From Oscillospiraceae bacterium (GTDB taxonomy: Bacteria; Bacillota; Clostridia; Oscillospirales; Ruminococcaceae): DNA of 49,983 bases. Each line of letters starts with the position of its first letter. Position 1 is the first letter of the stretch. The notes beneath the pieces are model-generated. The model worked only from the letters and a program-made list of their open reading frames with translations. It did not search any database and was not told where the DNA came from. Made by a program: the position numbers and the translations under genes. Positions 1-49,983 of this stretch are shown piece after piece. The DNA lies in NCBI GenBank assembly GCA_017547245.1, contig JAFYQD010000005.1, positions 1 to 49,983 of the forward strand, read 5' to 3'.

Positions 1-775
1 CACCTACGCTCTTGATGTCGGGAATTGCAATGAAATACTGCCATACCTTGCCTGCCAGACCGTTCAGGTCGAATTCTTCGCGCAGGATTGCGTCTGCTTC
101 ACGCAGTGCGTGCAGACGGTCACGGGTGATAGCACCCAGGCAGCGTACGCCCAGGCCGGGGCCGGGGAAGGGCTGACGGTATACCATGGCATGGGGCAGG
201 CCCAGAGCTTCGCCTACTACACGAACCTCGTCCTTATACAGCAGACGGACGGGTTCCACCAGTTCAAACTGCATATCTTCGGGCAGGCCGCCAACGTTGT
301 GGTGAGCCTTTACGCCGTCGCTTTCCAGAATGTCGGGGTAAATGGTACCCTGTGCCAGGAAGGAAATGCCCTCCAGCTTACCGGCTTCTTCATCAAAAAC
401 CTTGATGAATTCGTTGCCGATGATCTTACGCTTCTGTTCGGGAGCAGCAACACCGGCCAGCAAATCAAGGAAGCGGTCGGTGGCATCGATGTAGATCAGA
501 TTGGTATCCAGTTCTTTGCCGAACACTTCAATAACCTGTTCGCTTTCGCCCTTGCGCATCAGGCCGTGGTTAACATGTACACAAACCAGCTGTTTGCCGA
601 TGGCCTTGATCAGCAGGGCTGCAACAACCGAACTGTCTACGCCGCCGGAAAGAGCCAGCAGCACCTTTTTATCACCAACCTGTGCACGAACTTCGGCAAC
701 CTGTTCTTCAATGAACTTATTGGCCAGTTCAAGGGTGGTGATGCGAGCCATATCTTCGGGACGCTTGTTAAACAT
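1..775 (-). CDS. guaA: GMP synthetase ATP-pyrophosphatase subunit (single-domain GuaA), 3' end outside window
   Basis: This enzyme adenylates XMP and aminates it to GMP, the last step of guanine nucleotide synthesis. About 258 residues are visible. The N-type ATP-pyrophosphatase P-loop SGGVDSS lies at residues 43-49, and the dimerisation domain motif QPFPGPGLG follows further on. The ATG at 775 is preceded by GGAGGA and a good promoter, and translation begins directly at the helix leading into the pyrophosphatase domain. The roughly 190-residue class I glutaminase domain that normally precedes it in bacterial GuaA is therefore absent. A separate glutaminase subunit (as in archaea) or use of free ammonia would be needed; no such gene is in this window. 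The C-terminal ~50 residues lie beyond position 1. The family call is very firm; the single-domain architecture is seen directly. Confidence 0.93.
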
Positions 776-846
776 GGAACATTCCTCCACTTCAAACTCA
801 CTGAAAACTCTCTATTTCCAGTCGTGAATATTTACTTACCTTTCAA

Positions 847-875
847 AGTGTAACAGGTAATTTTTTCGCTGTCAA
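847..875 (-). promoter_or_regulatory. Sigma-A type promoter of guaA
   Basis: Read on the minus strand, TTGACA (875-870) is followed after 17 bp by TACACT (852-847). The transcript leader of about 65 nt shows no purine riboswitch-like structure. The rest of the 776-975 gap is AT-rich and I see no further gene in it. Confidence 0.6.
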
Positions 876-975
876 TCGTCCGAAACCAACTGATTTGCCT
901 CACAAAAAATTTTGTAACAATGCAAAATTGTTGACTTCTCACGCTTTAATTTTTGATTTTTTTTACGACACCAAA

Positions 976-2412
976 TCAAAGCTTTTTCAAAAGATGTACA
1001 TAGAATTCCACCGCACGGATCAGGGTCTCTATGGGGATACGTTCATTGTGGCCATGGATGGTCGCTCTTTGTTCAGCACTTAAATACATGGCAGAAAAAC
1101 GATAGACCTTATCGGAGATGGCACCATAGTGACGGGAGTCGCTGGCTGCCATCATCAGGTAGGGCGAAACAATGGCGTCGGGCCAGGTTTGACGGATGGC
1201 CAGCTTAAGCTTATCCCAGCCCTCCCCTTCCGTTACCGAACAACGGGAAGGATTGGAACCATCCACCACCGAAACAGAAATCTTATCGTTATCGATGACC
1301 TTTTTCAGATATTCAACTGCCGAACCGATGGTATCTTCCCCCAAAAGGCGCATGTTTATGCCAAAGTTTGCGGAAGGAGGCAGCACGTTGTAGGCTTTGC
1401 TGCCCTGCATACGGGTAACCGCCACAGTGGTGCGCAGCATAGCATTGATTTCTCCGCCCGAGCTTTTGGCCCAGATATCCAGCACAGGGCTGAAAAGCCA
1501 CAGGTTTGCAAAAACCATGCGGAACAGGAAGGTGGAATTGCGGCCCATCACATCAAACATTTCGGCCACAGGCTTGGTCATCTGATAGCGGAAGGGTTTG
1601 TTTTCAATATTGGTTACGGCCTTGCTGAGCTGGCCAAGAATGGTGTGCTTGGGAGGGGTGGAAGCATGTCCGCCCTGAGACTCCATGGAAAAATCAAGGT
1701 CGACGGCGCCCTTTTCGGCAATACCGATGAGGGCACTGCGCTTTTTGACACCGGGGAAAACCTTTTCTACAACCGCTCCCCCTTCGTCCAATACAAGGGC
1801 AGGTTCAACGCCCTTTTCCTTCAGATACTCCACAATTTTGGGGCAGCTGTCGCCGGAAACCTCTTCCTCTCCGGAAAAGGCAAAATACAGGTCGTTTTCG
1901 GGCACAAAGCCTTCGCCCAAAAGATACTCCAAAGCTTCCATGGCTCCGCAAAGGGTACCCTTGGTATCCAACGTGCCGCGTCCCCACAGTTCCCCATTTT
2001 CCACAATGCCCTCAAAGGCAGGTTTTTCCCAGCCGCTTTCTTCTACAGGCACCACATCATAGTGGGACATGCAGATGGCAGGAGACTTGGAGGATTTGCC
2101 GGGAAAATGATAAAGCATACCGGTAGTACCAATCTTTTCAAGGCTGCAGGCTGCATGAATTCTGGGGAAACGTTCCGCAAGAAGGGATTGGAACTTTTCG
2201 AACTCAGCCCAGTCAATTTTGCTGCTGTCCATATAAGAAACGGTCTTGCAGCGGATCATTGCGGCCATGTCTTCCACAATCTTATCCTGATCCAGGGGGA
2301 TTTCGGTCACTTCAACTGGGGTTTCAAACTCCGGCTTAAACTTCAGGGTACGAATGACAACAACAAGTGCCAGTGCGGCAATGGCAGCAAGAACAACATA
2401 GAGAATAATCAT
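976..2412 (-). CDS. Membrane-anchored M20 family metallopeptidase
   Basis: A dizinc aminoacylase/carboxypeptidase-like hydrolase of the M20 family, close in layout to the PM20D1 and carboxypeptidase S type. An N-terminal membrane segment (residues 1-22) is followed by the catalytic domain: metal-binding MSHYDVVP near residue 117, GRGTLDTKG with the bridging Asp near 149, SGEEE with the catalytic Glu near 183, VLDEGG, and a C-terminal DSRHYG histidine. The start is taken at ATG 2412, which shares one base with the upstream stop (TAATG) and has AAGGG at a good distance; ATG 2421 is possible but too close to that site. It is the third gene of an operon with two membrane proteins, which suggests that a transported peptide or N-acyl amino acid is its substrate. 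That role is inference; the family is clear. Confidence 0.88.
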   Translation of the reverse strand: MIILYVVLAAIAALALVVVIRTLKFKPEFETPVEVTEIPLDQDKIVEDMAAMIRCKTVSYMDSSKIDWAEFEKFQSLLAERFPRIHAACSLEKIGTTGMLYHFPGKSSKSPAICMSHYDVVPVEESGWEKPAFEGIVENGELWGRGTLDTKGTLCGAMEALEYLLGEGFVPENDLYFAFSGEEEVSGDSCPKIVEYLKEKGVEPALVLDEGGAVVEKVFPGVKKRSALIGIAEKGAVDLDFSMESQGGHASTPPKHTILGQLSKAVTNIENKPFRYQMTKPVAEMFDVMGRNSTFLFRMVFANLWLFSPVLDIWAKSSGGEINAMLRTTVAVTRMQGSKAYNVLPPSANFGINMRLLGEDTIGSAVEYLKKVIDNDKISVSVVDGSNPSRCSVTEGEGWDKLKLAIRQTWPDAIVSPYLMMAASDSRHYGAISDKVYRFSAMYLSAEQRATIHGHNERIPIETLIRAVEFYVHLLKKL

Positions 2413-3065
2413 TACAGCCATCCCTTCTTATACATGATGCGTCCTGCGCCCAGTGCAACCAATACACCAACGGGAACCAAAACACCCACAGAACTTCCCA
2501 GAGAAGGAACTGCCAGGAAAAGGGCAACCATAAAGATAAGAGGTGCAATGGACAGCTTCCAGTTTTTGCTGATGTATACCACAGCCAAGCCGCCAAAAAG
2601 TGCGGGCAGGATGTTATCAAAGGCAGGCTTGAGCACAGGAGAGTTGAGGATGGGGGCCAGCATAGCCAGCAGCACAACACCCAGCACCAGCACCAAGGTG
2701 GTAATAATGGAGCAGGTGGCAATGGCTATGGTGGAGATGACTTCGCCCTCTTCGGTGCCGGGTTTTACCTCGGCATTCTCCATGGCGTTAAGGGCGCTGG
2801 GAGCCTTAAGGCTGGTAAGGTTGCCTGTAACAAAGGCAAGGTATGTACCGCCGGTACCCAGCATGGGGGTATAGGTGATAACCTCGATGGCGCCCACCGT
2901 CCAATAGATGGGGGCAACGCCCAACAGACCCTTGAGAACAGCAGTAATTTCGGGCCAGGCGTTGAAGTGGAGACAGATGACAATGGGAACCATAGCCACC
3001 ACAACAGCTGCGGTCCAAATCCAAAGCTTACCGTAACGATCGGTTTCCTGCATATAATTACGCAT
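2412..3065 (-). CDS. Multi-spanning membrane protein, transporter-like, function unknown
   Basis: A 217-residue hydrophobic protein with about five to six predicted membrane segments and a small-residue-rich loop (GTGGTYLAF) around residues 70-80. I do not recognise a named family with certainty. It starts 14 bp after the DUF5058-like gene with an AGGAGG site and is overlapped at its stop by the M20 peptidase start, so the three genes are almost surely co-translated. Together with the preceding protein it could form a two-part secondary transporter feeding the peptidase, but this is inferred from context only. Confidence 0.75.
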   Translation of the reverse strand: MRNYMQETDRYGKLWIWTAAVVVAMVPIVICLHFNAWPEITAVLKGLLGVAPIYWTVGAIEVITYTPMLGTGGTYLAFVTGNLTSLKAPSALNAMENAEVKPGTEEGEVISTIAIATCSIITTLVLVLGVVLLAMLAPILNSPVLKPAFDNILPALFGGLAVVYISKNWKLSIAPLIFMVALFLAVPSLGSSVGVLVPVGVLVALGAGRIMYKKGWL

Positions 3066-3079
3066 TGTTCTCCACCTCC

Positions 3080-3802
3080 TTAAACCAAAATCGGGGTGAT
3101 GATGGCAGCAAATGCCATGGCACCCACCATACTGATAGACAGCGCATAGGTTTCAAGCCAAACCATTTTGCACTTTTTGATAAGCAATCCGCACACGCCC
3201 ATCAGCACAGCCGAGAACAGCAGTACAAAAATGGGAATCCAACCGGCAATGCCGCTGCGGATATCCGAAAAGACCATACCCAAAAATGCCGAAATCATGC
3301 CAAGGAACATGGAGGTCATAAAGATATCGCTCCACTTGCTGTCCTTGTTCTTCAGCTTCAGCATGCCGCCCTGAATCTTTTTCATCAGGATGGGAGGAAG
3401 AATGATGCTGGGCATGATACCCAGGGTCATTACCCAGGCAATGGCGGTGTATACCTTGGGGTCGGTGATCATTTCAGAAAGGGACACGCCCAGAGCATTG
3501 GCAGTGGAAGTGGCGGCCGGAAGCTCGTAGGTAAGGGCGCCGATAACGCTGAGGCGAATCCAAGGGAGAGGAATGCCCAAAAACTTGGAAAGCGTTACAA
3601 TACCGATAAGGATTGAAACCGCCGGAGCAATGGTAAAAATGGCGGTAGACAGAATGGTCTTTTTTAGTTTTTGATCGGTCATGCCCAGCTCTTTGCCGCG
3701 CTTATAGGCACGAACCAAAAAGAAAACAGACTGTGCCAAAACGAACAAAATGACCGCTGTGGCAACCAGATACAAAAAAGTACTGTTGGGATTAAACTGC
3801 AT
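3080..3802 (-). CDS. DUF5058-like integral membrane protein
   Basis: A 240-residue membrane protein starting NPNSTFLYLV and carrying about six membrane helices. It matches what I remember of the DUF5058 family in Firmicutes, whose function is unknown. The ATG at 3802 is chosen because GGAGGGG sits 8-9 bases upstream; an in-frame ATG at 3838 lies inside the promoter. It leads the operon with the 217-residue membrane protein and the M20 peptidase, and the set may act in uptake and hydrolysis of an amidated or acylated amino acid. The operon is seen in sequence, the substrate is unknown. Confidence 0.78.
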   Translation of the reverse strand: MQFNPNSTFLYLVATAVILFVLAQSVFFLVRAYKRGKELGMTDQKLKKTILSTAIFTIAPAVSILIGIVTLSKFLGIPLPWIRLSVIGALTYELPAATSTANALGVSLSEMITDPKVYTAIAWVMTLGIMPSIILPPILMKKIQGGMLKLKNKDSKWSDIFMTSMFLGMISAFLGMVFSDIRSGIAGWIPIFVLLFSAVLMGVCGLLIKKCKMVWLETYALSISMVGAMAFAAIITPILV

Positions 3803-3837
3803 GGTTGTTCCCCTCCATCTTACAAGGATATGCCTCA

Positions 3838-3866
3838 ATTATACCCCCTTGAACTTTGACTGTAAA
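3838..3866 (-). promoter_or_regulatory. Promoter of the DUF5058/M20 peptidase operon
   Basis: Minus strand TTTACA (3866-3861), 17 bp, TATAAT (3843-3838). It begins immediately after the T-tract of the upstream terminator. Confidence 0.65.
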
Positions 3867-3903
3867 GCAAAAAAGAAAGCGCTCTGCCAAAGGGCAGAGC
3901 GCT
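3867..3903 (-). terminator. Intrinsic terminator, hairpin with T-rich flanks on both sides
   Basis: Perfect 11-bp stem (3878-3888 with 3893-3903) around a 4-base loop. On the minus strand it ends in a T-rich tract and would close the degenerate GH2 gene; the plus strand also has a T-rich tail. Confidence 0.85.
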
Positions 3904-3924
3904 ATTTTTCTTTTACAGCCTATA

Positions 3925-4683
3925 TTACTTTCTGGGTTTTTTGATCTTGTTCAGCTTGGCATTCAGTTCAAGCAGCTGTTCCTTGGTGAACTTTGCGTCG
4001 GTCATACCACCCATCAGGGTCAGCAGACGCAGAACAGTGAATCCGCCCATCATGGACATCATATCGGCATTCACTTCAAAACCCATGACCTTGCCGGGTT
4101 CTTCCTTGCCATCCTTGCCCTTCTTGCCGCCCAACAGCTTGCCTGCCAAAGAGGCAAACAGCATTTTGCCGGGAATGGTGCTGATAACGTCACTCATCTT
4201 GTCGTTGAGGGACAGGTATCCTTCGGGAGCGTCGATGTCAAACCAGTTAAGAACAGCGCCTTCTTCCTTCAGACGGTAGGCAGGGTTGAATTCGGCAACC
4301 TTGCGGATCACGCTTTCGTCACGGCATTCACCTGCAACAGCAACCAGAGCAGTTTCACCGTTGTTGGGAACGTCAAAGTAGAAGAAATGATCTTCGGCGG
4401 TCTTTTTGCCCAGACTTTCGCCGTTGGCAAACAGTTCCACCTCGGACAGGTTGGAGTAAACGGTTACCTTGGTCACATCTTCCACATGGTCGATGTAACG
4501 CTTGCCGCACAGCTGAACAAAAGGATCATCATTCAACCATGCCTTGTAGGCATAGAAGAAGTCCTTCTTGTACTTGCGCTCAAAGGTTACCAGGCCCTTG
4601 TGGTTCTGGCCGTTTTCGCCGCCTTCGTTACGGGCGTCGGCGATGGTTCCGGCCGCATCCAGCGCTAACCCACATACATACAA
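3925..4683 (-). pseudogene. C-terminal remnant of a GH2 beta-galactosidase-like glycosidase
   Basis: The open frame encodes about 240 residues that match only the tail of GH2 glycosidases: the end of the catalytic barrel (DARNEGGENGQNHKGL followed by FERKYKKD) and the DUF4982-type beta-sandwich (VTVYSNLSEVELFANGESLG), then a Gly/Met-rich C-terminus ending in KKPRK. The upstream two thirds, including the sugar-binding and catalytic residues, are missing. The frame opens with a TTG that has no ribosome binding site, and homology stops near 4650, about 30 bp from the terminator of the neighbouring HAD gene. This looks like a deletion that removed the 5' part. The remaining reading frame is intact over 240 codons, so the event may be recent, or the tail may be under some selection. 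Confidence 0.8.
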
Positions 4684-4719
4684 AAAAGACCTGACTACTT
4701 GGTAGTCAGGTCTTTTTTT
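4682..4719 (-). terminator. Intrinsic terminator of HAD phosphatase gene
   Basis: Perfect 11-bp stem (4688-4698 with 4702-4712), 3-base loop, minus-strand T6 tract. The stop codon of the HAD gene lies at its foot. Confidence 0.88.
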
Positions 4720-5362
4720 ATAAAATCAACATGGGAATATCCTCTACGCTGCATACAATATTAGTAGCCCCGGCAGCTTCTAATTCTTCTTTGCTGCCAT
4801 AGCCATACAAAACTCCAATCGAATCTATTCCTATCTGATTTGCTCCAATAATATCGTGTTCTCTGTCCCCTACCATTACAACACGGTCAAGCTGTGTAAT
4901 GGAACAGCTTTGTAGTGCATAAGCAATAACATCGGCTTTTTTGATGCGGCTACCGTCCATGGTGGCACCTGCCACAAAATCAAACCAACCATCAATTCTA
5001 AAATGCTCCAAAATTTTCCCGGCAAAAAGCTCCGGTTTTGAGGTAGCCAAAATTATCTTTTTACCATTCCTTTTCAACCGGGAAAGCATCGCCTCCACAC
5101 CGGGGTAGACCTTATTTTCAAAAATACCTTTTTCACGATAGTATTCCCGATAGACCTCTACCGCCAGTTTGCTGTCCTCCTGCGAAAAACCAAAATACTT
5201 TCGGAAAGACTCATCCAGCGGCGGGCCGATAAAACAATTCAGGCTGGCTTTGTCCTCCACCTCTATGTTCCATCGTTTTAACGCATATGCTGTTGAATTG
5301 GTAATACCCAAACCAGGATCGGTCAATGTTCCGTCCAGATCAAACAGAATAATATCGTACAT
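4718..5362 (-). CDS. HAD superfamily hydrolase, phosphoglycolate phosphatase-like
   Basis: A 214-residue subfamily IA haloacid dehalogenase-type phosphatase. Motif I is FDLDGTL near residues 6-12 with the nucleophilic Asp, motif II ATSKP near residue 106, and motif IV GDREHD near 162. The insert after motif I is the alpha-helical cap of Gph/PhnX-type enzymes. The ATG at 5362 is preceded by GGAGGG; an upstream in-frame ATG lies within the preceding hairpin. It follows murJ by 48 bp with a terminator-like palindrome between. The natural substrate (phosphoglycolate or another small phosphoester) cannot be told from the sequence. A paralogue with the same architecture lies at 10301-10966. Confidence 0.85.
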   Translation of the reverse strand: MYDIILFDLDGTLTDPGLGITNSTAYALKRWNIEVEDKASLNCFIGPPLDESFRKYFGFSQEDSKLAVEVYREYYREKGIFENKVYPGVEAMLSRLKRNGKKIILATSKPELFAGKILEHFRIDGWFDFVAGATMDGSRIKKADVIAYALQSCSITQLDRVVMVGDREHDIIGANQIGIDSIGVLYGYGSKEELEAAGATNIVCSVEDIPMLIL

Positions 5363-5381
5363 CGTTTCCCTCCTATAACAG

Positions 5382-5407
5382 AAAGCCACCCTGCAGGGTG
5401 GCTTTTT
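5382..5407. terminator. 24-bp perfect palindrome between murJ and the HAD gene, terminator-like
   Basis: Twelve-base arms (5382-5393, 5394-5405) form a perfect hairpin. The T-run is better on the plus strand than on the minus strand, where the genes lie, so termination of murJ may be partial and the HAD gene may be served by read-through. I see no convincing separate promoter for the HAD gene. Confidence 0.6.
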
Positions 5408-5410
5408 CAG

Positions 5411-6958
5411 TTAAACATTATCTGCCCTTTTACGGGTAACGGCCTGATAGGCACCAACAATAAGCTGGGCCATTTCTCGGGTTTGCAGCAGCAGCAATAC
5501 CACCACATAAACCACCACGCCGGCACAGGCGGCAGCAACCATGGGCAGCAGGGGTGCATCGGTTTTAAGCAAGGTTTCAACACCCCAATAGGCACCCTTT
5601 GCCGCAGCAAGCATCGCACCGGTGCCCACAACCATTTTGATGCCGCTGATGAGCAAACTGCGCCAGCCCATGCGGCCAATCTTGCGTCGGAGGCTTATCA
5701 TCAAAGCCACAACTGTGATGATGCTGGAAAGGCTGGTGGCCAGAGCCAGACCCTTGTGGGCCATAGAACCCACCAGGGCATAGTTGAGGATGATATTGAG
5801 CACCACCGCAACAATGGAATTTATGGTGGGAATTTTGGTATCCTGCATGGAATAAAAGACGTTGGAAAGAACGTCACGATAGCTGTAGAAAATAAGACCG
5901 ATGGAGTAGAAAGCCAGCGATTCGGCCGTGAGGGTGACCGCCGTCTGGTCAAAGGCACCGCGTTCAAACAGAATGCGGATGATGGGTTCGGCAAAGAAGA
6001 TGAGGGCAGCAGACATGGGCAGAACAATCAGGGTAACCATACCCATGCCGCCCCGGGTGGTCTTTTTGATGCTGCGCATATTGTTCTTTGCGCTTTGACG
6101 GGAAAGCTGAGGGAACACCGCGGTAATCAGCGATACAACAAAAACCGAGGTAACCACACCAAACACACGGTTGGCATAGTTAAGGGCCGAAACGCTGCCT
6201 TCGACCAAGGTGGAGCCCAGCGAACGGTCAATAAGAGCATTGATCTGGATGATGGTGCGGCCTGCAAAAATGGGCAGTACAAGCTTCATCAGTTTGTGCA
6301 GGTAGGGGTCCCCCAGCTTAAGCTGGGGCCAGTATGCATAGCCTTTTTTGAGCGCAACGCCCAACAGCATACCCACAGCCACAGCATAGCCCAAAACAGG
6401 GCCCATGCCCAGAACGACGGTGGAATTGTTTTTGGAAAGCAGAATGGTGATAATGACCAATATGTTCATGGGAACGCTGACCAGACCAACCGCCACAAAG
6501 CTGCCCTTCATCTGCAGATAGCCCTGCAGCATATAAGACAGGGCGATAAACAGCAGCGAGATGACCATGATGCGTGCCAGCGCAACGGTAAAGGCAAAGG
6601 TCTGCTGGTCAAAGCCCACCGCAAACAGCTTTACAATGGGTTCGGCAAATGCCTGGAAAACGCCCACAATCAAGGTGGAAATGATCAGAATCATCGAGGT
6701 GGTGCTGTTGTGGAACTGCTGCAGCTTTTTGGGGTTGTTGACCTCCAGCTCGCTGTAAATTGAAATATAGCAGGTCATGATAGCGGTGCCCAAACCGGCA
6801 TAAATAACCGTGGGAATGGAGAAGCAGATGACGTAAGCATCGCTGATGGCACCCGCACCAAAGCAATAGGCCAAAACCAATTCACGCACAAAGCCAAGCA
6901 GCTTTGCCAGCACGGTGGTAGCCATCAGGATGATGGTATATTTTGCGGTTTTGTTCAT
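5411..6958 (-). CDS. murJ: Lipid II flippase MurJ
   Basis: A 515-residue integral membrane protein of the MviN/MurJ branch of the MOP flippase superfamily, which moves lipid II across the cytoplasmic membrane during peptidoglycan synthesis. About fourteen membrane segments are visible, with family landmarks GFVRELVLAYCFGAG near residue 22, the RSLGSTLVEGSVSALNYA stretch in the middle, and ERGAFD near residue 340. The ATG at 6958 is supported by GGGAGGT about eight bases upstream; a start at 6982 has no such site. It stands alone rather than in the dcw cluster 14 kb away. I see no strong promoter; a TAAAAT preceded by TGTGG around 7004-7015 could be an extended -10 element. Confidence 0.95.
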   Translation of the reverse strand: MNKTAKYTIILMATTVLAKLLGFVRELVLAYCFGAGAISDAYVICFSIPTVIYAGLGTAIMTCYISIYSELEVNNPKKLQQFHNSTTSMILIISTLIVGVFQAFAEPIVKLFAVGFDQQTFAFTVALARIMVISLLFIALSYMLQGYLQMKGSFVAVGLVSVPMNILVIITILLSKNNSTVVLGMGPVLGYAVAVGMLLGVALKKGYAYWPQLKLGDPYLHKLMKLVLPIFAGRTIIQINALIDRSLGSTLVEGSVSALNYANRVFGVVTSVFVVSLITAVFPQLSRQSAKNNMRSIKKTTRGGMGMVTLIVLPMSAALIFFAEPIIRILFERGAFDQTAVTLTAESLAFYSIGLIFYSYRDVLSNVFYSMQDTKIPTINSIVAVVLNIILNYALVGSMAHKGLALATSLSSIITVVALMISLRRKIGRMGWRSLLISGIKMVVGTGAMLAAAKGAYWGVETLLKTDAPLLPMVAAACAGVVVYVVVLLLLQTREMAQLIVGAYQAVTRKRADNV

Positions 6959-7107
6959 GGTGGGGCACCTCCCTTCGGTCAATATCTATTCGTGAAGTAA
7001 TATTTTACCACACAATAGCGGTTTCCGTCCACTATTCCGCCTGCTTTTTCATAAAAGAACTGTTTGGAGTTTATTCGGCAAGGAACAAAATCATTCCCCA
7101 CAAAGCA

Positions 7108-7133
7108 CAAACCGACCCTTACGGATCGGTTTG
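7108..7133 (-). terminator. Hairpin after the DHHW gene
   Basis: Eight-base arms (7108-7115, 7126-7133) five bases after the stop codon; the T-tract is interrupted, so termination may be weak. Confidence 0.5.
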
Positions 7134-7138
7134 AAAAA

Positions 7139-8293
7139 TCAGTAACGCAGTTTTGCCAGATTGGTGTCCTGCACAAAGTTCATATAGTTGTACATCAGCA
7201 GAACATCGTCAAAGGGCTCTTCCCCGGCCTGCTGCAGCACAGCGCTGAGGCTGAACACATGACGCAGGTCGACCACCCACACTTCGTCGTAGTTTGCGGT
7301 CAGGAAGGGGGCAAGGCTGTTGCCATAGCTGTCTTTGATCAGCATGACACGCTTGGGGTTTTCCACGCCTTCGTTTACCACAATTTTGGTAAGGCCATGG
7401 TTGCCCCACAGGAAGGAGGCATACTTATCACGAATATCCAGCTTGGAAAGATCGTACATGCCGTCATATTCCTTGCCGTCGATGTTGACATCGGCCACGG
7501 GAAGGTCATACCAGGTGATGACATCCGGCTGAGCGTTGTAAAGCTTTGCCTTGCTGTGGTAGGTGCCGTAGAAGTCGGGCTGTTCTTTGGCATATGCCTT
7601 GAACTGAGAAAGGTCAACAGGCGTCATTCCCTGACTCTGCACATATTCGGCATAGGCGTAGTATGCACCAAGGGTTGTCCAATGGTGGTCGGTGCGGTAG
7701 TAGATATATTCGCCGCTGTGTTCCTGCAAGGGCTTCAGCAGCTCCAGCTTGCTCAGGTTTTCGCCATCAATGCGGGAATACATTTCGTCGATAAGGGGCT
7801 TCTGTGCCACATTGGGGAAAGCGGAAGGAATCTTATCGGAAAGAACTTCGTAAGAGTTGGGAATGACCGCCAGAGTAACATGCTGGTCGGGGTATTTTTC
7901 CAGATACTCGTTTACAAAATTCAGGTTCTTTTCCAGCTGCTGACGGTTTAGCGAGGTATACTTTTCAAACAGATATCCTTCTTTGCCAAAGGATACACCA
8001 TTGTTCTCGATTTTTTGGAGTACCGATTCGGAAATGGACTTCATGGTAATCCATCGGTCACGCCAGATAAACTGGTCGTTGACATATTCCTCATACTCCA
8101 TCGTGTATTCGTTGGCCACCAGCTTTTCTACCGTAAGCTTAGGGCGCTGGTTAAGCACACGGTTTTCCATTTCGGAAAACTTGCGGTTGGTCGAGGTCAT
8201 ATCCATACAGAATACAAAAACCAGAAAAACCACAAACAGGCAAAGCAGCGGATAACGAACTACTTTTTTCAGGTTGGTCACAATTTTTTTCAC
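7139..8293 (-). CDS. DHHW-family (AlgJ/AlgX-like) exported acyl-transfer protein
   Basis: A 384-residue protein with one N-terminal membrane segment (about residues 13-30) and an extracytoplasmic domain of the SGNH/AlgJ-AlgX type. The DHHW signature lies at residues 202-205 within YRTDHHWTT, and a KDSYGNS block (residues about 320-326) carries the likely nucleophilic Ser region. It follows the MBOAT gene by 15 bp. In alginate and related systems such a pair moves an acetyl group across the membrane (MBOAT) and onto a surface glycan (AlgJ-like). Here the accepting polymer is unknown; a wall glycan or exopolysaccharide is the natural inference. Confidence 0.87.
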   Translation of the reverse strand: MKKIVTNLKKVVRYPLLCLFVVFLVFVFCMDMTSTNRKFSEMENRVLNQRPKLTVEKLVANEYTMEYEEYVNDQFIWRDRWITMKSISESVLQKIENNGVSFGKEGYLFEKYTSLNRQQLEKNLNFVNEYLEKYPDQHVTLAVIPNSYEVLSDKIPSAFPNVAQKPLIDEMYSRIDGENLSKLELLKPLQEHSGEYIYYRTDHHWTTLGAYYAYAEYVQSQGMTPVDLSQFKAYAKEQPDFYGTYHSKAKLYNAQPDVITWYDLPVADVNIDGKEYDGMYDLSKLDIRDKYASFLWGNHGLTKIVVNEGVENPKRVMLIKDSYGNSLAPFLTANYDEVWVVDLRHVFSLSAVLQQAGEEPFDDVLLMYNYMNFVQDTNLAKLRY

Positions 8294-8308
8294 AGCTGCT
8301 TCACCTCC

Positions 8309-9706
8309 TTAGAAGCGGAAATAGAGGAAGGGGTTGTAGGTGGCATCCACCAGATAGGCCACCGAAAGCACCAGGATGCCCAACAACAGCACTATGCGCA
8401 AAGGCTGATACCAGCCCTTGCCCATTGCCTCCAGCTTTTTGGAAAGATAGGGTACGATGGGAGTGGAAAAGATGCAGCCCAACAGCAGCACCACGCCATA
8501 GTTGCGCAGGTAGTAAATCCAGCTGCCGCCGGAATTGGCAGAAAGGCTGAACATACGGCTAAACAGCACACCCAGCTGGCCAAGATCGGTGACGGCAAAC
8601 AGCGCCCAGCTGATCATAACCAGCAGCACCAGATAGACATGGCTGATGATTTTATGGCGCTTGAGGAAATCACCGATAAAGTATTTTTCCAGCACCAGGA
8701 ATACAAAGCTGTAAAGACCCCACAGAACAAAGTTCCAGTTGGCACCGTGCCAGAAACCGGTAAGCGCCCAAACCACAAACATGTTGAAAATGTGACGGGA
8801 AGAGCTGACGCGGTTGCCGCCCAAAGGAATATAGACATATTCACGGAACCAGGAACCAAGGGTCATATGCCAGCGTCTCCAGAACTCGGTAACCGAACGG
8901 GAGATGTAGGGGTAGTTGAAGTTTTCGGGGAATTCGAAGCCCAGCATGCGGCCAAGGCCGATGGCCATCAGCGAATAGCCCGAGAAGTCGAAGTAAATCT
9001 GCAGGGTGTAAGCCAGAACGCCCAGCCATGCCAAAGGGGAGGAAATGTTGGCAAAGCCGATGGATTCCACCTCGGTCCAAAGGGCGCCGCAGCTGTTGGC
9101 AATAAGCACCTTGCGGCCAAGGCCCATAATAAAGGTGGAAATGCCGCTTTCAATGCGGTCCAGCTTCAGGGTACGGGTCTTGAGCTCAATGGCAACATCG
9201 GTATAGCGTACAATGGGGCCGGCAATCAGCTGAGGGAACAGCACAACAAAGGCGCCAAAGTCGATGATGTTCTTTTCGGCCTCCACCTTGCCGCGGTAAA
9301 CGTCGATGGTGTAGCTCATGGTCTGGAAGGTATAGAAGCTGATGCCCAAAGGCAGGGTGATGGATATAAAGCCGATGGAAGTACCCAACAGAGCGTTGAT
9401 GTTTTCGATAAAGAAATTGGTGTATTTGAAAAAGCCGAGCATACCCAAATTAAAAAACACCGACATCAGCAAAAACAGCTTGCGTGCGGTTTTATTCTCG
9501 CCATATTTGGCAATGCCGTTGGAAGCCACATAGTCCACCACAATGGATGCCACCATAATGGGGAAATAGCGGATTTCGCCCCAGCAATAGAAAATCAGGC
9601 TGAGAATAAGAAGGGTCAGGTTTTTCAGCTTTTTGGGTACCAGATAGTACACCAGAAAAGCAATAGGCATAAAGCGGAACAAAAATAAAATACTGCTGAA
9701 TACCAT
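8309..9706 (-). CDS. MBOAT family O-acyltransferase (AlgI/DltB/PatA-like)
   Basis: A 465-residue polytopic membrane enzyme of the membrane-bound O-acyltransferase family. Landmarks are the LPLGISFYTFQTMSY stretch, QIYFDFSGYS, the FWRRWHMTLG motif and the catalytic His in LTGFWHGANW. It would carry acyl groups from a cytoplasmic donor across the membrane to its DHHW partner encoded just downstream. An upstream lipoprotein gene completes a three-gene set. A GGAGGAC site precedes ATG 9706, and a small GC-rich hairpin (9718-9734) lies between this gene and the lipoprotein stop codon and may tune relative expression. Confidence 0.92.
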   Translation of the reverse strand: MVFSSILFLFRFMPIAFLVYYLVPKKLKNLTLLILSLIFYCWGEIRYFPIMVASIVVDYVASNGIAKYGENKTARKLFLLMSVFFNLGMLGFFKYTNFFIENINALLGTSIGFISITLPLGISFYTFQTMSYTIDVYRGKVEAEKNIIDFGAFVVLFPQLIAGPIVRYTDVAIELKTRTLKLDRIESGISTFIMGLGRKVLIANSCGALWTEVESIGFANISSPLAWLGVLAYTLQIYFDFSGYSLMAIGLGRMLGFEFPENFNYPYISRSVTEFWRRWHMTLGSWFREYVYIPLGGNRVSSSRHIFNMFVVWALTGFWHGANWNFVLWGLYSFVFLVLEKYFIGDFLKRHKIISHVYLVLLVMISWALFAVTDLGQLGVLFSRMFSLSANSGGSWIYYLRNYGVVLLLGCIFSTPIVPYLSKKLEAMGKGWYQPLRIVLLLGILVLSVAYLVDATYNPFLYFRF

Positions 9707-9749
9707 AAGTCCTCCGGGCAGGCCTTTGCCTGCGGATCATCTTTAGTGT

Positions 9750-10235
9750 TTATTCAAAGGCCTGCAGAATGATCTGACGGGCCTGTTTTGTTCTTGAGTC
9801 ATCCATGTTGGCAGGGATAATCAGCGCACACCACTCCCCTGCCGCAACCAGACAGCCATATTCGGCCTCTGGGAGGGTTTTTCCCTTGGTGGCTGCTGCG
9901 GTCTGGCGCACCAGTTCCAGACGCTCATCAAGCTCATTATGGAGTCGTGGGCTGCGCTCTGCCGCTGCCTGCAGCAAAAACAGCTGGGCACCCTGTGGGC
10001 TTTCGGCATCAAAAAAGCCATATGCCGCCGCAATGTCTTTGGAAGGAATATCAAGCAGCAGACAGGCCGTTTCGGCCGTAAGGGACTGTGCCGAAGAATC
10101 CTCTGACAAGGCCGCCCATGCACGGTTGGCCAGCTGTGCGGGGTCTTCTTTCAGCTGCGGCTGGGTCTGTGCGGTTTTGGCACTGCACCCCACCACCAGA
10201 ATCATGGCCAGCATGACAGTCAAATATCGTTTCAT
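9750..10235 (-). CDS. Small lipoprotein, DUF4358-like
   Basis: A 161-residue precursor with a short lipobox signal peptide: MKRYLTVMLAMILVVGC, with Cys17 as the lipidated residue. The mature part has an AYGFF segment, a long helix with ERLELVRQ, and a C-terminal segment resembling DUF4358 lipoproteins, which often sit beside MBOAT/DHHW genes in related Clostridia (from memory). The ATG at 10235 has GGAGG upstream. Its place at the head of the acylation gene set suggests an accessory or substrate-presenting role; no activity can be assigned. Confidence 0.75.
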   Translation of the reverse strand: MKRYLTVMLAMILVVGCSAKTAQTQPQLKEDPAQLANRAWAALSEDSSAQSLTAETACLLLDIPSKDIAAAYGFFDAESPQGAQLFLLQAAAERSPRLHNELDERLELVRQTAAATKGKTLPEAEYGCLVAAGEWCALIIPANMDDSRTKQARQIILQAFE

Positions 10236-10300
10236 AACAGCCTCCGCAAACAAAGATTATCTTTATTCTTTGCCTGCCAAGGAAAGGTTATGCCACAAAA

Positions 10301-10966
10301 TCAGGTGTTCGCCTGCAAAAAGTTCCAAAGAGCTTCCATTGTGTCAACGCAAACAACATGGGGAAGTTCGTCCAGGTCGGCTTCACTTCTGAAGCCAAAA
10401 CCCCAGGTTACCGCCGCAAAGTCCAAACCGGCCTGTGCAGCTCCCCTTCCGTCGCCGCCGGTGTCGCCAACCATCAGCGCCTGTTCGGGGCTGCCGCCCA
10501 TATCCTCCAGCGTCTGCAGAATCAGCTGCGCTTTGGTTATTTCGGTACCCTCTTCAAAACAGCGCACCGAGTCGAACATGCCTTCCAGCCCCTGTGCGGA
10601 CACACAAATTTTTGTAAAGACCGAAGGCTTCATGGTAGCGATGGAAATTTTACAGCCGCGTTCTTTCAGCTTTTTCAGCATATCCATCACTCCGGGATAA
10701 AGCGGAGAATTACCCGCACCTTCCATGGTGGCATATTTGGTGGTCAGCACATCCAAAGCACGGCTGACATCATCACCATCCAACCCATACAGGCCACGGA
10801 AGCTGCTTTCCAGCGTTGGGCCGATTACACTGCGCATTTCATCTTCGGAAAGGGTGCGCAGGCCAAGTTGCTTGGCCGTTTCGGAAAAGCCGTAGGACAC
10901 GCCGGGATAGGTATCCATCAGGGTTCCGTCCATATCAAAAACAATGTAGGAATAACGCCTGTCCAT
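10301..10966 (-). CDS. HAD superfamily hydrolase, phosphoglycolate phosphatase-like
   Basis: A 221-residue subfamily IA HAD phosphatase with motif I FDMDGTL near residues 8-14, motif II ATMKP near 113, and motif IV GDTGGDG near 163. The cap begins with the same GPTLESSF-type segment as the paralogue at 4718-5362 (GPPLDESF). The second of two in-frame ATGs (10966) is preferred because AGGAG lies seven bases before it but only two before the first. It is a separate unit with its own promoter. Substrate unknown. Confidence 0.85.
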   Translation of the reverse strand: MDRRYSYIVFDMDGTLMDTYPGVSYGFSETAKQLGLRTLSEDEMRSVIGPTLESSFRGLYGLDGDDVSRALDVLTTKYATMEGAGNSPLYPGVMDMLKKLKERGCKISIATMKPSVFTKICVSAQGLEGMFDSVRCFEEGTEITKAQLILQTLEDMGGSPEQALMVGDTGGDGRGAAQAGLDFAAVTWGFGFRSEADLDELPHVVCVDTMEALWNFLQANT

Positions 10967-10997
10967 AACCATTCTCCTTTTGCTTTACACTTGTTCT

Positions 10998-11026
10998 ATT
11001 GTAGCTAAATATACATAACATTTCAA
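10998..11026 (-). promoter_or_regulatory. Promoter of the second HAD gene
   Basis: Minus strand TTGAAA (11026-11021), 17 bp, TACAAT (11003-10998). Confidence 0.65.
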
Positions 11027-11053
11027 CCAAATTAAATGTAAAGAATAAGTAAA

Positions 11054-11083
11054 CGATAGCCCATCCAAACGGATGGGCTATCG
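11054..11083 (-). terminator. Intrinsic terminator of the DUF6485-like gene
   Basis: Perfect 13-bp stem (11054-11066 with 11071-11083) and a T-rich minus-strand tail. Confidence 0.8.
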
Positions 11084-11099
11084 CAGCAATTCTTCTTTT

Positions 11100-11291
11100 T
11101 TACTTCTTTACATAACCGCGGTCACGGGCAAGATTTTCAAAGCTGCGGTCATAGGTTTTTTCGGCCTCGGGGCTGAACATACAGGCAGGAGCGCCCTTGG
11201 CACGATGGTGGGCAATACATTCACAGCATTTGCCGTGACGGGGGCAGCCGGGATAGGTGCAGGCGCAGGTTTCGGGGGTGGCACAGGGCAT
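11100..11291 (-). CDS. Small cysteine-rich protein, DUF6485-like
   Basis: A 63-residue protein with eight cysteines, mostly in the first 40 residues: [20 protein letters not shown], then CCECI and ACMF. It resembles the DUF6485 family of small Clostridia proteins that probably bind a metal or iron-sulphur cluster through these cysteines; function unknown. The ATG at 11291 has AGGAG nine bases upstream, while the in-frame TTG six bases earlier is less likely. It has its own promoter and terminator next to the rubrerythrin unit. Confidence 0.78.
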
Positions 11292-11328
11292 GGTCAAACT
11301 CTCCTTTATGTCGTTTTGGTATGGTTCT

Positions 11329-11357
11329 ATTATACATCAAAAATCCAGCAGCTTCAA
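11329..11357 (-). promoter_or_regulatory. Promoter of the DUF6485-like gene
   Basis: Minus strand TTGAAG (11357-11352), 17 bp, TATAAT (11334-11329). Confidence 0.7.
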
Positions 11358-11393
11358 CACAGCAAAACCACATTTACAGCCCCATTGTTTGCG

Positions 11394-11424
11394 CAAAAAA
11401 GCAGCCCACCTGATGGTGGGCTGC
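11394..11424 (-). terminator. Intrinsic terminator of the rubrerythrin gene
   Basis: Perfect 10-bp stem (11401-11410 with 11415-11424), tetraloop, T6 on the minus strand. Confidence 0.85.
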
Positions 11425-11447
11425 CGAAAATTATGTCGGATTAAGAA

Positions 11448-11990
11448 TTAGTAGTTCTTGGCCAGCTGCTGGAAGTAAGCCTGGGGATGATCGCATACGG
11501 GGCACTTCTGGGGAGCCTTGGTGCCTTCGTGGATGTGACCGCAGTTGGCGCACTGCCAGAAGATCTTGCCGTCCTTTTCAAATACACGGCTGTTTTCAAT
11601 ATTGGACTTGAGGGCCAGATAGCGTTCTTCGTGTTCCTTTTCAATCTTGCCTACCATTTCGAACAGGATGGCAATCTTTTCAAAGCCTTCTTCACGGGCT
11701 TCCTTGGCCATGGTGGCGTACATATCGGTCCATTCATAGTTTTCGCCGGCGGCGGCATCGGCCAGGTTGGTCAGGGTATCGGGCACAGCACCGTCATGCA
11801 GCAGCTTGAACCAGATCTTGGCATGTTCCTTTTCGTTGTTGGCGGTTTCGGTAAAGATGGCTGCGATCTGTTCGTAGCCTTCCTTCTTAGCCTTGGAAGC
11901 GTAGTAAGTGTACTTATTGCGAGCCTGGCTTTCACCGGCAAAGGCGGCCATCAGATTAGCTTCGGTCTTGGTTCCCTTCAGATTGTTCAT
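11448..11990 (-). CDS. rbr: Rubrerythrin
   Basis: A 180-residue peroxide-scavenging protein of anaerobes. The ferritin-like four-helix domain carries two ExxH di-iron motifs (EKEH near residue 54 and again near 125) and Glu-rich helices. A C-terminal rubredoxin-like domain has CANCG and CPVC (residues about 147-165) for the FeS4 site that passes electrons to the di-iron centre. The ATG at 11990 is used rather than a TTG two codons earlier. It lies 29 bp downstream of the PerR-like regulator with no promoter between, so both should be transcribed together and induced by peroxide. Confidence 0.95.
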
Positions 11991-12019
11991 AATCAAGTTC
12001 CTTTCTTCAATAAAAAATT

Positions 12020-12400
12020 TTATATCTCTGTTTGGCAGTCTTTGCAGGTACCCCAGGCAAAAAAATCGTGTCTGTCTACCTCAAAGCCTGTTAATTGATG
12101 TAAATAACGATCCAGCTCCTGCATATCGGGCAGACGCCAGTCCAGCACCTTGCCGCAGCAACGGCAGATCATATGCTGGTGACCATCGTTGTTGCGGTCA
12201 AAACGGTCGGCACCACCCGGCACAGGAATGCGGCAGATGCTTCCCTGTTCGGCCAGCAGGTTAAGGTTGCGGTAAACCGTACCCAAACTAAGAGTAGTAT
12301 TTTCCGGTTTCAGACGTTCATACACCTGTTCGGCCGTCAAATGCTCTTCCGACTGCTGCACCGTTTGACGAATCAGTTCTCTTTGTCTTGAATACTTCAT
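12020..12400 (-). CDS. Fur family regulator, PerR-like
   Basis: A 126-residue Fur-family repressor. The winged helix comprises residues 1-75 ([10 protein letters not shown], then [14 protein letters not shown] as recognition helix), followed by the dimerisation domain with [10 protein letters not shown] and CKDC, the structural zinc site made of two CxxC pairs. The pairing with rubrerythrin and the AT-rich Per-box-like palindrome at its own start point to peroxide sensing (PerR) rather than iron sensing. Subtype is inferred from context. Confidence 0.85.
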
Positions 12401-12417
12401 CGCAAGCTCCCAATCAG

Positions 12418-12434
12418 TAATAATTACTATTATG
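12418..12434. promoter_or_regulatory. Candidate Per box (operator of the PerR-rubrerythrin operon)
   Basis: An AT-rich inverted repeat, ATAAT-TACT-ATTAT, lies just after the -10 element, so a bound repressor would block the start site. It resembles the Bacillus Per box in composition, though the spacing is one base off the usual 7-1-7 form. Confidence 0.5.
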
Positions 12435-12440
12435 TTTTTA

Positions 12441-12468
12441 ATTATACAACTTTTCTCCGATATGTCAA
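12441..12468 (-). promoter_or_regulatory. Promoter of the PerR-rubrerythrin operon
   Basis: Minus strand TTGACA (12468-12463), 16 bp, TATAAT (12446-12441); both hexamers are perfect consensus. Confidence 0.8.
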
Positions 12469-12486
12469 TCCCCTTTTTTCATTTTT

Positions 12487-12523
12487 TACAAAAAAATTCC
12501 CGAAGAGCAGCTGCCCCTCGGGA
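12487..12523 (-). terminator. Intrinsic terminator of the permease/Fur operon
   Basis: A GC-rich hairpin with outer arms TCCCGA/TCGGGA and a minus-strand T7 tract follows the second Fur-family gene. Confidence 0.8.
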
Positions 12524-12543
12524 TAATATATGGTTTCGTATTC

Positions 12544-12957
12544 TCAGCAATGTTTTGCGGCGCATTCCGGACAGATTCCTGTCAGCTCCAAAGTATGCCC
12601 CAACATAACAAAACCGGTGGATGCCCCTATGCTCTCTTCCATCTGATGAAAGGGACAGCCGGCAATGGGAACGGTTTTTTGGCAGCGCACACACATCAGC
12701 AGATGGCTGTGTTCCTGCCCGGCCAAACAGTAGCAAGCGCTGCCGTCACGGCGGTCCATTCGTTCCACCAAACCGCGTTCTTCCAGACTGGTCAGGCTGC
12801 GGTAGACAGTGGAGCGGTCCACCCCTGTTTGGGAGTGGGTCTTTTCATACAGTTCTTCGGCAGTGATGGCATGTCCCTTCTGTTCTGCCAAAACACGCAT
12901 CATGGCAATGCGCTGACGGGTGGCCTTCAAACCTGCTTTTTTCAAACGCTGTTCCAT
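12544..12957 (-). CDS. Fur family metal regulator, Zur/Nur-like
   Basis: A 137-residue Fur-family protein, distinct from the PerR-like neighbour. It has the winged helix (ITAEELYEKT, DRSTVYRSLTSLEERG) and a dimerisation domain with HSHLLMCVRC and a C-terminal CPEC, giving two CxxC structural zinc pairs. It follows the metal permease by 14 bp and is very probably its repressor, acting at the 25-bp palindrome in front of the permease. The sensed metal (zinc, nickel or manganese) cannot be settled from the residues; the operator resembles the nickel-responsive Nur box. Confidence 0.85.
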   Translation of the reverse strand: MEQRLKKAGLKATRQRIAMMRVLAEQKGHAITAEELYEKTHSQTGVDRSTVYRSLTSLEERGLVERMDRRDGSACYCLAGQEHSHLLMCVRCQKTVPIAGCPFHQMEESIGASTGFVMLGHTLELTGICPECAAKHC

Positions 12958-12971
12958 AGCTCAACCTCCCG

Positions 12972-13826
12972 TCACATAACCAACTGCAGCAAAATGCCGG
13001 CCAATGCGGAAGCCGCAAACAGGATGAGCATCATCTGCAGGTTGGCTTTTGGGTTGCGGTTGGTGCGCCAAAGCACCAGCAGGCCCACGCCTGCACCGGT
13101 GGAAAGCCCTGCCACCGCCGCGCCAAAGCTGAGGCTGCCCGAAATATATAGCTCGGTAAGCACCACCGACACGGCACAGTTGGGTATAAAGCCCACAAGA
13201 GCCGTCAGTAGGGGCTGGAAGATGCTGTCGGTGAGAAGAATGGCAGCCAAACGGTCCTCACCCAAAGCATGAACCCCAAGGTCAAGCAGCAGCATAACCG
13301 CAAAAATAAAGACAAACACATGCAGGGTATGCCACAACGCAGGACGCAGAATGCCGCCATGGTGCTGGCCGCAGCCGCACTCACCACACAGGTCATGGAT
13401 ATGTTCTTTGTGGTCATGGCCATGTTTTTTGCGGCCGATATAATCTACCAACAAACCAACCGCAACAGCCAGAACAACCTTGCAGGCCAGCAGACGAAAA
13501 ATCTCAACCCAGCGGTCGGGATGAGCCAGCAGCACCATCAGTGCCTCGTCCGAGGTGGAAAGAAAGACAGCAATCAGTGTGCCCATGGTAACAACACCAC
13601 CGGCAAACAGGTTGGCCGCCGCCACCGAAAAACCGCACTGAGGCAAACAGCCCAGCAATGCACCAACAACCACGCCCGATCCGCTGCGGCGCACCAACAG
13701 GCTTTTCATTTTATCGGGAGCTTTGTGCTCCATATATTCCATCAGCAGGTATGCCCCGAACAAAAAGGGCAGCATACGCAATGCGTCAGGCAAAACATGC
13801 AATACAGTTTCAAAAAAGTGATGCAT
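12972..13826 (-). CDS. Putative heavy-metal export permease (ArsP_2/PF11449-like) with His/Cys-rich loop
   Basis: A 284-residue polytopic membrane protein with two homologous halves, each holding an FxxPxCGxS/FxPNCAVS-like motif (LPQCGFS near residues 61-67; FIPNCAVS in the second half). A cytoplasmic or periplasmic loop at residues 133-157 is packed with His and Cys (HGHDHKEHIHDLCGEC and onward) and is a clear metal-binding stretch. The family has been named both arsenic efflux protein and putative manganese transporter; the substrate is unproven. ATG 13826 is chosen because GGAGG is just upstream; an earlier in-frame codon lies inside the promoter. First gene of an operon with the Fur-type regulator. 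Confidence 0.82.
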   Translation of the reverse strand: MHHFFETVLHVLPDALRMLPFLFGAYLLMEYMEHKAPDKMKSLLVRRSGSGVVVGALLGCLPQCGFSVAAANLFAGGVVTMGTLIAVFLSTSDEALMVLLAHPDRWVEIFRLLACKVVLAVAVGLLVDYIGRKKHGHDHKEHIHDLCGECGCGQHHGGILRPALWHTLHVFVFIFAVMLLLDLGVHALGEDRLAAILLTDSIFQPLLTALVGFIPNCAVSVVLTELYISGSLSFGAAVAGLSTGAGVGLLVLWRTNRNPKANLQMMLILFAASALAGILLQLVM

Positions 13827-13833
13827 AGATCCT

Positions 13834-13858
13834 CCAAATGCAAATAAGTTGCATTTGG
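13834..13858. promoter_or_regulatory. Operator: perfect 10-5-10 palindrome in front of the metal permease
   Basis: CCAAATGCAA, 5-bp spacer, TTGCATTTGG: every base of the two arms matches. It starts 2 bp after the -10 hexamer and covers the start site and part of the Shine-Dalgarno region. Its core TGCAA-N5-TTGCA is close to the Nur box of Streptomyces as I remember it (tTGCaa-N5-ttGCAA). Confidence 0.82.
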
Positions 13859-13859
13859 T

Positions 13860-13888
13860 ATGATACACCATCCCCGGGAATATGTCAA
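13860..13888 (-). promoter_or_regulatory. Promoter of the metal permease/Fur operon
   Basis: Minus strand TTGACA (13888-13883), 17 bp, TATCAT (13865-13860). Confidence 0.75.
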
Positions 13889-13898
13889 AAACTTTTTA

Positions 13899-13931
13899 TA
13901 AAAAAATCCCCCGACCATGAGGCCGGGGGAC
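13899..13931 (-). terminator. Intrinsic terminator of putP
   Basis: GC-rich hairpin with CCCCC/GGGGG outer arms and a T7 minus-strand tract that runs almost into the -35 box of the next operon. Confidence 0.85.
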
Positions 13932-13945
13932 AGTTTGTTAAGGGA

Positions 13946-15487
13946 TCAGATGCCCTGCTTAACCTGGTCAAATTCCTTGCAGATTTCTTCGGAAGGAGCT
14001 GCGGTCAGCAGAGATACAACGACGATAGCGATGCTGGAGATCACAAAAGCGGGCAGAAGTTCGTAAATATTCCAAGCGCCGCCCAAAGGACGAATCAGGA
14101 ACTTCCAGACAAAAATCATAACGCCGCCGGCAATCATACCGGCCATTGCGCCCTGTTTGTTGGTACGCTTCCAGAACAGCGCAAAAAGCACGATGGGACC
14201 AAAGGCACCGCCAAAACCGGCCCAGGCAAAAGATACGATATAGAAAACCGAGCTGTTGGGATCCCATGCCAGGAAAACAGCGATAACGGCAATGGCAACA
14301 ACGGTAAGACGTGCCACCATCATATTGGTCTTGGCACTCATTTTAATCTTAAAGAAATCCTGAAGCAGGTCCTGGGACATGCCCGAAGCAGCAGCAAGCA
14401 GCTGAGAGTCGGCAGTAGACATGGTGCTGGCCAAAATACCTGCCAATACGGTACCTGCAATAATGGCCCAGAAAACGCCGTTCTGGCTGAGCAGGTTGGA
14501 AAGCTGAATGATAACGGTTTCGGATTCAGCAGTAGAAGCAAATGCGGGGATACCGCCAGCCTTGGAAACGCTGTAGCCTACAATACCGATGAAAATAGCA
14601 ACACACATGGAGATAACCACCCAGATGCTGCCGATGCGGCGGGAGGTCTTGAGTTCCTTTTCGTCACGGATGGCCATGAAGCGAAGGAGAATGTGGGGCA
14701 TGCCAAAGTAGCCGAGACCCCATGCCAAAGTGGAAACAATGGACAGGAAATCATAGGTGGCGGCCGTACCTTCGGCTGCATTATAGCCCTGGTTCAGGTT
14801 GAGGTAACCGGGAAGAGCACGGGCATTTTCCATAACAATGTCGATGCCGCCTGCCTGCTGGATGCCAAAGGTAACAATGACAATAAGAGCGATGGTCATA
14901 ACAATGGACTGAATCAGGTCGGTGGTGGAAACAGCCAGAAATCCGCCCAGAACGGTATAACCAACAACCACGATGGCACCAACAATCATCGATACATGAT
15001 AGTCAACACCAAACAGGCTGCTGAACAGGGTGCCGATTGCCTTAAAGCCGGATGCGGTGTAAGGGACAAAGAACACCAGAATGACAACCGCAGCAATGCA
15101 GGAAAGCTGGTTCTTGTTGTCGCGGAAGCGGCGGGAGAAGAAGCCGGGCACTGTGATGGAATCGGTGGCGATGGTGTAGCGGTGCAGCCGCTTGGAAACA
15201 ATCAGCCAGTTGAGGTATGTACCGACCGCCAGACCAATGGCTGTCCAGCCTGCTTCTGCAATGCCGCACAGATAAGCCAAACCGGGAAGACCCATCAGCA
15301 GCCAGCTGCTCATATCAGAAGCTTCGGCACTCATAGCTGTTACCAGAGGGCCAAGCTTACGTCCGCCAAGATAGAATTCCGAAGAGTTTTCACCACTGCC
15401 TCTGCGGCTGAAGTAAAAACCAACGTAAACCATGCCAACCAAATATACGATGATGGTGGCTATCATTAAAAATTGTGCTGTAGTCAT
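13946..15487 (-). CDS. putP: Sodium/proline symporter
   Basis: A 513-residue member of the sodium:solute symporter family (SSS) in the PutP branch, importing proline with sodium. Thirteen membrane segments are expected. Landmarks: FYLGGRKLGPLVTAMSAEASDMSSWLL near residues 40-66 (substrate and Na+ site helix TM2), AISTTDLIQ-like AVSTTDLIQS, and ASTMSTADSQLL near 340, the second Na+-binding region. The start at 15487 has GGAGG; upstream in-frame starts lie in the promoter. Preceded by a TetR gene and a 32-bp palindrome. Confidence 0.92.
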   Translation of the reverse strand: MTTAQFLMIATIIVYLVGMVYVGFYFSRRGSGENSSEFYLGGRKLGPLVTAMSAEASDMSSWLLMGLPGLAYLCGIAEAGWTAIGLAVGTYLNWLIVSKRLHRYTIATDSITVPGFFSRRFRDNKNQLSCIAAVVILVFFVPYTASGFKAIGTLFSSLFGVDYHVSMIVGAIVVVGYTVLGGFLAVSTTDLIQSIVMTIALIVIVTFGIQQAGGIDIVMENARALPGYLNLNQGYNAAEGTAATYDFLSIVSTLAWGLGYFGMPHILLRFMAIRDEKELKTSRRIGSIWVVISMCVAIFIGIVGYSVSKAGGIPAFASTAESETVIIQLSNLLSQNGVFWAIIAGTVLAGILASTMSTADSQLLAAASGMSQDLLQDFFKIKMSAKTNMMVARLTVVAIAVIAVFLAWDPNSSVFYIVSFAWAGFGGAFGPIVLFALFWKRTNKQGAMAGMIAGGVMIFVWKFLIRPLGGAWNIYELLPAFVISSIAIVVVSLLTAAPSEEICKEFDQVKQGI

Positions 15488-15545
15488 TTTGCGTCCTCCT
15501 AATCCTCTGTCAAACAAATCAACAGATGGTTCAAAACTGTGTTTT

Positions 15546-15574
15546 ATCATACCACGACTCAAATTAGAACGCAA
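15546..15574 (-). promoter_or_regulatory. Promoter of putP
   Basis: Minus strand TTGCGT (15574-15569), 17 bp, TATGAT (15551-15546) with a TGG extension. Confidence 0.6.
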
Positions 15575-15579
15575 TACAG

Positions 15580-15611
15580 AACGGAGTACAGACTAAAGTC
15601 TGTACTCCGTT
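15580..15611. repeat. 32-bp inverted repeat with perfect 15-bp arms
   Basis: Arms 15580-15594 and 15597-15611 match completely with two bases between. No T-tract follows on either strand. It sits just upstream of the putP -35 box and 55 bp after the TetR stop codon, so it may be a regulator site or an atypical terminator. Confidence 0.75.
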
Positions 15612-15665
15612 GGCGTTAATCAAGCTATTTCACTTTATTTATGCGGTTTTGTAAGCTGTACGATT

Positions 15666-16262
15666 TTAAGAAATCTTTTCGGGCAAAAATCCGCTCAAAA
15701 AAGAAGGCAAAGTTTTTGCGGCATATCTGCGCAAAGAGTAGTCGCCGCCGCTGAGGCACCAGTCGTACATCAGCGCCCTTTCGCACAAGGCATAAAGGTT
15801 GACCATCTCGTTGATGCTTTGGCCTGTGGTAAGCTGGCCTTTGGCCTGACCTTCGGAAATAATGCTGCGCAGCAAACGATAATAGGTGCGCTTGTGGTCA
15901 AGCAGGTGCTTTTCACCGCTGGTGATCAGCTGGGTGGAAAGCAGACGTGCCAACAGCTCCATCGAAACACTGTTTTCAATCATGCCGAACAGCTCACCAT
16001 TGAGGAAAAGTAGTTTTTCCATGGCGGTTTTATCTTCGGTCAGTTCGGGTTTAAGCGCCTCATATTTTTCGTCAAACAGGTCGCTGAGGGTTCCCAGCAA
16101 GGCATCCTTGCCGTCAAAATAATGGTAGAAAGACCCTTTGGAAGTATGGGAAAGGTCAATGATTTCTTCCACGGTGGTATGCTCGTAGCCCTGCTCGTAA
16201 AACAGCTTCCATGCTGCCGAAACAATTTTGCCGCGGGTATTGCGGGCGGTCTTTTTTGCCAT
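15666..16262 (-). CDS. TetR/AcrR family transcriptional regulator
   Basis: A 198-residue regulator with the N-terminal TetR helix-turn-helix (residues about 8-55: KIVSAAWKLFYEQGYEHTTV, then SKGSFYHYFDGKDALL) and an all-helical ligand domain of unknown specificity. The start at 16262 has GGGGAG; six codons upstream is another ATG without support. It is divergent from the MurT/GatD-like operon and upstream of putP, so either could be its target. An inverted repeat overlapping the divergent promoter is the better operator candidate. Confidence 0.87.
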   Translation of the reverse strand: MAKKTARNTRGKIVSAAWKLFYEQGYEHTTVEEIIDLSHTSKGSFYHYFDGKDALLGTLSDLFDEKYEALKPELTEDKTAMEKLLFLNGELFGMIENSVSMELLARLLSTQLITSGEKHLLDHKRTYYRLLRSIISEGQAKGQLTTGQSINEMVNLYALCERALMYDWCLSGGDYSLRRYAAKTLPSFLSGFLPEKIS

Positions 16263-16298
16263 AGGGCACTCCCCTTTCAACAGACTTGTTCTTTGTTC

Positions 16299-16328
16299 AT
16301 TTTATCACAGGTCCGTATCTCTTTTCAA
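16299..16328 (-). promoter_or_regulatory. Promoter of the TetR gene
   Basis: Minus strand TTGAAA (16328-16323), 18 bp, TAAAAT (16304-16299). Confidence 0.5.
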
Positions 16329-16330
16329 TC

Positions 16331-16349
16331 GGTGTCATTCGTTGACACC
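16331..16349. promoter_or_regulatory. Candidate TetR operator overlapping the murT-like -35 box
   Basis: GGTGTCA, 5-bp spacer, TGACACC: a perfect 7-5-7 inverted repeat that includes the TTGACA element of the plus-strand promoter and lies between the two divergent genes. Confidence 0.5.
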
Positions 16350-16371
16350 TATATAATGTAAATGGTATAAT
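16342..16371 (+). promoter_or_regulatory. Promoter of the MurT/GatD-like operon
   Basis: TTGACA (16342-16347), 18 bp, TATAAT (16366-16371). Confidence 0.75.
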
Positions 16372-16429
16372 TTTTAAGTTCAAATCCCCAATAATAGTAC
16401 TATCATTTCATAGATGGGAGCATCAAAAT

Positions 16430-17740
16430 ATGAAGTTTATTCTGGCCGTAATTGTGGGCCGTATGGTGCGCTTTGTCGGCAAGTTTGTCAACCGCGCCAC
16501 CAACCTGCCCGGCAGCATTGCCCTGCGCATCTGCCCCGATCTTCTTTCCCGCATGATCTTTGACGGCAAGGTTATTGCCGTTACCGGCAGCAACGGAAAG
16601 ACCACCACCACCAACATGATTGCTCATACACTGCGCCGGCAGGGCTATTCGGTAGCCATCAACACCGAGGGCAGCAACCTGACCCCCGGCATTGCCACCA
16701 CCCTGCTGTGTGCCTGCAAAATGAACCGTCATGTTCCTCAGGATTTTGTTGTTCTGGAAGTGGACGAACGTTTTACCCCCATTGTTTTCAGCCACTTTGT
16801 GCCCAACGTGTTTGTGGTGAACAACCTGTTCCGTGATCAGGTGGTACGCAACGGCCATCCCGACATTGTTTACGACAAGATTGCCGCAGCCGTTCACCCC
16901 GGCACCACCATGGTGGTAAATGCCAACGACCCCATCAGCCAGCGTCTGGCCGACAACAGCCCGCGTGTATATTTTGGCATGGAACGCACCGTCCGCTCGG
17001 CCGAAAAGCAGGTATTCCTCACCGACGACTGCAAGGTGTGCCCCAAGTGCTTCCACAAGCTGCACTACAACTACTACCATTACAATCACATCGGTGATTT
17101 TTACTGCGAACATTGCGGTTTCAAAACTCCCGAAGCAGATTACCTTGCCACTGAAGTAAACTTTGAGGCCGACACCTTCAAAATCAACGGACAGCCTGCC
17201 AGCGTTACTTACAAAACCACCTTCCACACCATCAACTCCACCGCAGCCGTGGCCGCCTGTGTCACCGCAGGTCTTACCATGCAGCAGGCCCTTGATGGCA
17301 TCGCCACCTTCCAGGTAAGCAATGTGCGCTATGACGAAATGCAGCTGTGCGGCCGCAAGGCTGTACTGATGCTGACCAAGCAGAACTCGGCCTCTTTGGA
17401 CCAGTCCATCAGCTACGCCTTGGAACAGCCCGAAGAAAAGACCGTTCTGCTGTATGTAAACAACGTGCTGTATTCCGGCTTCCGCGATATTTCGTGGCTG
17501 TATGACGTCACCTTTGAACGCATGAAGGGCAAGGTTGACAAGGTGGTGTGCAGCGGTGACCGCGCCTACGACCTGGCCGTGCGCCTGCGCGAAGGCGGTT
17601 TTGCCGACAGCGACCTTGTGGTTGTGGATGAACTGAGCCGGGCCAAACAGCTGGTGCAGGAAAACACCAAGGGAGCCCTTTACATTCTGGCTGCCTCGGC
17701 CTTTGGCAACGAGGACGGCATTCTGGAGGCGCTGAAATGA
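16430..17740 (+). CDS. MurT-like Mur ligase (lipid II isoglutaminyl synthase ATPase subunit homologue)
   Basis: A 436-residue Mur ligase-family protein with the MurT layout. There is an N-terminal NLPG segment, a P-loop GSNGKTTTT at residues 53-61, LEVDE near 110-114, FRDQ near 134-137, a four-Cys zinc ribbon (Cys204, Cys207, Cys226, Cys229), and a C-terminal DUF1727 domain. MurT uses ATP to activate the D-Glu carboxylate of lipid II for amidation by ammonia from GatD. The ATP site looks complete, and the RDISW aspartate (Asp353) that would complete the partner's triad is present. However, the KNPAG motif of the DUF1727 domain reads KQNSAS at 317-322. The TGA stop overlaps the start of the GatD-like gene (ATGA). 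It is probably a specialised or diverged paralogue. Confidence 0.87.
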   Translation: MKFILAVIVGRMVRFVGKFVNRATNLPGSIALRICPDLLSRMIFDGKVIAVTGSNGKTTTTNMIAHTLRRQGYSVAINTEGSNLTPGIATTLLCACKMNRHVPQDFVVLEVDERFTPIVFSHFVPNVFVVNNLFRDQVVRNGHPDIVYDKIAAAVHPGTTMVVNANDPISQRLADNSPRVYFGMERTVRSAEKQVFLTDDCKVCPKCFHKLHYNYYHYNHIGDFYCEHCGFKTPEADYLATEVNFEADTFKINGQPASVTYKTTFHTINSTAAVAACVTAGLTMQQALDGIATFQVSNVRYDEMQLCGRKAVLMLTKQNSASLDQSISYALEQPEEKTVLLYVNNVLYSGFRDISWLYDVTFERMKGKVDKVVCSGDRAYDLAVRLREGGFADSDLVVVDELSRAKQLVQENTKGALYILAASAFGNEDGILEALK

Positions 17741-18450
17741 GAGATATCACCATTCTTCATCTGTATAACGACACCCTTGACCTGTACGGCGACTATTTCA
17801 ACGTAACCGCCCTGCGCAACCGCATTGTGGAAATGGGCGGCAGCTGCACCGTGCTGACCGCCAACCTTGAGGACGAAGACATTCCTCTGGAACAGGCCGA
17901 TCTGGTCTATATGGGACACGGAAAGGCCCGTAACCTGGCCGCCGTTGCCCCCCATTTTGCCAAGTTTGGCCAGCGCATCATCGATGCTGTTGAAAACGGA
18001 AAGATGTTCTTTGTCACCGGCAACAGCCGTTTGCTGTTCGGCAAAGAGTTTGAGGGTGTAACCGAGGGTCTGACCCATCAGGGCATCGGCCTGTTTGACT
18101 ATACCGGCGCCGAAACCAACAAGGTTTTTACCAGCGACGTTTTTGGCCGCTGCACCTTTGACCAGACTGTTCAGACCTACGGCTTTATCAACCGCACCCA
18201 GCACATTGTGGGGCAGAACACCTCCCCCCTGTTCAACGTAGAACAGGGCGCCTGCGACGGCACCGAGGCCACCGGGGTGGAAGGCACCCACTATAAAAAC
18301 TTTTATGCCACCTGGCAGATGGGTCCCATTCTGGAACGCAACCCCGCCCTGCTGCGCCACCTGCTGACCACCCTGTTGGGTGACGAAATGGGCGAATACG
18401 ACGACACCTTTGCCCGCAAGGCTCTGGAACGTGTTTTGGCCGAAAAGTGA
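17737..18450 (+). CDS. GatD-like class I glutamine amidotransferase homologue lacking catalytic Cys and His
   Basis: A 237-residue protein that aligns along its whole length with GatD, the glutaminase partner of MurT: ITILHLYNDTLDLYGDYFN at the start, and THYKNFYATWQMGPILERNP near the end. Where GatD has the nucleophile in ICGGYQ, this protein has VTGNSR with Thr94. Where GatD has YLHGP with the catalytic His, it has WQMGP with Met195. The oxyanion-region GGG is also changed (MGHGK). All of this is seen directly against GatD as I remember it. Glutamine hydrolysis by the standard mechanism should be impossible, so the protein may be a structural or ammonia-channel partner, or act in another reaction. 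Intact frame and ATGA coupling to the MurT-like gene argue against decay. Confidence 0.86.
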   Translation: MRDITILHLYNDTLDLYGDYFNVTALRNRIVEMGGSCTVLTANLEDEDIPLEQADLVYMGHGKARNLAAVAPHFAKFGQRIIDAVENGKMFFVTGNSRLLFGKEFEGVTEGLTHQGIGLFDYTGAETNKVFTSDVFGRCTFDQTVQTYGFINRTQHIVGQNTSPLFNVEQGACDGTEATGVEGTHYKNFYATWQMGPILERNPALLRHLLTTLLGDEMGEYDDTFARKALERVLAEK

Positions 18451-18465
18451 TTTAAGACAAAAAGA

Positions 18466-18506
18466 AACCCTCCTGATGCAAAGTACATCGGGAGGGTTAT
18501 TTTTAT
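18466..18506. terminator. Bidirectional terminator between the convergent GatD-like and DUF3267-type genes
   Basis: Stem of 13 pairs with one G-T pair (18466-18478 with 18486-18498), flanked by A-rich and T-rich runs, so it can serve both strands. Confidence 0.82.
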
Positions 18507-19108
18507 ATCTTTTCTTTGGAATAAACGGTCATGGACACGCCGCTGTCCTGTACCAAAATATCGGCAGGCAGCTTGGCAAAACGCCAGGTAACATAATAGT
18601 CACCGACCGAACCGGTCAAGTTGAAAATCTGCACCAGCCACACCGCCCAAAACCACTGACGGGGCACCAGCAGCATTATCACAGTAAGAAGAACCGCAAA
18701 CAGCAGCACAGGCGCCAAAGCAACAACCGTATAGCTTTTACGGCCAAAGAAATCGCCGCTGCCGGCATAGGCATAGGGAATGCTGAAGCCATAGCTGACC
18801 TTTTTACCGCCCATACACCGCATGGCAACCCCGTGGGCAAGCTCGTGCAGCAGCATATAAGCAAAACAGGCGGCCAAAGCTGCGGCCAAACGCCCCAAAA
18901 AATTGAGGAAACCATAGTCCAGTGTGACAAAGGTGGTTATCGGCACAACAAAATGCATGATAACCGCCAGCATAATGCTGCCCCAGAAAACCTTGTTCTC
19001 GATTTTCCACAGCAGTTTTTTATCCCGCTTAAAATCCACCTTCAGAATTGGCAGATATCCTTCCGGCAGGCTGTCTAAAACCCGCACATCCATTCTTTCG
19101 GCAGACAT
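18503..19108 (-). CDS. DUF3267-type membrane protein with HELAHG zinc-protease motif
   Basis: A 201-residue protein with about four membrane helices and the motif LLHELAHG (near residues 87-94), the HExxH signature of membrane-embedded site-2-like metallopeptidases and of the DUF3267 family. The function of DUF3267 is not known. ATG 19108 comes one base after the malQ stop codon and is the likely start through coupling; an ATG at 19126 inside malQ is possible. Proteolytic activity is suggested only by the motif. Confidence 0.72.
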   Translation of the reverse strand: MSAERMDVRVLDSLPEGYLPILKVDFKRDKKLLWKIENKVFWGSIMLAVIMHFVVPITTFVTLDYGFLNFLGRLAAALAACFAYMLLHELAHGVAMRCMGGKKVSYGFSIPYAYAGSGDFFGRKSYTVVALAPVLLFAVLLTVIMLLVPRQWFWAVWLVQIFNLTGSVGDYYVTWRFAKLPADILVQDSGVSMTVYSKEKI

Positions 19109-19109
19109 A

Positions 19110-20582
19110 TTATTCCGCACGGCCATACAGGCGGTTCAGTTCAAGAATATCCCGTGCCAGCCGGCTGTTCATTTCCCAGGGCAGCATACGCCAGGCCCAG
19201 TTGTTTTTGGAACTGCCGGGAATATTCATTCGGCAGCTGCTGTCCAGGCCAAGGAAGTCCTGCATCTGGGCCATGGCCAGATCGCAGACGGTAGACCATG
19301 CAGTGCCCAGCAAATCCCACCAGGGGCGTTCGGCACCGGGACGGGTATAAAAGCCGCAGTAGGCACGCTGCCAATCGGGCAAAGACCAATACCATCCCGA
19401 AAGGGTGTCGTTATCGTGGGTGCCTGCGTACATGATGCGGTCACGGGTCATGTTGTGCGGCAGATAGATGTTGCTTCGGTTGCCGTCAAAGGCAAACTGC
19501 AGCACAGCCATGCCGGGGCAGCCTATCTGCTGACGCAGTGTATGTACCTCTTCCGAAAGGGTACCCAAATCTTCTACAATCAGGTCGAGGTTTTCCACCT
19601 GACGCTTCATGGCATCAAAGAAAGCAACGCCGGGGCCTTTTACCCAGTGGCCTTCGGTGGCCTTTTGGGCGGAAGAAGGAATGTTGAAGTATGCCTCAAA
19701 GCCACGGAAATGGTCAAGGCGAACCTTGTCGCACAGGCGATGACACTGCTTCAAACGCTGGGCCCACCAATAATAATCCTGCTTGGCCATCTCGTCCCAA
19801 TCATAAAGAGGGTTGCCCCACATCTGGCCATCGGCCGCAAAGGCATCGGGAGGACAGCCGGCCTGCCCTGACATATTGCCGTTTTCGTCCATCTGGAACA
19901 GCTCGGAATGAGCCCATACATCGGCACTGCTTGCCGCAACATAGATGGGAATATCGCCAATAAAGGAAATTCCTTTTTGGTTGGCATATTCACGCAACTG
20001 CTGCCACTGGTTAAAGAACAGATACTGCAGGAACAGATAATAGCGCTGGAAGGGCTTGTATTCCTCATCAAACTCGGCCAAAGCCTCTTGCTGACGCTGA
20101 CGCAGCCCCTGACGCAGCACGGGCGAAAGGGCACTGCCCAGCTCCTGCATGGTCATAAAGCGCATATAATCGGGCAGCCAATATTCGTTTTCACGGCTAA
20201 AAGCTTCCAGCTTTTCATCCAGTTTGCTGCCGCAGCGCTGCCAGGCAAGGCGCAGCAGGCGGTCACGGCCTTCCTTTACCGCAGGGAAATCCACCCGTCT
20301 GGGGTCATGTCCCCAGAAAGTCTGTTCCAATTCTGATTTGTTAAGCAGACCTTCTTCGCAAAGCTGTTCCAAGTCAATGAACAGAGGGTTGCCTGCAAAC
20401 ACACTGGGGGACTGATAGGGCGAATTGCTTTCGTTAATCTCGCCCAGGGGCAGAATCTGCCAATAGCACATCCCTGCCTCGACCAGAAAATCGACAAACT
20501 GCCGAGCCTCTTTGCCCACGGTACCAATGCCGTAGGGCGAGGGCAGCGACGAAATATGAAGAATAACACCGCTTTGGCGCAT
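19110..20582 (-). CDS. malQ: 4-alpha-glucanotransferase (amylomaltase)
   Basis: A 490-residue GH77 enzyme that transfers maltooligosaccharide units between alpha-1,4-glucans in cytoplasmic glycogen/maltodextrin metabolism. Seen motifs are the N-terminal GVILHISSLPSPYGIG, the nucleophile region VRLDHFRGFEAYF, the acid/base region VEDLG, and GTHDNDT. Length is typical. AGGAG precedes ATG 20582. No other glycogen gene is nearby. No clear promoter lies in the 76-bp gap to ftsZ, which is filled by the ftsZ terminator, so the transcription start is unclear. Confidence 0.95.
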   Translation of the reverse strand: MRQSGVILHISSLPSPYGIGTVGKEARQFVDFLVEAGMCYWQILPLGEINESNSPYQSPSVFAGNPLFIDLEQLCEEGLLNKSELEQTFWGHDPRRVDFPAVKEGRDRLLRLAWQRCGSKLDEKLEAFSRENEYWLPDYMRFMTMQELGSALSPVLRQGLRQRQQEALAEFDEEYKPFQRYYLFLQYLFFNQWQQLREYANQKGISFIGDIPIYVAASSADVWAHSELFQMDENGNMSGQAGCPPDAFAADGQMWGNPLYDWDEMAKQDYYWWAQRLKQCHRLCDKVRLDHFRGFEAYFNIPSSAQKATEGHWVKGPGVAFFDAMKRQVENLDLIVEDLGTLSEEVHTLRQQIGCPGMAVLQFAFDGNRSNIYLPHNMTRDRIMYAGTHDNDTLSGWYWSLPDWQRAYCGFYTRPGAERPWWDLLGTAWSTVCDLAMAQMQDFLGLDSSCRMNIPGSSKNNWAWRMLPWEMNSRLARDILELNRLYGRAE

Positions 20583-20610
20583 AATAATCTCTCCTTAGGA
20601 ATGGTTTTGC

Positions 20611-20640
20611 AAAAAACACACCCGCCGGAATTCCGGCGGG
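20611..20640 (-). terminator. Intrinsic terminator of ftsZ / end of the dcw cluster
   Basis: A 20-bp perfect GC-rich palindrome (20621-20640) followed on the minus strand by GTGTG and T6. Confidence 0.85.
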
Positions 20641-20658
20641 CGCGGAAAAGGAGTCAGA

Positions 20659-21819
20659 TCAGTTCTTGAAAATTCTAAGAAGGGTGGTCCAGTCGTCTTC
20701 GTCGATATCATTTTCCTTGGTATCGGCAGCAGGAGCTTCTTCAGCAGCAACTTCCTGTGCATGCTGTGCGGCAGGCTGTTCTGCGGCAGCCTTTTCCTCA
20801 GCAGATGCGGCAGCCTTATCGGCAGTCCATACAGGCAAGCTTACGCCGGGGAAATTTTCATTTTCAAAGTTGGTGGCGATAACGGTGACCTTCAGTTCAT
20901 CGTTCATGGTTTCGTCAAAGGCAACGCCCCAGATGTAGTTTACATCAGGATGTGCAGCTTCGGAAATCAGGTTTGCAGCCTCGGAAATTTCGTTCAGGCC
21001 GATATCCTGAGAAGCCACGAAGTTGACCAGAACGCCCTTGGCACCATCGATGGAGGTTTCCAGCAGGGGCGAAGAAATGGCGGCGCGGGCAGCCTTTTCA
21101 GCCTTGCGGTCACCGGTGGCCTGTCCAACACCCATATGGGCATAGCCGGCATCCTTGACAATGGTGGTAACGTCGGCAAAGTCGACGTTAATCATACCGG
21201 GCAGGTTGATGAGGTCAGAAATACTTTGTACAGCCTGACGCAGCACGTCGTCGGCCAGTGCAAAGGCGTTGAAAAGGGTAATCTTTTCTTCGGTGATATG
21301 GTGCAGACGCTCGTTGGGAATTACCACCAGAGCATCTACATTCTTGCGCAGTTCGGCAATGCCTTCATCGGCCTGAGCCATTTTGCGCTTGCCTTCAAAT
21401 TCAAAAGGCTTGGTAACCACGCCAACGGTCAGAATGCCCATTTCCTTGGCAATCTGTGCCACGATGGGTGCGCCGCCGGTACCGGTGCCGCCGCCCATGC
21501 CGGCGGTTACAAATACCATCTGGGTATCTCTGCCGATGGCTGCAGCAATATCGTCACGGCTTTCTTCGGCAGCCAGACGGCCTTCTTCGGGTTTGCCGCC
21601 TGCGCCGGTACGCTTGCCGCCAATGTGCAGCTTATAGGTAGCCTGAGAATACTTCAGGGCCATGGGGTCAGTGTTGATGCTGACATATTCGGCAACACTG
21701 CTCATTCCGGAAGTGACCATGCGGTTTACGGCATTTCCACCGCCGCCGCCAACACCAATGACCTTAATAGGCACGATGTAATCCTGATCAAAGTCCAGAT
21801 CAATATTATTCATAGCCAT
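20659..21819 (-). CDS. ftsZ: Cell division protein FtsZ
   Basis: A 386-residue tubulin-like GTPase that forms the division ring. It shows [17 protein letters not shown] at the N-terminus, the tubulin signature GGGTGTG near residue 109, [10 protein letters not shown], and the T7 region. An Ala/Glu-rich linker of about 50 residues leads to an acidic C-terminus ending [12 protein letters not shown], which keeps only the outline of the usual DIPxFLR-type conserved tail. It has its own promoter within the cluster. No ftsA lies beside it. Confidence 0.97.
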
Positions 21820-21892
21820 GTTTTCTTCCTCCCCATTTGCAGTTTATAACAGCGGGAATAACGCTGAAAAGCATCATGATAGATTTAAGATA

Positions 21893-21921
21893 ATTTTATC
21901 AGATTTCATAGTATGTTTCAA
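21893..21921 (-). promoter_or_regulatory. Promoter of ftsZ
   Basis: Minus strand TTGAAA (21921-21916), 17 bp, TAAAAT (21898-21893), with a leader of about 65 nt. Confidence 0.68.
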
Positions 21922-21991
21922 TAGAAAACCGTTGATTTAAGGCGACAAACAACAGCTTTTTTCTGCAGCAAACCACAACAGATAGTTCCGA

Positions 21992-22026
21992 AACAAAAAC
22001 ACCCCGCAAAATCTTGCGAGGTGTTT
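21992..22026 (-). terminator. Terminator between ftsQ and ftsZ
   Basis: Hairpin with arms AAACACC and CGCAA paired to TTGCG and GGTGTTT (one mismatch), followed by a minus-strand T5. It separates ftsZ from the rest of the dcw transcript. Confidence 0.78.
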
Positions 22027-22028
22027 GC

Positions 22029-23051
22029 TTATTCTTCCCAATCGTCGTTTTCGTCTTCCGCAAGAGCGGTCTGAACGGTTTTTTCGGGTTCCAGTTCGGC
22101 CGGGTCCACATAGGTTCCGGTTTTTTCATCAAACACATAGTGGTCGGGAATGGAAATGTCGGGAAGGTTGGTTTCGGGATCTGCCCAAACTTTTCCCACC
22201 GTTCCGGAATAAAGCACACCTCGGAAATCGGCCTCCAGCTGATTGTCTATCACTTCACGGGTCAGCTTCATCTTTCGGACCAGTTCGCTTTCGCTGCCAA
22301 ATTCGATGACAATGTTTTCGCTGTATTGGGCCTGAATGTTATAGCGGTCGCTGAAATCAACCTTTTGCAGAACAAGGCCGCTTTCTTCCAACGCCTGCAG
22401 GGTATAGTTGGTCATTCGGATGATTTCGGCTGCTTCCTCGGCTGCGGCCAGTTCTTCTTCGGTGGCCTTTTTGGGGGCCTGTGCCGGATAATCACCGGGA
22501 GTGCCCTTCAGTTCGGCCCCCACAATGGGCAGAAGGTCTGCCGGCAGCTGTGCGTCACGCTCCAGAATGCGGCCGTCGGCACTAACAAGGGTATAGCCGC
22601 CGTTGTCTTCCTCCAAGGCAGCCGCAGGTTTTGCCTGGGTTACCTCCACCACAATTTCGGGCGGATAGGAACGCTTGATCGCCACATCTTCCACATAGGG
22701 CAGAGCCTTGATTTTTTCCTTTGCGGTTTTCAGGTCGACACGGAACAGGTTATCCCCAACAGAAATGCCGGTAAGCTGCTGCACCGCCGCAACGGGGTAT
22801 TTGCTGACACCCTTGACATTGATGGCGGTAATTTTGAAAAACACCGTAAGGGAAAGAACCACTCCCACCACAGTCAGTATAAACAGCACAAGAATATAGT
22901 AGAGGATTCGGTTGCTTTTATGGCGCTTTCTGCGGCGCTTTTTGTTGTTGGGGCGAACAGGAGCCTGGTTCTGAACAGGCTGAACCTGCTGTGCGGCAGC
23001 TTGTCCGCCGCTGCGGCGTCTTCTTTTCTTTTTTCTGCCAAACAAGCCCAT
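22029..23051 (-). CDS. ftsQ: Cell division protein FtsQ/DivIB
   Basis: A 340-residue bitopic division protein. A basic cytoplasmic tail (KKKRRRR, KKRRRKRHK) is followed by one membrane helix at about 50-72, a POTRA domain (ITAINVKGVSKYPVAAVQQLTGISVGDNLF) and the FtsQ/DivIB beta domain. The C-terminus extends into an acidic tail ending DDWEE. It works with FtsL and FtsB in the divisome. GGGGAGG precedes the ATG. Confidence 0.93.
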   Translation of the reverse strand: MGLFGRKKKRRRRSGGQAAAQQVQPVQNQAPVRPNNKKRRRKRHKSNRILYYILVLFILTVVGVVLSLTVFFKITAINVKGVSKYPVAAVQQLTGISVGDNLFRVDLKTAKEKIKALPYVEDVAIKRSYPPEIVVEVTQAKPAAALEEDNGGYTLVSADGRILERDAQLPADLLPIVGAELKGTPGDYPAQAPKKATEEELAAAEEAAEIIRMTNYTLQALEESGLVLQKVDFSDRYNIQAQYSENIVIEFGSESELVRKMKLTREVIDNQLEADFRGVLYSGTVGKVWADPETNLPDISIPDHYVFDEKTGTYVDPAELEPEKTVQTALAEDENDDWEE

Positions 23052-23094
23052 AACCTATCCTCCCCTCTTCTGTTATGTTCAGGGGCTGCGCAGC

Positions 23095-24345
23095 TCACAC
23101 CCTTGTGATCTGCGCCCCCAGTTTTCTCAGGTTCAAATCAAAGTTTTCATACCCGCGGGCAATGTGATGGATGCTGCACAAACGGCTTTCGCCCTGGGCG
23201 GCCAAAGCAGCCACCGCCAAGGCGGCGCCGCCCCGCAGGTCGGTACAATTCATCACTGCGCCCTTCAGTTTGGGTACTCCTTCCACCACGGCCACCCGCC
23301 CTTCCACACGGATGTTGGCACCCATGCGCACCAGCTCGCCCACCTGTTTGTATCGGCTTTCAAAAATGGTTTCGATAAAGACCGATGTTCCCTCGGCCAG
23401 CGCCGCCATGGCCAGCATGGTGGACTGGGCATCGGTGGAAAAGCCGGGATAGGGCATTGTGCGTACTGTACCAAGAGCGGTAAGGCGTTCCGGCGCTTTC
23501 AGGCAAATGGTGTTTTGGCCATACTGCATACGGCAGCCAGCTTCTTCAAACACAGGCAGCACCGCCGCAAGATGGTCGGCACGCAGGTGGGTCAGGGTAA
23601 TTTTTCCGCCGGTGACTGCCGCAGCGCAAAGATAGGTGGCAGCGGCAATTCGGTCTGGAATCACACGATGTTCGCAACCGATCAGTTTGTCAACACCGTG
23701 TATCAGTATGCTGCCGTCAGCGGCAAAACGGATATCAGCCCCTGCTGCATTAAGAAAGTCTGCCAAATCAACAATTTCGGGCTCACGGGCCGCATTGCTC
23801 AGGCAGGTTTCGCCCTTTGCGGTGCAGGCCGCAAGCATAACATTTTCGGTAGCCCCCACGCTGGGGAAAGGCAGGGTGATGCGTGCGCCCTTCAGGCCAT
23901 TTGGGGTGGTGCAGCGCAAAACGCCTCCGCTTTCATCGATGACAACCCCCAGCCGGCGCAGGGCGGCCAGATGCATGTCGATGGGGCGCGGCCCCAATTC
24001 ACAGCCGCCGGGCATGCTTACTTCCGCCATGCCATAGCGCCCTATCACAGCCCCCAGAAAAACAATGGAAGACCGCATGGCCCTCATTAACCGGTCGGGA
24101 ATGCGGTGGTCTCCTTTTTGGGTAAATGTCACCGTTACGGTTCCATCCTGCTGGGTGGTGGAACATCCCAGATAGTGCAGAATGTTGCGTGCGGCAGCAA
24201 CATCGGTAAGGTCGGGGCAGTTATGTATGGTTGATTTTTCGCAAAGCAGTGCCGCCGCCAAAACGGGCAGCGCGGCATTTTTTGCGCCATGAACCGCCAA
24301 TTCGCCCCGCAGTGGGGTCCCCCCCTGTATCAGATATTCGGACAT
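23095..24345 (-). CDS. murA: UDP-N-acetylglucosamine 1-carboxyvinyltransferase
   Basis: A 416-residue EPSP synthase-fold enzyme that transfers enolpyruvate from PEP to UDP-GlcNAc, the first committed step of peptidoglycan synthesis. GAKNAALP near residue 20 and MPGGCELGPRPID with Cys115 (the fosfomycin-reactive residue) are present. ATG 24345 fits the homology start; ATG 24357 is possible but overlaps AAAGG. It lies between murG and ftsQ in the dcw cluster. Confidence 0.95.
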   Translation of the reverse strand: MSEYLIQGGTPLRGELAVHGAKNAALPVLAAALLCEKSTIHNCPDLTDVAAARNILHYLGCSTTQQDGTVTVTFTQKGDHRIPDRLMRAMRSSIVFLGAVIGRYGMAEVSMPGGCELGPRPIDMHLAALRRLGVVIDESGGVLRCTTPNGLKGARITLPFPSVGATENVMLAACTAKGETCLSNAAREPEIVDLADFLNAAGADIRFAADGSILIHGVDKLIGCEHRVIPDRIAAATYLCAAAVTGGKITLTHLRADHLAAVLPVFEEAGCRMQYGQNTICLKAPERLTALGTVRTMPYPGFSTDAQSTMLAMAALAEGTSVFIETIFESRYKQVGELVRMGANIRVEGRVAVVEGVPKLKGAVMNCTDLRGGAALAVAALAAQGESRLCSIHHIARGYENFDLNLRKLGAQITRV

Positions 24346-24441
24346 ATGAAGACTCATCCTTTCGGTGGATGGCTGGGGTGTAATGCCCCGCATCAACATC
24401 ATATGCCGCGCTCCGGGTTGCGGTTACTATATAAATTTCGT

Positions 24442-25569
24442 TTATCGTTCGGTTTTGCCTATCAAAGCCAGAACTTCGTCGGCAATGCGGCGGTTTGCGT
24501 CCAAAATGGCCATCTGTGCGGCATTGGCACCCAGTTCTTCCAAGCGACCGGGCTGACTTAAAATCCCGTTAACCACATCGCAAAGGCTCTGGCCGCTCAG
24601 GTCCTTTTCTTCCAGCACAACGGCGGCCTGACGGTTCTGGAGTGCCATGGCATTGTGGTACTGATGATTTTCGGCCACATTGGGCGAAGGAATCAGCACC
24701 GAAGCCTTGCCGGCGGCCTGCAGTTCGCTGATGGATGTTGCACCGGCACGGCTGATTACCAAATCGGCTGCAGCCATACAGTCGGGCATATCGTTGATGT
24801 ATTCACGGATGTCAAGGTGTTCGTTGGGATAGTTTGCGCCCTGTTCACGCAGGAACTGGGGCACATCTTCCACGCCATAGGCTCCTGTGGCATGGATGTG
24901 ATGAATATCATCCCGATGGCTGTTTTGTGCCATCAGGGTCGAAACAGCCTCGTTGATGCGGTCGGCGCCCAAGCTGCCGCCGAAAGAGAGAATACAGATG
25001 CGCTGGTCTACGCCCAGTCTGGCACGGGCAGCAGCACGGTCGCTGGTGAAAATTTCCTGGCGGACAGGATTGCCGGTAACAATGTATTCACGGCCCTGAG
25101 GCAGGTGTTTTTGGGCAGCCTCGGTAGCCAGCAGAACCTTGTCCACACGGGAACAAAGCGCCTTGGTGGTAAGTCCGGGAAAAGCATTCTGCTCGTGGGT
25201 AACGGTGGGGATGCCCATTTTGGCGGCAGTGGCCACCACGGGGCCGCTGACATAACCGCCTGTACCCATAACCACATCGGGGCCAAACTCTGCAATCAGC
25301 TTTTTGGCCCGGGAAGAGGCAGTCAGCAGCAGTGCAGCCGCCTGAATGTTCAGTTTAAGGTTGCGCAGACTGGGTTTGCGCTGCAGACCCATCACTCGGA
25401 TGGGCAAAAAGGCATAGCCTGCCTGAGGAACCAGACGGGCTTCCATTCCGCGCGGATTGCCGGCAAAACGAATGTCCGCTTCGGGATACTGGCTGCGGAT
25501 ATAATTTGCCACCGCCAGGGCAGGATTGATGTGACCGGCGGTTCCGCCGCAGGCAAACAAGATTTTCAT
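24442..25569 (-). CDS. murG: UDP-N-acetylglucosamine-lipid I N-acetylglucosaminyltransferase
   Basis: A 375-residue GT28 glycosyltransferase at the inner membrane face that makes lipid II from lipid I. The N-terminal CGGTAGHINPALA loop, THEQNAFPG near residue 125, SFGGSLGA near 194, SRAGATSISEL near 270 and AENHQ near 300 are all present. Length is typical. It follows ftsW by 38 bp with AAAGGA upstream. Confidence 0.96.
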   Translation of the reverse strand: MKILFACGGTAGHINPALAVANYIRSQYPEADIRFAGNPRGMEARLVPQAGYAFLPIRVMGLQRKPSLRNLKLNIQAAALLLTASSRAKKLIAEFGPDVVMGTGGYVSGPVVATAAKMGIPTVTHEQNAFPGLTTKALCSRVDKVLLATEAAQKHLPQGREYIVTGNPVRQEIFTSDRAAARARLGVDQRICILSFGGSLGADRINEAVSTLMAQNSHRDDIHHIHATGAYGVEDVPQFLREQGANYPNEHLDIREYINDMPDCMAAADLVISRAGATSISELQAAGKASVLIPSPNVAENHQYHNAMALQNRQAAVVLEEKDLSGQSLCDVVNGILSQPGRLEELGANAAQMAILDANRRIADEVLALIGKTER

Positions 25570-25607
25570 AAAATCGTCCTTTCAAAAACAGCTGCTGAAT
25601 GGTTTGC

Positions 25608-26753
25608 TTATTCTTTGGGCAGCGAACTTTGGCGCGACACCGACAGGATGACCCCCATCTGGGCCAGCAGCATAAGCAAAGCGGTGCCGCCATAGGAGAA
25701 GAACGGCATTGAAATGCCGGTGTTGGGAAGTATCTTGGTAACTACAGCGATATTAAGAATGACCTGCAGACCCACCTGTATGGTAAGACCCATCGCCAGC
25801 ATAGAACCAAAGCGGTCACGTGCCTTCAGGGCAATGGCAAAGCCACGCCAGATAAGCAGCGCAAACAGAAGAATGATGAACACCGCTCCAACAAAACCAA
25901 GTTCTTCGCAAACAACCGCAAAAACAAAGTCGTTCTGCGGTTCGGGCAGATAGAGATATTTTTGACGGGATTGACCGATGCCCAAACCCAGCAGCCCGCC
26001 CGAAGAGATGGCATAAAGCGACTGGATGGTTTGGTAACCTGCGCCCTGGGGATCCAGGAAGGGATCACGCCAATAGGCCAGACGGGTGGAGGCATAGGCG
26101 ATGATTTCCTCGTTGGTTGCCGCATAGGCAAGAAAAGCCAGCACGACAATGCCGACAGGAACAAACCACTTCAGGCTTGTGCCGCCCACATACATCATAA
26201 TAAAACCGATGGCGCATATCAAAACGGTAGCGGACAGATGGGGTTCCAAAACAAGCAGCATAACAATGGGACCCAGCACCACCCCAAAGGGCAATATACC
26301 GTATTTGAAGGTTTTCATTTTGGAATAGTTGACTGAAATAAGATGCGCATAGGTAAGAACGATCGTAAACTTCGCAATTTCAGAAGGCTGGAAGGTGATA
26401 AAACCAAGGTTTATCCACCGGTGAACATAGTTGATTTCCGGCATGAACAGAACCACGACCAGCAGCACAAAGGTTGCCGCAAGCAGCACCGGAATAAACT
26501 TGCGCAGCCAGTGGTAATCGGCGAAAGAAACAACCAGCATAGCCGCCACCCCGATCACCGCAAAGAACAGCTGGCGGGTTATAAAATGAAAGCTGTTGTC
26601 AAAATAGTAGTAAGCATAGGCATAGCTGGCCGAAAACATCATAACCAGACCTATGGTAAGAATGATCAGCACCAGTACCAGAAAGCTGTAGTCCACGGTG
26701 CCACGTTCGGCCTTTATCGGTTGGCCGTCATTCTTTATTTTTCTGCCAAACAC
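25608..26753 (-). CDS. ftsW: SEDS peptidoglycan glycosyltransferase FtsW/SpoVE
   Basis: A 381-residue polytopic SEDS protein that polymerises lipid II with a partner class B PBP. It has about ten helices, the extracellular AYWRDPFLDPQGAGYQTIQS block, EPQNDFVFAVVCEELGF and the C-terminal NTGISMPFFSYGG, all typical. The start is a GTG at 26753 after GGGGGG. Position between mraY and murG supports FtsW or SpoVE rather than RodA; the usual murD between mraY and ftsW is missing. Confidence 0.93.
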   Translation of the reverse strand: MFGRKIKNDGQPIKAERGTVDYSFLVLVLIILTIGLVMMFSASYAYAYYYFDNSFHFITRQLFFAVIGVAAMLVVSFADYHWLRKFIPVLLAATFVLLVVVLFMPEINYVHRWINLGFITFQPSEIAKFTIVLTYAHLISVNYSKMKTFKYGILPFGVVLGPIVMLLVLEPHLSATVLICAIGFIMMYVGGTSLKWFVPVGIVVLAFLAYAATNEEIIAYASTRLAYWRDPFLDPQGAGYQTIQSLYAISSGGLLGLGIGQSRQKYLYLPEPQNDFVFAVVCEELGFVGAVFIILLFALLIWRGFAIALKARDRFGSMLAMGLTIQVGLQVILNIAVVTKILPNTGISMPFFSYGGTALLMLLAQMGVILSVSRQSSLPKE

Positions 26754-26786
26754 CGCGGTCCCCCCTTTCTTTATGATACGCTGTGC

Positions 26787-27800
26787 TTACAGCATGGTGG
26801 CTGCCAAAACGGCAAGTGCGCCGCCGCAGATGCCCACTATCGAGAACATGATAACAATCTGAACTTCATTCATACCGCACATCTCAAAGTGATGATGGAT
26901 GGGCGACATTTTGAAAATGCGCTTGCCGTGGGTAAGTTTGAAGTAGGTGGTCTGAATAATAACCGACAGAACCTCGCAGATAAAGACGATGCCCACAGGA
27001 ATCAGGAAGATGGGCAAGCCCAGACCAAAGGCAATGGCAATCAGCATACCGCCCAGGAAAAGCGAACCGGTATCGCCCATAAACACCTTTGCTGGATAGA
27101 AGTTCCACACCAAAAAGCCGATGCACCCGGCAGCCAAAGCGGCGGCCATCAATGCGGCGCCCCACAGCTGCAGCATGGTGGCAATGATCATAAAGGACAA
27201 CGCTGCCACAAACACAAGCGAGGAAGCCAAACCGTCCAGACCGTCCGAAAGGTTTACGGCATTGACTGTACCGGAAATGATGATGACAATGGCAAAGGGA
27301 TAGAACAGCCAGCCAAGATCAAGCTGACCCATAAAGGGAATATCAACAATGGTGGAAAGACCGCCGTTAATCTGCATTGCAACGATATAGGCAGCCGAAA
27401 CGGCCAGCTGCATCAGCATTTTCTGTTTGGCAGTAAGGCCCATGTTCTGCTTTTTGACCACCTTGATGTAGTCATCCAAAAAGCCGATAAGACCAAACAA
27501 CAGCGCCATAATCATGCCATAAAGCACCCGTGCGCCCACAATGGCTGCGTTGGGCTGTTCGGCAAGGCCGGTGGCCTTGGCCATGATGGGCCAAGCAACC
27601 GCTACCGCAACGGTAATGCCCAGCATAAACATGATGCCGCCCATGGTTGGGGTACCCTGCTTTTTTTCGTGCCACTTGGGGCCAATGTCCAGAATGGTCT
27701 GGCCATATTTCAGCTTGCGCAGCCAGGGCACAATGCCCAGACCCGAAATTGCCGTTACGGCAAAGGCCGCAACCGCGGCAACAATCATCCATGTATTCAT
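26787..27800 (-). CDS. mraY: Phospho-N-acetylmuramoyl-pentapeptide transferase
   Basis: A 337-residue polytopic membrane enzyme that makes lipid I from UDP-MurNAc-pentapeptide and undecaprenyl phosphate. Visible motifs are KQGTPTMGG near residue 48, FLDDYIKV near 108, NAVNLSDGLDGLA near 185 and SPIHHHFE near 305. AGGAG lies ten bases before the ATG. Confidence 0.96.
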   Translation of the reverse strand: MNTWMIVAAVAAFAVTAISGLGIVPWLRKLKYGQTILDIGPKWHEKKQGTPTMGGIMFMLGITVAVAVAWPIMAKATGLAEQPNAAIVGARVLYGMIMALLFGLIGFLDDYIKVVKKQNMGLTAKQKMLMQLAVSAAYIVAMQINGGLSTIVDIPFMGQLDLGWLFYPFAIVIIISGTVNAVNLSDGLDGLASSLVFVAALSFMIIATMLQLWGAALMAAALAAGCIGFLVWNFYPAKVFMGDTGSLFLGGMLIAIAFGLGLPIFLIPVGIVFICEVLSVIIQTTYFKLTHGKRIFKMSPIHHHFEMCGMNEVQIVIMFSIVGICGGALAVLAATML

Positions 27801-27847
27801 ACGTCCGAAACTCCTTTTCCGTCACCAAAACATTTGGGGTCGGTTTT

Positions 27848-29218
27848 TCATTTGCTTTCCAGCTTTTTCTGCAAAGGCTGCAGGGCTTCTTCCAGCTTCA
27901 TGCCGCGGCTTGCCTTTGCCCACACCACATCGCCCTCTTTTATGCTGCCGCAAAGGGTTTCTGCCAAATCGGCCTTATCTTCAAACCAATATACCTCAGG
28001 GCTGCCGTTTTGTTTGGCGCCCTTAGCATACATTTGGCCCAGCTGACCATAGCAGTAAAGGACATCGGCAGATTCTGCGGCCAGCCGCCCCACCTGCAGA
28101 TGGCTTTGTTCCGCTATCTCGCCCAACTCCAGCATATCGGCCAGAAGGGCGATGCGGCGTCCACTGCAGGGATAAGTTTTCAAAGTATTAAGCGCAGCCT
28201 GCATGGAATCGGGGCTGGCGTTATAACAGTCTTCCACAATGGTGACCCCACCGCAGCGCACCACATGCTGGCGCATGCCCGAGGGCTGATAGTTCTGCAG
28301 TGCCCGGATACAGCTTTCAGCAGGGATGCCCAGTTTGCGGCCAACACCAAATGCCGCCAAGGCATTCAGTACATTGTGGCGTCCCACACAGGGAATGACC
28401 GCCGACCACTGCTGGCCCTCGGCCATGATAACAAAGGAAGTGCTGTCCCCTTCCTCTTTTATTTCTCCGCCGCGGATTGCGCAGGCAGGATTATCCACAC
28501 CGTAAAAAATCACATCAAGGCGCGGCTGCTGCACCGTTGCCAGCAGGTCGTTGTCACCGCACAAAAACAGGGGTGCGCCGTCTTCCAGGCCCTCGCATAG
28601 TTCCAGCTTTGCCTGCAGAATGTTTTCACGGCTGCCCAGCCTTTCGATGTGGGAAACACCAATGTTGGTGATAACACCGATGGTGGGATGCAGCGCCAAG
28701 GTCAGGTCAAGTATCTCGCCCAAGCCCTGCATACCCATTTCCACCACGGCTGCGCCATGGTCTGCGGTCAAACCGTAAACAGTAGCAGGAACGCCGATTT
28801 CGTTGTTCTGGTTGCCCTCGGTTTTGTGGGTGTTAAAGCCGGCCGAAACCACACAGGCAATGAAGTCTTTGGTGGTGGTTTTGCCTACGCTGCCGGTTAC
28901 GGCAATCAGGTTCAGCTCGGGGAATCGGTCACGATAAATCGAGGCCATATCCAGCAAAGCATCCTGGGTATCCATGACCTCCAGCAGTTTATCCGGGTCC
29001 ACATCCTCTACGGGCTGGTGTACCACCGCCGCCACAGCGCCCTGTTCCAAAGCGGCTTTGACAAAACGGTGTCCGTCAAAGTTTTCGCCCTTGAGGGCAA
29101 CAAACAAACAGCCCTGTGTCAGTTTTCGGGTATCGGTACAAATATGGGTAATGTCTGCCTCCACGGCGGCTTCTGCCCCCATTGCGGCGGCAAGCAGACT
29201 AAGTTTTACAGCTTCCAT
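27848..29218 (-). CDS. murF: UDP-N-acetylmuramoyl-tripeptide--D-alanyl-D-alanine ligase
   Basis: A 456-residue Mur ligase adding D-Ala-D-Ala to the UDP-MurNAc tripeptide. The N-terminal TDTRKLTQGCLFVALKGENFDGH, the P-loop GSVGKTTTKD near residue 110, TEGNQNNEIGVP near 135 and EDCYNASPDSM near 318 are typical. ATG 29218 is chosen from homology and the GAGAGGA site; the ATG ten codons earlier lacks support. Confidence 0.95.
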   Translation of the reverse strand: MEAVKLSLLAAAMGAEAAVEADITHICTDTRKLTQGCLFVALKGENFDGHRFVKAALEQGAVAAVVHQPVEDVDPDKLLEVMDTQDALLDMASIYRDRFPELNLIAVTGSVGKTTTKDFIACVVSAGFNTHKTEGNQNNEIGVPATVYGLTADHGAAVVEMGMQGLGEILDLTLALHPTIGVITNIGVSHIERLGSRENILQAKLELCEGLEDGAPLFLCGDNDLLATVQQPRLDVIFYGVDNPACAIRGGEIKEEGDSTSFVIMAEGQQWSAVIPCVGRHNVLNALAAFGVGRKLGIPAESCIRALQNYQPSGMRQHVVRCGGVTIVEDCYNASPDSMQAALNTLKTYPCSGRRIALLADMLELGEIAEQSHLQVGRLAAESADVLYCYGQLGQMYAKGAKQNGSPEVYWFEDKADLAETLCGSIKEGDVVWAKASRGMKLEEALQPLQKKLESK

Positions 29219-29257
29219 GGCCTTCCTCTCCGGCGGGAACACCGCCACTGGTTTGGC

Positions 29258-30691
29258 TTATTCTTTGCTCAACAGGCTCTGCACAATAACCTTTTCATCA
29301 AAATAGATGGTTTCATCCTTCAGAACCTGATAGTCCTCGTGGCCTTTTCCGGCCAGAAGAAGGATATCATCCTGCTGGCGATTTTGCAAGGCCCACAAAA
29401 TGGCTTCGTACCGATTTGGCAGCACCTTGCAGGGAACACCGCTGCCCTCTATTCCGGGCAGTGCGTCGTCAATGATGGCCTGTGGGTCTTCGTCACGGGG
29501 ATTATCGGATGAAAGAATAATATAATCGGAACCTTCGGCCACAGCTTTGGCCATTTTGGGACGTTTGGTGGCATCGCGGTTGCCCGGGCAGCCAAACAGG
29601 GTAACAATTCTGCCCTTGGCAAAGGGACGAAGGGCAGCCAGAATTTTCTCCAGACCGTCGGGGGTATGGGCATAGTCACGAATGATAAGGCCCTTGTCGT
29701 CGCTGTGGATGACCTCAGCACGGCCTTCCACACCCAGACAGTTGGTCAGGCTTTGGCAAACCTCCTCCAGCCCAAGGCCAAGGCCCACGCAGCAGGCGGC
29801 GGCAGCCATTGCATTCGAGACCGAAAAATCGCCCGGCATGGAAAGTTTTACCCGGGAAATAACCCCTGTGCCCACCACCGCAAAGCTGCTGCCCAACTGG
29901 GTGGGCTGCACATCGCTGGCGGTATAGTCGGCCTGATGGCTGCTGGTAGAGAAGGTGACCGAAGGACATTCAATTTCTTCCAGCAGGCGGCGGCCTGTGG
30001 GGTCATCCAGATTGATGACCGCCTTATCGCACATATCAAACAGACGCTTTTTGGCCTGATAATAGTTTTCCATGGTGTGGTGGTAGTCCAGATGGTCCTG
30101 GGTGAGGTTGGTAAACACCGCCGAAGCAAAGCGGCATCCCTCCAGCCGCCGCTGGTCCAACCCATGAGAGGACACTTCCATCACAGCATATTCACAGCCG
30201 GCCTGCACCATACGGGCAAAGGTGCTTTGCAGCACCATAGGGTCGGGTGTGGTGTATTTGGCAGGGATAATCATATCCCCGATTTCGGTATGAACGGTAC
30301 CGATGAGACCGGCCTTGCGGCCGCAATCGGTCAGAATATGGTGAATGAGGGTGGTGATGGTGGTTTTGCCATTGGTACCGGTTACCCCAACCAGTTTCAG
30401 CTTGGCAGCAGGGTTTCCGAACAGGTTGCCGCAGATGATGCCATAGGCAGCACGGGTGTTTTCCACAAGCACCTGGTTTTCAAGGCCAAGGTCACGCTGG
30501 CAGACCACGGCGGCTGCGCCCTGTTCCACCGCTTTGGCGGCATAGTTGTGGCCATCGGCCTTTTCGCCCACCATGCATACAAACAGGTCACCCGGCTTTA
30601 CCTGTCGGGAATCGATGATGACAGAACCGATGGCGCAATCGGCAGGAAGCCGGCTGCACTGCAGTCCTTCAAGCAACTGGTATAAATTCAT
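29258..30691 (-). CDS. murE: UDP-N-acetylmuramoyl-tripeptide synthetase, meso-diaminopimelate type
   Basis: A 477-residue Mur ligase adding the third amino acid of the stem peptide. It has IDSRQVKPGDLFVC at the N-terminus, the P-loop GTNGKTT at 105-111, TTPDP near 147 and MEVSSHGL near 171. The DNPR motif at 396-399 is the known marker of meso-diaminopimelate specificity (lysine-adding enzymes differ here), so the wall is predicted to be of the m-DAP type. Confidence 0.95.
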   Translation of the reverse strand: MNLYQLLEGLQCSRLPADCAIGSVIIDSRQVKPGDLFVCMVGEKADGHNYAAKAVEQGAAAVVCQRDLGLENQVLVENTRAAYGIICGNLFGNPAAKLKLVGVTGTNGKTTITTLIHHILTDCGRKAGLIGTVHTEIGDMIIPAKYTTPDPMVLQSTFARMVQAGCEYAVMEVSSHGLDQRRLEGCRFASAVFTNLTQDHLDYHHTMENYYQAKKRLFDMCDKAVINLDDPTGRRLLEEIECPSVTFSTSSHQADYTASDVQPTQLGSSFAVVGTGVISRVKLSMPGDFSVSNAMAAAACCVGLGLGLEEVCQSLTNCLGVEGRAEVIHSDDKGLIIRDYAHTPDGLEKILAALRPFAKGRIVTLFGCPGNRDATKRPKMAKAVAEGSDYIILSSDNPRDEDPQAIIDDALPGIEGSGVPCKVLPNRYEAILWALQNRQQDDILLLAGKGHEDYQVLKDETIYFDEKVIVQSLLSKE

Positions 30692-30720
30692 ATAGGGTAT
30701 CCCTCCCTGTTAAATCGACA

Positions 30721-32955
30721 TCAGCCGTCGGTAGTAAGATCCAAAAAGTCTACGGTAATAATGGTACCCGGGGGTACGCTTTCGCCTTCGGCCGGACTTT
30801 GGCGAACAGCCACCGCACCGGGAAGTTCGGAATCAACGCCTTTTATTCTGATGTTAAGACCGGCATTGACTATGGTTCGGTTGGCTTCGGCACCGCCAAG
30901 GCCCACAACACCGGGCACAACCACCAAATCCTGTTGACTGGTTTGGTCGGTATAAAGCACCACTGTGCCGCCACGGGGAATATCTTCGCCCTGGCTGGGA
31001 ACCTGTGCAACCACAGTGCCGCCATCGCCAACAATGCGTGCCTTCAGGGTTTTCTGGGTCAGGGCAGACTGTGCGTCATGGGGAACCATGCCCACATAAT
31101 TGCCTACCGTTATATCCATGTTGGCCATTTCTTCGTCGGTATATTCGGGGTCGATGCCCAGATAGGGCAGCACCTCGGAAAGAACCGCACCCACAACGGG
31201 TGCCGCAATGGTGGAACCAAAGGCATTTTCGAGAGTGGGTTCATCCAGCATAATCAGGCAGACGATTTGGGGATCATCGGCCGGAGCGATGCCTGCAAAC
31301 GAAAGAATGTTTTCGTTGCGGCCTGTCTGGATAAGCAGGTCAATTTTTTCGGAAGTACCGGTTTTGCCGCCGATGCGGTAACCGGGGATGGCGGCATTTC
31401 GGCCCGAGCCTTCCTTAACTACCATTTCGGTCAGATACTGCACGGTTTCGCTGGTTTCTTCCGAAACGACCTGACGCTTGGCAACCGGTCTGGTGGTGGA
31501 AAGAACATTTCCCTCGGGGTCCAGCACCTGTTTTACCACATAGGGCTGATATAGTGTGCCTCCGTTGACCGAAGCGCAGACAGCCGAACAAAGCTGCAGC
31601 GCACTTACTTTAAAGGTCTGGCCGAAGGAGGTGGAGGCCAGTTCCACGCCGCCTTCTTTGGTCAGATTGTTGTAACTTTGCACCAGACCTGCATTGTCGG
31701 CTTCGCCCGGCAGATCTATGCCGGTGGGTTCTGCAAGGCCATATCGTTCAAAGGCTTCGTAAAAATCGGCCCCGCCGATGCGTGCGCCAATGGCAATAAA
31801 GGCCGGGTTGCAGGAATTTTCGATAGCCTGGGTAAAGGTCTGCACCCCGTGGCCGGCTGCCTTCCAGCAGCCAAAACGGTTGCCGCTGACCACCGTGCTG
31901 CCGGTGCATTCAAAGGTATCATACATGCTGACCACGCCGTTTTCCAGTGCGGTGGCTGCAGTGACAATTTTGAATACCGAACCGGGTTCGTACGGGTCGC
32001 TGATAACCTTGTTGCGCCACTGGTCATATTGTGCCTGACGCAAAAAGTTATTGTATTCCTCGCTCCCCTTTTCCATGGTTTCCAGCTGGGCCTGTTTTTT
32101 GGGGTCACCCAGTGCCAGAGGATTGTTGGGGTCAAAGTCGGGCGCGGTGGCCATGGCCAGCACTTCGCCGGTGTTGGCGTTCATGATGATGCCAGCTGCG
32201 CCGTTCTTTACATTGTGTTCAATTACAGCTGTTTCCAGATGTTTTTCCAGATAGTGCTGTACCGTTTCGTCTATGGTCAGTACAAGGCTGTTGCCTTTTT
32301 TTGCTTCGTAAAGTTCTTTGTACTGGAAGTCAAGGTCGGTGCCCATGGCGTTCTGGGCCGACACCTTGCGTCCCGGAGTGCCCGCCAGCACCTCTTCGTA
32401 ATAAGCTTCAAGGCCATAGGCGCCCTTGTTTTCGCTGCCGGTAAAGCCCAGCACCTGTGCCGCCAAATCGCCGTAAGGATAGTAGCGCTTGGTGTCTTCT
32501 TCCAGCGTAATACCTCTGGTATTCAGCCTTTCGGCCAAGGCCAGAACAGCCTGTGCCGTTTCTTCTTCCACCTTGGTTTTTATCAGCTCGTAATAACGCT
32601 TTTCGTTGGCGCAGCGTTTTACCACTTCTTCTTTATCCACACCCAAAATCTCTGCGAGGCCGTTGGCAATGTCCTCTACCTCGTCATCTTCGATATAGGC
32701 AGGAACCAAAATGACATTCCACACCGTGGCGCTGGTGGCCAAAGGCTTGCCGTTGCGGTCATAGATGGTGCCGCGGTCGGCATTGATGGTGACCGAACGC
32801 ATCTGTTGTGCGGCGGCCTGCTGCTGGTATTTCTGACCATCGGTAATCTGCAGCACACTAAGCTGATATATCAGCACACCCATACAAAACACCGTCATAA
32901 CAAGCATGACGAAGATCATACGGCAGCGCATCTTTTTTCCGGGATCTCTTGCCAT
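30721..32955 (-). CDS. Class B penicillin-binding protein with two PASTA domains (PBP2B/SpoVD type)
   Basis: A 744-residue bitopic transpeptidase. One N-terminal membrane helix (about 12-32) is followed by a pedestal domain with RGTIYDRNGKPLA, then the transpeptidase domain with SVFK (326-329, catalytic Ser), SCN (381-383) and KTGT (531-534). Two PASTA domains lie at about 617-670 and 676-740. It would pair with the neighbouring FtsW. In spore formers the gene in this position may be vegetative PBP2B or sporulation-specific SpoVD, and only one copy is present here, so I leave the symbol open. ATG 32955 follows GGAGG; an in-frame GTG upstream overlaps that site. Confidence 0.92.
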   Translation of the reverse strand: MARDPGKKMRCRMIFVMLVMTVFCMGVLIYQLSVLQITDGQKYQQQAAAQQMRSVTINADRGTIYDRNGKPLATSATVWNVILVPAYIEDDEVEDIANGLAEILGVDKEEVVKRCANEKRYYELIKTKVEEETAQAVLALAERLNTRGITLEEDTKRYYPYGDLAAQVLGFTGSENKGAYGLEAYYEEVLAGTPGRKVSAQNAMGTDLDFQYKELYEAKKGNSLVLTIDETVQHYLEKHLETAVIEHNVKNGAAGIIMNANTGEVLAMATAPDFDPNNPLALGDPKKQAQLETMEKGSEEYNNFLRQAQYDQWRNKVISDPYEPGSVFKIVTAATALENGVVSMYDTFECTGSTVVSGNRFGCWKAAGHGVQTFTQAIENSCNPAFIAIGARIGGADFYEAFERYGLAEPTGIDLPGEADNAGLVQSYNNLTKEGGVELASTSFGQTFKVSALQLCSAVCASVNGGTLYQPYVVKQVLDPEGNVLSTTRPVAKRQVVSEETSETVQYLTEMVVKEGSGRNAAIPGYRIGGKTGTSEKIDLLIQTGRNENILSFAGIAPADDPQIVCLIMLDEPTLENAFGSTIAAPVVGAVLSEVLPYLGIDPEYTDEEMANMDITVGNYVGMVPHDAQSALTQKTLKARIVGDGGTVVAQVPSQGEDIPRGGTVVLYTDQTSQQDLVVVPGVVGLGGAEANRTIVNAGLNIRIKGVDSELPGAVAVRQSPAEGESVPPGTIITVDFLDLTTDG

Positions 32956-32970
32956 CTGCGTTTCCTCCAC

Positions 32971-33050
32971 AGCCGTTTCTCTTGTTCGAAACGGCTTAAA
33001 TAAAAGAAAAGCTAAGAGCTAAGAAAATCATTTCCTTAACCCTTAGCCGA
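32971..33050 (-). promoter_or_regulatory. Two hairpins, one terminator-like, between ftsL and the PBP gene
   Basis: In the 107-bp gap, a long imperfect hairpin (about 33011-33047; outer arms GCTAAG/CTTAGC) ends in a minus-strand TTTTCTTTTA tract like an intrinsic terminator. A second, perfect 9-bp hairpin (32971-32979 with 32988-32996) stands right before the Shine-Dalgarno site of the PBP gene. Confidence 0.55.
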
Positions 33051-33062
33051 TTTAATCATATT

Positions 33063-33557
33063 TTATTTCAGTTTCAGGTATTCCATGATTTCCCCTGCTG
33101 TGCCGGAAATCATCTCTGCACCGGTCTTTTCCTGACCCTTTGTTGTGATACGGCTGCGGTCCTGTTCATGCATGTTCACATAGGTGATCTGGTCGGCTTC
33201 CATTTTGGAAAGGCCAAGCTTGGTTACAGCGTATTCTTCCAACTTCTGTGAAGAGCCGGCACTGGTAATCTGAGCCGAAAGACGGGTGCTTTCGCTTTCC
33301 AGCGCGGTAAGGCGCGACTGCGCCGAACTGATTTGGGTAGAAAGTTCGGAAAGAACCACCTGGCTGTAAATGACCATAACGATCATAACCACCATCAGCA
33401 AAACCAGACCCAGTTTGGTCAGCGGGTTCGACTTGGCAACCGGGCGTCGGTTGGAAACGACCTTAAGCTGAGGCTGTCTGCGAGTCTCAGAGGCAGTCTT
33501 GGGGACTTCGGATGCTTCAAAACGGGAAAAATCATATGCAACGTTGTTGACTGCCAT
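33063..33557 (-). CDS. ftsL: Cell division protein FtsL-like
   Basis: A 164-residue bitopic protein: a cytoplasmic N-terminus of about 47 residues, one membrane helix at about 48-66, and a periplasmic coiled coil (LSTQISSAQSRLTALESESTRLSAQI) followed by a KLGLSKMEADQITYV segment typical of FtsL/DivIC proteins. Its place between rsmH and the PBP gene is the standard position of ftsL. Sequence conservation in this family is low, so the call rests on topology and context. Confidence 0.85.
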   Translation of the reverse strand: MAVNNVAYDFSRFEASEVPKTASETRRQPQLKVVSNRRPVAKSNPLTKLGLVLLMVVMIVMVIYSQVVLSELSTQISSAQSRLTALESESTRLSAQITSAGSSQKLEEYAVTKLGLSKMEADQITYVNMHEQDRSRITTKGQEKTGAEMISGTAGEIMEYLKLK

Positions 33558-33603
33558 TCTCTGTCGACTCCTCTCTTCTTACATTTCCCTTATGGGATGG
33601 GGC

Positions 33604-34530
33604 TTAAAGCTTTTCGATGATACGAAGCTTGGCCGATTTGCTGCGGCGGTTGTATTCCAGTTCCTGTTCGCCTGCCACAATGGGCTTGCGGGTGATTTGT
33701 TTTGCCTTAGGCTTGTTGCCGCAGACACAAATCGGAAAATCGGGTGGGCAGGTACATCCTTTGCAATATCCGGCAAAGCTCTGTTTTACAATGCGGTCTT
33801 CCAGCGAGTGGAAGGTGATGATCACAAATCTTCCTCCGGGGGCCAGCCGTTCAAAGGCGGTGTTGAGGCAGCGGCTTAGCGAATCCAGTTCGCCGTTTAC
33901 TGCAATGCGGATGGCCTGAAAAGTTCGCTTTGCAGGGTGGCCGCCTTCGGCACGGGCCTTGGCCGGAATGGAAGCGTAGATGATATCCACCAGCTGTGCA
34001 GTGGAGGTAAGCGGTTCTTTTTCACGGGCCTCCACAATGTTTCTGACGATACGGGAGGCAAACTTTTCTTCGCCATACTCGCGCAGAATGCGAATCAGTT
34101 CTTCGGCCGGCCAGGTGTTTACCACATCGTAGGCCGAAAGACCGCTTTGGCTCATGCGCATATCCAGCGGAGCATCGGCACTGTAGGAAAACCCACGTTC
34201 GGGGGTATCCAGCTGGTGGGAAGAAACCCCCAGGTCCAACAGGATGCCGTCCACCTTTTCAATTCCTTCCCTGTCCAGCACATTGGCAAGGTCGGCAAAG
34301 TCGGTTTGGTGTACGCTGGCGGCAGGATATTCCGCCAAACGCTGGGAGGCAATTTTAAGGGCATCGGGGTCTTTGTCCAGAGCCAGCAGTCTGCCTGTGG
34401 TCAGGCGGCGGGCAATCTGGCTGGAATGTCCGGCGCCGCCGGCCGTTCCGTCCACATAGATGCCATCGGGTCGGATGTTAAGTCCCTGCAGGCATTCATC
34501 CAGCAAAACCGGAATATGTTCAAAGTCCAC
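33604..34530 (-). CDS. rsmH: 16S rRNA (cytosine1402-N4)-methyltransferase
   Basis: A 308-residue class I SAM-dependent methyltransferase acting on 16S rRNA. It begins EHIPVLLDE, with SAM motif DGTAGGAGHS near residue 30, GILLDLGVSSHQLD near 98, and a C-terminal NRRSKSAKLRIIEK. The start is a GTG at 34530 following GGGAGGA; upstream in-frame codons have no site. Second gene of the dcw cluster. Confidence 0.95.
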   Translation of the reverse strand: MDFEHIPVLLDECLQGLNIRPDGIYVDGTAGGAGHSSQIARRLTTGRLLALDKDPDALKIASQRLAEYPAASVHQTDFADLANVLDREGIEKVDGILLDLGVSSHQLDTPERGFSYSADAPLDMRMSQSGLSAYDVVNTWPAEELIRILREYGEEKFASRIVRNIVEAREKEPLTSTAQLVDIIYASIPAKARAEGGHPAKRTFQAIRIAVNGELDSLSRCLNTAFERLAPGGRFVIITFHSLEDRIVKQSFAGYCKGCTCPPDFPICVCGNKPKAKQITRKPIVAGEQELEYNRRSKSAKLRIIEKL

Positions 34531-34567
34531 AGTGCTTGTCCTCCCCTCTTTGGAATCGATTGGCAAA

Positions 34568-34987
34568 TCAGAATCCCAGCTTTTCCATCTCTTCGGCAAT
34601 CAGGTCGGGAGAGGTTTGCATCGGGCCCTGTTCCCAAGCTGTCTTGCTCCAAATTTCAGCACGGCTGATTACGCCGGCAACAATAATATCTTTTTCCAGT
34701 GCGGCATATTCACGAAGCACGGGCGGAATCAGGATTCTTCCCTGCTTGTCCAGTTCCACTTCGGCGGCACCCGAAGCCAGAAAACGCTGCAGGTGACGTG
34801 CGCTGGAAAGAGGAAGTTCCTTCAGCTTTTCCAGAATGCGCTGCCATTCTTCCATGCTGTAAACAAACAGGCAGCCATCCAGGCCCTTGGTGACCACAAA
34901 GCGTTCACCCAGTTCTTCACGCAAACGGGCGGGGAAATTCAGTCTGCCCTTGGGGTCCAATATGTATTGGTATTCACCTGTCAGCAT
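34568..34987 (-). CDS. mraZ: Transcriptional regulator MraZ
   Basis: A 139-residue protein of two SpoVT/AbrB-like swapped-hairpin repeats: LTGEYQYILDPKGRLNFPARLRE at the start, then AAEVELDKQGRILIPPVLREYA in the second half. MraZ represses its own dcw operon by binding direct repeats before mraZ, and four such repeats are present here. AGGAGG precedes ATG 34987. Confidence 0.95.
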   Translation of the reverse strand: MLTGEYQYILDPKGRLNFPARLREELGERFVVTKGLDGCLFVYSMEEWQRILEKLKELPLSSARHLQRFLASGAAEVELDKQGRILIPPVLREYAALEKDIIVAGVISRAEIWSKTAWEQGPMQTSPDLIAEEMEKLGF

Positions 34988-35043
34988 CTTCCCGCCTCCT
35001 TTGCTTTTAAAGTCACAAAACGAGCAGGCTTGGGTCTTTTTAA

Positions 35044-35078
35044 CCCATTTTAACCCACTTACACACACTTTTTACCAC
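35044..35078 (-). promoter_or_regulatory. MraZ operator: four boxes at exact 10-bp spacing
   Basis: Minus strand, in order of transcription: GTGGT, GTGTG, GTGGG, ATGGG, each separated by five AT-rich bases (plus coordinates 35074-35078, 35064-35068, 35054-35058, 35044-35048). The known MraZ site is a series of TGGGN-like boxes with N5 spacers. They lie directly downstream of the -10 hexamer. Confidence 0.85.
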
Positions 35079-35088
35079 TTATATACAT

Positions 35089-35117
35089 ATTATAACCGCT
35101 AAAGCCCGTTTTGGCAA
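35089..35117 (-). promoter_or_regulatory. Promoter of the mraZ-led dcw cluster
   Basis: Minus strand TTGCCA (35117-35112), 17 bp, TATAAT (35094-35089). Confidence 0.75.
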
Positions 35118-35185
35118 GCAAAACAAATTACAAACCAGCTCATATATCATACAAAATATCAGCCTGTTTATAGTGCAGTACGCAC

Positions 35186-35236
35186 AACAAAAAAACAGCC
35201 GTTTCCAACCTGCTTTTTGGGGTTGGAAACGGCTGT
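35186..35236 (-). terminator. Strong intrinsic terminator of the rsmD-coaD operon
   Basis: Perfect 16-bp stem (35195-35210 with 35221-35236) and a T-rich minus-strand tract. In the 340-bp gap 34988-35327 I see, besides this, only the mraZ promoter and operator; 35118-35185 and 35237-35327 show nothing recognisable. Confidence 0.9.
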
Positions 35237-35327
35237 ATCAAGCCATTTTTTGACTATATTCCATTGTCAGTTTTTGCCTTTATCCCACAGACTTTTTCAA
35301 GCTTGTATTCATGGATAAAACTGGATA

Positions 35328-35792
35328 TTACAGAGTGCCGCGGCCGGTACCCTTCAGTTTCTGACGGGTATCACGCAGATCGGCCAAAGCACGGGTCAGG
35401 CTTTCTTCGGTTTCACGCAGTTTGCTGTCCGAAAACTCCTGAGCAGCCAGCTTCATTTCCTTTGTGCGGCTTTGGGTCTGGCTAAGCAGTTCGTTGGCCT
35501 TGGCCTGTGCTTCCTTCAGCACAGCTTCCTGCGAAACCAACACACGTGCACGGTCTTCGGCACGGCGCACAAGCTGTTCGGCCTCGGCCTTGGCTGCACG
35601 CAGAATTTCGTTGCGGTCGGCCACAATGTTTTTGGCCTGTTTGATTTCACCGGGAAGGTTGATGCGGATTTCATCCAGCATTTCACGCATCTGTTCCACA
35701 TCCACAACGCAGCGACCGCCGGTCATGGGCAGGCTCCAGGCTTTGTCCAAAGTATCGTCCATCATATCCAGAATTTCTTCAATATTCATCAT
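35328..35792 (-). CDS. Coiled-coil protein of unknown function
   Basis: A 154-residue acidic/basic protein made almost entirely of helix: a short N-terminal segment (NIEEILDMMDDTLDKAW), then a long heptad-rich region (about 45-145) resembling the stalk of ATP synthase subunit b or DivIVA-like proteins. No membrane segment is seen. It overlaps the coaD stop codon in ATGATG, so translation may begin at either ATG. Genes of this kind commonly follow coaD in Clostridia, but I know no function. Confidence 0.75.
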   Translation of the reverse strand: MMNIEEILDMMDDTLDKAWSLPMTGGRCVVDVEQMREMLDEIRINLPGEIKQAKNIVADRNEILRAAKAEAEQLVRRAEDRARVLVSQEAVLKEAQAKANELLSQTQSRTKEMKLAAQEFSDSKLRETEESLTRALADLRDTRQKLKGTGRGTL

Positions 35793-36301
35793 TCAACCTC
35801 CTTGCAGGATTGGTCTTCGGCAGGTCCAAGCCGTTCCCAAATCTGCTGGTGCAGCATCTTGGGCACAAACTGGGAAATATCTCCGCCAAAGCGGGCCAGC
35901 TGTTTGACCAGACTGGAGCTTACAAACATATTCTGACTGTTGGTGGTCAGGAATATGGTCTCGGCATAGGGCAGCAGCGACTTGTTGGTCAAGGCCATCT
36001 GGAATTCATATTCAAAGTCGGACATGGCGCGCAGTCCCTTGACCACGGCACAGGCAGACTTTTCTCTTACATAATCCATCAGCAGGCCGGTGTAGCTATC
36101 CACCGACACATTGAGCATCCCCGCAGTGGCACGGCGCAGCATGTCCACTCTTTCTTCGGGGGTAAAAACAGGGGTCTTGTCGGGATTGATGACCACAAGA
36201 ACGATAACGTGGTCAAACAGGGTGCTGGCCCGACGGATAATATCCAGATGCCCATTGGTAACCGGATCGAAGCTGCCGGGGCAAACCACAGTTTTGCTCA
36301 T
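35789..36301 (-). CDS. coaD: Phosphopantetheine adenylyltransferase
   Basis: A 170-residue nucleotidyltransferase of the fourth step of coenzyme A synthesis. The PGSFDPVTNGHLD motif with the TxGH signature lies at the N-terminus (residues 8-20), with KGLRAMSDFEYE near 88 and the ISSSLVK-like VSSSLVKQLA near 126. It sits between rsmD and a coiled-coil gene in a common Firmicutes order. Confidence 0.96.
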   Translation of the reverse strand: MSKTVVCPGSFDPVTNGHLDIIRRASTLFDHVIVLVVINPDKTPVFTPEERVDMLRRATAGMLNVSVDSYTGLLMDYVREKSACAVVKGLRAMSDFEYEFQMALTNKSLLPYAETIFLTTNSQNMFVSSSLVKQLARFGGDISQFVPKMLHQQIWERLGPAEDQSCKEVE

Positions 36302-36320
36302 ATCTTCTTTCCTTTCCGAA

Positions 36321-36875
36321 TCATTCGTCGTCCTGATCTGCAGGGCGGCGGTAGGCGGTAACCATCACCTTGCCATAACGGTAGGTACGGTAAATTTTGA
36401 ACTCACCTGCCGTTTCGGGCAGTTCTTCGCCCTTCTGGTGTTCGCACAGAATAACACCGCCGGGGGTCATTTTTGGGGCCAGCAGAGGCAGCGCCTTGGG
36501 AATAAGGCCTTGATTGTAAGGGGGATCCAGGAAGGCAATGTCAAACTGTTCGGCTGCAGTGGTCAGATAGCCAAGGCTGTCCATGGCGGCCACACGGGAC
36601 TGTTTGGCCAGACCGGTGGAAGCCAGATTATCCCTTATCACATCCTGCGCCTGACGGCTGCTGTCAACAAACACACAGAAGCGTGCGCCGCGGCTGAGCG
36701 CCTCGATGCCCATCTGGCCCGAACCGGCAAACAGGTCAAGGAACAGCGAGCCTTCCACCTCGAACTGAATGGTGCTGAAGATGGCCTCCTTCACCTGATC
36801 GGTAGTGGGACGTACATCCAAACCGGGCAGAGTTTGCAGTTTGCGGCCACGGGCCGTTCCGGTAATTACACGCAT
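36321..36875 (-). CDS. rsmD: 16S rRNA (guanine966-N2)-methyltransferase
   Basis: A 184-residue SAM-dependent methyltransferase of ribosome maturation. It starts MRVITGTARGRKL, with RPTTDQVKEAIF near residue 22, the SAM motif LDLFAGSGQMGIEALSRGA near 46-64 and the catalytic DPPY at about 117-120. First gene of the rsmD-coaD operon. Confidence 0.94.
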   Translation of the reverse strand: MRVITGTARGRKLQTLPGLDVRPTTDQVKEAIFSTIQFEVEGSLFLDLFAGSGQMGIEALSRGARFCVFVDSSRQAQDVIRDNLASTGLAKQSRVAAMDSLGYLTTAAEQFDIAFLDPPYNQGLIPKALPLLAPKMTPGGVILCEHQKGEELPETAGEFKIYRTYRYGKVMVTAYRRPADQDDE

Positions 36876-36913
36876 AATTTATCGTATCCTTTGGCAATAG
36901 TTTTCTAAAGTAT

Positions 36914-36942
36914 ATTATGATGGTTTTGTCCGCCGCTGTCAA
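36914..36942 (-). promoter_or_regulatory. Promoter of the rsmD-coaD operon
   Basis: Minus strand TTGACA (36942-36937), 17 bp, CATAAT (36919-36914). Its -35 box is one arm of the palindrome at 36937-36954. Confidence 0.6.
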
Positions 36943-36954
36943 TGATTATTGACA
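36937..36954. promoter_or_regulatory. 18-bp palindrome shared by divergent -35 boxes
   Basis: TGTCAAT-GATT-ATTGACA supplies a perfect TTGACA to each strand, one for rsmD-coaD and one for the ACT/butyrate kinase operon. Confidence 0.6.
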
Positions 36955-36978
36955 AATCGCGGTTTCAGCAATTATTAT
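36949..36978 (+). promoter_or_regulatory. Promoter of the ACT-domain/butyrate kinase operon
   Basis: TTGACA (36949-36954), 18 bp, TATTAT (36973-36978). Confidence 0.55.
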
Positions 36979-37027
36979 GAAAAGCAGAAATATATGCAGC
37001 TTATTCCACAAAACAGGAGTGACCTCT

Positions 37028-37282
37028 ATGACCAAAACCTATACCATGATTGTGAAAGACAGCGTAGGCGTGCTGGACCGCATCACAGGCTTTATCCGCC
37101 GCAACGGCTGGAACCTTGACCGCATCAATGTTGAGCCCCTGCCCGGCACACGCACCTCCACCATGATGCTGGAGCTGAACCTGAACAGTCTGGAAGCACG
37201 CAAATTTGAACAGCGCCTGTATGAATGGAACTTTATTTTTGAAGTACAGACCAGCGCAGAAGCAAAGGAGGAGGAGGAATAA
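37028..37282 (+). CDS. ACT-domain protein, acetolactate synthase small subunit-like
   Basis: An 84-residue protein that is a single ACT domain (YTMIVKDSVGVLDRITGFIRRNGWNLDRINVEPLPGT), most like the N-terminal ACT domain of IlvN/IlvH. It lacks the C-terminal half of that subunit. No large acetolactate synthase subunit gene is here, so it may regulate another enzyme. Met at 37028 has CAGGAG upstream; an in-frame ATG at 36977 overlaps the promoter. The butyrate kinase gene starts two bases after its stop. Confidence 0.8.
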   Translation: MTKTYTMIVKDSVGVLDRITGFIRRNGWNLDRINVEPLPGTRTSTMMLELNLNSLEARKFEQRLYEWNFIFEVQTSAEAKEEEE

Positions 37283-37283
37283 T

Positions 37284-38348
37284 ATGTACCGCATCCTTGT
37301 TATTAACCCCGGTTCCACCTCCACCAAAATGGCGGTGTATGAAGATTCTTCCCCCATGATGGAAGCCACCCTGCGCCACAGCTCGGAAGATCTGGAAGAA
37401 TGGGGCAGCATCCCCAACCAGAAGCCCTACCGCAAGGCATTGATTGAACAGGCACTGGAAAAGGCAGGCATTGAACTGCACACCCTCAGCGCTGCCGTAG
37501 GACGCGGCGGCATGGTCCGCCCCATTGAATCGGGCACCTATGCCATCAACGAAAAAATGCTGGAAGACCTGAACGGTCCCGGTGCCGCCAGCCATGCTTC
37601 TTCGCTGGGCGGTTTGATTGCCCACGAATTTGGCGTACAGTTGGGCATTCCCGCCTATGTGGTCGATCCCATTGTCGTAGACGAACTGGAACCAGTGGCC
37701 AAGCTTTCCGGCCTGGCTGGCATTGAACGCCGCAGCATTTTCCATGCGCTGAACACCAAATCGGTGCTGCGCAAGGTTGCCCGCGGTTTGGGCATGCCCT
37801 ATGAAGACGGCCGTTTTATTGCTGTGCACATGGGCGGCGGCATCACCGTTTCGGCCCACCGCTATGGCCGTGTAATCGACGTAAACAGCGCCCTGGACGG
37901 TGACGGAGCCTTTACCCCCGACCGCACCGGCTCGCTGCCCCTGCTGCCTTTGATCGAAATGTGCTATTCGGGCGAATACACCAAGGAAGAAATGGTGGAC
38001 AAGGTGCAGCGCAAAGGCGGCCTGCATTCCTATCTGAACACCAACAACATGATTGAAGCCAGCGAAATGGTAAAACAGGGTGACGAATTTGCCGCCCTTG
38101 TGGTGGACAGCATGGCCTATCAGATCTGCAAGGAAATCGGCGCCATGTTTGCCGTGCTGGAAGGCCGTGTAAACGCCATTGTGCTGACCGGCGGCATCGC
38201 CTATGACCAGCGTTTTACCGCTTTGATCAAAAAGCGTGTGGATATGCTTTGCCCCGTTATCACCCATGCAGGTGAAAACGAGCTGGAGGCCCTTGCCGAA
38301 GGCGCCCTGCGTGTGCTGTGCGGCCAGGAAAAAGCCAGCGTATATTAA
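37284..38348 (+). CDS. buk: Butyrate kinase
   Basis: A 354-residue ASKHA-fold acyl kinase. It converts butyryl phosphate and ADP to butyrate and ATP, or works on branched-chain acyl phosphates. It begins YRILVINPGSTSTKMAVYED, the acetate/butyrate kinase signature, and has the MGGGITVSAHRYGRVIDV phosphate-binding loop near residue 190 and a C-terminal GGIAYDQRF block. The expected phosphotransbutyrylase gene is not adjacent; the ACT-domain gene occupies its place. AGGAGGAGGAGG precedes ATG 37284. Confidence 0.94.
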   Translation: MYRILVINPGSTSTKMAVYEDSSPMMEATLRHSSEDLEEWGSIPNQKPYRKALIEQALEKAGIELHTLSAAVGRGGMVRPIESGTYAINEKMLEDLNGPGAASHASSLGGLIAHEFGVQLGIPAYVVDPIVVDELEPVAKLSGLAGIERRSIFHALNTKSVLRKVARGLGMPYEDGRFIAVHMGGGITVSAHRYGRVIDVNSALDGDGAFTPDRTGSLPLLPLIEMCYSGEYTKEEMVDKVQRKGGLHSYLNTNNMIEASEMVKQGDEFAALVVDSMAYQICKEIGAMFAVLEGRVNAIVLTGGIAYDQRFTALIKKRVDMLCPVITHAGENELEALAEGALRVLCGQEKASVY

Positions 38349-38361
38349 AAGCAAAAAGCCA

Positions 38362-38392
38362 GCCCCCGTCCAATGGACGGGGGCGTTTTTTA
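38362..38392 (+). terminator. Intrinsic terminator of buk
   Basis: Perfect 10-bp GC-rich stem (38362-38371 with 38375-38384) and T6. Confidence 0.88.
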
Positions 38393-39157
38393 TGCGACAA
38401 AGTCTGTGATGATTTTGATCAGCAGCAGGGTCAGCACAACATAGTAAACCGGTCGAATGATCTTTGCCCCTTTGGTCAGGGCAAGACCCGAGCCTACCCA
38501 ACCGCCGGCCATGTTGCACAGGGCGGCAGGCAGGGCCACCGCATACCACACGTTGCCTGCCAGGGCAAAGGATATCATAGAAGCCACGTTGGTGGTAAGG
38601 TTGACGATTTTGGTGTTGCCGTTGGCCGTAACAAGGTCAAAGCCGGAGATTGCGGTAAAGGCCAGCAGCAGAAAAGTGCCTGTGCCGGGGCCAAAAAAGC
38701 CGTCATATACCCCCACCGCAAAGCCGACCGCAAAGCTGATGAACGCCAGCTGCACAAGCGGTTTGGTCTGCCAGTTTTCCTTCTCACCAAAATTGGGACG
38801 GAAGATAAGAGCAATGCCCACCACCGGCAGCAGCACCATCATCACAATGCTCATCACACGGTCATCCACCAGCAGGTTGAGCCGTGCCCCCAGCGTTGCC
38901 CCCGGGAAAGCACCCACCACCGCCGCCAAAGTGGAAGGCCAGTGTATTTTCTTTTTGCGGATGTAGCGAAAAGCCGCCACACCTGTGCCCCACATGGCGG
39001 TGCACTTGTTGGTGCCTGCGGCCAGATGGGGCGGCAGCCCCACCGCAAGGTAGGCGGGCAGAGAGATAAGCCCGCCGCCACCGGCAATGGAATCAATCAG
39101 TCCTGCCAAAAAAGACAGGGGCGCAATAAACAAAAGCGTCTGCAAAACCTGCTGCAT
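38390..39157 (-). CDS. TSUP family (TauE/SafE) membrane transporter
   Basis: A 255-residue polytopic protein of the sulfite exporter TauE/SafE family. The two half-repeats are visible: FLAGLIDSIAGGGGLISLP near the N-terminus and FAVGVYDGFFGPGTGTFL in the middle, followed by NAxSNVAS-like TTNVASM. Substrates in this family include sulfite, organosulfonates and small acids; none can be assigned. The start at 39157 is taken from homology; AAGGAA lies about 12 bases upstream. Convergent with buk. Confidence 0.87.
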   Translation of the reverse strand: MQQVLQTLLFIAPLSFLAGLIDSIAGGGGLISLPAYLAVGLPPHLAAGTNKCTAMWGTGVAAFRYIRKKKIHWPSTLAAVVGAFPGATLGARLNLLVDDRVMSIVMMVLLPVVGIALIFRPNFGEKENWQTKPLVQLAFISFAVGFAVGVYDGFFGPGTGTFLLLAFTAISGFDLVTANGNTKIVNLTTNVASMISFALAGNVWYAVALPAALCNMAGGWVGSGLALTKGAKIIRPVYYVVLTLLLIKIITDFVA

Positions 39158-39185
39158 AAGAAGTCCGTTCCTTTCAAGGCACAGC

Positions 39186-39218
39186 ATAAAACCCGCACAC
39201 AAAAGTTGCGGGTTTTAT
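39186..39218 (-). terminator. Terminator after the VOC gene
   Basis: Perfect 10-bp stem (39188-39197 with 39207-39216) with T-rich flanks. Confidence 0.7.
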
Positions 39219-39258
39219 ACTTAAGAAAAATGAAAAAGGGTTGTTGTAGAAATCAAAT

Positions 39259-39573
39259 TTATTTGGTGTATTCCATCAGTTCCAGCACTACGCCATCCTT
39301 GACGCCAAAGCCAATGATGCGGCCGGTACCCTGCATTTCTTCCAACAGAACTTCGTCACAGGCAGCCAGTGCTTCCTTCAGGTTTTCTACCTTATAGGCA
39401 ACATGGATGTTGTTCCAGATCTGCTTGGGCATGGGGCTATCTTCCAGATAGCGGAAGTATTCGAAGTGATATTCGTTTTCATCGGGGTTGGTGATATAGC
39501 ACTTGATAGCATCTTTATACTTTTCGCCGGGCATTTCCTTGGTTGCGGGTACGCCGATGTGCAGCAGTTCCAT
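39259..39573 (-). CDS. Small VOC/glyoxalase-fold protein
   Basis: A 104-residue protein with a beta-alpha-beta-beta-beta pattern like the vicinal oxygen chelate fold (HIGVPA near the start, WNNIHVAYKVENLKEALAA near residue 53, GFGVKDGVVLELMEY at the end). Potential metal ligands are His5, His57 and Glu98, but the match is to a poorly characterised branch with no known reaction. It has its own promoter and terminator. Confidence 0.7.
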   Translation of the reverse strand: MELLHIGVPATKEMPGEKYKDAIKCYITNPDENEYHFEYFRYLEDSPMPKQIWNNIHVAYKVENLKEALAACDEVLLEEMQGTGRIIGFGVKDGVVLELMEYTK

Positions 39574-39613
39574 AAAACAGCCTCCTTGAATGTTTTTGTT
39601 TGATTATGTCTGA

Positions 39614-39642
39614 ATTATACAACAAATCGCGCTGCCAAACAA
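39614..39642 (-). promoter_or_regulatory. Promoter of the VOC gene
   Basis: Minus strand TTGTTT (39642-39637), 17 bp, TATAAT (39619-39614). Confidence 0.6.
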
Positions 39643-39659
39643 CCAACTATTTACACAAA

Positions 39660-40337
39660 TTATCCGGTAAGTTTTTCACGCATAAAAAGCAACAGTTTTT
39701 TCTCGCGGCGTGATACCTGCACCTGTGTCATGCCAAGGATGGACGCCGTCTGACTTTGGGTTTTGCGGCCATAATAGCGCAGCACAATCAGCCGACGGTC
39801 ACGTTCATCCAGCTGCTGCATGGCCTGCCGCAGCGAAAGGCGGTCGGTTATCTTTTCCTCGGGCGATTCAACAGGGAGGTCTATCTGACCGCCGCCTTCC
39901 TCGTCGCTTTCAGTCAGAGAAAGCACAGGAGACGCAGCCATGGCCGCTTCCGCAACCTGTTCGGGCTCCAGTTCAAGGTATTCGGCCAGCTGCAAAACGG
40001 TGGGTTCGCTGCCGGTTCTGGCACACAGCTCTTCACGGGCACGCTGAACACGCATTCCCAGTTCTTTCAGGCTGCGGCTTACCTTTACGGTGCCGCCATC
40101 CCGAAACAGCCGCCTGATTTCGCCCAAAATGACCGGCACAGCGTATGTGGAAAACTTCACCCCACGATTCCAATCGAAGGCCTCGGCCGCCTTACACAGG
40201 CCAATGCAGCCCGCTCCGTAAAGATCTTCGTATTCAATGCCACGTCCGTTGAAGCGATGGGCGCAGGCATGCACCAGCCCCAGATTTTCTTCCACTACGA
40301 TTTTGCGTTCTTCCGGCATGTTATGCGGCCCCGACAT
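39660..40337 (-). CDS. sigF: Sporulation sigma factor SigF (SpoIIAC)
   Basis: A 225-residue sigma-70 family factor directing early forespore transcription. Region 2 (EYEDLYGAGCIGLCKAAEAFD and FSTYAVPVILGEIRRLFRD) lies at about residues 32-78, region 3 follows (KELGMRVQRAREEL), and region 4 with its helix-turn-helix (TQSQTASILGMTQVQVSRREKKLL) is at the end. ATG 40337 starts two bases after the spoIIAB stop. Third gene of the spoIIA operon; its order and partners make the assignment secure. Confidence 0.95.
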   Translation of the reverse strand: MSGPHNMPEERKIVVEENLGLVHACAHRFNGRGIEYEDLYGAGCIGLCKAAEAFDWNRGVKFSTYAVPVILGEIRRLFRDGGTVKVSRSLKELGMRVQRAREELCARTGSEPTVLQLAEYLELEPEQVAEAAMAASPVLSLTESDEEGGGQIDLPVESPEEKITDRLSLRQAMQQLDERDRRLIVLRYYGRKTQSQTASILGMTQVQVSRREKKLLLFMREKLTG

Positions 40338-40338
40338 A

Positions 40339-40770
40339 TCATTCACCTCTGGAAGTGATCCTCCGTTCCAGCACCACGGTGGTACCCTTGCCCGGCGTTG
40401 AGCGCACCCGAACCTTGTCACACAGCTGCTGCATTACCGCAAACCCCAAACCGGCACACTCGCCTGTGGCACAGGTGGTGTATAAAGGCTCCATGGCCAG
40501 GGCAATGTTTTCAATGCCGCAGCCCTTGTCGCGCACACGCAGAATCACTTTATCCCCTTTCCTTTTGGCTTGTATGTACACCGTACCGATGCTGTTTTGA
40601 TAGCCATGCACCACCGCATTGGTCACCGCCTCGGAAAGGGCGGTTTTGATGTCGCACAGCTCCTCCACCGTGGGGTCAAGCTGAGCCACAAAGGCCGCCA
40701 CCGCCGTACGGGCAAGGCCCTCGTTTACCGACCTGCTGGGGAAACTCAGGCTCATTTGGTTTTCAAACAT
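40339..40770 (-). CDS. spoIIAB: Anti-sigma F factor and serine kinase SpoIIAB
   Basis: A 143-residue GHKL-fold protein that binds SigF and phosphorylates SpoIIAA. The N box (ALSEAVTNAVVHGYQNS) lies near residue 45, DKGCGIE near 80 and the ATP lid with GLGFAVMQQLCD near 105. Met at 40770 is chosen because GGAGG lies nine bases before it but abuts ATG 40779. Its start overlaps the spoIIAA stop by 8 bp. Confidence 0.95.
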   Translation of the reverse strand: MFENQMSLSFPSRSVNEGLARTAVAAFVAQLDPTVEELCDIKTALSEAVTNAVVHGYQNSIGTVYIQAKRKGDKVILRVRDKGCGIENIALAMEPLYTTCATGECAGLGFAVMQQLCDKVRVRSTPGKGTTVVLERRITSRGE

Positions 40771-41095
40771 TCTGGTCATCCTCCTTTGGGTCGTTTTGGG
40801 TCAACAGATGGTCTATTCCTGCAAGGTGCACCACCTTGGCAATGTGGTTTGGCAGGCTGCACAGTTCCAGCCTTCCCTGCAGATCCTGTATCAGACGGAA
40901 GCGGCCCAAAATCAGGCCGATGCCCGAGCTGTCCATAAATTCCACTCCACCAAAATCCAACCGCAGCAAACGGGGCAGTTCCCGTTCCACCGCACAGTCA
41001 ATTTGGGTACGCAGCTCCTTTGCGTTGTGGTGGTCTATCTCGCCCGAAAGGTAGGCCGAAACCACATCTTCCCCAACCATGATACGAACCGGCAT
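40763..41095 (-). CDS. spoIIAA: Anti-sigma F factor antagonist SpoIIAA
   Basis: A 110-residue STAS-domain protein that frees SigF when unphosphorylated. LSGEIDHHNAKELR lies near residues 16-29 and VEFMDSSGIGLILGR carries the serine pair 56-57 where SpoIIAB phosphorylates. ATG 41095 has AAGGAG. The folC terminator hairpin ends only about 30 bp upstream of this start codon, leaving little room for a promoter. Confidence 0.95.
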   Translation of the reverse strand: MPVRIMVGEDVVSAYLSGEIDHHNAKELRTQIDCAVERELPRLLRLDFGGVEFMDSSGIGLILGRFRLIQDLQGRLELCSLPNHIAKVVHLAGIDHLLTQNDPKEDDQNV

Positions 41096-41121
41096 TTTCC
41101 AACACTCCTTTTGCCGCAAAT

Positions 41122-41154
41122 AAAAAAAGCAGCTCTCCAAACGGAGAACTGCTT
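41122..41154 (-). terminator. Terminator between folC and the spoIIA operon
   Basis: Stem AAGCAG-TCTCC with GGAGA-CTGCTT (one mismatch) and minus-strand T7. Confidence 0.8.
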
Positions 41155-41203
41155 GTCCTTTCCGTTTCCCCTACATCATAGGGCAAAACAGATGCATATT
41201 TTG

Positions 41204-42478
41204 TCACAACAGGTCCTGACCCAGGTCTTGCAGCACAATGCTGCGCAGGTCGGCCGCCAGATAAAGCGACCCCCAAATCAGAACGGGGTCCCCAAAGGAT
41301 TTGGCCAGCTGCCACCCTTCCTGCAGGGTTTGCGCAACGTGGCCCGGGCAGTACAAACCGGCTTCGGCAGCAAGAATCTCTGCCTGCAAAGCACGTGGGT
41401 TATCGGGTGTTACCGCCACCACACGGCTGCAACGGCTGCAAACAAGCCCCACCGAAGTTGCCCAGTCCTTGTCGGCCAGCATACCGCACAGGGCGGTAAC
41501 GGGGCGACCCTCCAACAGCTGAAGGGCATCGGCCAGCGCACGGGCGCCGGAAGGATTGTGGGCGCCATCCAGAATGACCAGTGGCTGACGGCTCAGAATT
41601 TCCAAACGGGCAGGAAAACGGGTATTGGCAATGCCGCTTTCCACCGCCGCCCAGGGCAAGGCAAAGCCCTTCTGCGCCAAAACCTCCACGGCAGAAAGCA
41701 CGGTGAGGCAGTTGGCAATTTGATGTTTGCCCACCAGCGGAATCCACAGGGGGCTGCCATCCACCACAATGTGGCTGCCCTCCAAGCCGCTGTCTTTTAC
41801 CTCTATCCCATTCAGGCTGCCCATGTGCAGCACCGAGCCGTTTTGAGCGCAGTGTTCCATGATAACACCAAGGGCATCGGGATTCTGGTCGGGACAGCAC
41901 ACCACCGGGGTACGGGGTTTGATGATGCCGCATTTTTCGGCCGCAATCACCTCTACGCTGTCGCCCAATATGTGGGTGTGGTCAAGGTCAATGGTGGTTA
42001 TCACCGCAGCCAAAGGGGGCGGAATGACATTGGTGGCATCGTAACGGCCGCCAAGGCCCACCTCCAGCACCACAATGTCGCAGTTTTGGCGGCTGAACCA
42101 CAAAATAGCCGCTGCTGTAATGGTCTCAAATTCGTTGGGGAGCTCGCCCTCCATCTGTTCCCGGGCGGCACGCACCAGATCCATCACGGCACAAAGCTCC
42201 TCTTGAGCAATCATCTCGCCGTTAATCTGCATTCTTTCACGAAAATCAAGGATAAAGGGCGAAATGAACAGACCTGTTTTGTAGCCGGCCTGCCGCAGCA
42301 CCATGGAAAGCATGGTGGAGGTGCTTCCCTTGCCGTTTGTGCCGGCCACATGAACACACTTTAGGCTGTTCTGTGGATTCCCCAGCAGTTCCATCAAACG
42401 GCTGATGCGGTGCAAACCGGGTTTTACCCCAAACTGTTTCTGGGAATGGATGTATTCCAATGTTTCGGTATAGGTCAC
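41204..42478 (-). CDS. folC: Bifunctional folylpolyglutamate synthase/dihydrofolate synthase
   Basis: A 424-residue Mur ligase-family enzyme of folate synthesis that adds glutamate to dihydropteroate and folates. The P-loop VAGTNGKGSTS lies near residue 43, the SPFILDFRERMQING loop near 73, and the EVGLGGRYDATNV block near 140. The likely start is GTG 42478, eight bases after AAAGGAG; the GTG at 42487 is inside that site. A perfect hairpin covers the Shine-Dalgarno sequence. It lies between valS and the spoIIA operon. Confidence 0.92.
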   Translation of the reverse strand: MTYTETLEYIHSQKQFGVKPGLHRISRLMELLGNPQNSLKCVHVAGTNGKGSTSTMLSMVLRQAGYKTGLFISPFILDFRERMQINGEMIAQEELCAVMDLVRAAREQMEGELPNEFETITAAAILWFSRQNCDIVVLEVGLGGRYDATNVIPPPLAAVITTIDLDHTHILGDSVEVIAAEKCGIIKPRTPVVCCPDQNPDALGVIMEHCAQNGSVLHMGSLNGIEVKDSGLEGSHIVVDGSPLWIPLVGKHQIANCLTVLSAVEVLAQKGFALPWAAVESGIANTRFPARLEILSRQPLVILDGAHNPSGARALADALQLLEGRPVTALCGMLADKDWATSVGLVCSRCSRVVAVTPDNPRALQAEILAAEAGLYCPGHVAQTLQEGWQLAKSFGDPVLIWGSLYLAADLRSIVLQDLGQDLL

Positions 42479-42488
42479 AAAGGTCACT

Positions 42489-42510
42489 CCTTTGCTTTGA
42501 AAAGCAAAGG
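42489..42510 (-). promoter_or_regulatory. Perfect hairpin overlapping the folC Shine-Dalgarno region
   Basis: Ten-base arms (42489-42498 and 42501-42510). On the minus strand the second arm runs into AAAGGAG, so folding would hide part of the ribosome binding site. Confidence 0.5.
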
Positions 42511-42536
42511 GGAAAGGGATACTCTCCCTCTCCCCT
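42508..42536 (-). terminator. Intrinsic terminator of valS
   Basis: Purine-rich arm AGGGGA-AGGG paired to CCCT-TCCCCT (one mismatch), followed on the minus strand by TTTGCTTTT. Confidence 0.6.
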
Positions 42537-42548
42537 GTTGGGTGTTAT

Positions 42549-45167
42549 TTAGCCAAGATTTGCAATACTTTCCAGAATGATCTTCATGCGTTCTTCGGCC
42601 TTGGCCAGCTTGGCACGTTCGCCGGTGATAACAGCCTCGGGAGCCTTGGCAACAAAGCCGGGGTTGTTCAGCTTGCCGGAGATGAAGTCGATATCCTTCT
42701 GGCAGGCGGCCTTGTCCTTGTTCAGACGGGCCAGTTCCTTTTCACGGTCGATCAGTTCTGCCATGGGAATCAGGCCACGGGCAGCATTGGTGATAACCTG
42801 TACGGCACCTTCCACATCAAAGTGCTCGCCGGTCTCTACTTCGGAAGCCGAAGCCAGACGCTTGATGAATTCCTGACACTGCAGGAAGATTTCTGCCGAC
42901 TTGGTTTCAACATAAACATGAGCCTTCTTGGAAGGAGGAATGTTCATTTCGGCACGGCGGTTGCGGATGGCGCGAATCAGGTCCATTACCTTTTCGAACT
43001 CGGCTTCTTCCACTGCAAAGTTCAATGCATCGTCCACCTTGGGACATTCGGCCTTCATGATGGTTTCGCCATCGTGGGGCAGGGCCTGCCAGATTTCTTC
43101 AGTGATGAAAGGCATGAAGGGATGCAGCAGACGCATTACGCCGTTGATGATGTAGCAAAGCACCATCTGGGCAGAGCGTTCGCTTTCGCCGCCCTGGGCA
43201 ATGCGGGCCTTGGTCAGTTCGATGTACCAGTCGCAGAAGATGTCCCAGATAAAGTCGTACAGCTTCTGTACAGCCATACCCAGTTCAAAGGCTTCCAGAT
43301 TTTCGGTCACTTCGCCTACCAGACGGTTGAACTTGGTCAGGATCCACTTGTCTTCCAGAGCCAGTTCGGCAGGCAGACCCTTTTCGTCAAAGTCTTCGGG
43401 CAGGTTCATCATGATGAAACGGCTGGCGTTCCAGATCTTGTTGGCAAAGTTGCGGCTGGCCTTAACCTTGTCGTCCGAGAAGCGCATGTCGTTGCCGGGG
43501 CTGTTGCCGGTGGCAAGGGTAAAGCGCAGGGCGTCGGCACCATACTGGTCAACAATTTCCAGAGGATCGATGCCGTTGCCGAGAGACTTACTCATCTTGC
43601 GGCCCTGGGCGTCACGCACCAGACCATGGATGAGAACGTTCTTAAAGGGAACCTCACCGGTGTGTTCCAGACCGGAGAACATCATGCGTACAACCCAGAA
43701 GAAGATGATGTCGTAGCCGGTAACCAGAGTGTTGGTGGGATAGAAATACTTCAGTTCAGCGGTCTGCTTGGGCCAACCCAAAGTGGAGAAGGGCCACAGA
43801 GCCGAAGAGAACCAGGTATCCAGGGTATCGGGATCCTGATGCATGGCTGCGCCGCACTTGGGGCAGGTGTGAACAGCCTCGCGGGAAACTACCATTTCGC
43901 CGCAGGTGTCGCAGTAATAGGCAGGAATGCGGTGACCCCACCAAATCTGACGGGAAATGCACCAGTCATGAATGTCTTCCAGCCAATGGTAGTAAATTTT
44001 GTCGAAACGTTCGGGAATGAACTTGGTTTCGCCGCTCTTTACAGCGTCAATGGCAGGGCCTGCCAGAGGCTTCATCTTTACAAACCACTGCTTGGAAACA
44101 CGGGGTTCCACCACGGTGCCGCAGCGGTAGCAGGTGCCGACGTTGTGGGAATAGGGTTCGGTCTTGATGAGGAAGCCGCCTTCTTCCAGATCGGCAACAA
44201 TGGCCTTGCGGGCTTCGCCGCGTTCCATGCCGGAGTATTTGCCCCAGCCTTCCATGATGTGGGCATCTTCGGTAAAGATGTTGATAACAGGCAGGTTGTG
44301 ACGCAGACCAACTTCAAAGTCGTTGGGGTCGTGGGCAGGGGTGATTTTTACAACACCGGTGCCGAAGTCCATTTCAACATATTCGTCGGCCACAACAGGA
44401 ATTTCCTTGTTGACCAGAGGCAGCAGAACATTCTTACCCACCAGACGCTTATAGCGTTCATCGTCGGGATGAACAGCCACGGCGGTATCGCCCAGCATGG
44501 TTTCGGGACGGGTGGTGGCAACTTCAATGAAGCCTTCTTCGCCCACGATGGGGTAACGGATGTGCCAGAATGCACCTTCCTTTTCTTCATGTTCCACTTC
44601 GGCATCAGAAAGGGAGGTCTTGCAGTTGGGGCACCAGTTGATGATGCGTTCGCCGCGGTAGATCAGGCCCTTTTCATACAGCTTCATGAAAACTTCCTGA
44701 ACGGCTTCGGAGCAGCCCTCGTCCATGGTGAAACGGGTGCGGTCCCAGTCGCAGGAGCAGCCAATCTTCTTCAGCTGGCTGATGATGCGGTTTTCATACT
44801 TTTCTTTCCATTCCCAGGCATGTTCCAGGAACTTTTCACGGCCCAGACCTTCCTTGGTCAGACCCTGTTCCTTCAGGGCAGCAACAACCTTGGCTTCGGT
44901 GGCAATGGCGGCATGGTCGGTGCCGGGCATCCACAAAGCTTCGTAGCCCTGCATGCGGCGCCAACGGATCAGAATATCCTGCAGGGTATCGTCCAGAGCG
45001 TGACCCATGTGCAGCTGACCGGTGACGTTGGGGGGCGGAATTACGATGGTGTAGGGGGGCTTACCGGTATCGGGTTCGGCATGGAAATAGCCGCCGGAAA
45101 GCCAAAACTCATAAGTGCGATCTTCAACGCTTTGAGGATCGTAAACTTTGTCAAGCTGTTTCAGCAT
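42549..45167 (-). CDS. valS: Valyl-tRNA synthetase
   Basis: An 872-residue class I aminoacyl-tRNA synthetase. The HIGH-type motif reads [11 protein letters not shown] near residues 45-55 and KMSKS near 525. The editing domain has [17 protein letters not shown] near 220, and zinc-type CDTCGE and CPKCG pairs lie in the CP1 region. The C-terminus is a coiled coil typical of ValRS. GGAGG precedes the ATG. The short leader of about 35 nt shows no T-box. Confidence 0.97.
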
Positions 45168-45208
45168 CAGTTTTACCTCCTGCTTTGCCTCAAGGGCAGA
45201 TACATACG

Positions 45209-45236
45209 AATATAATTATAGATTAACTGTTGTCAA
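45209..45236 (-). promoter_or_regulatory. Promoter of valS
   Basis: Minus strand TTGACA (45236-45231), 16 bp, TATATT (45214-45209). Confidence 0.6.
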
Positions 45237-45276
45237 ATAGCAAGGTTTTGCGGCTATTTTTTGACACATCGGGACA

Positions 45277-45313
45277 ATAAAAGCCGTCCTGCGGCATAAC
45301 AGCGCAGAACGGC
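45277..45313 (-). terminator. Terminator of the D-2-hydroxyacid dehydrogenase gene
   Basis: Arms GCCGT-CTGCG and CGCAG-ACGGC with one mismatch, then TTTTATT on the minus strand. Confidence 0.75.
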
Positions 45314-45327
45314 AAAGTGGGTGAATA

Positions 45328-46290
45328 TCAATAGCCTGCCGACAGGTCGACCACATGCTGCAAAGGCTGTCCGGCAGCATAGCGTTCCAGATTGTCAAAG
45401 CAAATCTGCCACACACGCTTTTCGGTGGCCGGGTTGTGGCCATAACCGATGCCCGAAATGTGGGGGGTCAGCATGACCTGCTGCATCTGCCACAGGGGAT
45501 GGTCGGAAGGCAGCGGTTCCGGGTCAACCACATCCAGCACAGCGCCGCGCAGATGACCGCTTTGCAAAACTTCCACCAAATGCTCGGTCACCACCAGGCT
45601 GCCGCGCCCCACATTGACCAGAAGCGCTTCTTTTTTCATCGACAGAAGTCGGGCTTTGTTCAGCAAGCCGCGGGTGGAGGGGGTGTTGGGCAAACAGCCA
45701 ACCACAATATCAGCTTCGGGCAACAGCTCATCCAGCTGTTCAACCGAATAAACAGCCTCGAAATACTGCTGAGGCGCAGCGCTGCGGCGAACGCCAACAG
45801 CACGGGTGCCAAAAGCCTGCAGCCGTTTGGCCACATTGCTGCCGATATCCCCCGTTCCCAAAACAAGGACGGTTTTGTCTTCCAGACACTCTTCCCTACC
45901 CAAATCCTGCCAAAGAGCGGCCTGCTGGCTGCGCAGATAGGCAGGAATGTTGCGGTAATGGGCCAAAATGCCGGCCAGAACATATTCCGAGATGATGGAT
46001 CCATATGCGCCCGAGGCATTGGTCAGCACCGCCTGCCCCACAGGGAAGCCCTCACGCAGGGTATAGCGGTCCACCCCGGCCCAGGTCATCTGCAGCCAGC
46101 GCAGGTTGGTGGCATCGGGCAGCGCCTTGGGATGCGGCTGCCCCACAATCACCTCCGCATTGGCCAGAAGTTCCTCAAAGCCCGGTGTTTTGCGGTCGGC
46201 AAAAACAATATTGTATCGGTTGGAAAAGCGAGCCAACAGCTCCCGGCGCACCGGGGTGCTGCAGGGGGCCATCACCAACAGTTCAATCAT
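45328..46290 (-). CDS. D-2-hydroxyacid dehydrogenase (NAD-binding)
   Basis: A 320-residue oxidoreductase that reduces a 2-keto acid to a D-2-hydroxy acid, or the reverse. The Rossmann motif GTGDIGSNVAKRL lies near residues 145-157, the catalytic Arg in VNVGRGSLV near 235, Glu in VVDPEPLPSDHPLW near 264, and His in LTPHISG near 283. Substrate is not clear; the sequence resembles the glyoxylate/hydroxypyruvate and unspecific branch. It has its own promoter, separate from the aldolase operon. Confidence 0.9.
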   Translation of the reverse strand: MIELLVMAPCSTPVRRELLARFSNRYNIVFADRKTPGFEELLANAEVIVGQPHPKALPDATNLRWLQMTWAGVDRYTLREGFPVGQAVLTNASGAYGSIISEYVLAGILAHYRNIPAYLRSQQAALWQDLGREECLEDKTVLVLGTGDIGSNVAKRLQAFGTRAVGVRRSAAPQQYFEAVYSVEQLDELLPEADIVVGCLPNTPSTRGLLNKARLLSMKKEALLVNVGRGSLVVTEHLVEVLQSGHLRGAVLDVVDPEPLPSDHPLWQMQQVMLTPHISGIGYGHNPATEKRVWQICFDNLERYAAGQPLQHVVDLSAGY

Positions 46291-46331
46291 GGCGTTTCTC
46301 CTTTCCTATAAGGCAGGGGATGGTTGAAAAT

Positions 46332-46360
46332 ATTATAACATCCGCACTTCGGTCAGGCAA
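46332..46360 (-). promoter_or_regulatory. Promoter of the D-2-hydroxyacid dehydrogenase gene
   Basis: Minus strand TTGCCT (46360-46355), 17 bp, TATAAT (46337-46332). Confidence 0.7.
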
Positions 46361-46363
46361 TGC

Positions 46364-46391
46364 AAAAAGAGGCATCCGTCGGGATGCCTCT
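46364..46391 (-). terminator. Terminator of the aldolase-TIM-YjbQ operon
   Basis: Perfect 10-bp stem (46369-46378 with 46382-46391), T5 on the minus strand. Confidence 0.87.
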
Positions 46392-46406
46392 TTGCTGATT
46401 TAGAAA

Positions 46407-46943
46407 TTATTCGCCGATGATGATGACCTTGCAGTTGCGCTGTCTTACACGGGTGCGGTCCCAGTCAACAAAATAGACATGACCCATACCGTTGCTGCTG
46501 ATGCAAAGCTTGCCGTCTTCCACCTCATACATTTCGCTGGCGCCGATCATGGTGGCGCGCAGGTGGGCATCACAGTTCCACAGCATGGTCTTGTCGCGGC
46601 CGGGCAGCCACTTTTCCACCTCTTCGTCGGGCCAATGCCAGAAGGAATCAAAGTGCTGCTGACCGGGATAGAAATACTGTCCCCAGGCAACCTGAGGGGG
46701 AACGATTTTATCCATGATGTTGTTCAGGTCGGCCATCAAAAATTCGTCGCCGTTGGGCAGGATATCATGAACCGTTTCGTCGGTAAAAACCGAGCAGGTA
46801 GTGTGGGGGGCAATCACACAGCAAAGGCCGCTTTTGATGCCGCTTTCGTCAATCACCTTCTGCACACGGTCGGTGATGGCAGTATAGGTGGGGCTTCCGC
46901 CATGGGATTCAATCCCGGTAATCAATCCTTTGTAAACACTCAT
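46407..46943 (-). CDS. YjbQ/UPF0047 family protein
   Basis: A 178-residue protein of the YjbQ (UPF0047) family, annotated as secondary thiamine-phosphate synthase on the basis of a side activity; the true reaction is unknown. The signature APHTTCSVFTDE lies near residues 45-56, with DAHLRATMIGAS near 125 and a WDRTRVRQR-type C-terminus (residues 160-168). Three conserved His/Glu positions form the presumed metal site. It overlaps the triose-phosphate isomerase gene by ATGA and is the last gene of a sugar-phosphate operon, which suggests a phosphorylated-sugar substrate. Confidence 0.88.
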   Translation of the reverse strand: MSVYKGLITGIESHGGSPTYTAITDRVQKVIDESGIKSGLCCVIAPHTTCSVFTDETVHDILPNGDEFLMADLNNIMDKIVPPQVAWGQYFYPGQQHFDSFWHWPDEEVEKWLPGRDKTMLWNCDAHLRATMIGASEMYEVEDGKLCISSNGMGHVYFVDWDRTRVRQRNCKVIIIGE

Positions 46944-47641
46944 TTCTGCAGGTCCTCCTTGGCTTTGGCAATGGCCTGAATCATTTCTTCGATTTTGCCT
47001 TCACGGCTGGGTGCGTTCAGGATGCCGCTGGTGGCACCGGTAGCGTTGGAGCCCATCATGATAACACGATATACATCTTCGTTGGTGCTGACACCCGCAC
47101 CCTGGCTGACCATAATGTTGGGGTCAACCGACTTAACGGCGGCGATGGTATCACGGACATAGTCATCACTGCTGGTGCTGCCGGTACCAATCAGGCTGGT
47201 GGGTTCGCAGATGACCAGGTCGGGGCCCAGCTGGGCAACGGCACGGCACTGCGCAGGGGTATCGGCACACACAAAGGTCAGCAGACCCAATTCATCGGCA
47301 CGGCGCATGGTTGCATCCAGGGCAAACAGGGTCAAAGGCTTTTCGGCATGGTTGAGCACAACGATGTCAGCGCCGGAAGCCTTCAGGCTTTCGGGCAGAA
47401 CGGCGCCCATGCCCCGGCCGGGAACGATGGGATCCATAAACTGTGCGGCAACAAAGATATTTTTGGTGGCCTGACGCACACGGTAAACGTCGGCAGCCTG
47501 GCAGGTAAACACGGTGTCGATGTCATATTTTTCGGCCAGACGGTCGCTGATTTTTGCCAGTTCGATGGATTCTTCCCCATAGATATAGCTCTTGGGGTTG
47601 ACCACCATAACAGGGCTTCTCAGTTTTCTTTTCTCGTTCAT
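46940..47641 (-). CDS. Triose-phosphate isomerase, short archaeal-type
   Basis: A 233-residue TIM-barrel isomerase of the short archaeal branch rather than the 250-residue bacterial TpiA. The catalytic residues can be placed: Lys17 in VNPKSY, His98 in LNHAEK, Glu146 in CEPTSLIGTG, and the phosphate loop VSQGAGVSTNEDV near 189. It follows a class II aldolase by 12 bp and precedes yjbQ. This setting, under a SorC regulator, suggests a specialised isomerase for a catabolic sugar phosphate rather than the main glycolytic enzyme. Confidence 0.85.
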   Translation of the reverse strand: MNEKRKLRSPVMVVNPKSYIYGEESIELAKISDRLAEKYDIDTVFTCQAADVYRVRQATKNIFVAAQFMDPIVPGRGMGAVLPESLKASGADIVVLNHAEKPLTLFALDATMRRADELGLLTFVCADTPAQCRAVAQLGPDLVICEPTSLIGTGSTSSDDYVRDTIAAVKSVDPNIMVSQGAGVSTNEDVYRVIMMGSNATGATSGILNAPSREGKIEEMIQAIAKAKEDLQK

Positions 47642-47653
47642 ATACAGGCCTCC

Positions 47654-48484
47654 TTATTTGGTTTCAAAAACGTCAAAGTAGTGTTCCAGACAGGCTTGGA
47701 TGCCCTTTTTGGCACAATCCTGTGTATCCATATAGTTGTTGGGTGCGGCAGCGTGAATCTCATTTGCGGCGGCCACAATCAGGTCGGTGTGGATATTGAT
47801 TTTGGCAATGCCGCCCAGCGAGCATTTTTTCAGATTGTCATCGCCGCTGGAAGAACCGCCGTGCAGCACCAAAGGAACATCCACGGCTGCAGCCAGCTGG
47901 GCCAAACGCTCAAAGTTGATTTCGGGAACACCCTTGTAGGCGCCATGGGCGGTACCGATGGAAACAGCAAGGCTGTCGACGCCGGTGGCTGCCACAAAGG
48001 CTTTGGCTTCTTCCACAGTGGTCAGCTGGCTTTCGGTCAGCTCGTGGTTTTCATAGTTTTCGCCCGAACCAACATGGCCGATTTCGGCTTCTACCGAAAC
48101 ACCGTGGGCATGGGCATATTCGATCACTTCTTTGGTGCGTCGGACATTCTCTTCAAAGCTTTCGGAGGATGCATCGATCATAACCGACGAAAAGCCGCAG
48201 TCGATGGCTTTTTTAATGGTGGGAATGGTGAAGCCATGGTCAAAGTGCAGCACCACAGGAACCGAAGCCTGTTCGGCATACCAACGACCCATGGCGGCAG
48301 CGTCTTCCAGCGGTATCATGCTGTCGATGTGTGTTTCAGCAAAGGAAAGCACCAGCGGCAGACCCTTTTTTTCGGCCGCTTCCACCAGCCAGCGGGCCAT
48401 ATCCAGCCCAACAAAATTGGGGGCAGGAATGGCACAGCCCTTTCGTTTCGCTTCGGCCAGCAGTTCTTTGGATGTTACCAGCAT
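47654..48484 (-). CDS. Class II ketose-bisphosphate aldolase
   Basis: A 276-residue zinc-dependent aldolase of the fructose/tagatose-bisphosphate family. HFDHG at 80-84 holds the catalytic Asp82 and zinc ligand His83. Further zinc ligands and phosphate sites are Glu134 in EAEIGH, His180 in IGTAHGAYKG, His208 in LHGGSSSGDD, and NIHTD near 226. Together with the isomerase and YjbQ it would cleave a ketose 1,6- or 1-phosphate; the sugar is unknown. ATG 48484 has GGAGG; upstream in-frame ATGs lie in the promoter. Confidence 0.9.
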   Translation of the reverse strand: MLVTSKELLAEAKRKGCAIPAPNFVGLDMARWLVEAAEKKGLPLVLSFAETHIDSMIPLEDAAAMGRWYAEQASVPVVLHFDHGFTIPTIKKAIDCGFSSVMIDASSESFEENVRRTKEVIEYAHAHGVSVEAEIGHVGSGENYENHELTESQLTTVEEAKAFVAATGVDSLAVSIGTAHGAYKGVPEINFERLAQLAAAVDVPLVLHGGSSSGDDNLKKCSLGGIAKINIHTDLIVAAANEIHAAAPNNYMDTQDCAKKGIQACLEHYFDVFETK

Positions 48485-48534
48485 TCTATCTCCTCCAGTC
48501 ACAAATGGGATAAAAAGGCTATTTCTTCTTTTTA

Positions 48535-48564
48535 ATTTTACCATTCCACCCTTGCTATGGTCAA
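48535..48564 (-). promoter_or_regulatory. Promoter of the aldolase operon
   Basis: Minus strand TTGACC (48564-48559), 18 bp, TAAAAT (48540-48535). Confidence 0.55.
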
Positions 48565-48565
48565 C

Positions 48566-48671
48566 AATGTTCCCGAAAATCGTGATTACGCCTTTTTACG
48601 CCTTGTTTTTTTGGATATTCTCAGGTATAATTGGATTCATCAGGAACAAATGTGACTGTTGTAATGTTCTG
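48566..48671. promoter_or_regulatory. Candidate SorC-family operator sites (three TGTTC copies)
   Basis: AATGTTCCC at 48566-48574, an inverted copy AGGAACAAA at 48642-48650, and AATGTTCTG at 48663-48671. The last two form an inverted repeat just before the regulator gene; the first abuts the aldolase -35 box. Confidence 0.4.
48603..48631 (+). promoter_or_regulatory. Promoter of the SorC-family regulator
   Basis: TTGTTT (48603-48608), 17 bp, TATAAT (48626-48631). Confidence 0.55.
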
Positions 48672-48685
48672 TTAAGGAGCGAATT

Positions 48686-49618
48686 ATGGATTTTTCCAAT
48701 CTGCCAAACGAAATGCTGGAACGGATGCTGGCGGTTGCGCGCCTGTATTACCTTGAAAAAATGTCACAGCAGGCCATCTCGGAAAAACTGAATATTTCCC
48801 GTTCCTGGGTCTCGAAGCTTTTGACACGTGCCGAAGAACTTGGCATGGTTAGAATCGAAATTGTTTCTCCGTTTGAAGAGACCCGAACCGTGGAACAACT
48901 GCTGAAGGAAAAGTACAAAGCCGACATCCATGTAACCACCCATTCTTCCGATATGGATGTTTTTACGGCGGCCATAGGGTTCCTTACCGCCCAGCTGCGC
49001 CCCTATGATGTGGTTGCCGTGGGCGCCGGGACCAGTGTTTCCCGGGTTATTTCCATGTCCGGCTCCTACCTTTTTCCAGATGTAACAGTTGTTCCCATGG
49101 CAGGCAACTACGGCACCAATGCTGCCGTTTATCCCAACTATAATGCTGTACGCCTGGCCGAAAACCTGCACAGCAAGGTAAGGGTGATTGATGCCCCGGC
49201 TGTCTGCCGCACTCAGGAAGAATACGATGTGCTGATCAATAACCCCGAAACCCGACAGACCCTGCAGATGGCCGAACATCCCGACATTATGCTGGTGGGA
49301 ATGAACACCCGTGAGTGGTCTTCCAAATCCAGATATGCCATCATTCCTCCGCAGGAAACCGAGCTGCTGGTGGATCGAAAAACCATTGGTGATGTTACCC
49401 TGAATTACTTTGACGAAAAGGGGCAGACGGTCACCACCCCTTCTATGAGCCGCTGGATGCGAGCTGACCTGCTGCAGGCCAGCCGCCATGCACGCACCAG
49501 TATTGGGGTGGCCATCGGCGCACAAAAAGCCAACATCATCCATCTGGCACTGAGCCGACGGCTGATAAACACCCTTTTTACCAACCAGGAAACCGCACAG
49601 GCACTGCTGAAAGTATGA
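48686..49618 (+). CDS. SorC/CggR family sugar-responsive transcriptional regulator
   Basis: A 310-residue regulator with an N-terminal helix-turn-helix (about residues 18-55: YYLEKMSQQAISEKLNISRSWVSKLL) and a C-terminal sugar-phosphate sensing domain of the SorC type (AVGAGTSVSRV near 113, NYGTNAAVYPNYN near 140, GVAIGAQKANIIHLALSRRLINTLFT at the end). It is divergent from the aldolase operon and almost certainly controls it. In this family the effector is often a phosphorylated sugar made or cleaved by the controlled enzymes. AAGGAG precedes the ATG. Confidence 0.88.
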   Translation: MDFSNLPNEMLERMLAVARLYYLEKMSQQAISEKLNISRSWVSKLLTRAEELGMVRIEIVSPFEETRTVEQLLKEKYKADIHVTTHSSDMDVFTAAIGFLTAQLRPYDVVAVGAGTSVSRVISMSGSYLFPDVTVVPMAGNYGTNAAVYPNYNAVRLAENLHSKVRVIDAPAVCRTQEEYDVLINNPETRQTLQMAEHPDIMLVGMNTREWSSKSRYAIIPPQETELLVDRKTIGDVTLNYFDEKGQTVTTPSMSRWMRADLLQASRHARTSIGVAIGAQKANIIHLALSRRLINTLFTNQETAQALLKV

Positions 49619-49628
49619 TAAAAAAGCC

Positions 49629-49657
49629 AACGGCACCCCCTTCGCGGCGGTGCCGTT
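49629..49657 (+). terminator. Intrinsic terminator of the SorC-family gene
   Basis: Perfect 9-bp stem (49629-49637 with 49649-49657) then TTTTG. Confidence 0.8.
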
Positions 49658-49673
49658 TTGCGGTGATAAGCTG

Positions 49674-49702
49674 TTGACAAACAACATATGATTTGATAAA
49701 AT
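49674..49702 (+). promoter_or_regulatory. Promoter of the tRNA-Gly/tRNA-Arg unit
   Basis: TTGACA (49674-49679), 17 bp, TAAAAT (49697-49702). Confidence 0.75.
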
Positions 49703-49732
49703 ATAATGCGTCTTAAAGACAGGCACCAATAT

Positions 49733-49806
49733 GCGGGTGTAGTTCAGTGGTAGAATTCCAGCCTTCCAAGCTGGTTATGTGGGTTCGATTCCCATCACCC
49801 GCTCCA
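49733..49806 (+). tRNA. tRNA-Gly (anticodon TCC)
   Basis: Cloverleaf with acceptor GCGGGTG/CACCCGC, anticodon arm CCAGC-CTTCCAA-GCTGG giving TCC, and a T arm with TTCGATT. CCA is encoded (49804-49806). Confidence 0.95.
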
Positions 49807-49814
49807 TTTTATAA

Positions 49815-49891
49815 GCGCCAGTAGCTCAGCTGGATAGAGCAACTGCCTTCTAAGCCGTAGGTCGGGGGTTCGAGTCCCTCCTGGCGCGCCA
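49815..49891 (+). tRNA. tRNA-Arg (anticodon TCT)
   Basis: Acceptor GCGCCAG/CTGGCGC, D arm GCTC/GAGC, anticodon loop CTTCTAA giving TCT, T arm with TTCGAGT, and encoded CCA (49889-49891). The anticodon stem ACTGC/GCCGT has a T-C mismatch at pair 29-41. Confidence 0.93.
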
Positions 49892-49901
49892 TTCCAGCAA
49901 G

Positions 49902-49931
49902 AAAAAGACACCCAACAGGGTGTCTTTTTTC
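49902..49931 (+). terminator. Intrinsic terminator of the tRNA unit
   Basis: Perfect 8-bp stem (49906-49913 with 49918-49925) and T6. A further TTGACA near 49969-49974 may begin a promoter of a gene beyond the window. Confidence 0.87.
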
Positions 49932-49983
49932 TCGTCATGATTTTCAATGTTTTTCTCAATTCACTTATTGACAACTTGGCATG

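Follow-up and report, generated by a model that had tools for sequence, protein, structure and literature searches.

In the Clostridia surveyed here, the ligase partner MurT appears remodelled in all four clades (A to D) of MurT-GatD-like pairs whose GatD has lost its glutaminase residues, and not in the sporadic losses read. A member of clade A lies in the window, the whole 49,983-nt stretch analyzed from an Oscillospiraceae bacterium (contig JAFYQD010000005.1), and judging from its residues this pair probably takes ammonia, or another amine, from elsewhere than GatD. MurT-GatD pairs modify the cell wall and were described in Gram-positive bacteria; the dead form is shared by this gut bacterium with many relatives.

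The pair is composed of a MurT-like Mur ligase gene (16430..17740, 436 aa plus stop) and a GatD-like gene (17737..18450, 237 aa plus stop), both on the forward strand, like the features within them described below, and coupled by an ATGA in which the TGA stop of the first overlaps the ATG start of the second (17737..17740). Such a coupling of two homologues, proposed in the first-pass annotation, was borne out by the open reading frames and by family and structure searches. The MurT-like protein matches PF08353 and PF08245 above their cut-offs, NF045635 below its curated cut-off (2.6e-62, family search) and the MurT of PDB entry 7q8e with 6e-57 in a sequence search of the structure database. 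Its 211 bits miss the NCBIfam equivalog cut-off for MurT of 800 bits, a threshold that says little, since none of 58 class-level genomes reaches it, canonical ones included. The GatD-like protein matches PF07685 above the cut-off and the GatD models NF045636 (7.5e-21) and NF052463 (2e-18) below their curated ones. For both proteins, the closest solved relatives are the corresponding subunits of S. aureus and S. pneumoniae.

The loss of both glutaminase catalytic residues, claimed from the first reading of the gene, holds: VTGNSR (18013..18030) replaces the nucleophile elbow ICGGYQ and brings no Cys, and Met195 (18319..18321; WQMGP for YLHGP) stands under the catalytic His189. The earlier placement of Thr94 at the Cys94 position, on the other hand, is off by one residue. 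The GatD alignment of 162 rows (160 loci plus two reference sequences) puts Gly95 (18019..18021) under Cys94 and Thr94 under Ile93, and a pairwise alignment with S. aureus GatD agrees, whereas the one with S. pneumoniae chain 6fqb opens a gap, which would place Thr94 at Cys94. Whichever the register, the predicted elbow is left without a nucleophile. In addition, GHGK (17914..17925) replaces the GGG-x oxyanion motif and Val130 (18124..18126) the glutamine-capturing Arg128 of S. aureus GatD, so that elbow Cys, His before GP and capture Arg are all absent from a protein that is glutaminase-dead by sequence and whose gene keeps the expected place, directly downstream of murT and overlapping it. 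Neither finding that would have overturned the first reading was obtained: no Cys reaches 50% at any position of the clade A GatDs, and the close homologues of the window GatD are themselves non-canonical.

The ligase half presents a different picture. The P-loop VTGSNGKTT that binds ATP (16580..16606) and the zinc-ribbon insertion with its four Cys at 204, 207, 226 and 229 (17039..17116) are intact, and the middle domain with this P-loop, the Mg-binding Glu/Asp/Glu, the acceptor Asn and the MurT_C domain are all present. The canonical loops DE(A/S), DQLDR(Y/N/F)GE and KNPxG are absent. In D112-E113-R114 (16763..16771), the Mg-binding pair is intact and is followed by an Arg typical of clades A to D, where canonical proteins have Ala, Ser or Gly. 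The loop FRDQVVRNGH (16829..16858), whose commonest canonical counterpart is FRDQLDRYGE, retains D136 and R140, has D139 and E143 substituted, and carries Asn141. The change of KNPAG to KQNSAS (17378..17395), noted at first reading, amounts to the KNPxG loop with one residue inserted. Finally, Asp353 in RDISW (17483..17497) corresponds to Asp349 of S. aureus MurT, the third residue of the putative GatD triad.

Both genes of the pair are under purifying selection, with dN/dS values against the nearest relative of 0.10 for gatD and 0.11 for murT, in keeping with the initial view of a preserved GatD partner. On these values a pseudogene or an artefact was rejected. The window assembly (1.23 Mb, 56% complete) contains one MurT_C and one GATase_3 match, both belonging to this pair; no second canonical murT-gatD pair was found in it, which at 56% completeness does not prove absence from the genome. 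Regarding congeners, assembly G163 (94% complete) has one GatD match, a copy 89% identical, and G073 (99% complete) has none.

A genome search of the window's family found GatD matches in 69 of 247 genomes, and 70 of the 74 matched places were read (those in G133, G173 and G139 and the second one in G071 were left unread), 17 with Cys and His and 53 with neither. At the class level, MurT_C occurs in 212 of 391 genomes, 131 of which had a locus taken; a GatD frame was not found in six of these 131 loci (L109, L118, L121, L264, L265 and L299). The set of 160 loci with a GatD frame includes the 70 family places (the window among them), the 30 best class-level loci, another 58 loci (from 61 loci of 58 genomes, three having no GatD frame), and L004 and L005; duplicates (L001-L003, L006 and L167-L175) were removed before counting. 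Among the 160 GatDs, 55 carry both catalytic residues and in the other 105 the Cys-His pair is not intact, with His retained in two of the latter (L107 and L166), although the shares of dead forms in this set are not prevalences, as the 58 genomes were picked mostly for a low MurT_C score. From 40 additional class-level loci, 37 GatDs were obtained, of which 32 have Cys and His, one is cut off before the His and four have lost Cys or His. According to the genome search, some of the GatD or MurT matches (L028, L122 and others) contain in-frame stops, and in L166 (G248:C37) MurT and GatD are fused in one open frame of 863 aa, with Gly at the Cys column, the His retained, and KNPAS and RDVSW in the MurT part. 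Actinomycetota were considered as another group that might harbour the dead form, with a GatD-model match in 93 of 198 genomes at E 1e-6 (the weakest may be other amidotransferases), but the eight best loci, which were read, all grouped with canonical pairs; L005, from a genome labelled as an actinomycete MAG, is a dead member of clade B.

The predicted glutaminase loss is not a private mutation of the window. Ninety-nine of the 105 non-intact GatDs, namely those with a usable MurT and not sporadic, fall in clades A (22, including the window), B (36), C (27) and D (14). Both Cys94 and His189 are lost in all 99 rows, and Gly occupies the Cys94 position in 97 of them; the capture Arg is retained in 58 of the 63 rows of B and C and lost in all those of A and D. 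A conserved clade, a question raised at first reading for the Thr/Met form, exists, but Thr/Met is not its form: besides the shifted Thr, the His column of clade A reads Met in 10 and Leu in 12 of 22 GatDs. In L026 (clade A) and in L036, L038 and L005 (clade B), a Cys directly precedes the elbow Gly (FCGG, FCGN, ACGN), and the catalytic His is missing.

The MurTs of the four clades look intact but rebuilt. Residues N83, E110, D112, E113, D136 and R140 (window numbers) are retained in 99 of 99, and 97 have all four zinc cysteines. Arg114, after the Mg-binding Asp-Glu, occurs in 93 (21/22 in A, 35/36 in B, 23/27 in C and 14/14 in D) and in none of 53 canonical MurTs, and Asn141, in the loop facing GatD, in 94 versus 14 of the 53. 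One or two residues separate Lys317 from Asn319 in all 99 cases, against none in any canonical protein. Asp139 is lost in 98 of the 99 (0/53 canonical) and Glu143 in 96, whereas the residue equivalent to S. aureus Asp349 is found in 22/22 rows of clade A and 21/77 of B, C and D. The first-pass annotation had seen the KQNSAS change and proposed that MurT was altered too, but the remodelling across all four dead clades was only glimpsed in it. Apart from the Thr94 register, its observations are upheld, a partial confirmation overall.

Sporadic losses, in turn, were found beside a MurT whose loops are canonical. The Cys is missing in those of families f48, f18, f37 and f59 and present in that of f32. 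They comprise L112, L117 and L119 in f48; L107 and L270 in f18 (genus g149), with Ser for Cys94 and the His kept; L292 in f37 and L296 in f59, each with Gly and His; and L289 in f32, where the Cys is retained and His189 is replaced by Asp. That L107 and L270 come from two genomes of one genus suggests a genus-level loss on a canonical-loop MurT. Where the whole MurT was read (f48 and L107), it shows DEA, DQ(M/L)DRY, a K-N loop without insertion (KNPAG in f48, KNSMG in L107) and Asp349; neither Arg114 nor the loop insertion is present in any of the three f48 rows or in the L107 row.

In a tree of MurT plus GatD, canonical pairs of Clostridia, the eight pairs of Actinomycetota and four sporadic dead pairs form one side with an SH-aLRT support of 100, and L107, L112, L117 and L119 are nested among canonical pairs. 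Support is starred for each of clades A, C and D and amounts to 88 for B (97 in the first such tree). When MurT was analyzed alone with the signature loops removed, the split was recovered with a support of only 52, so the evidence for the deep split is not independent of the trait columns. All were quick trees without bootstrap, and the first MurT plus GatD tree did not include rows L048, L074, L108 and L166. The active glutaminase state is probably the ancestral one, since related class I glutaminases carry Cys and His (PMC6113224).

The different kinds of pair do not seem simple replacements of one another, because at least seven genomes hold two of them: canonical and C coexist in two genomes, C and D in another two, and canonical and D, A and C, and B and C in one each, a lower bound, as second MurT matches of some genomes (e.g. 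G261 and G397) were left unread. The window pair is located near ftsZ-, ftsQ-, murG-, ftsW-, mraY-, murF- and murE-like genes (20659-30691), assigned by eye, with the murE match supported. At a distance from them, 8309-9706 encodes what by eye is an MBOAT-type O-acyltransferase, beside an AlgJ/DltD-like protein (7139-8293), likely a polysaccharide O-acylation gene pair (7139-9706). A conserved third partner was sought by clustering the neighbours in 62 loci of clades A to D, and, MurT and GatD aside, no family occurs in more than seven loci; gene picking found MurT and GatD themselves in 58 and 57 of the 62, so neighbours may be missed too. The most widespread is an ABC-type ATPase (by eye; seven loci of three clades), followed by a glmM-like gene (by eye) that adjoins clade D pairs or lies one gene away in 6 of 14 loci, and the remaining clusters occur in five or fewer.

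The window MurE carries DNPR, which we take to be the specificity motif of the DAP type. A DNPR MurE was found in 35 of the 52 genomes of clades A to D read (12/12 in A, 12/17 in B, 9/14 in C and 2/9 in D) and not in the other 17 (0 in A, 5 in B, 5 in C and 7 in D), with G116 counted in A, G523 in C and the MurE of G252 not included; the genome search yielded no MurE match for G039, G043 and G248. A peptidoglycan bridge of group B, with the bridge residue on D-Glu and a non-diamino acid instead of DAP at position 3, is thus not favoured for the window, but it is possible for clade D and the exceptions in B and C. Second MurE-like proteins without DNPR (EDP, DDP, CDS and similar) were seen in eight genomes of clades A, B, C and D (L240, L236, L231, L223, L242, L244, L208 and L238).

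The explanation tentatively placed first is a working MurT-type ligase with a non-catalytic GatD subunit, which would amidate the D-Glu of peptidoglycan precursors from free ammonia. MurT would activate the alpha-carboxyl of D-Glu in the lipid-linked precursor as an acyl phosphate, GatD would be needed only for docking and shaping, and the amide nitrogen would come from free ammonia in solution instead of glutamine hydrolysed in GatD. In the S. aureus study (Muench et al., PMC3266927), GatD-C94G is reported to lose the glutamine-dependent activity while NH3-dependent amidation of lipid II at pH 8.5 is unaffected, and the concerted action of MurT and GatD is required whatever the nitrogen donor, GatD being needed even with ammonia (PMC6085368). 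Given this precedent, the need for both proteins and the Gly of 97 out of 99 rows of clades A to D, a supply of free ammonia is the simplest reading. The S. pneumoniae MurT mutants at N85, D112/E113, D136 and R140 are described as having lost or lowered activity, and D139A and E143A as having minor effects (PMC6085368); the residues lost in clades A to D (D139 and E143) are precisely those with minor effects, and the retained D136 and R140 those whose mutation lowers activity. The glutaminase seems dispensable as well, because its residues have also been lost on the canonical-loop MurTs of f48, f18, f37, f59 and f32. However, the S. aureus enzyme does not use NH3 at pH 7.5 (PMC3266927), so that ammonia use in the cell would require some adaptation beyond that enzyme. 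Moreover, Arg114 and the insertion seem unneeded for life without a glutaminase, since f48 and L107 lack them, and the occurrence of C or D beside canonical pairs in three genomes, and of A, B or D beside C in four, would be odd if all performed the same amidation.

These last points lead to the reading second in rank and nearly as likely, a possibility to be taken seriously: a new type of ligase, in which the MurTs of clades A to D would join another amine (an amino acid or a primary amine) to the alpha-carboxyl of D-Glu, and GatD would help to form the amine site or merely hold the C-terminal domain of MurT. The active-site changes common to the four dead clades (Arg114 in 93/99, Asn141 in 94/99 and the insertion in 99/99), with Arg114 and the insertion in 0/3 rows of f48, 0/1 of L107 and 0/53 canonical ones, would fit a new substrate, as would the two kinds coexisting in seven genomes, and the capture Arg kept in 58/63 rows of B and C despite the lost Cys and His would suit a protein that still binds an amino acid. 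The lack of a DNPR-type MurE in seven of the nine clade D genomes read also makes an unusual stem peptide possible there. Nevertheless, Arg114 could serve other ends, the donor is not indicated by any neighbour family recurring in more than 7/62 loci, and the DNPR of the window MurE disfavours the bridge of group B. Rather unlikely, by comparison, is the same chemistry on another acceptor carboxylate, such as the carboxyl that is free in meso-DAP or one on some other polymer of the envelope: coexistence with canonical pairs would suit it, and the change of DEA to DER follows the Mg-binding pair that was modelled beside the acceptor carboxylate in canonical MurT (PMC6085368), but 99/99 rows retain both the Asn contacting the acceptor (N83) and the Mg-binding residues, and the glmM-like neighbour in 6/14 clade D loci fits the peptidoglycan pathway and says nothing on the acceptor. 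The retention of a gene without its catalytic residues could also mean that GatD is a regulatory pseudoenzyme sensing a metabolite or restraining MurT, with no ligation depending on it. We consider this improbable, since the S. aureus system needs both proteins whatever the donor, which makes a structural role a simpler reason for retention, and the capture Arg is lost in all rows of A and D. Least credible by far is a decaying paralogue or an assembly artefact, for which the 56% completeness of the window assembly and the missing GatD match in the 99%-complete G073 could be invoked, against dN/dS values of about 0.1 in both genes, the 89% identical copy in another assembly (apparently the record of G163) and a clade A form present in 22 loci. 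In any case, of the options put forward at first (ammonia-fed amidation, a regulatory pseudoenzyme or a different ligation), the evidence favours a working ligase over a regulator, and that first interpretation is partly supported.

The operon is described as widespread in Clostridiales by Morlot et al., the MurT/GatD tree of 229 sequences by Lupo et al. (PMC11915815) portrays bacteria as having mostly one murT, and the Bulleidia paper (PMC12786226) describes a complex MurT phylogeny; the accessible portions of these three works make no mention of a glutaminase-dead GatD. Nor was a publication on such a GatD in Clostridia found among the matches listed by the literature search, which covers few subscription papers. 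A broader proposal, no more than possible at present, is that clades A to D constitute a deep branch of their own within MurT-GatD, distributed over many clostridial families. Its remodelled ligase, acting together with a pseudo-glutaminase, would couple to the stem peptide of peptidoglycan some amine that is not ammonia derived from glutamine, and gut Clostridia would thereby have at least one undescribed D-Glu substituent. According to published abstracts, GatD/MurT makes the D-isoglutamine found in peptidoglycan and is under study as a drug target, and NOD receptors sense muropeptides with D-Glu/DAP (PMC11382707); in the table of the latter work, as far as available, no peptidoglycan type is listed for most genera of Ruminococcaceae and Oscillospiraceae. 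Should the nucleophile be something other than ammonia, an unknown cell-wall chemistry would be present in common gut bacteria. As 53 of the 70 family places read are glutaminase-dead, it would be unsafe to name these pairs lipid II isoglutaminyl synthases by homology, and inhibitors of the glutamine site would not be expected to act on them.

The window pair resembles the MurT/GatD lipid II isoglutaminyl synthases of S. aureus and S. pneumoniae (6gs2, 7q8e and 6fqb) in its two-gene order, Mur-ligase middle domain, zinc ribbon and MurT_C domain, and its GatD is homologous to theirs over nearly the whole length, retaining Tyr17-Gly18-Asp19 and the C-terminal GP...NP motif. Unlike them, it lacks the glutaminase Cys and His and the capture Arg, has a changed oxyanion GGG, and shows DER, RN and K-(x)x-N for the DE(A/S), R(Y/N/F) and KNPxG of known MurTs. 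Because the defining glutaminase residues are absent, the pair is best regarded as a homologue of MurT-GatD and not yet as a member in function. With the S. aureus GatD-C94G described in PMC3266927 it shares a Gly at the nucleophile position, from which no glutamine hydrolysis would be expected, although in that construct the rest of GatD and MurT is unchanged and NH3-dependent activity is known for the mutant only. The sporadic dead pairs are like the window in having lost Cys, His or both, and unlike it in a MurT whose K-N loop has no insertion; this MurT also keeps Asp349. Finally, the mammalian carbamoyl phosphate synthetase I offers a likeness from outside the family, a retained dead glutaminase domain on an ammonia-using synthetase, although there the synthetase is unrelated and the enzyme is a single chain from animals.
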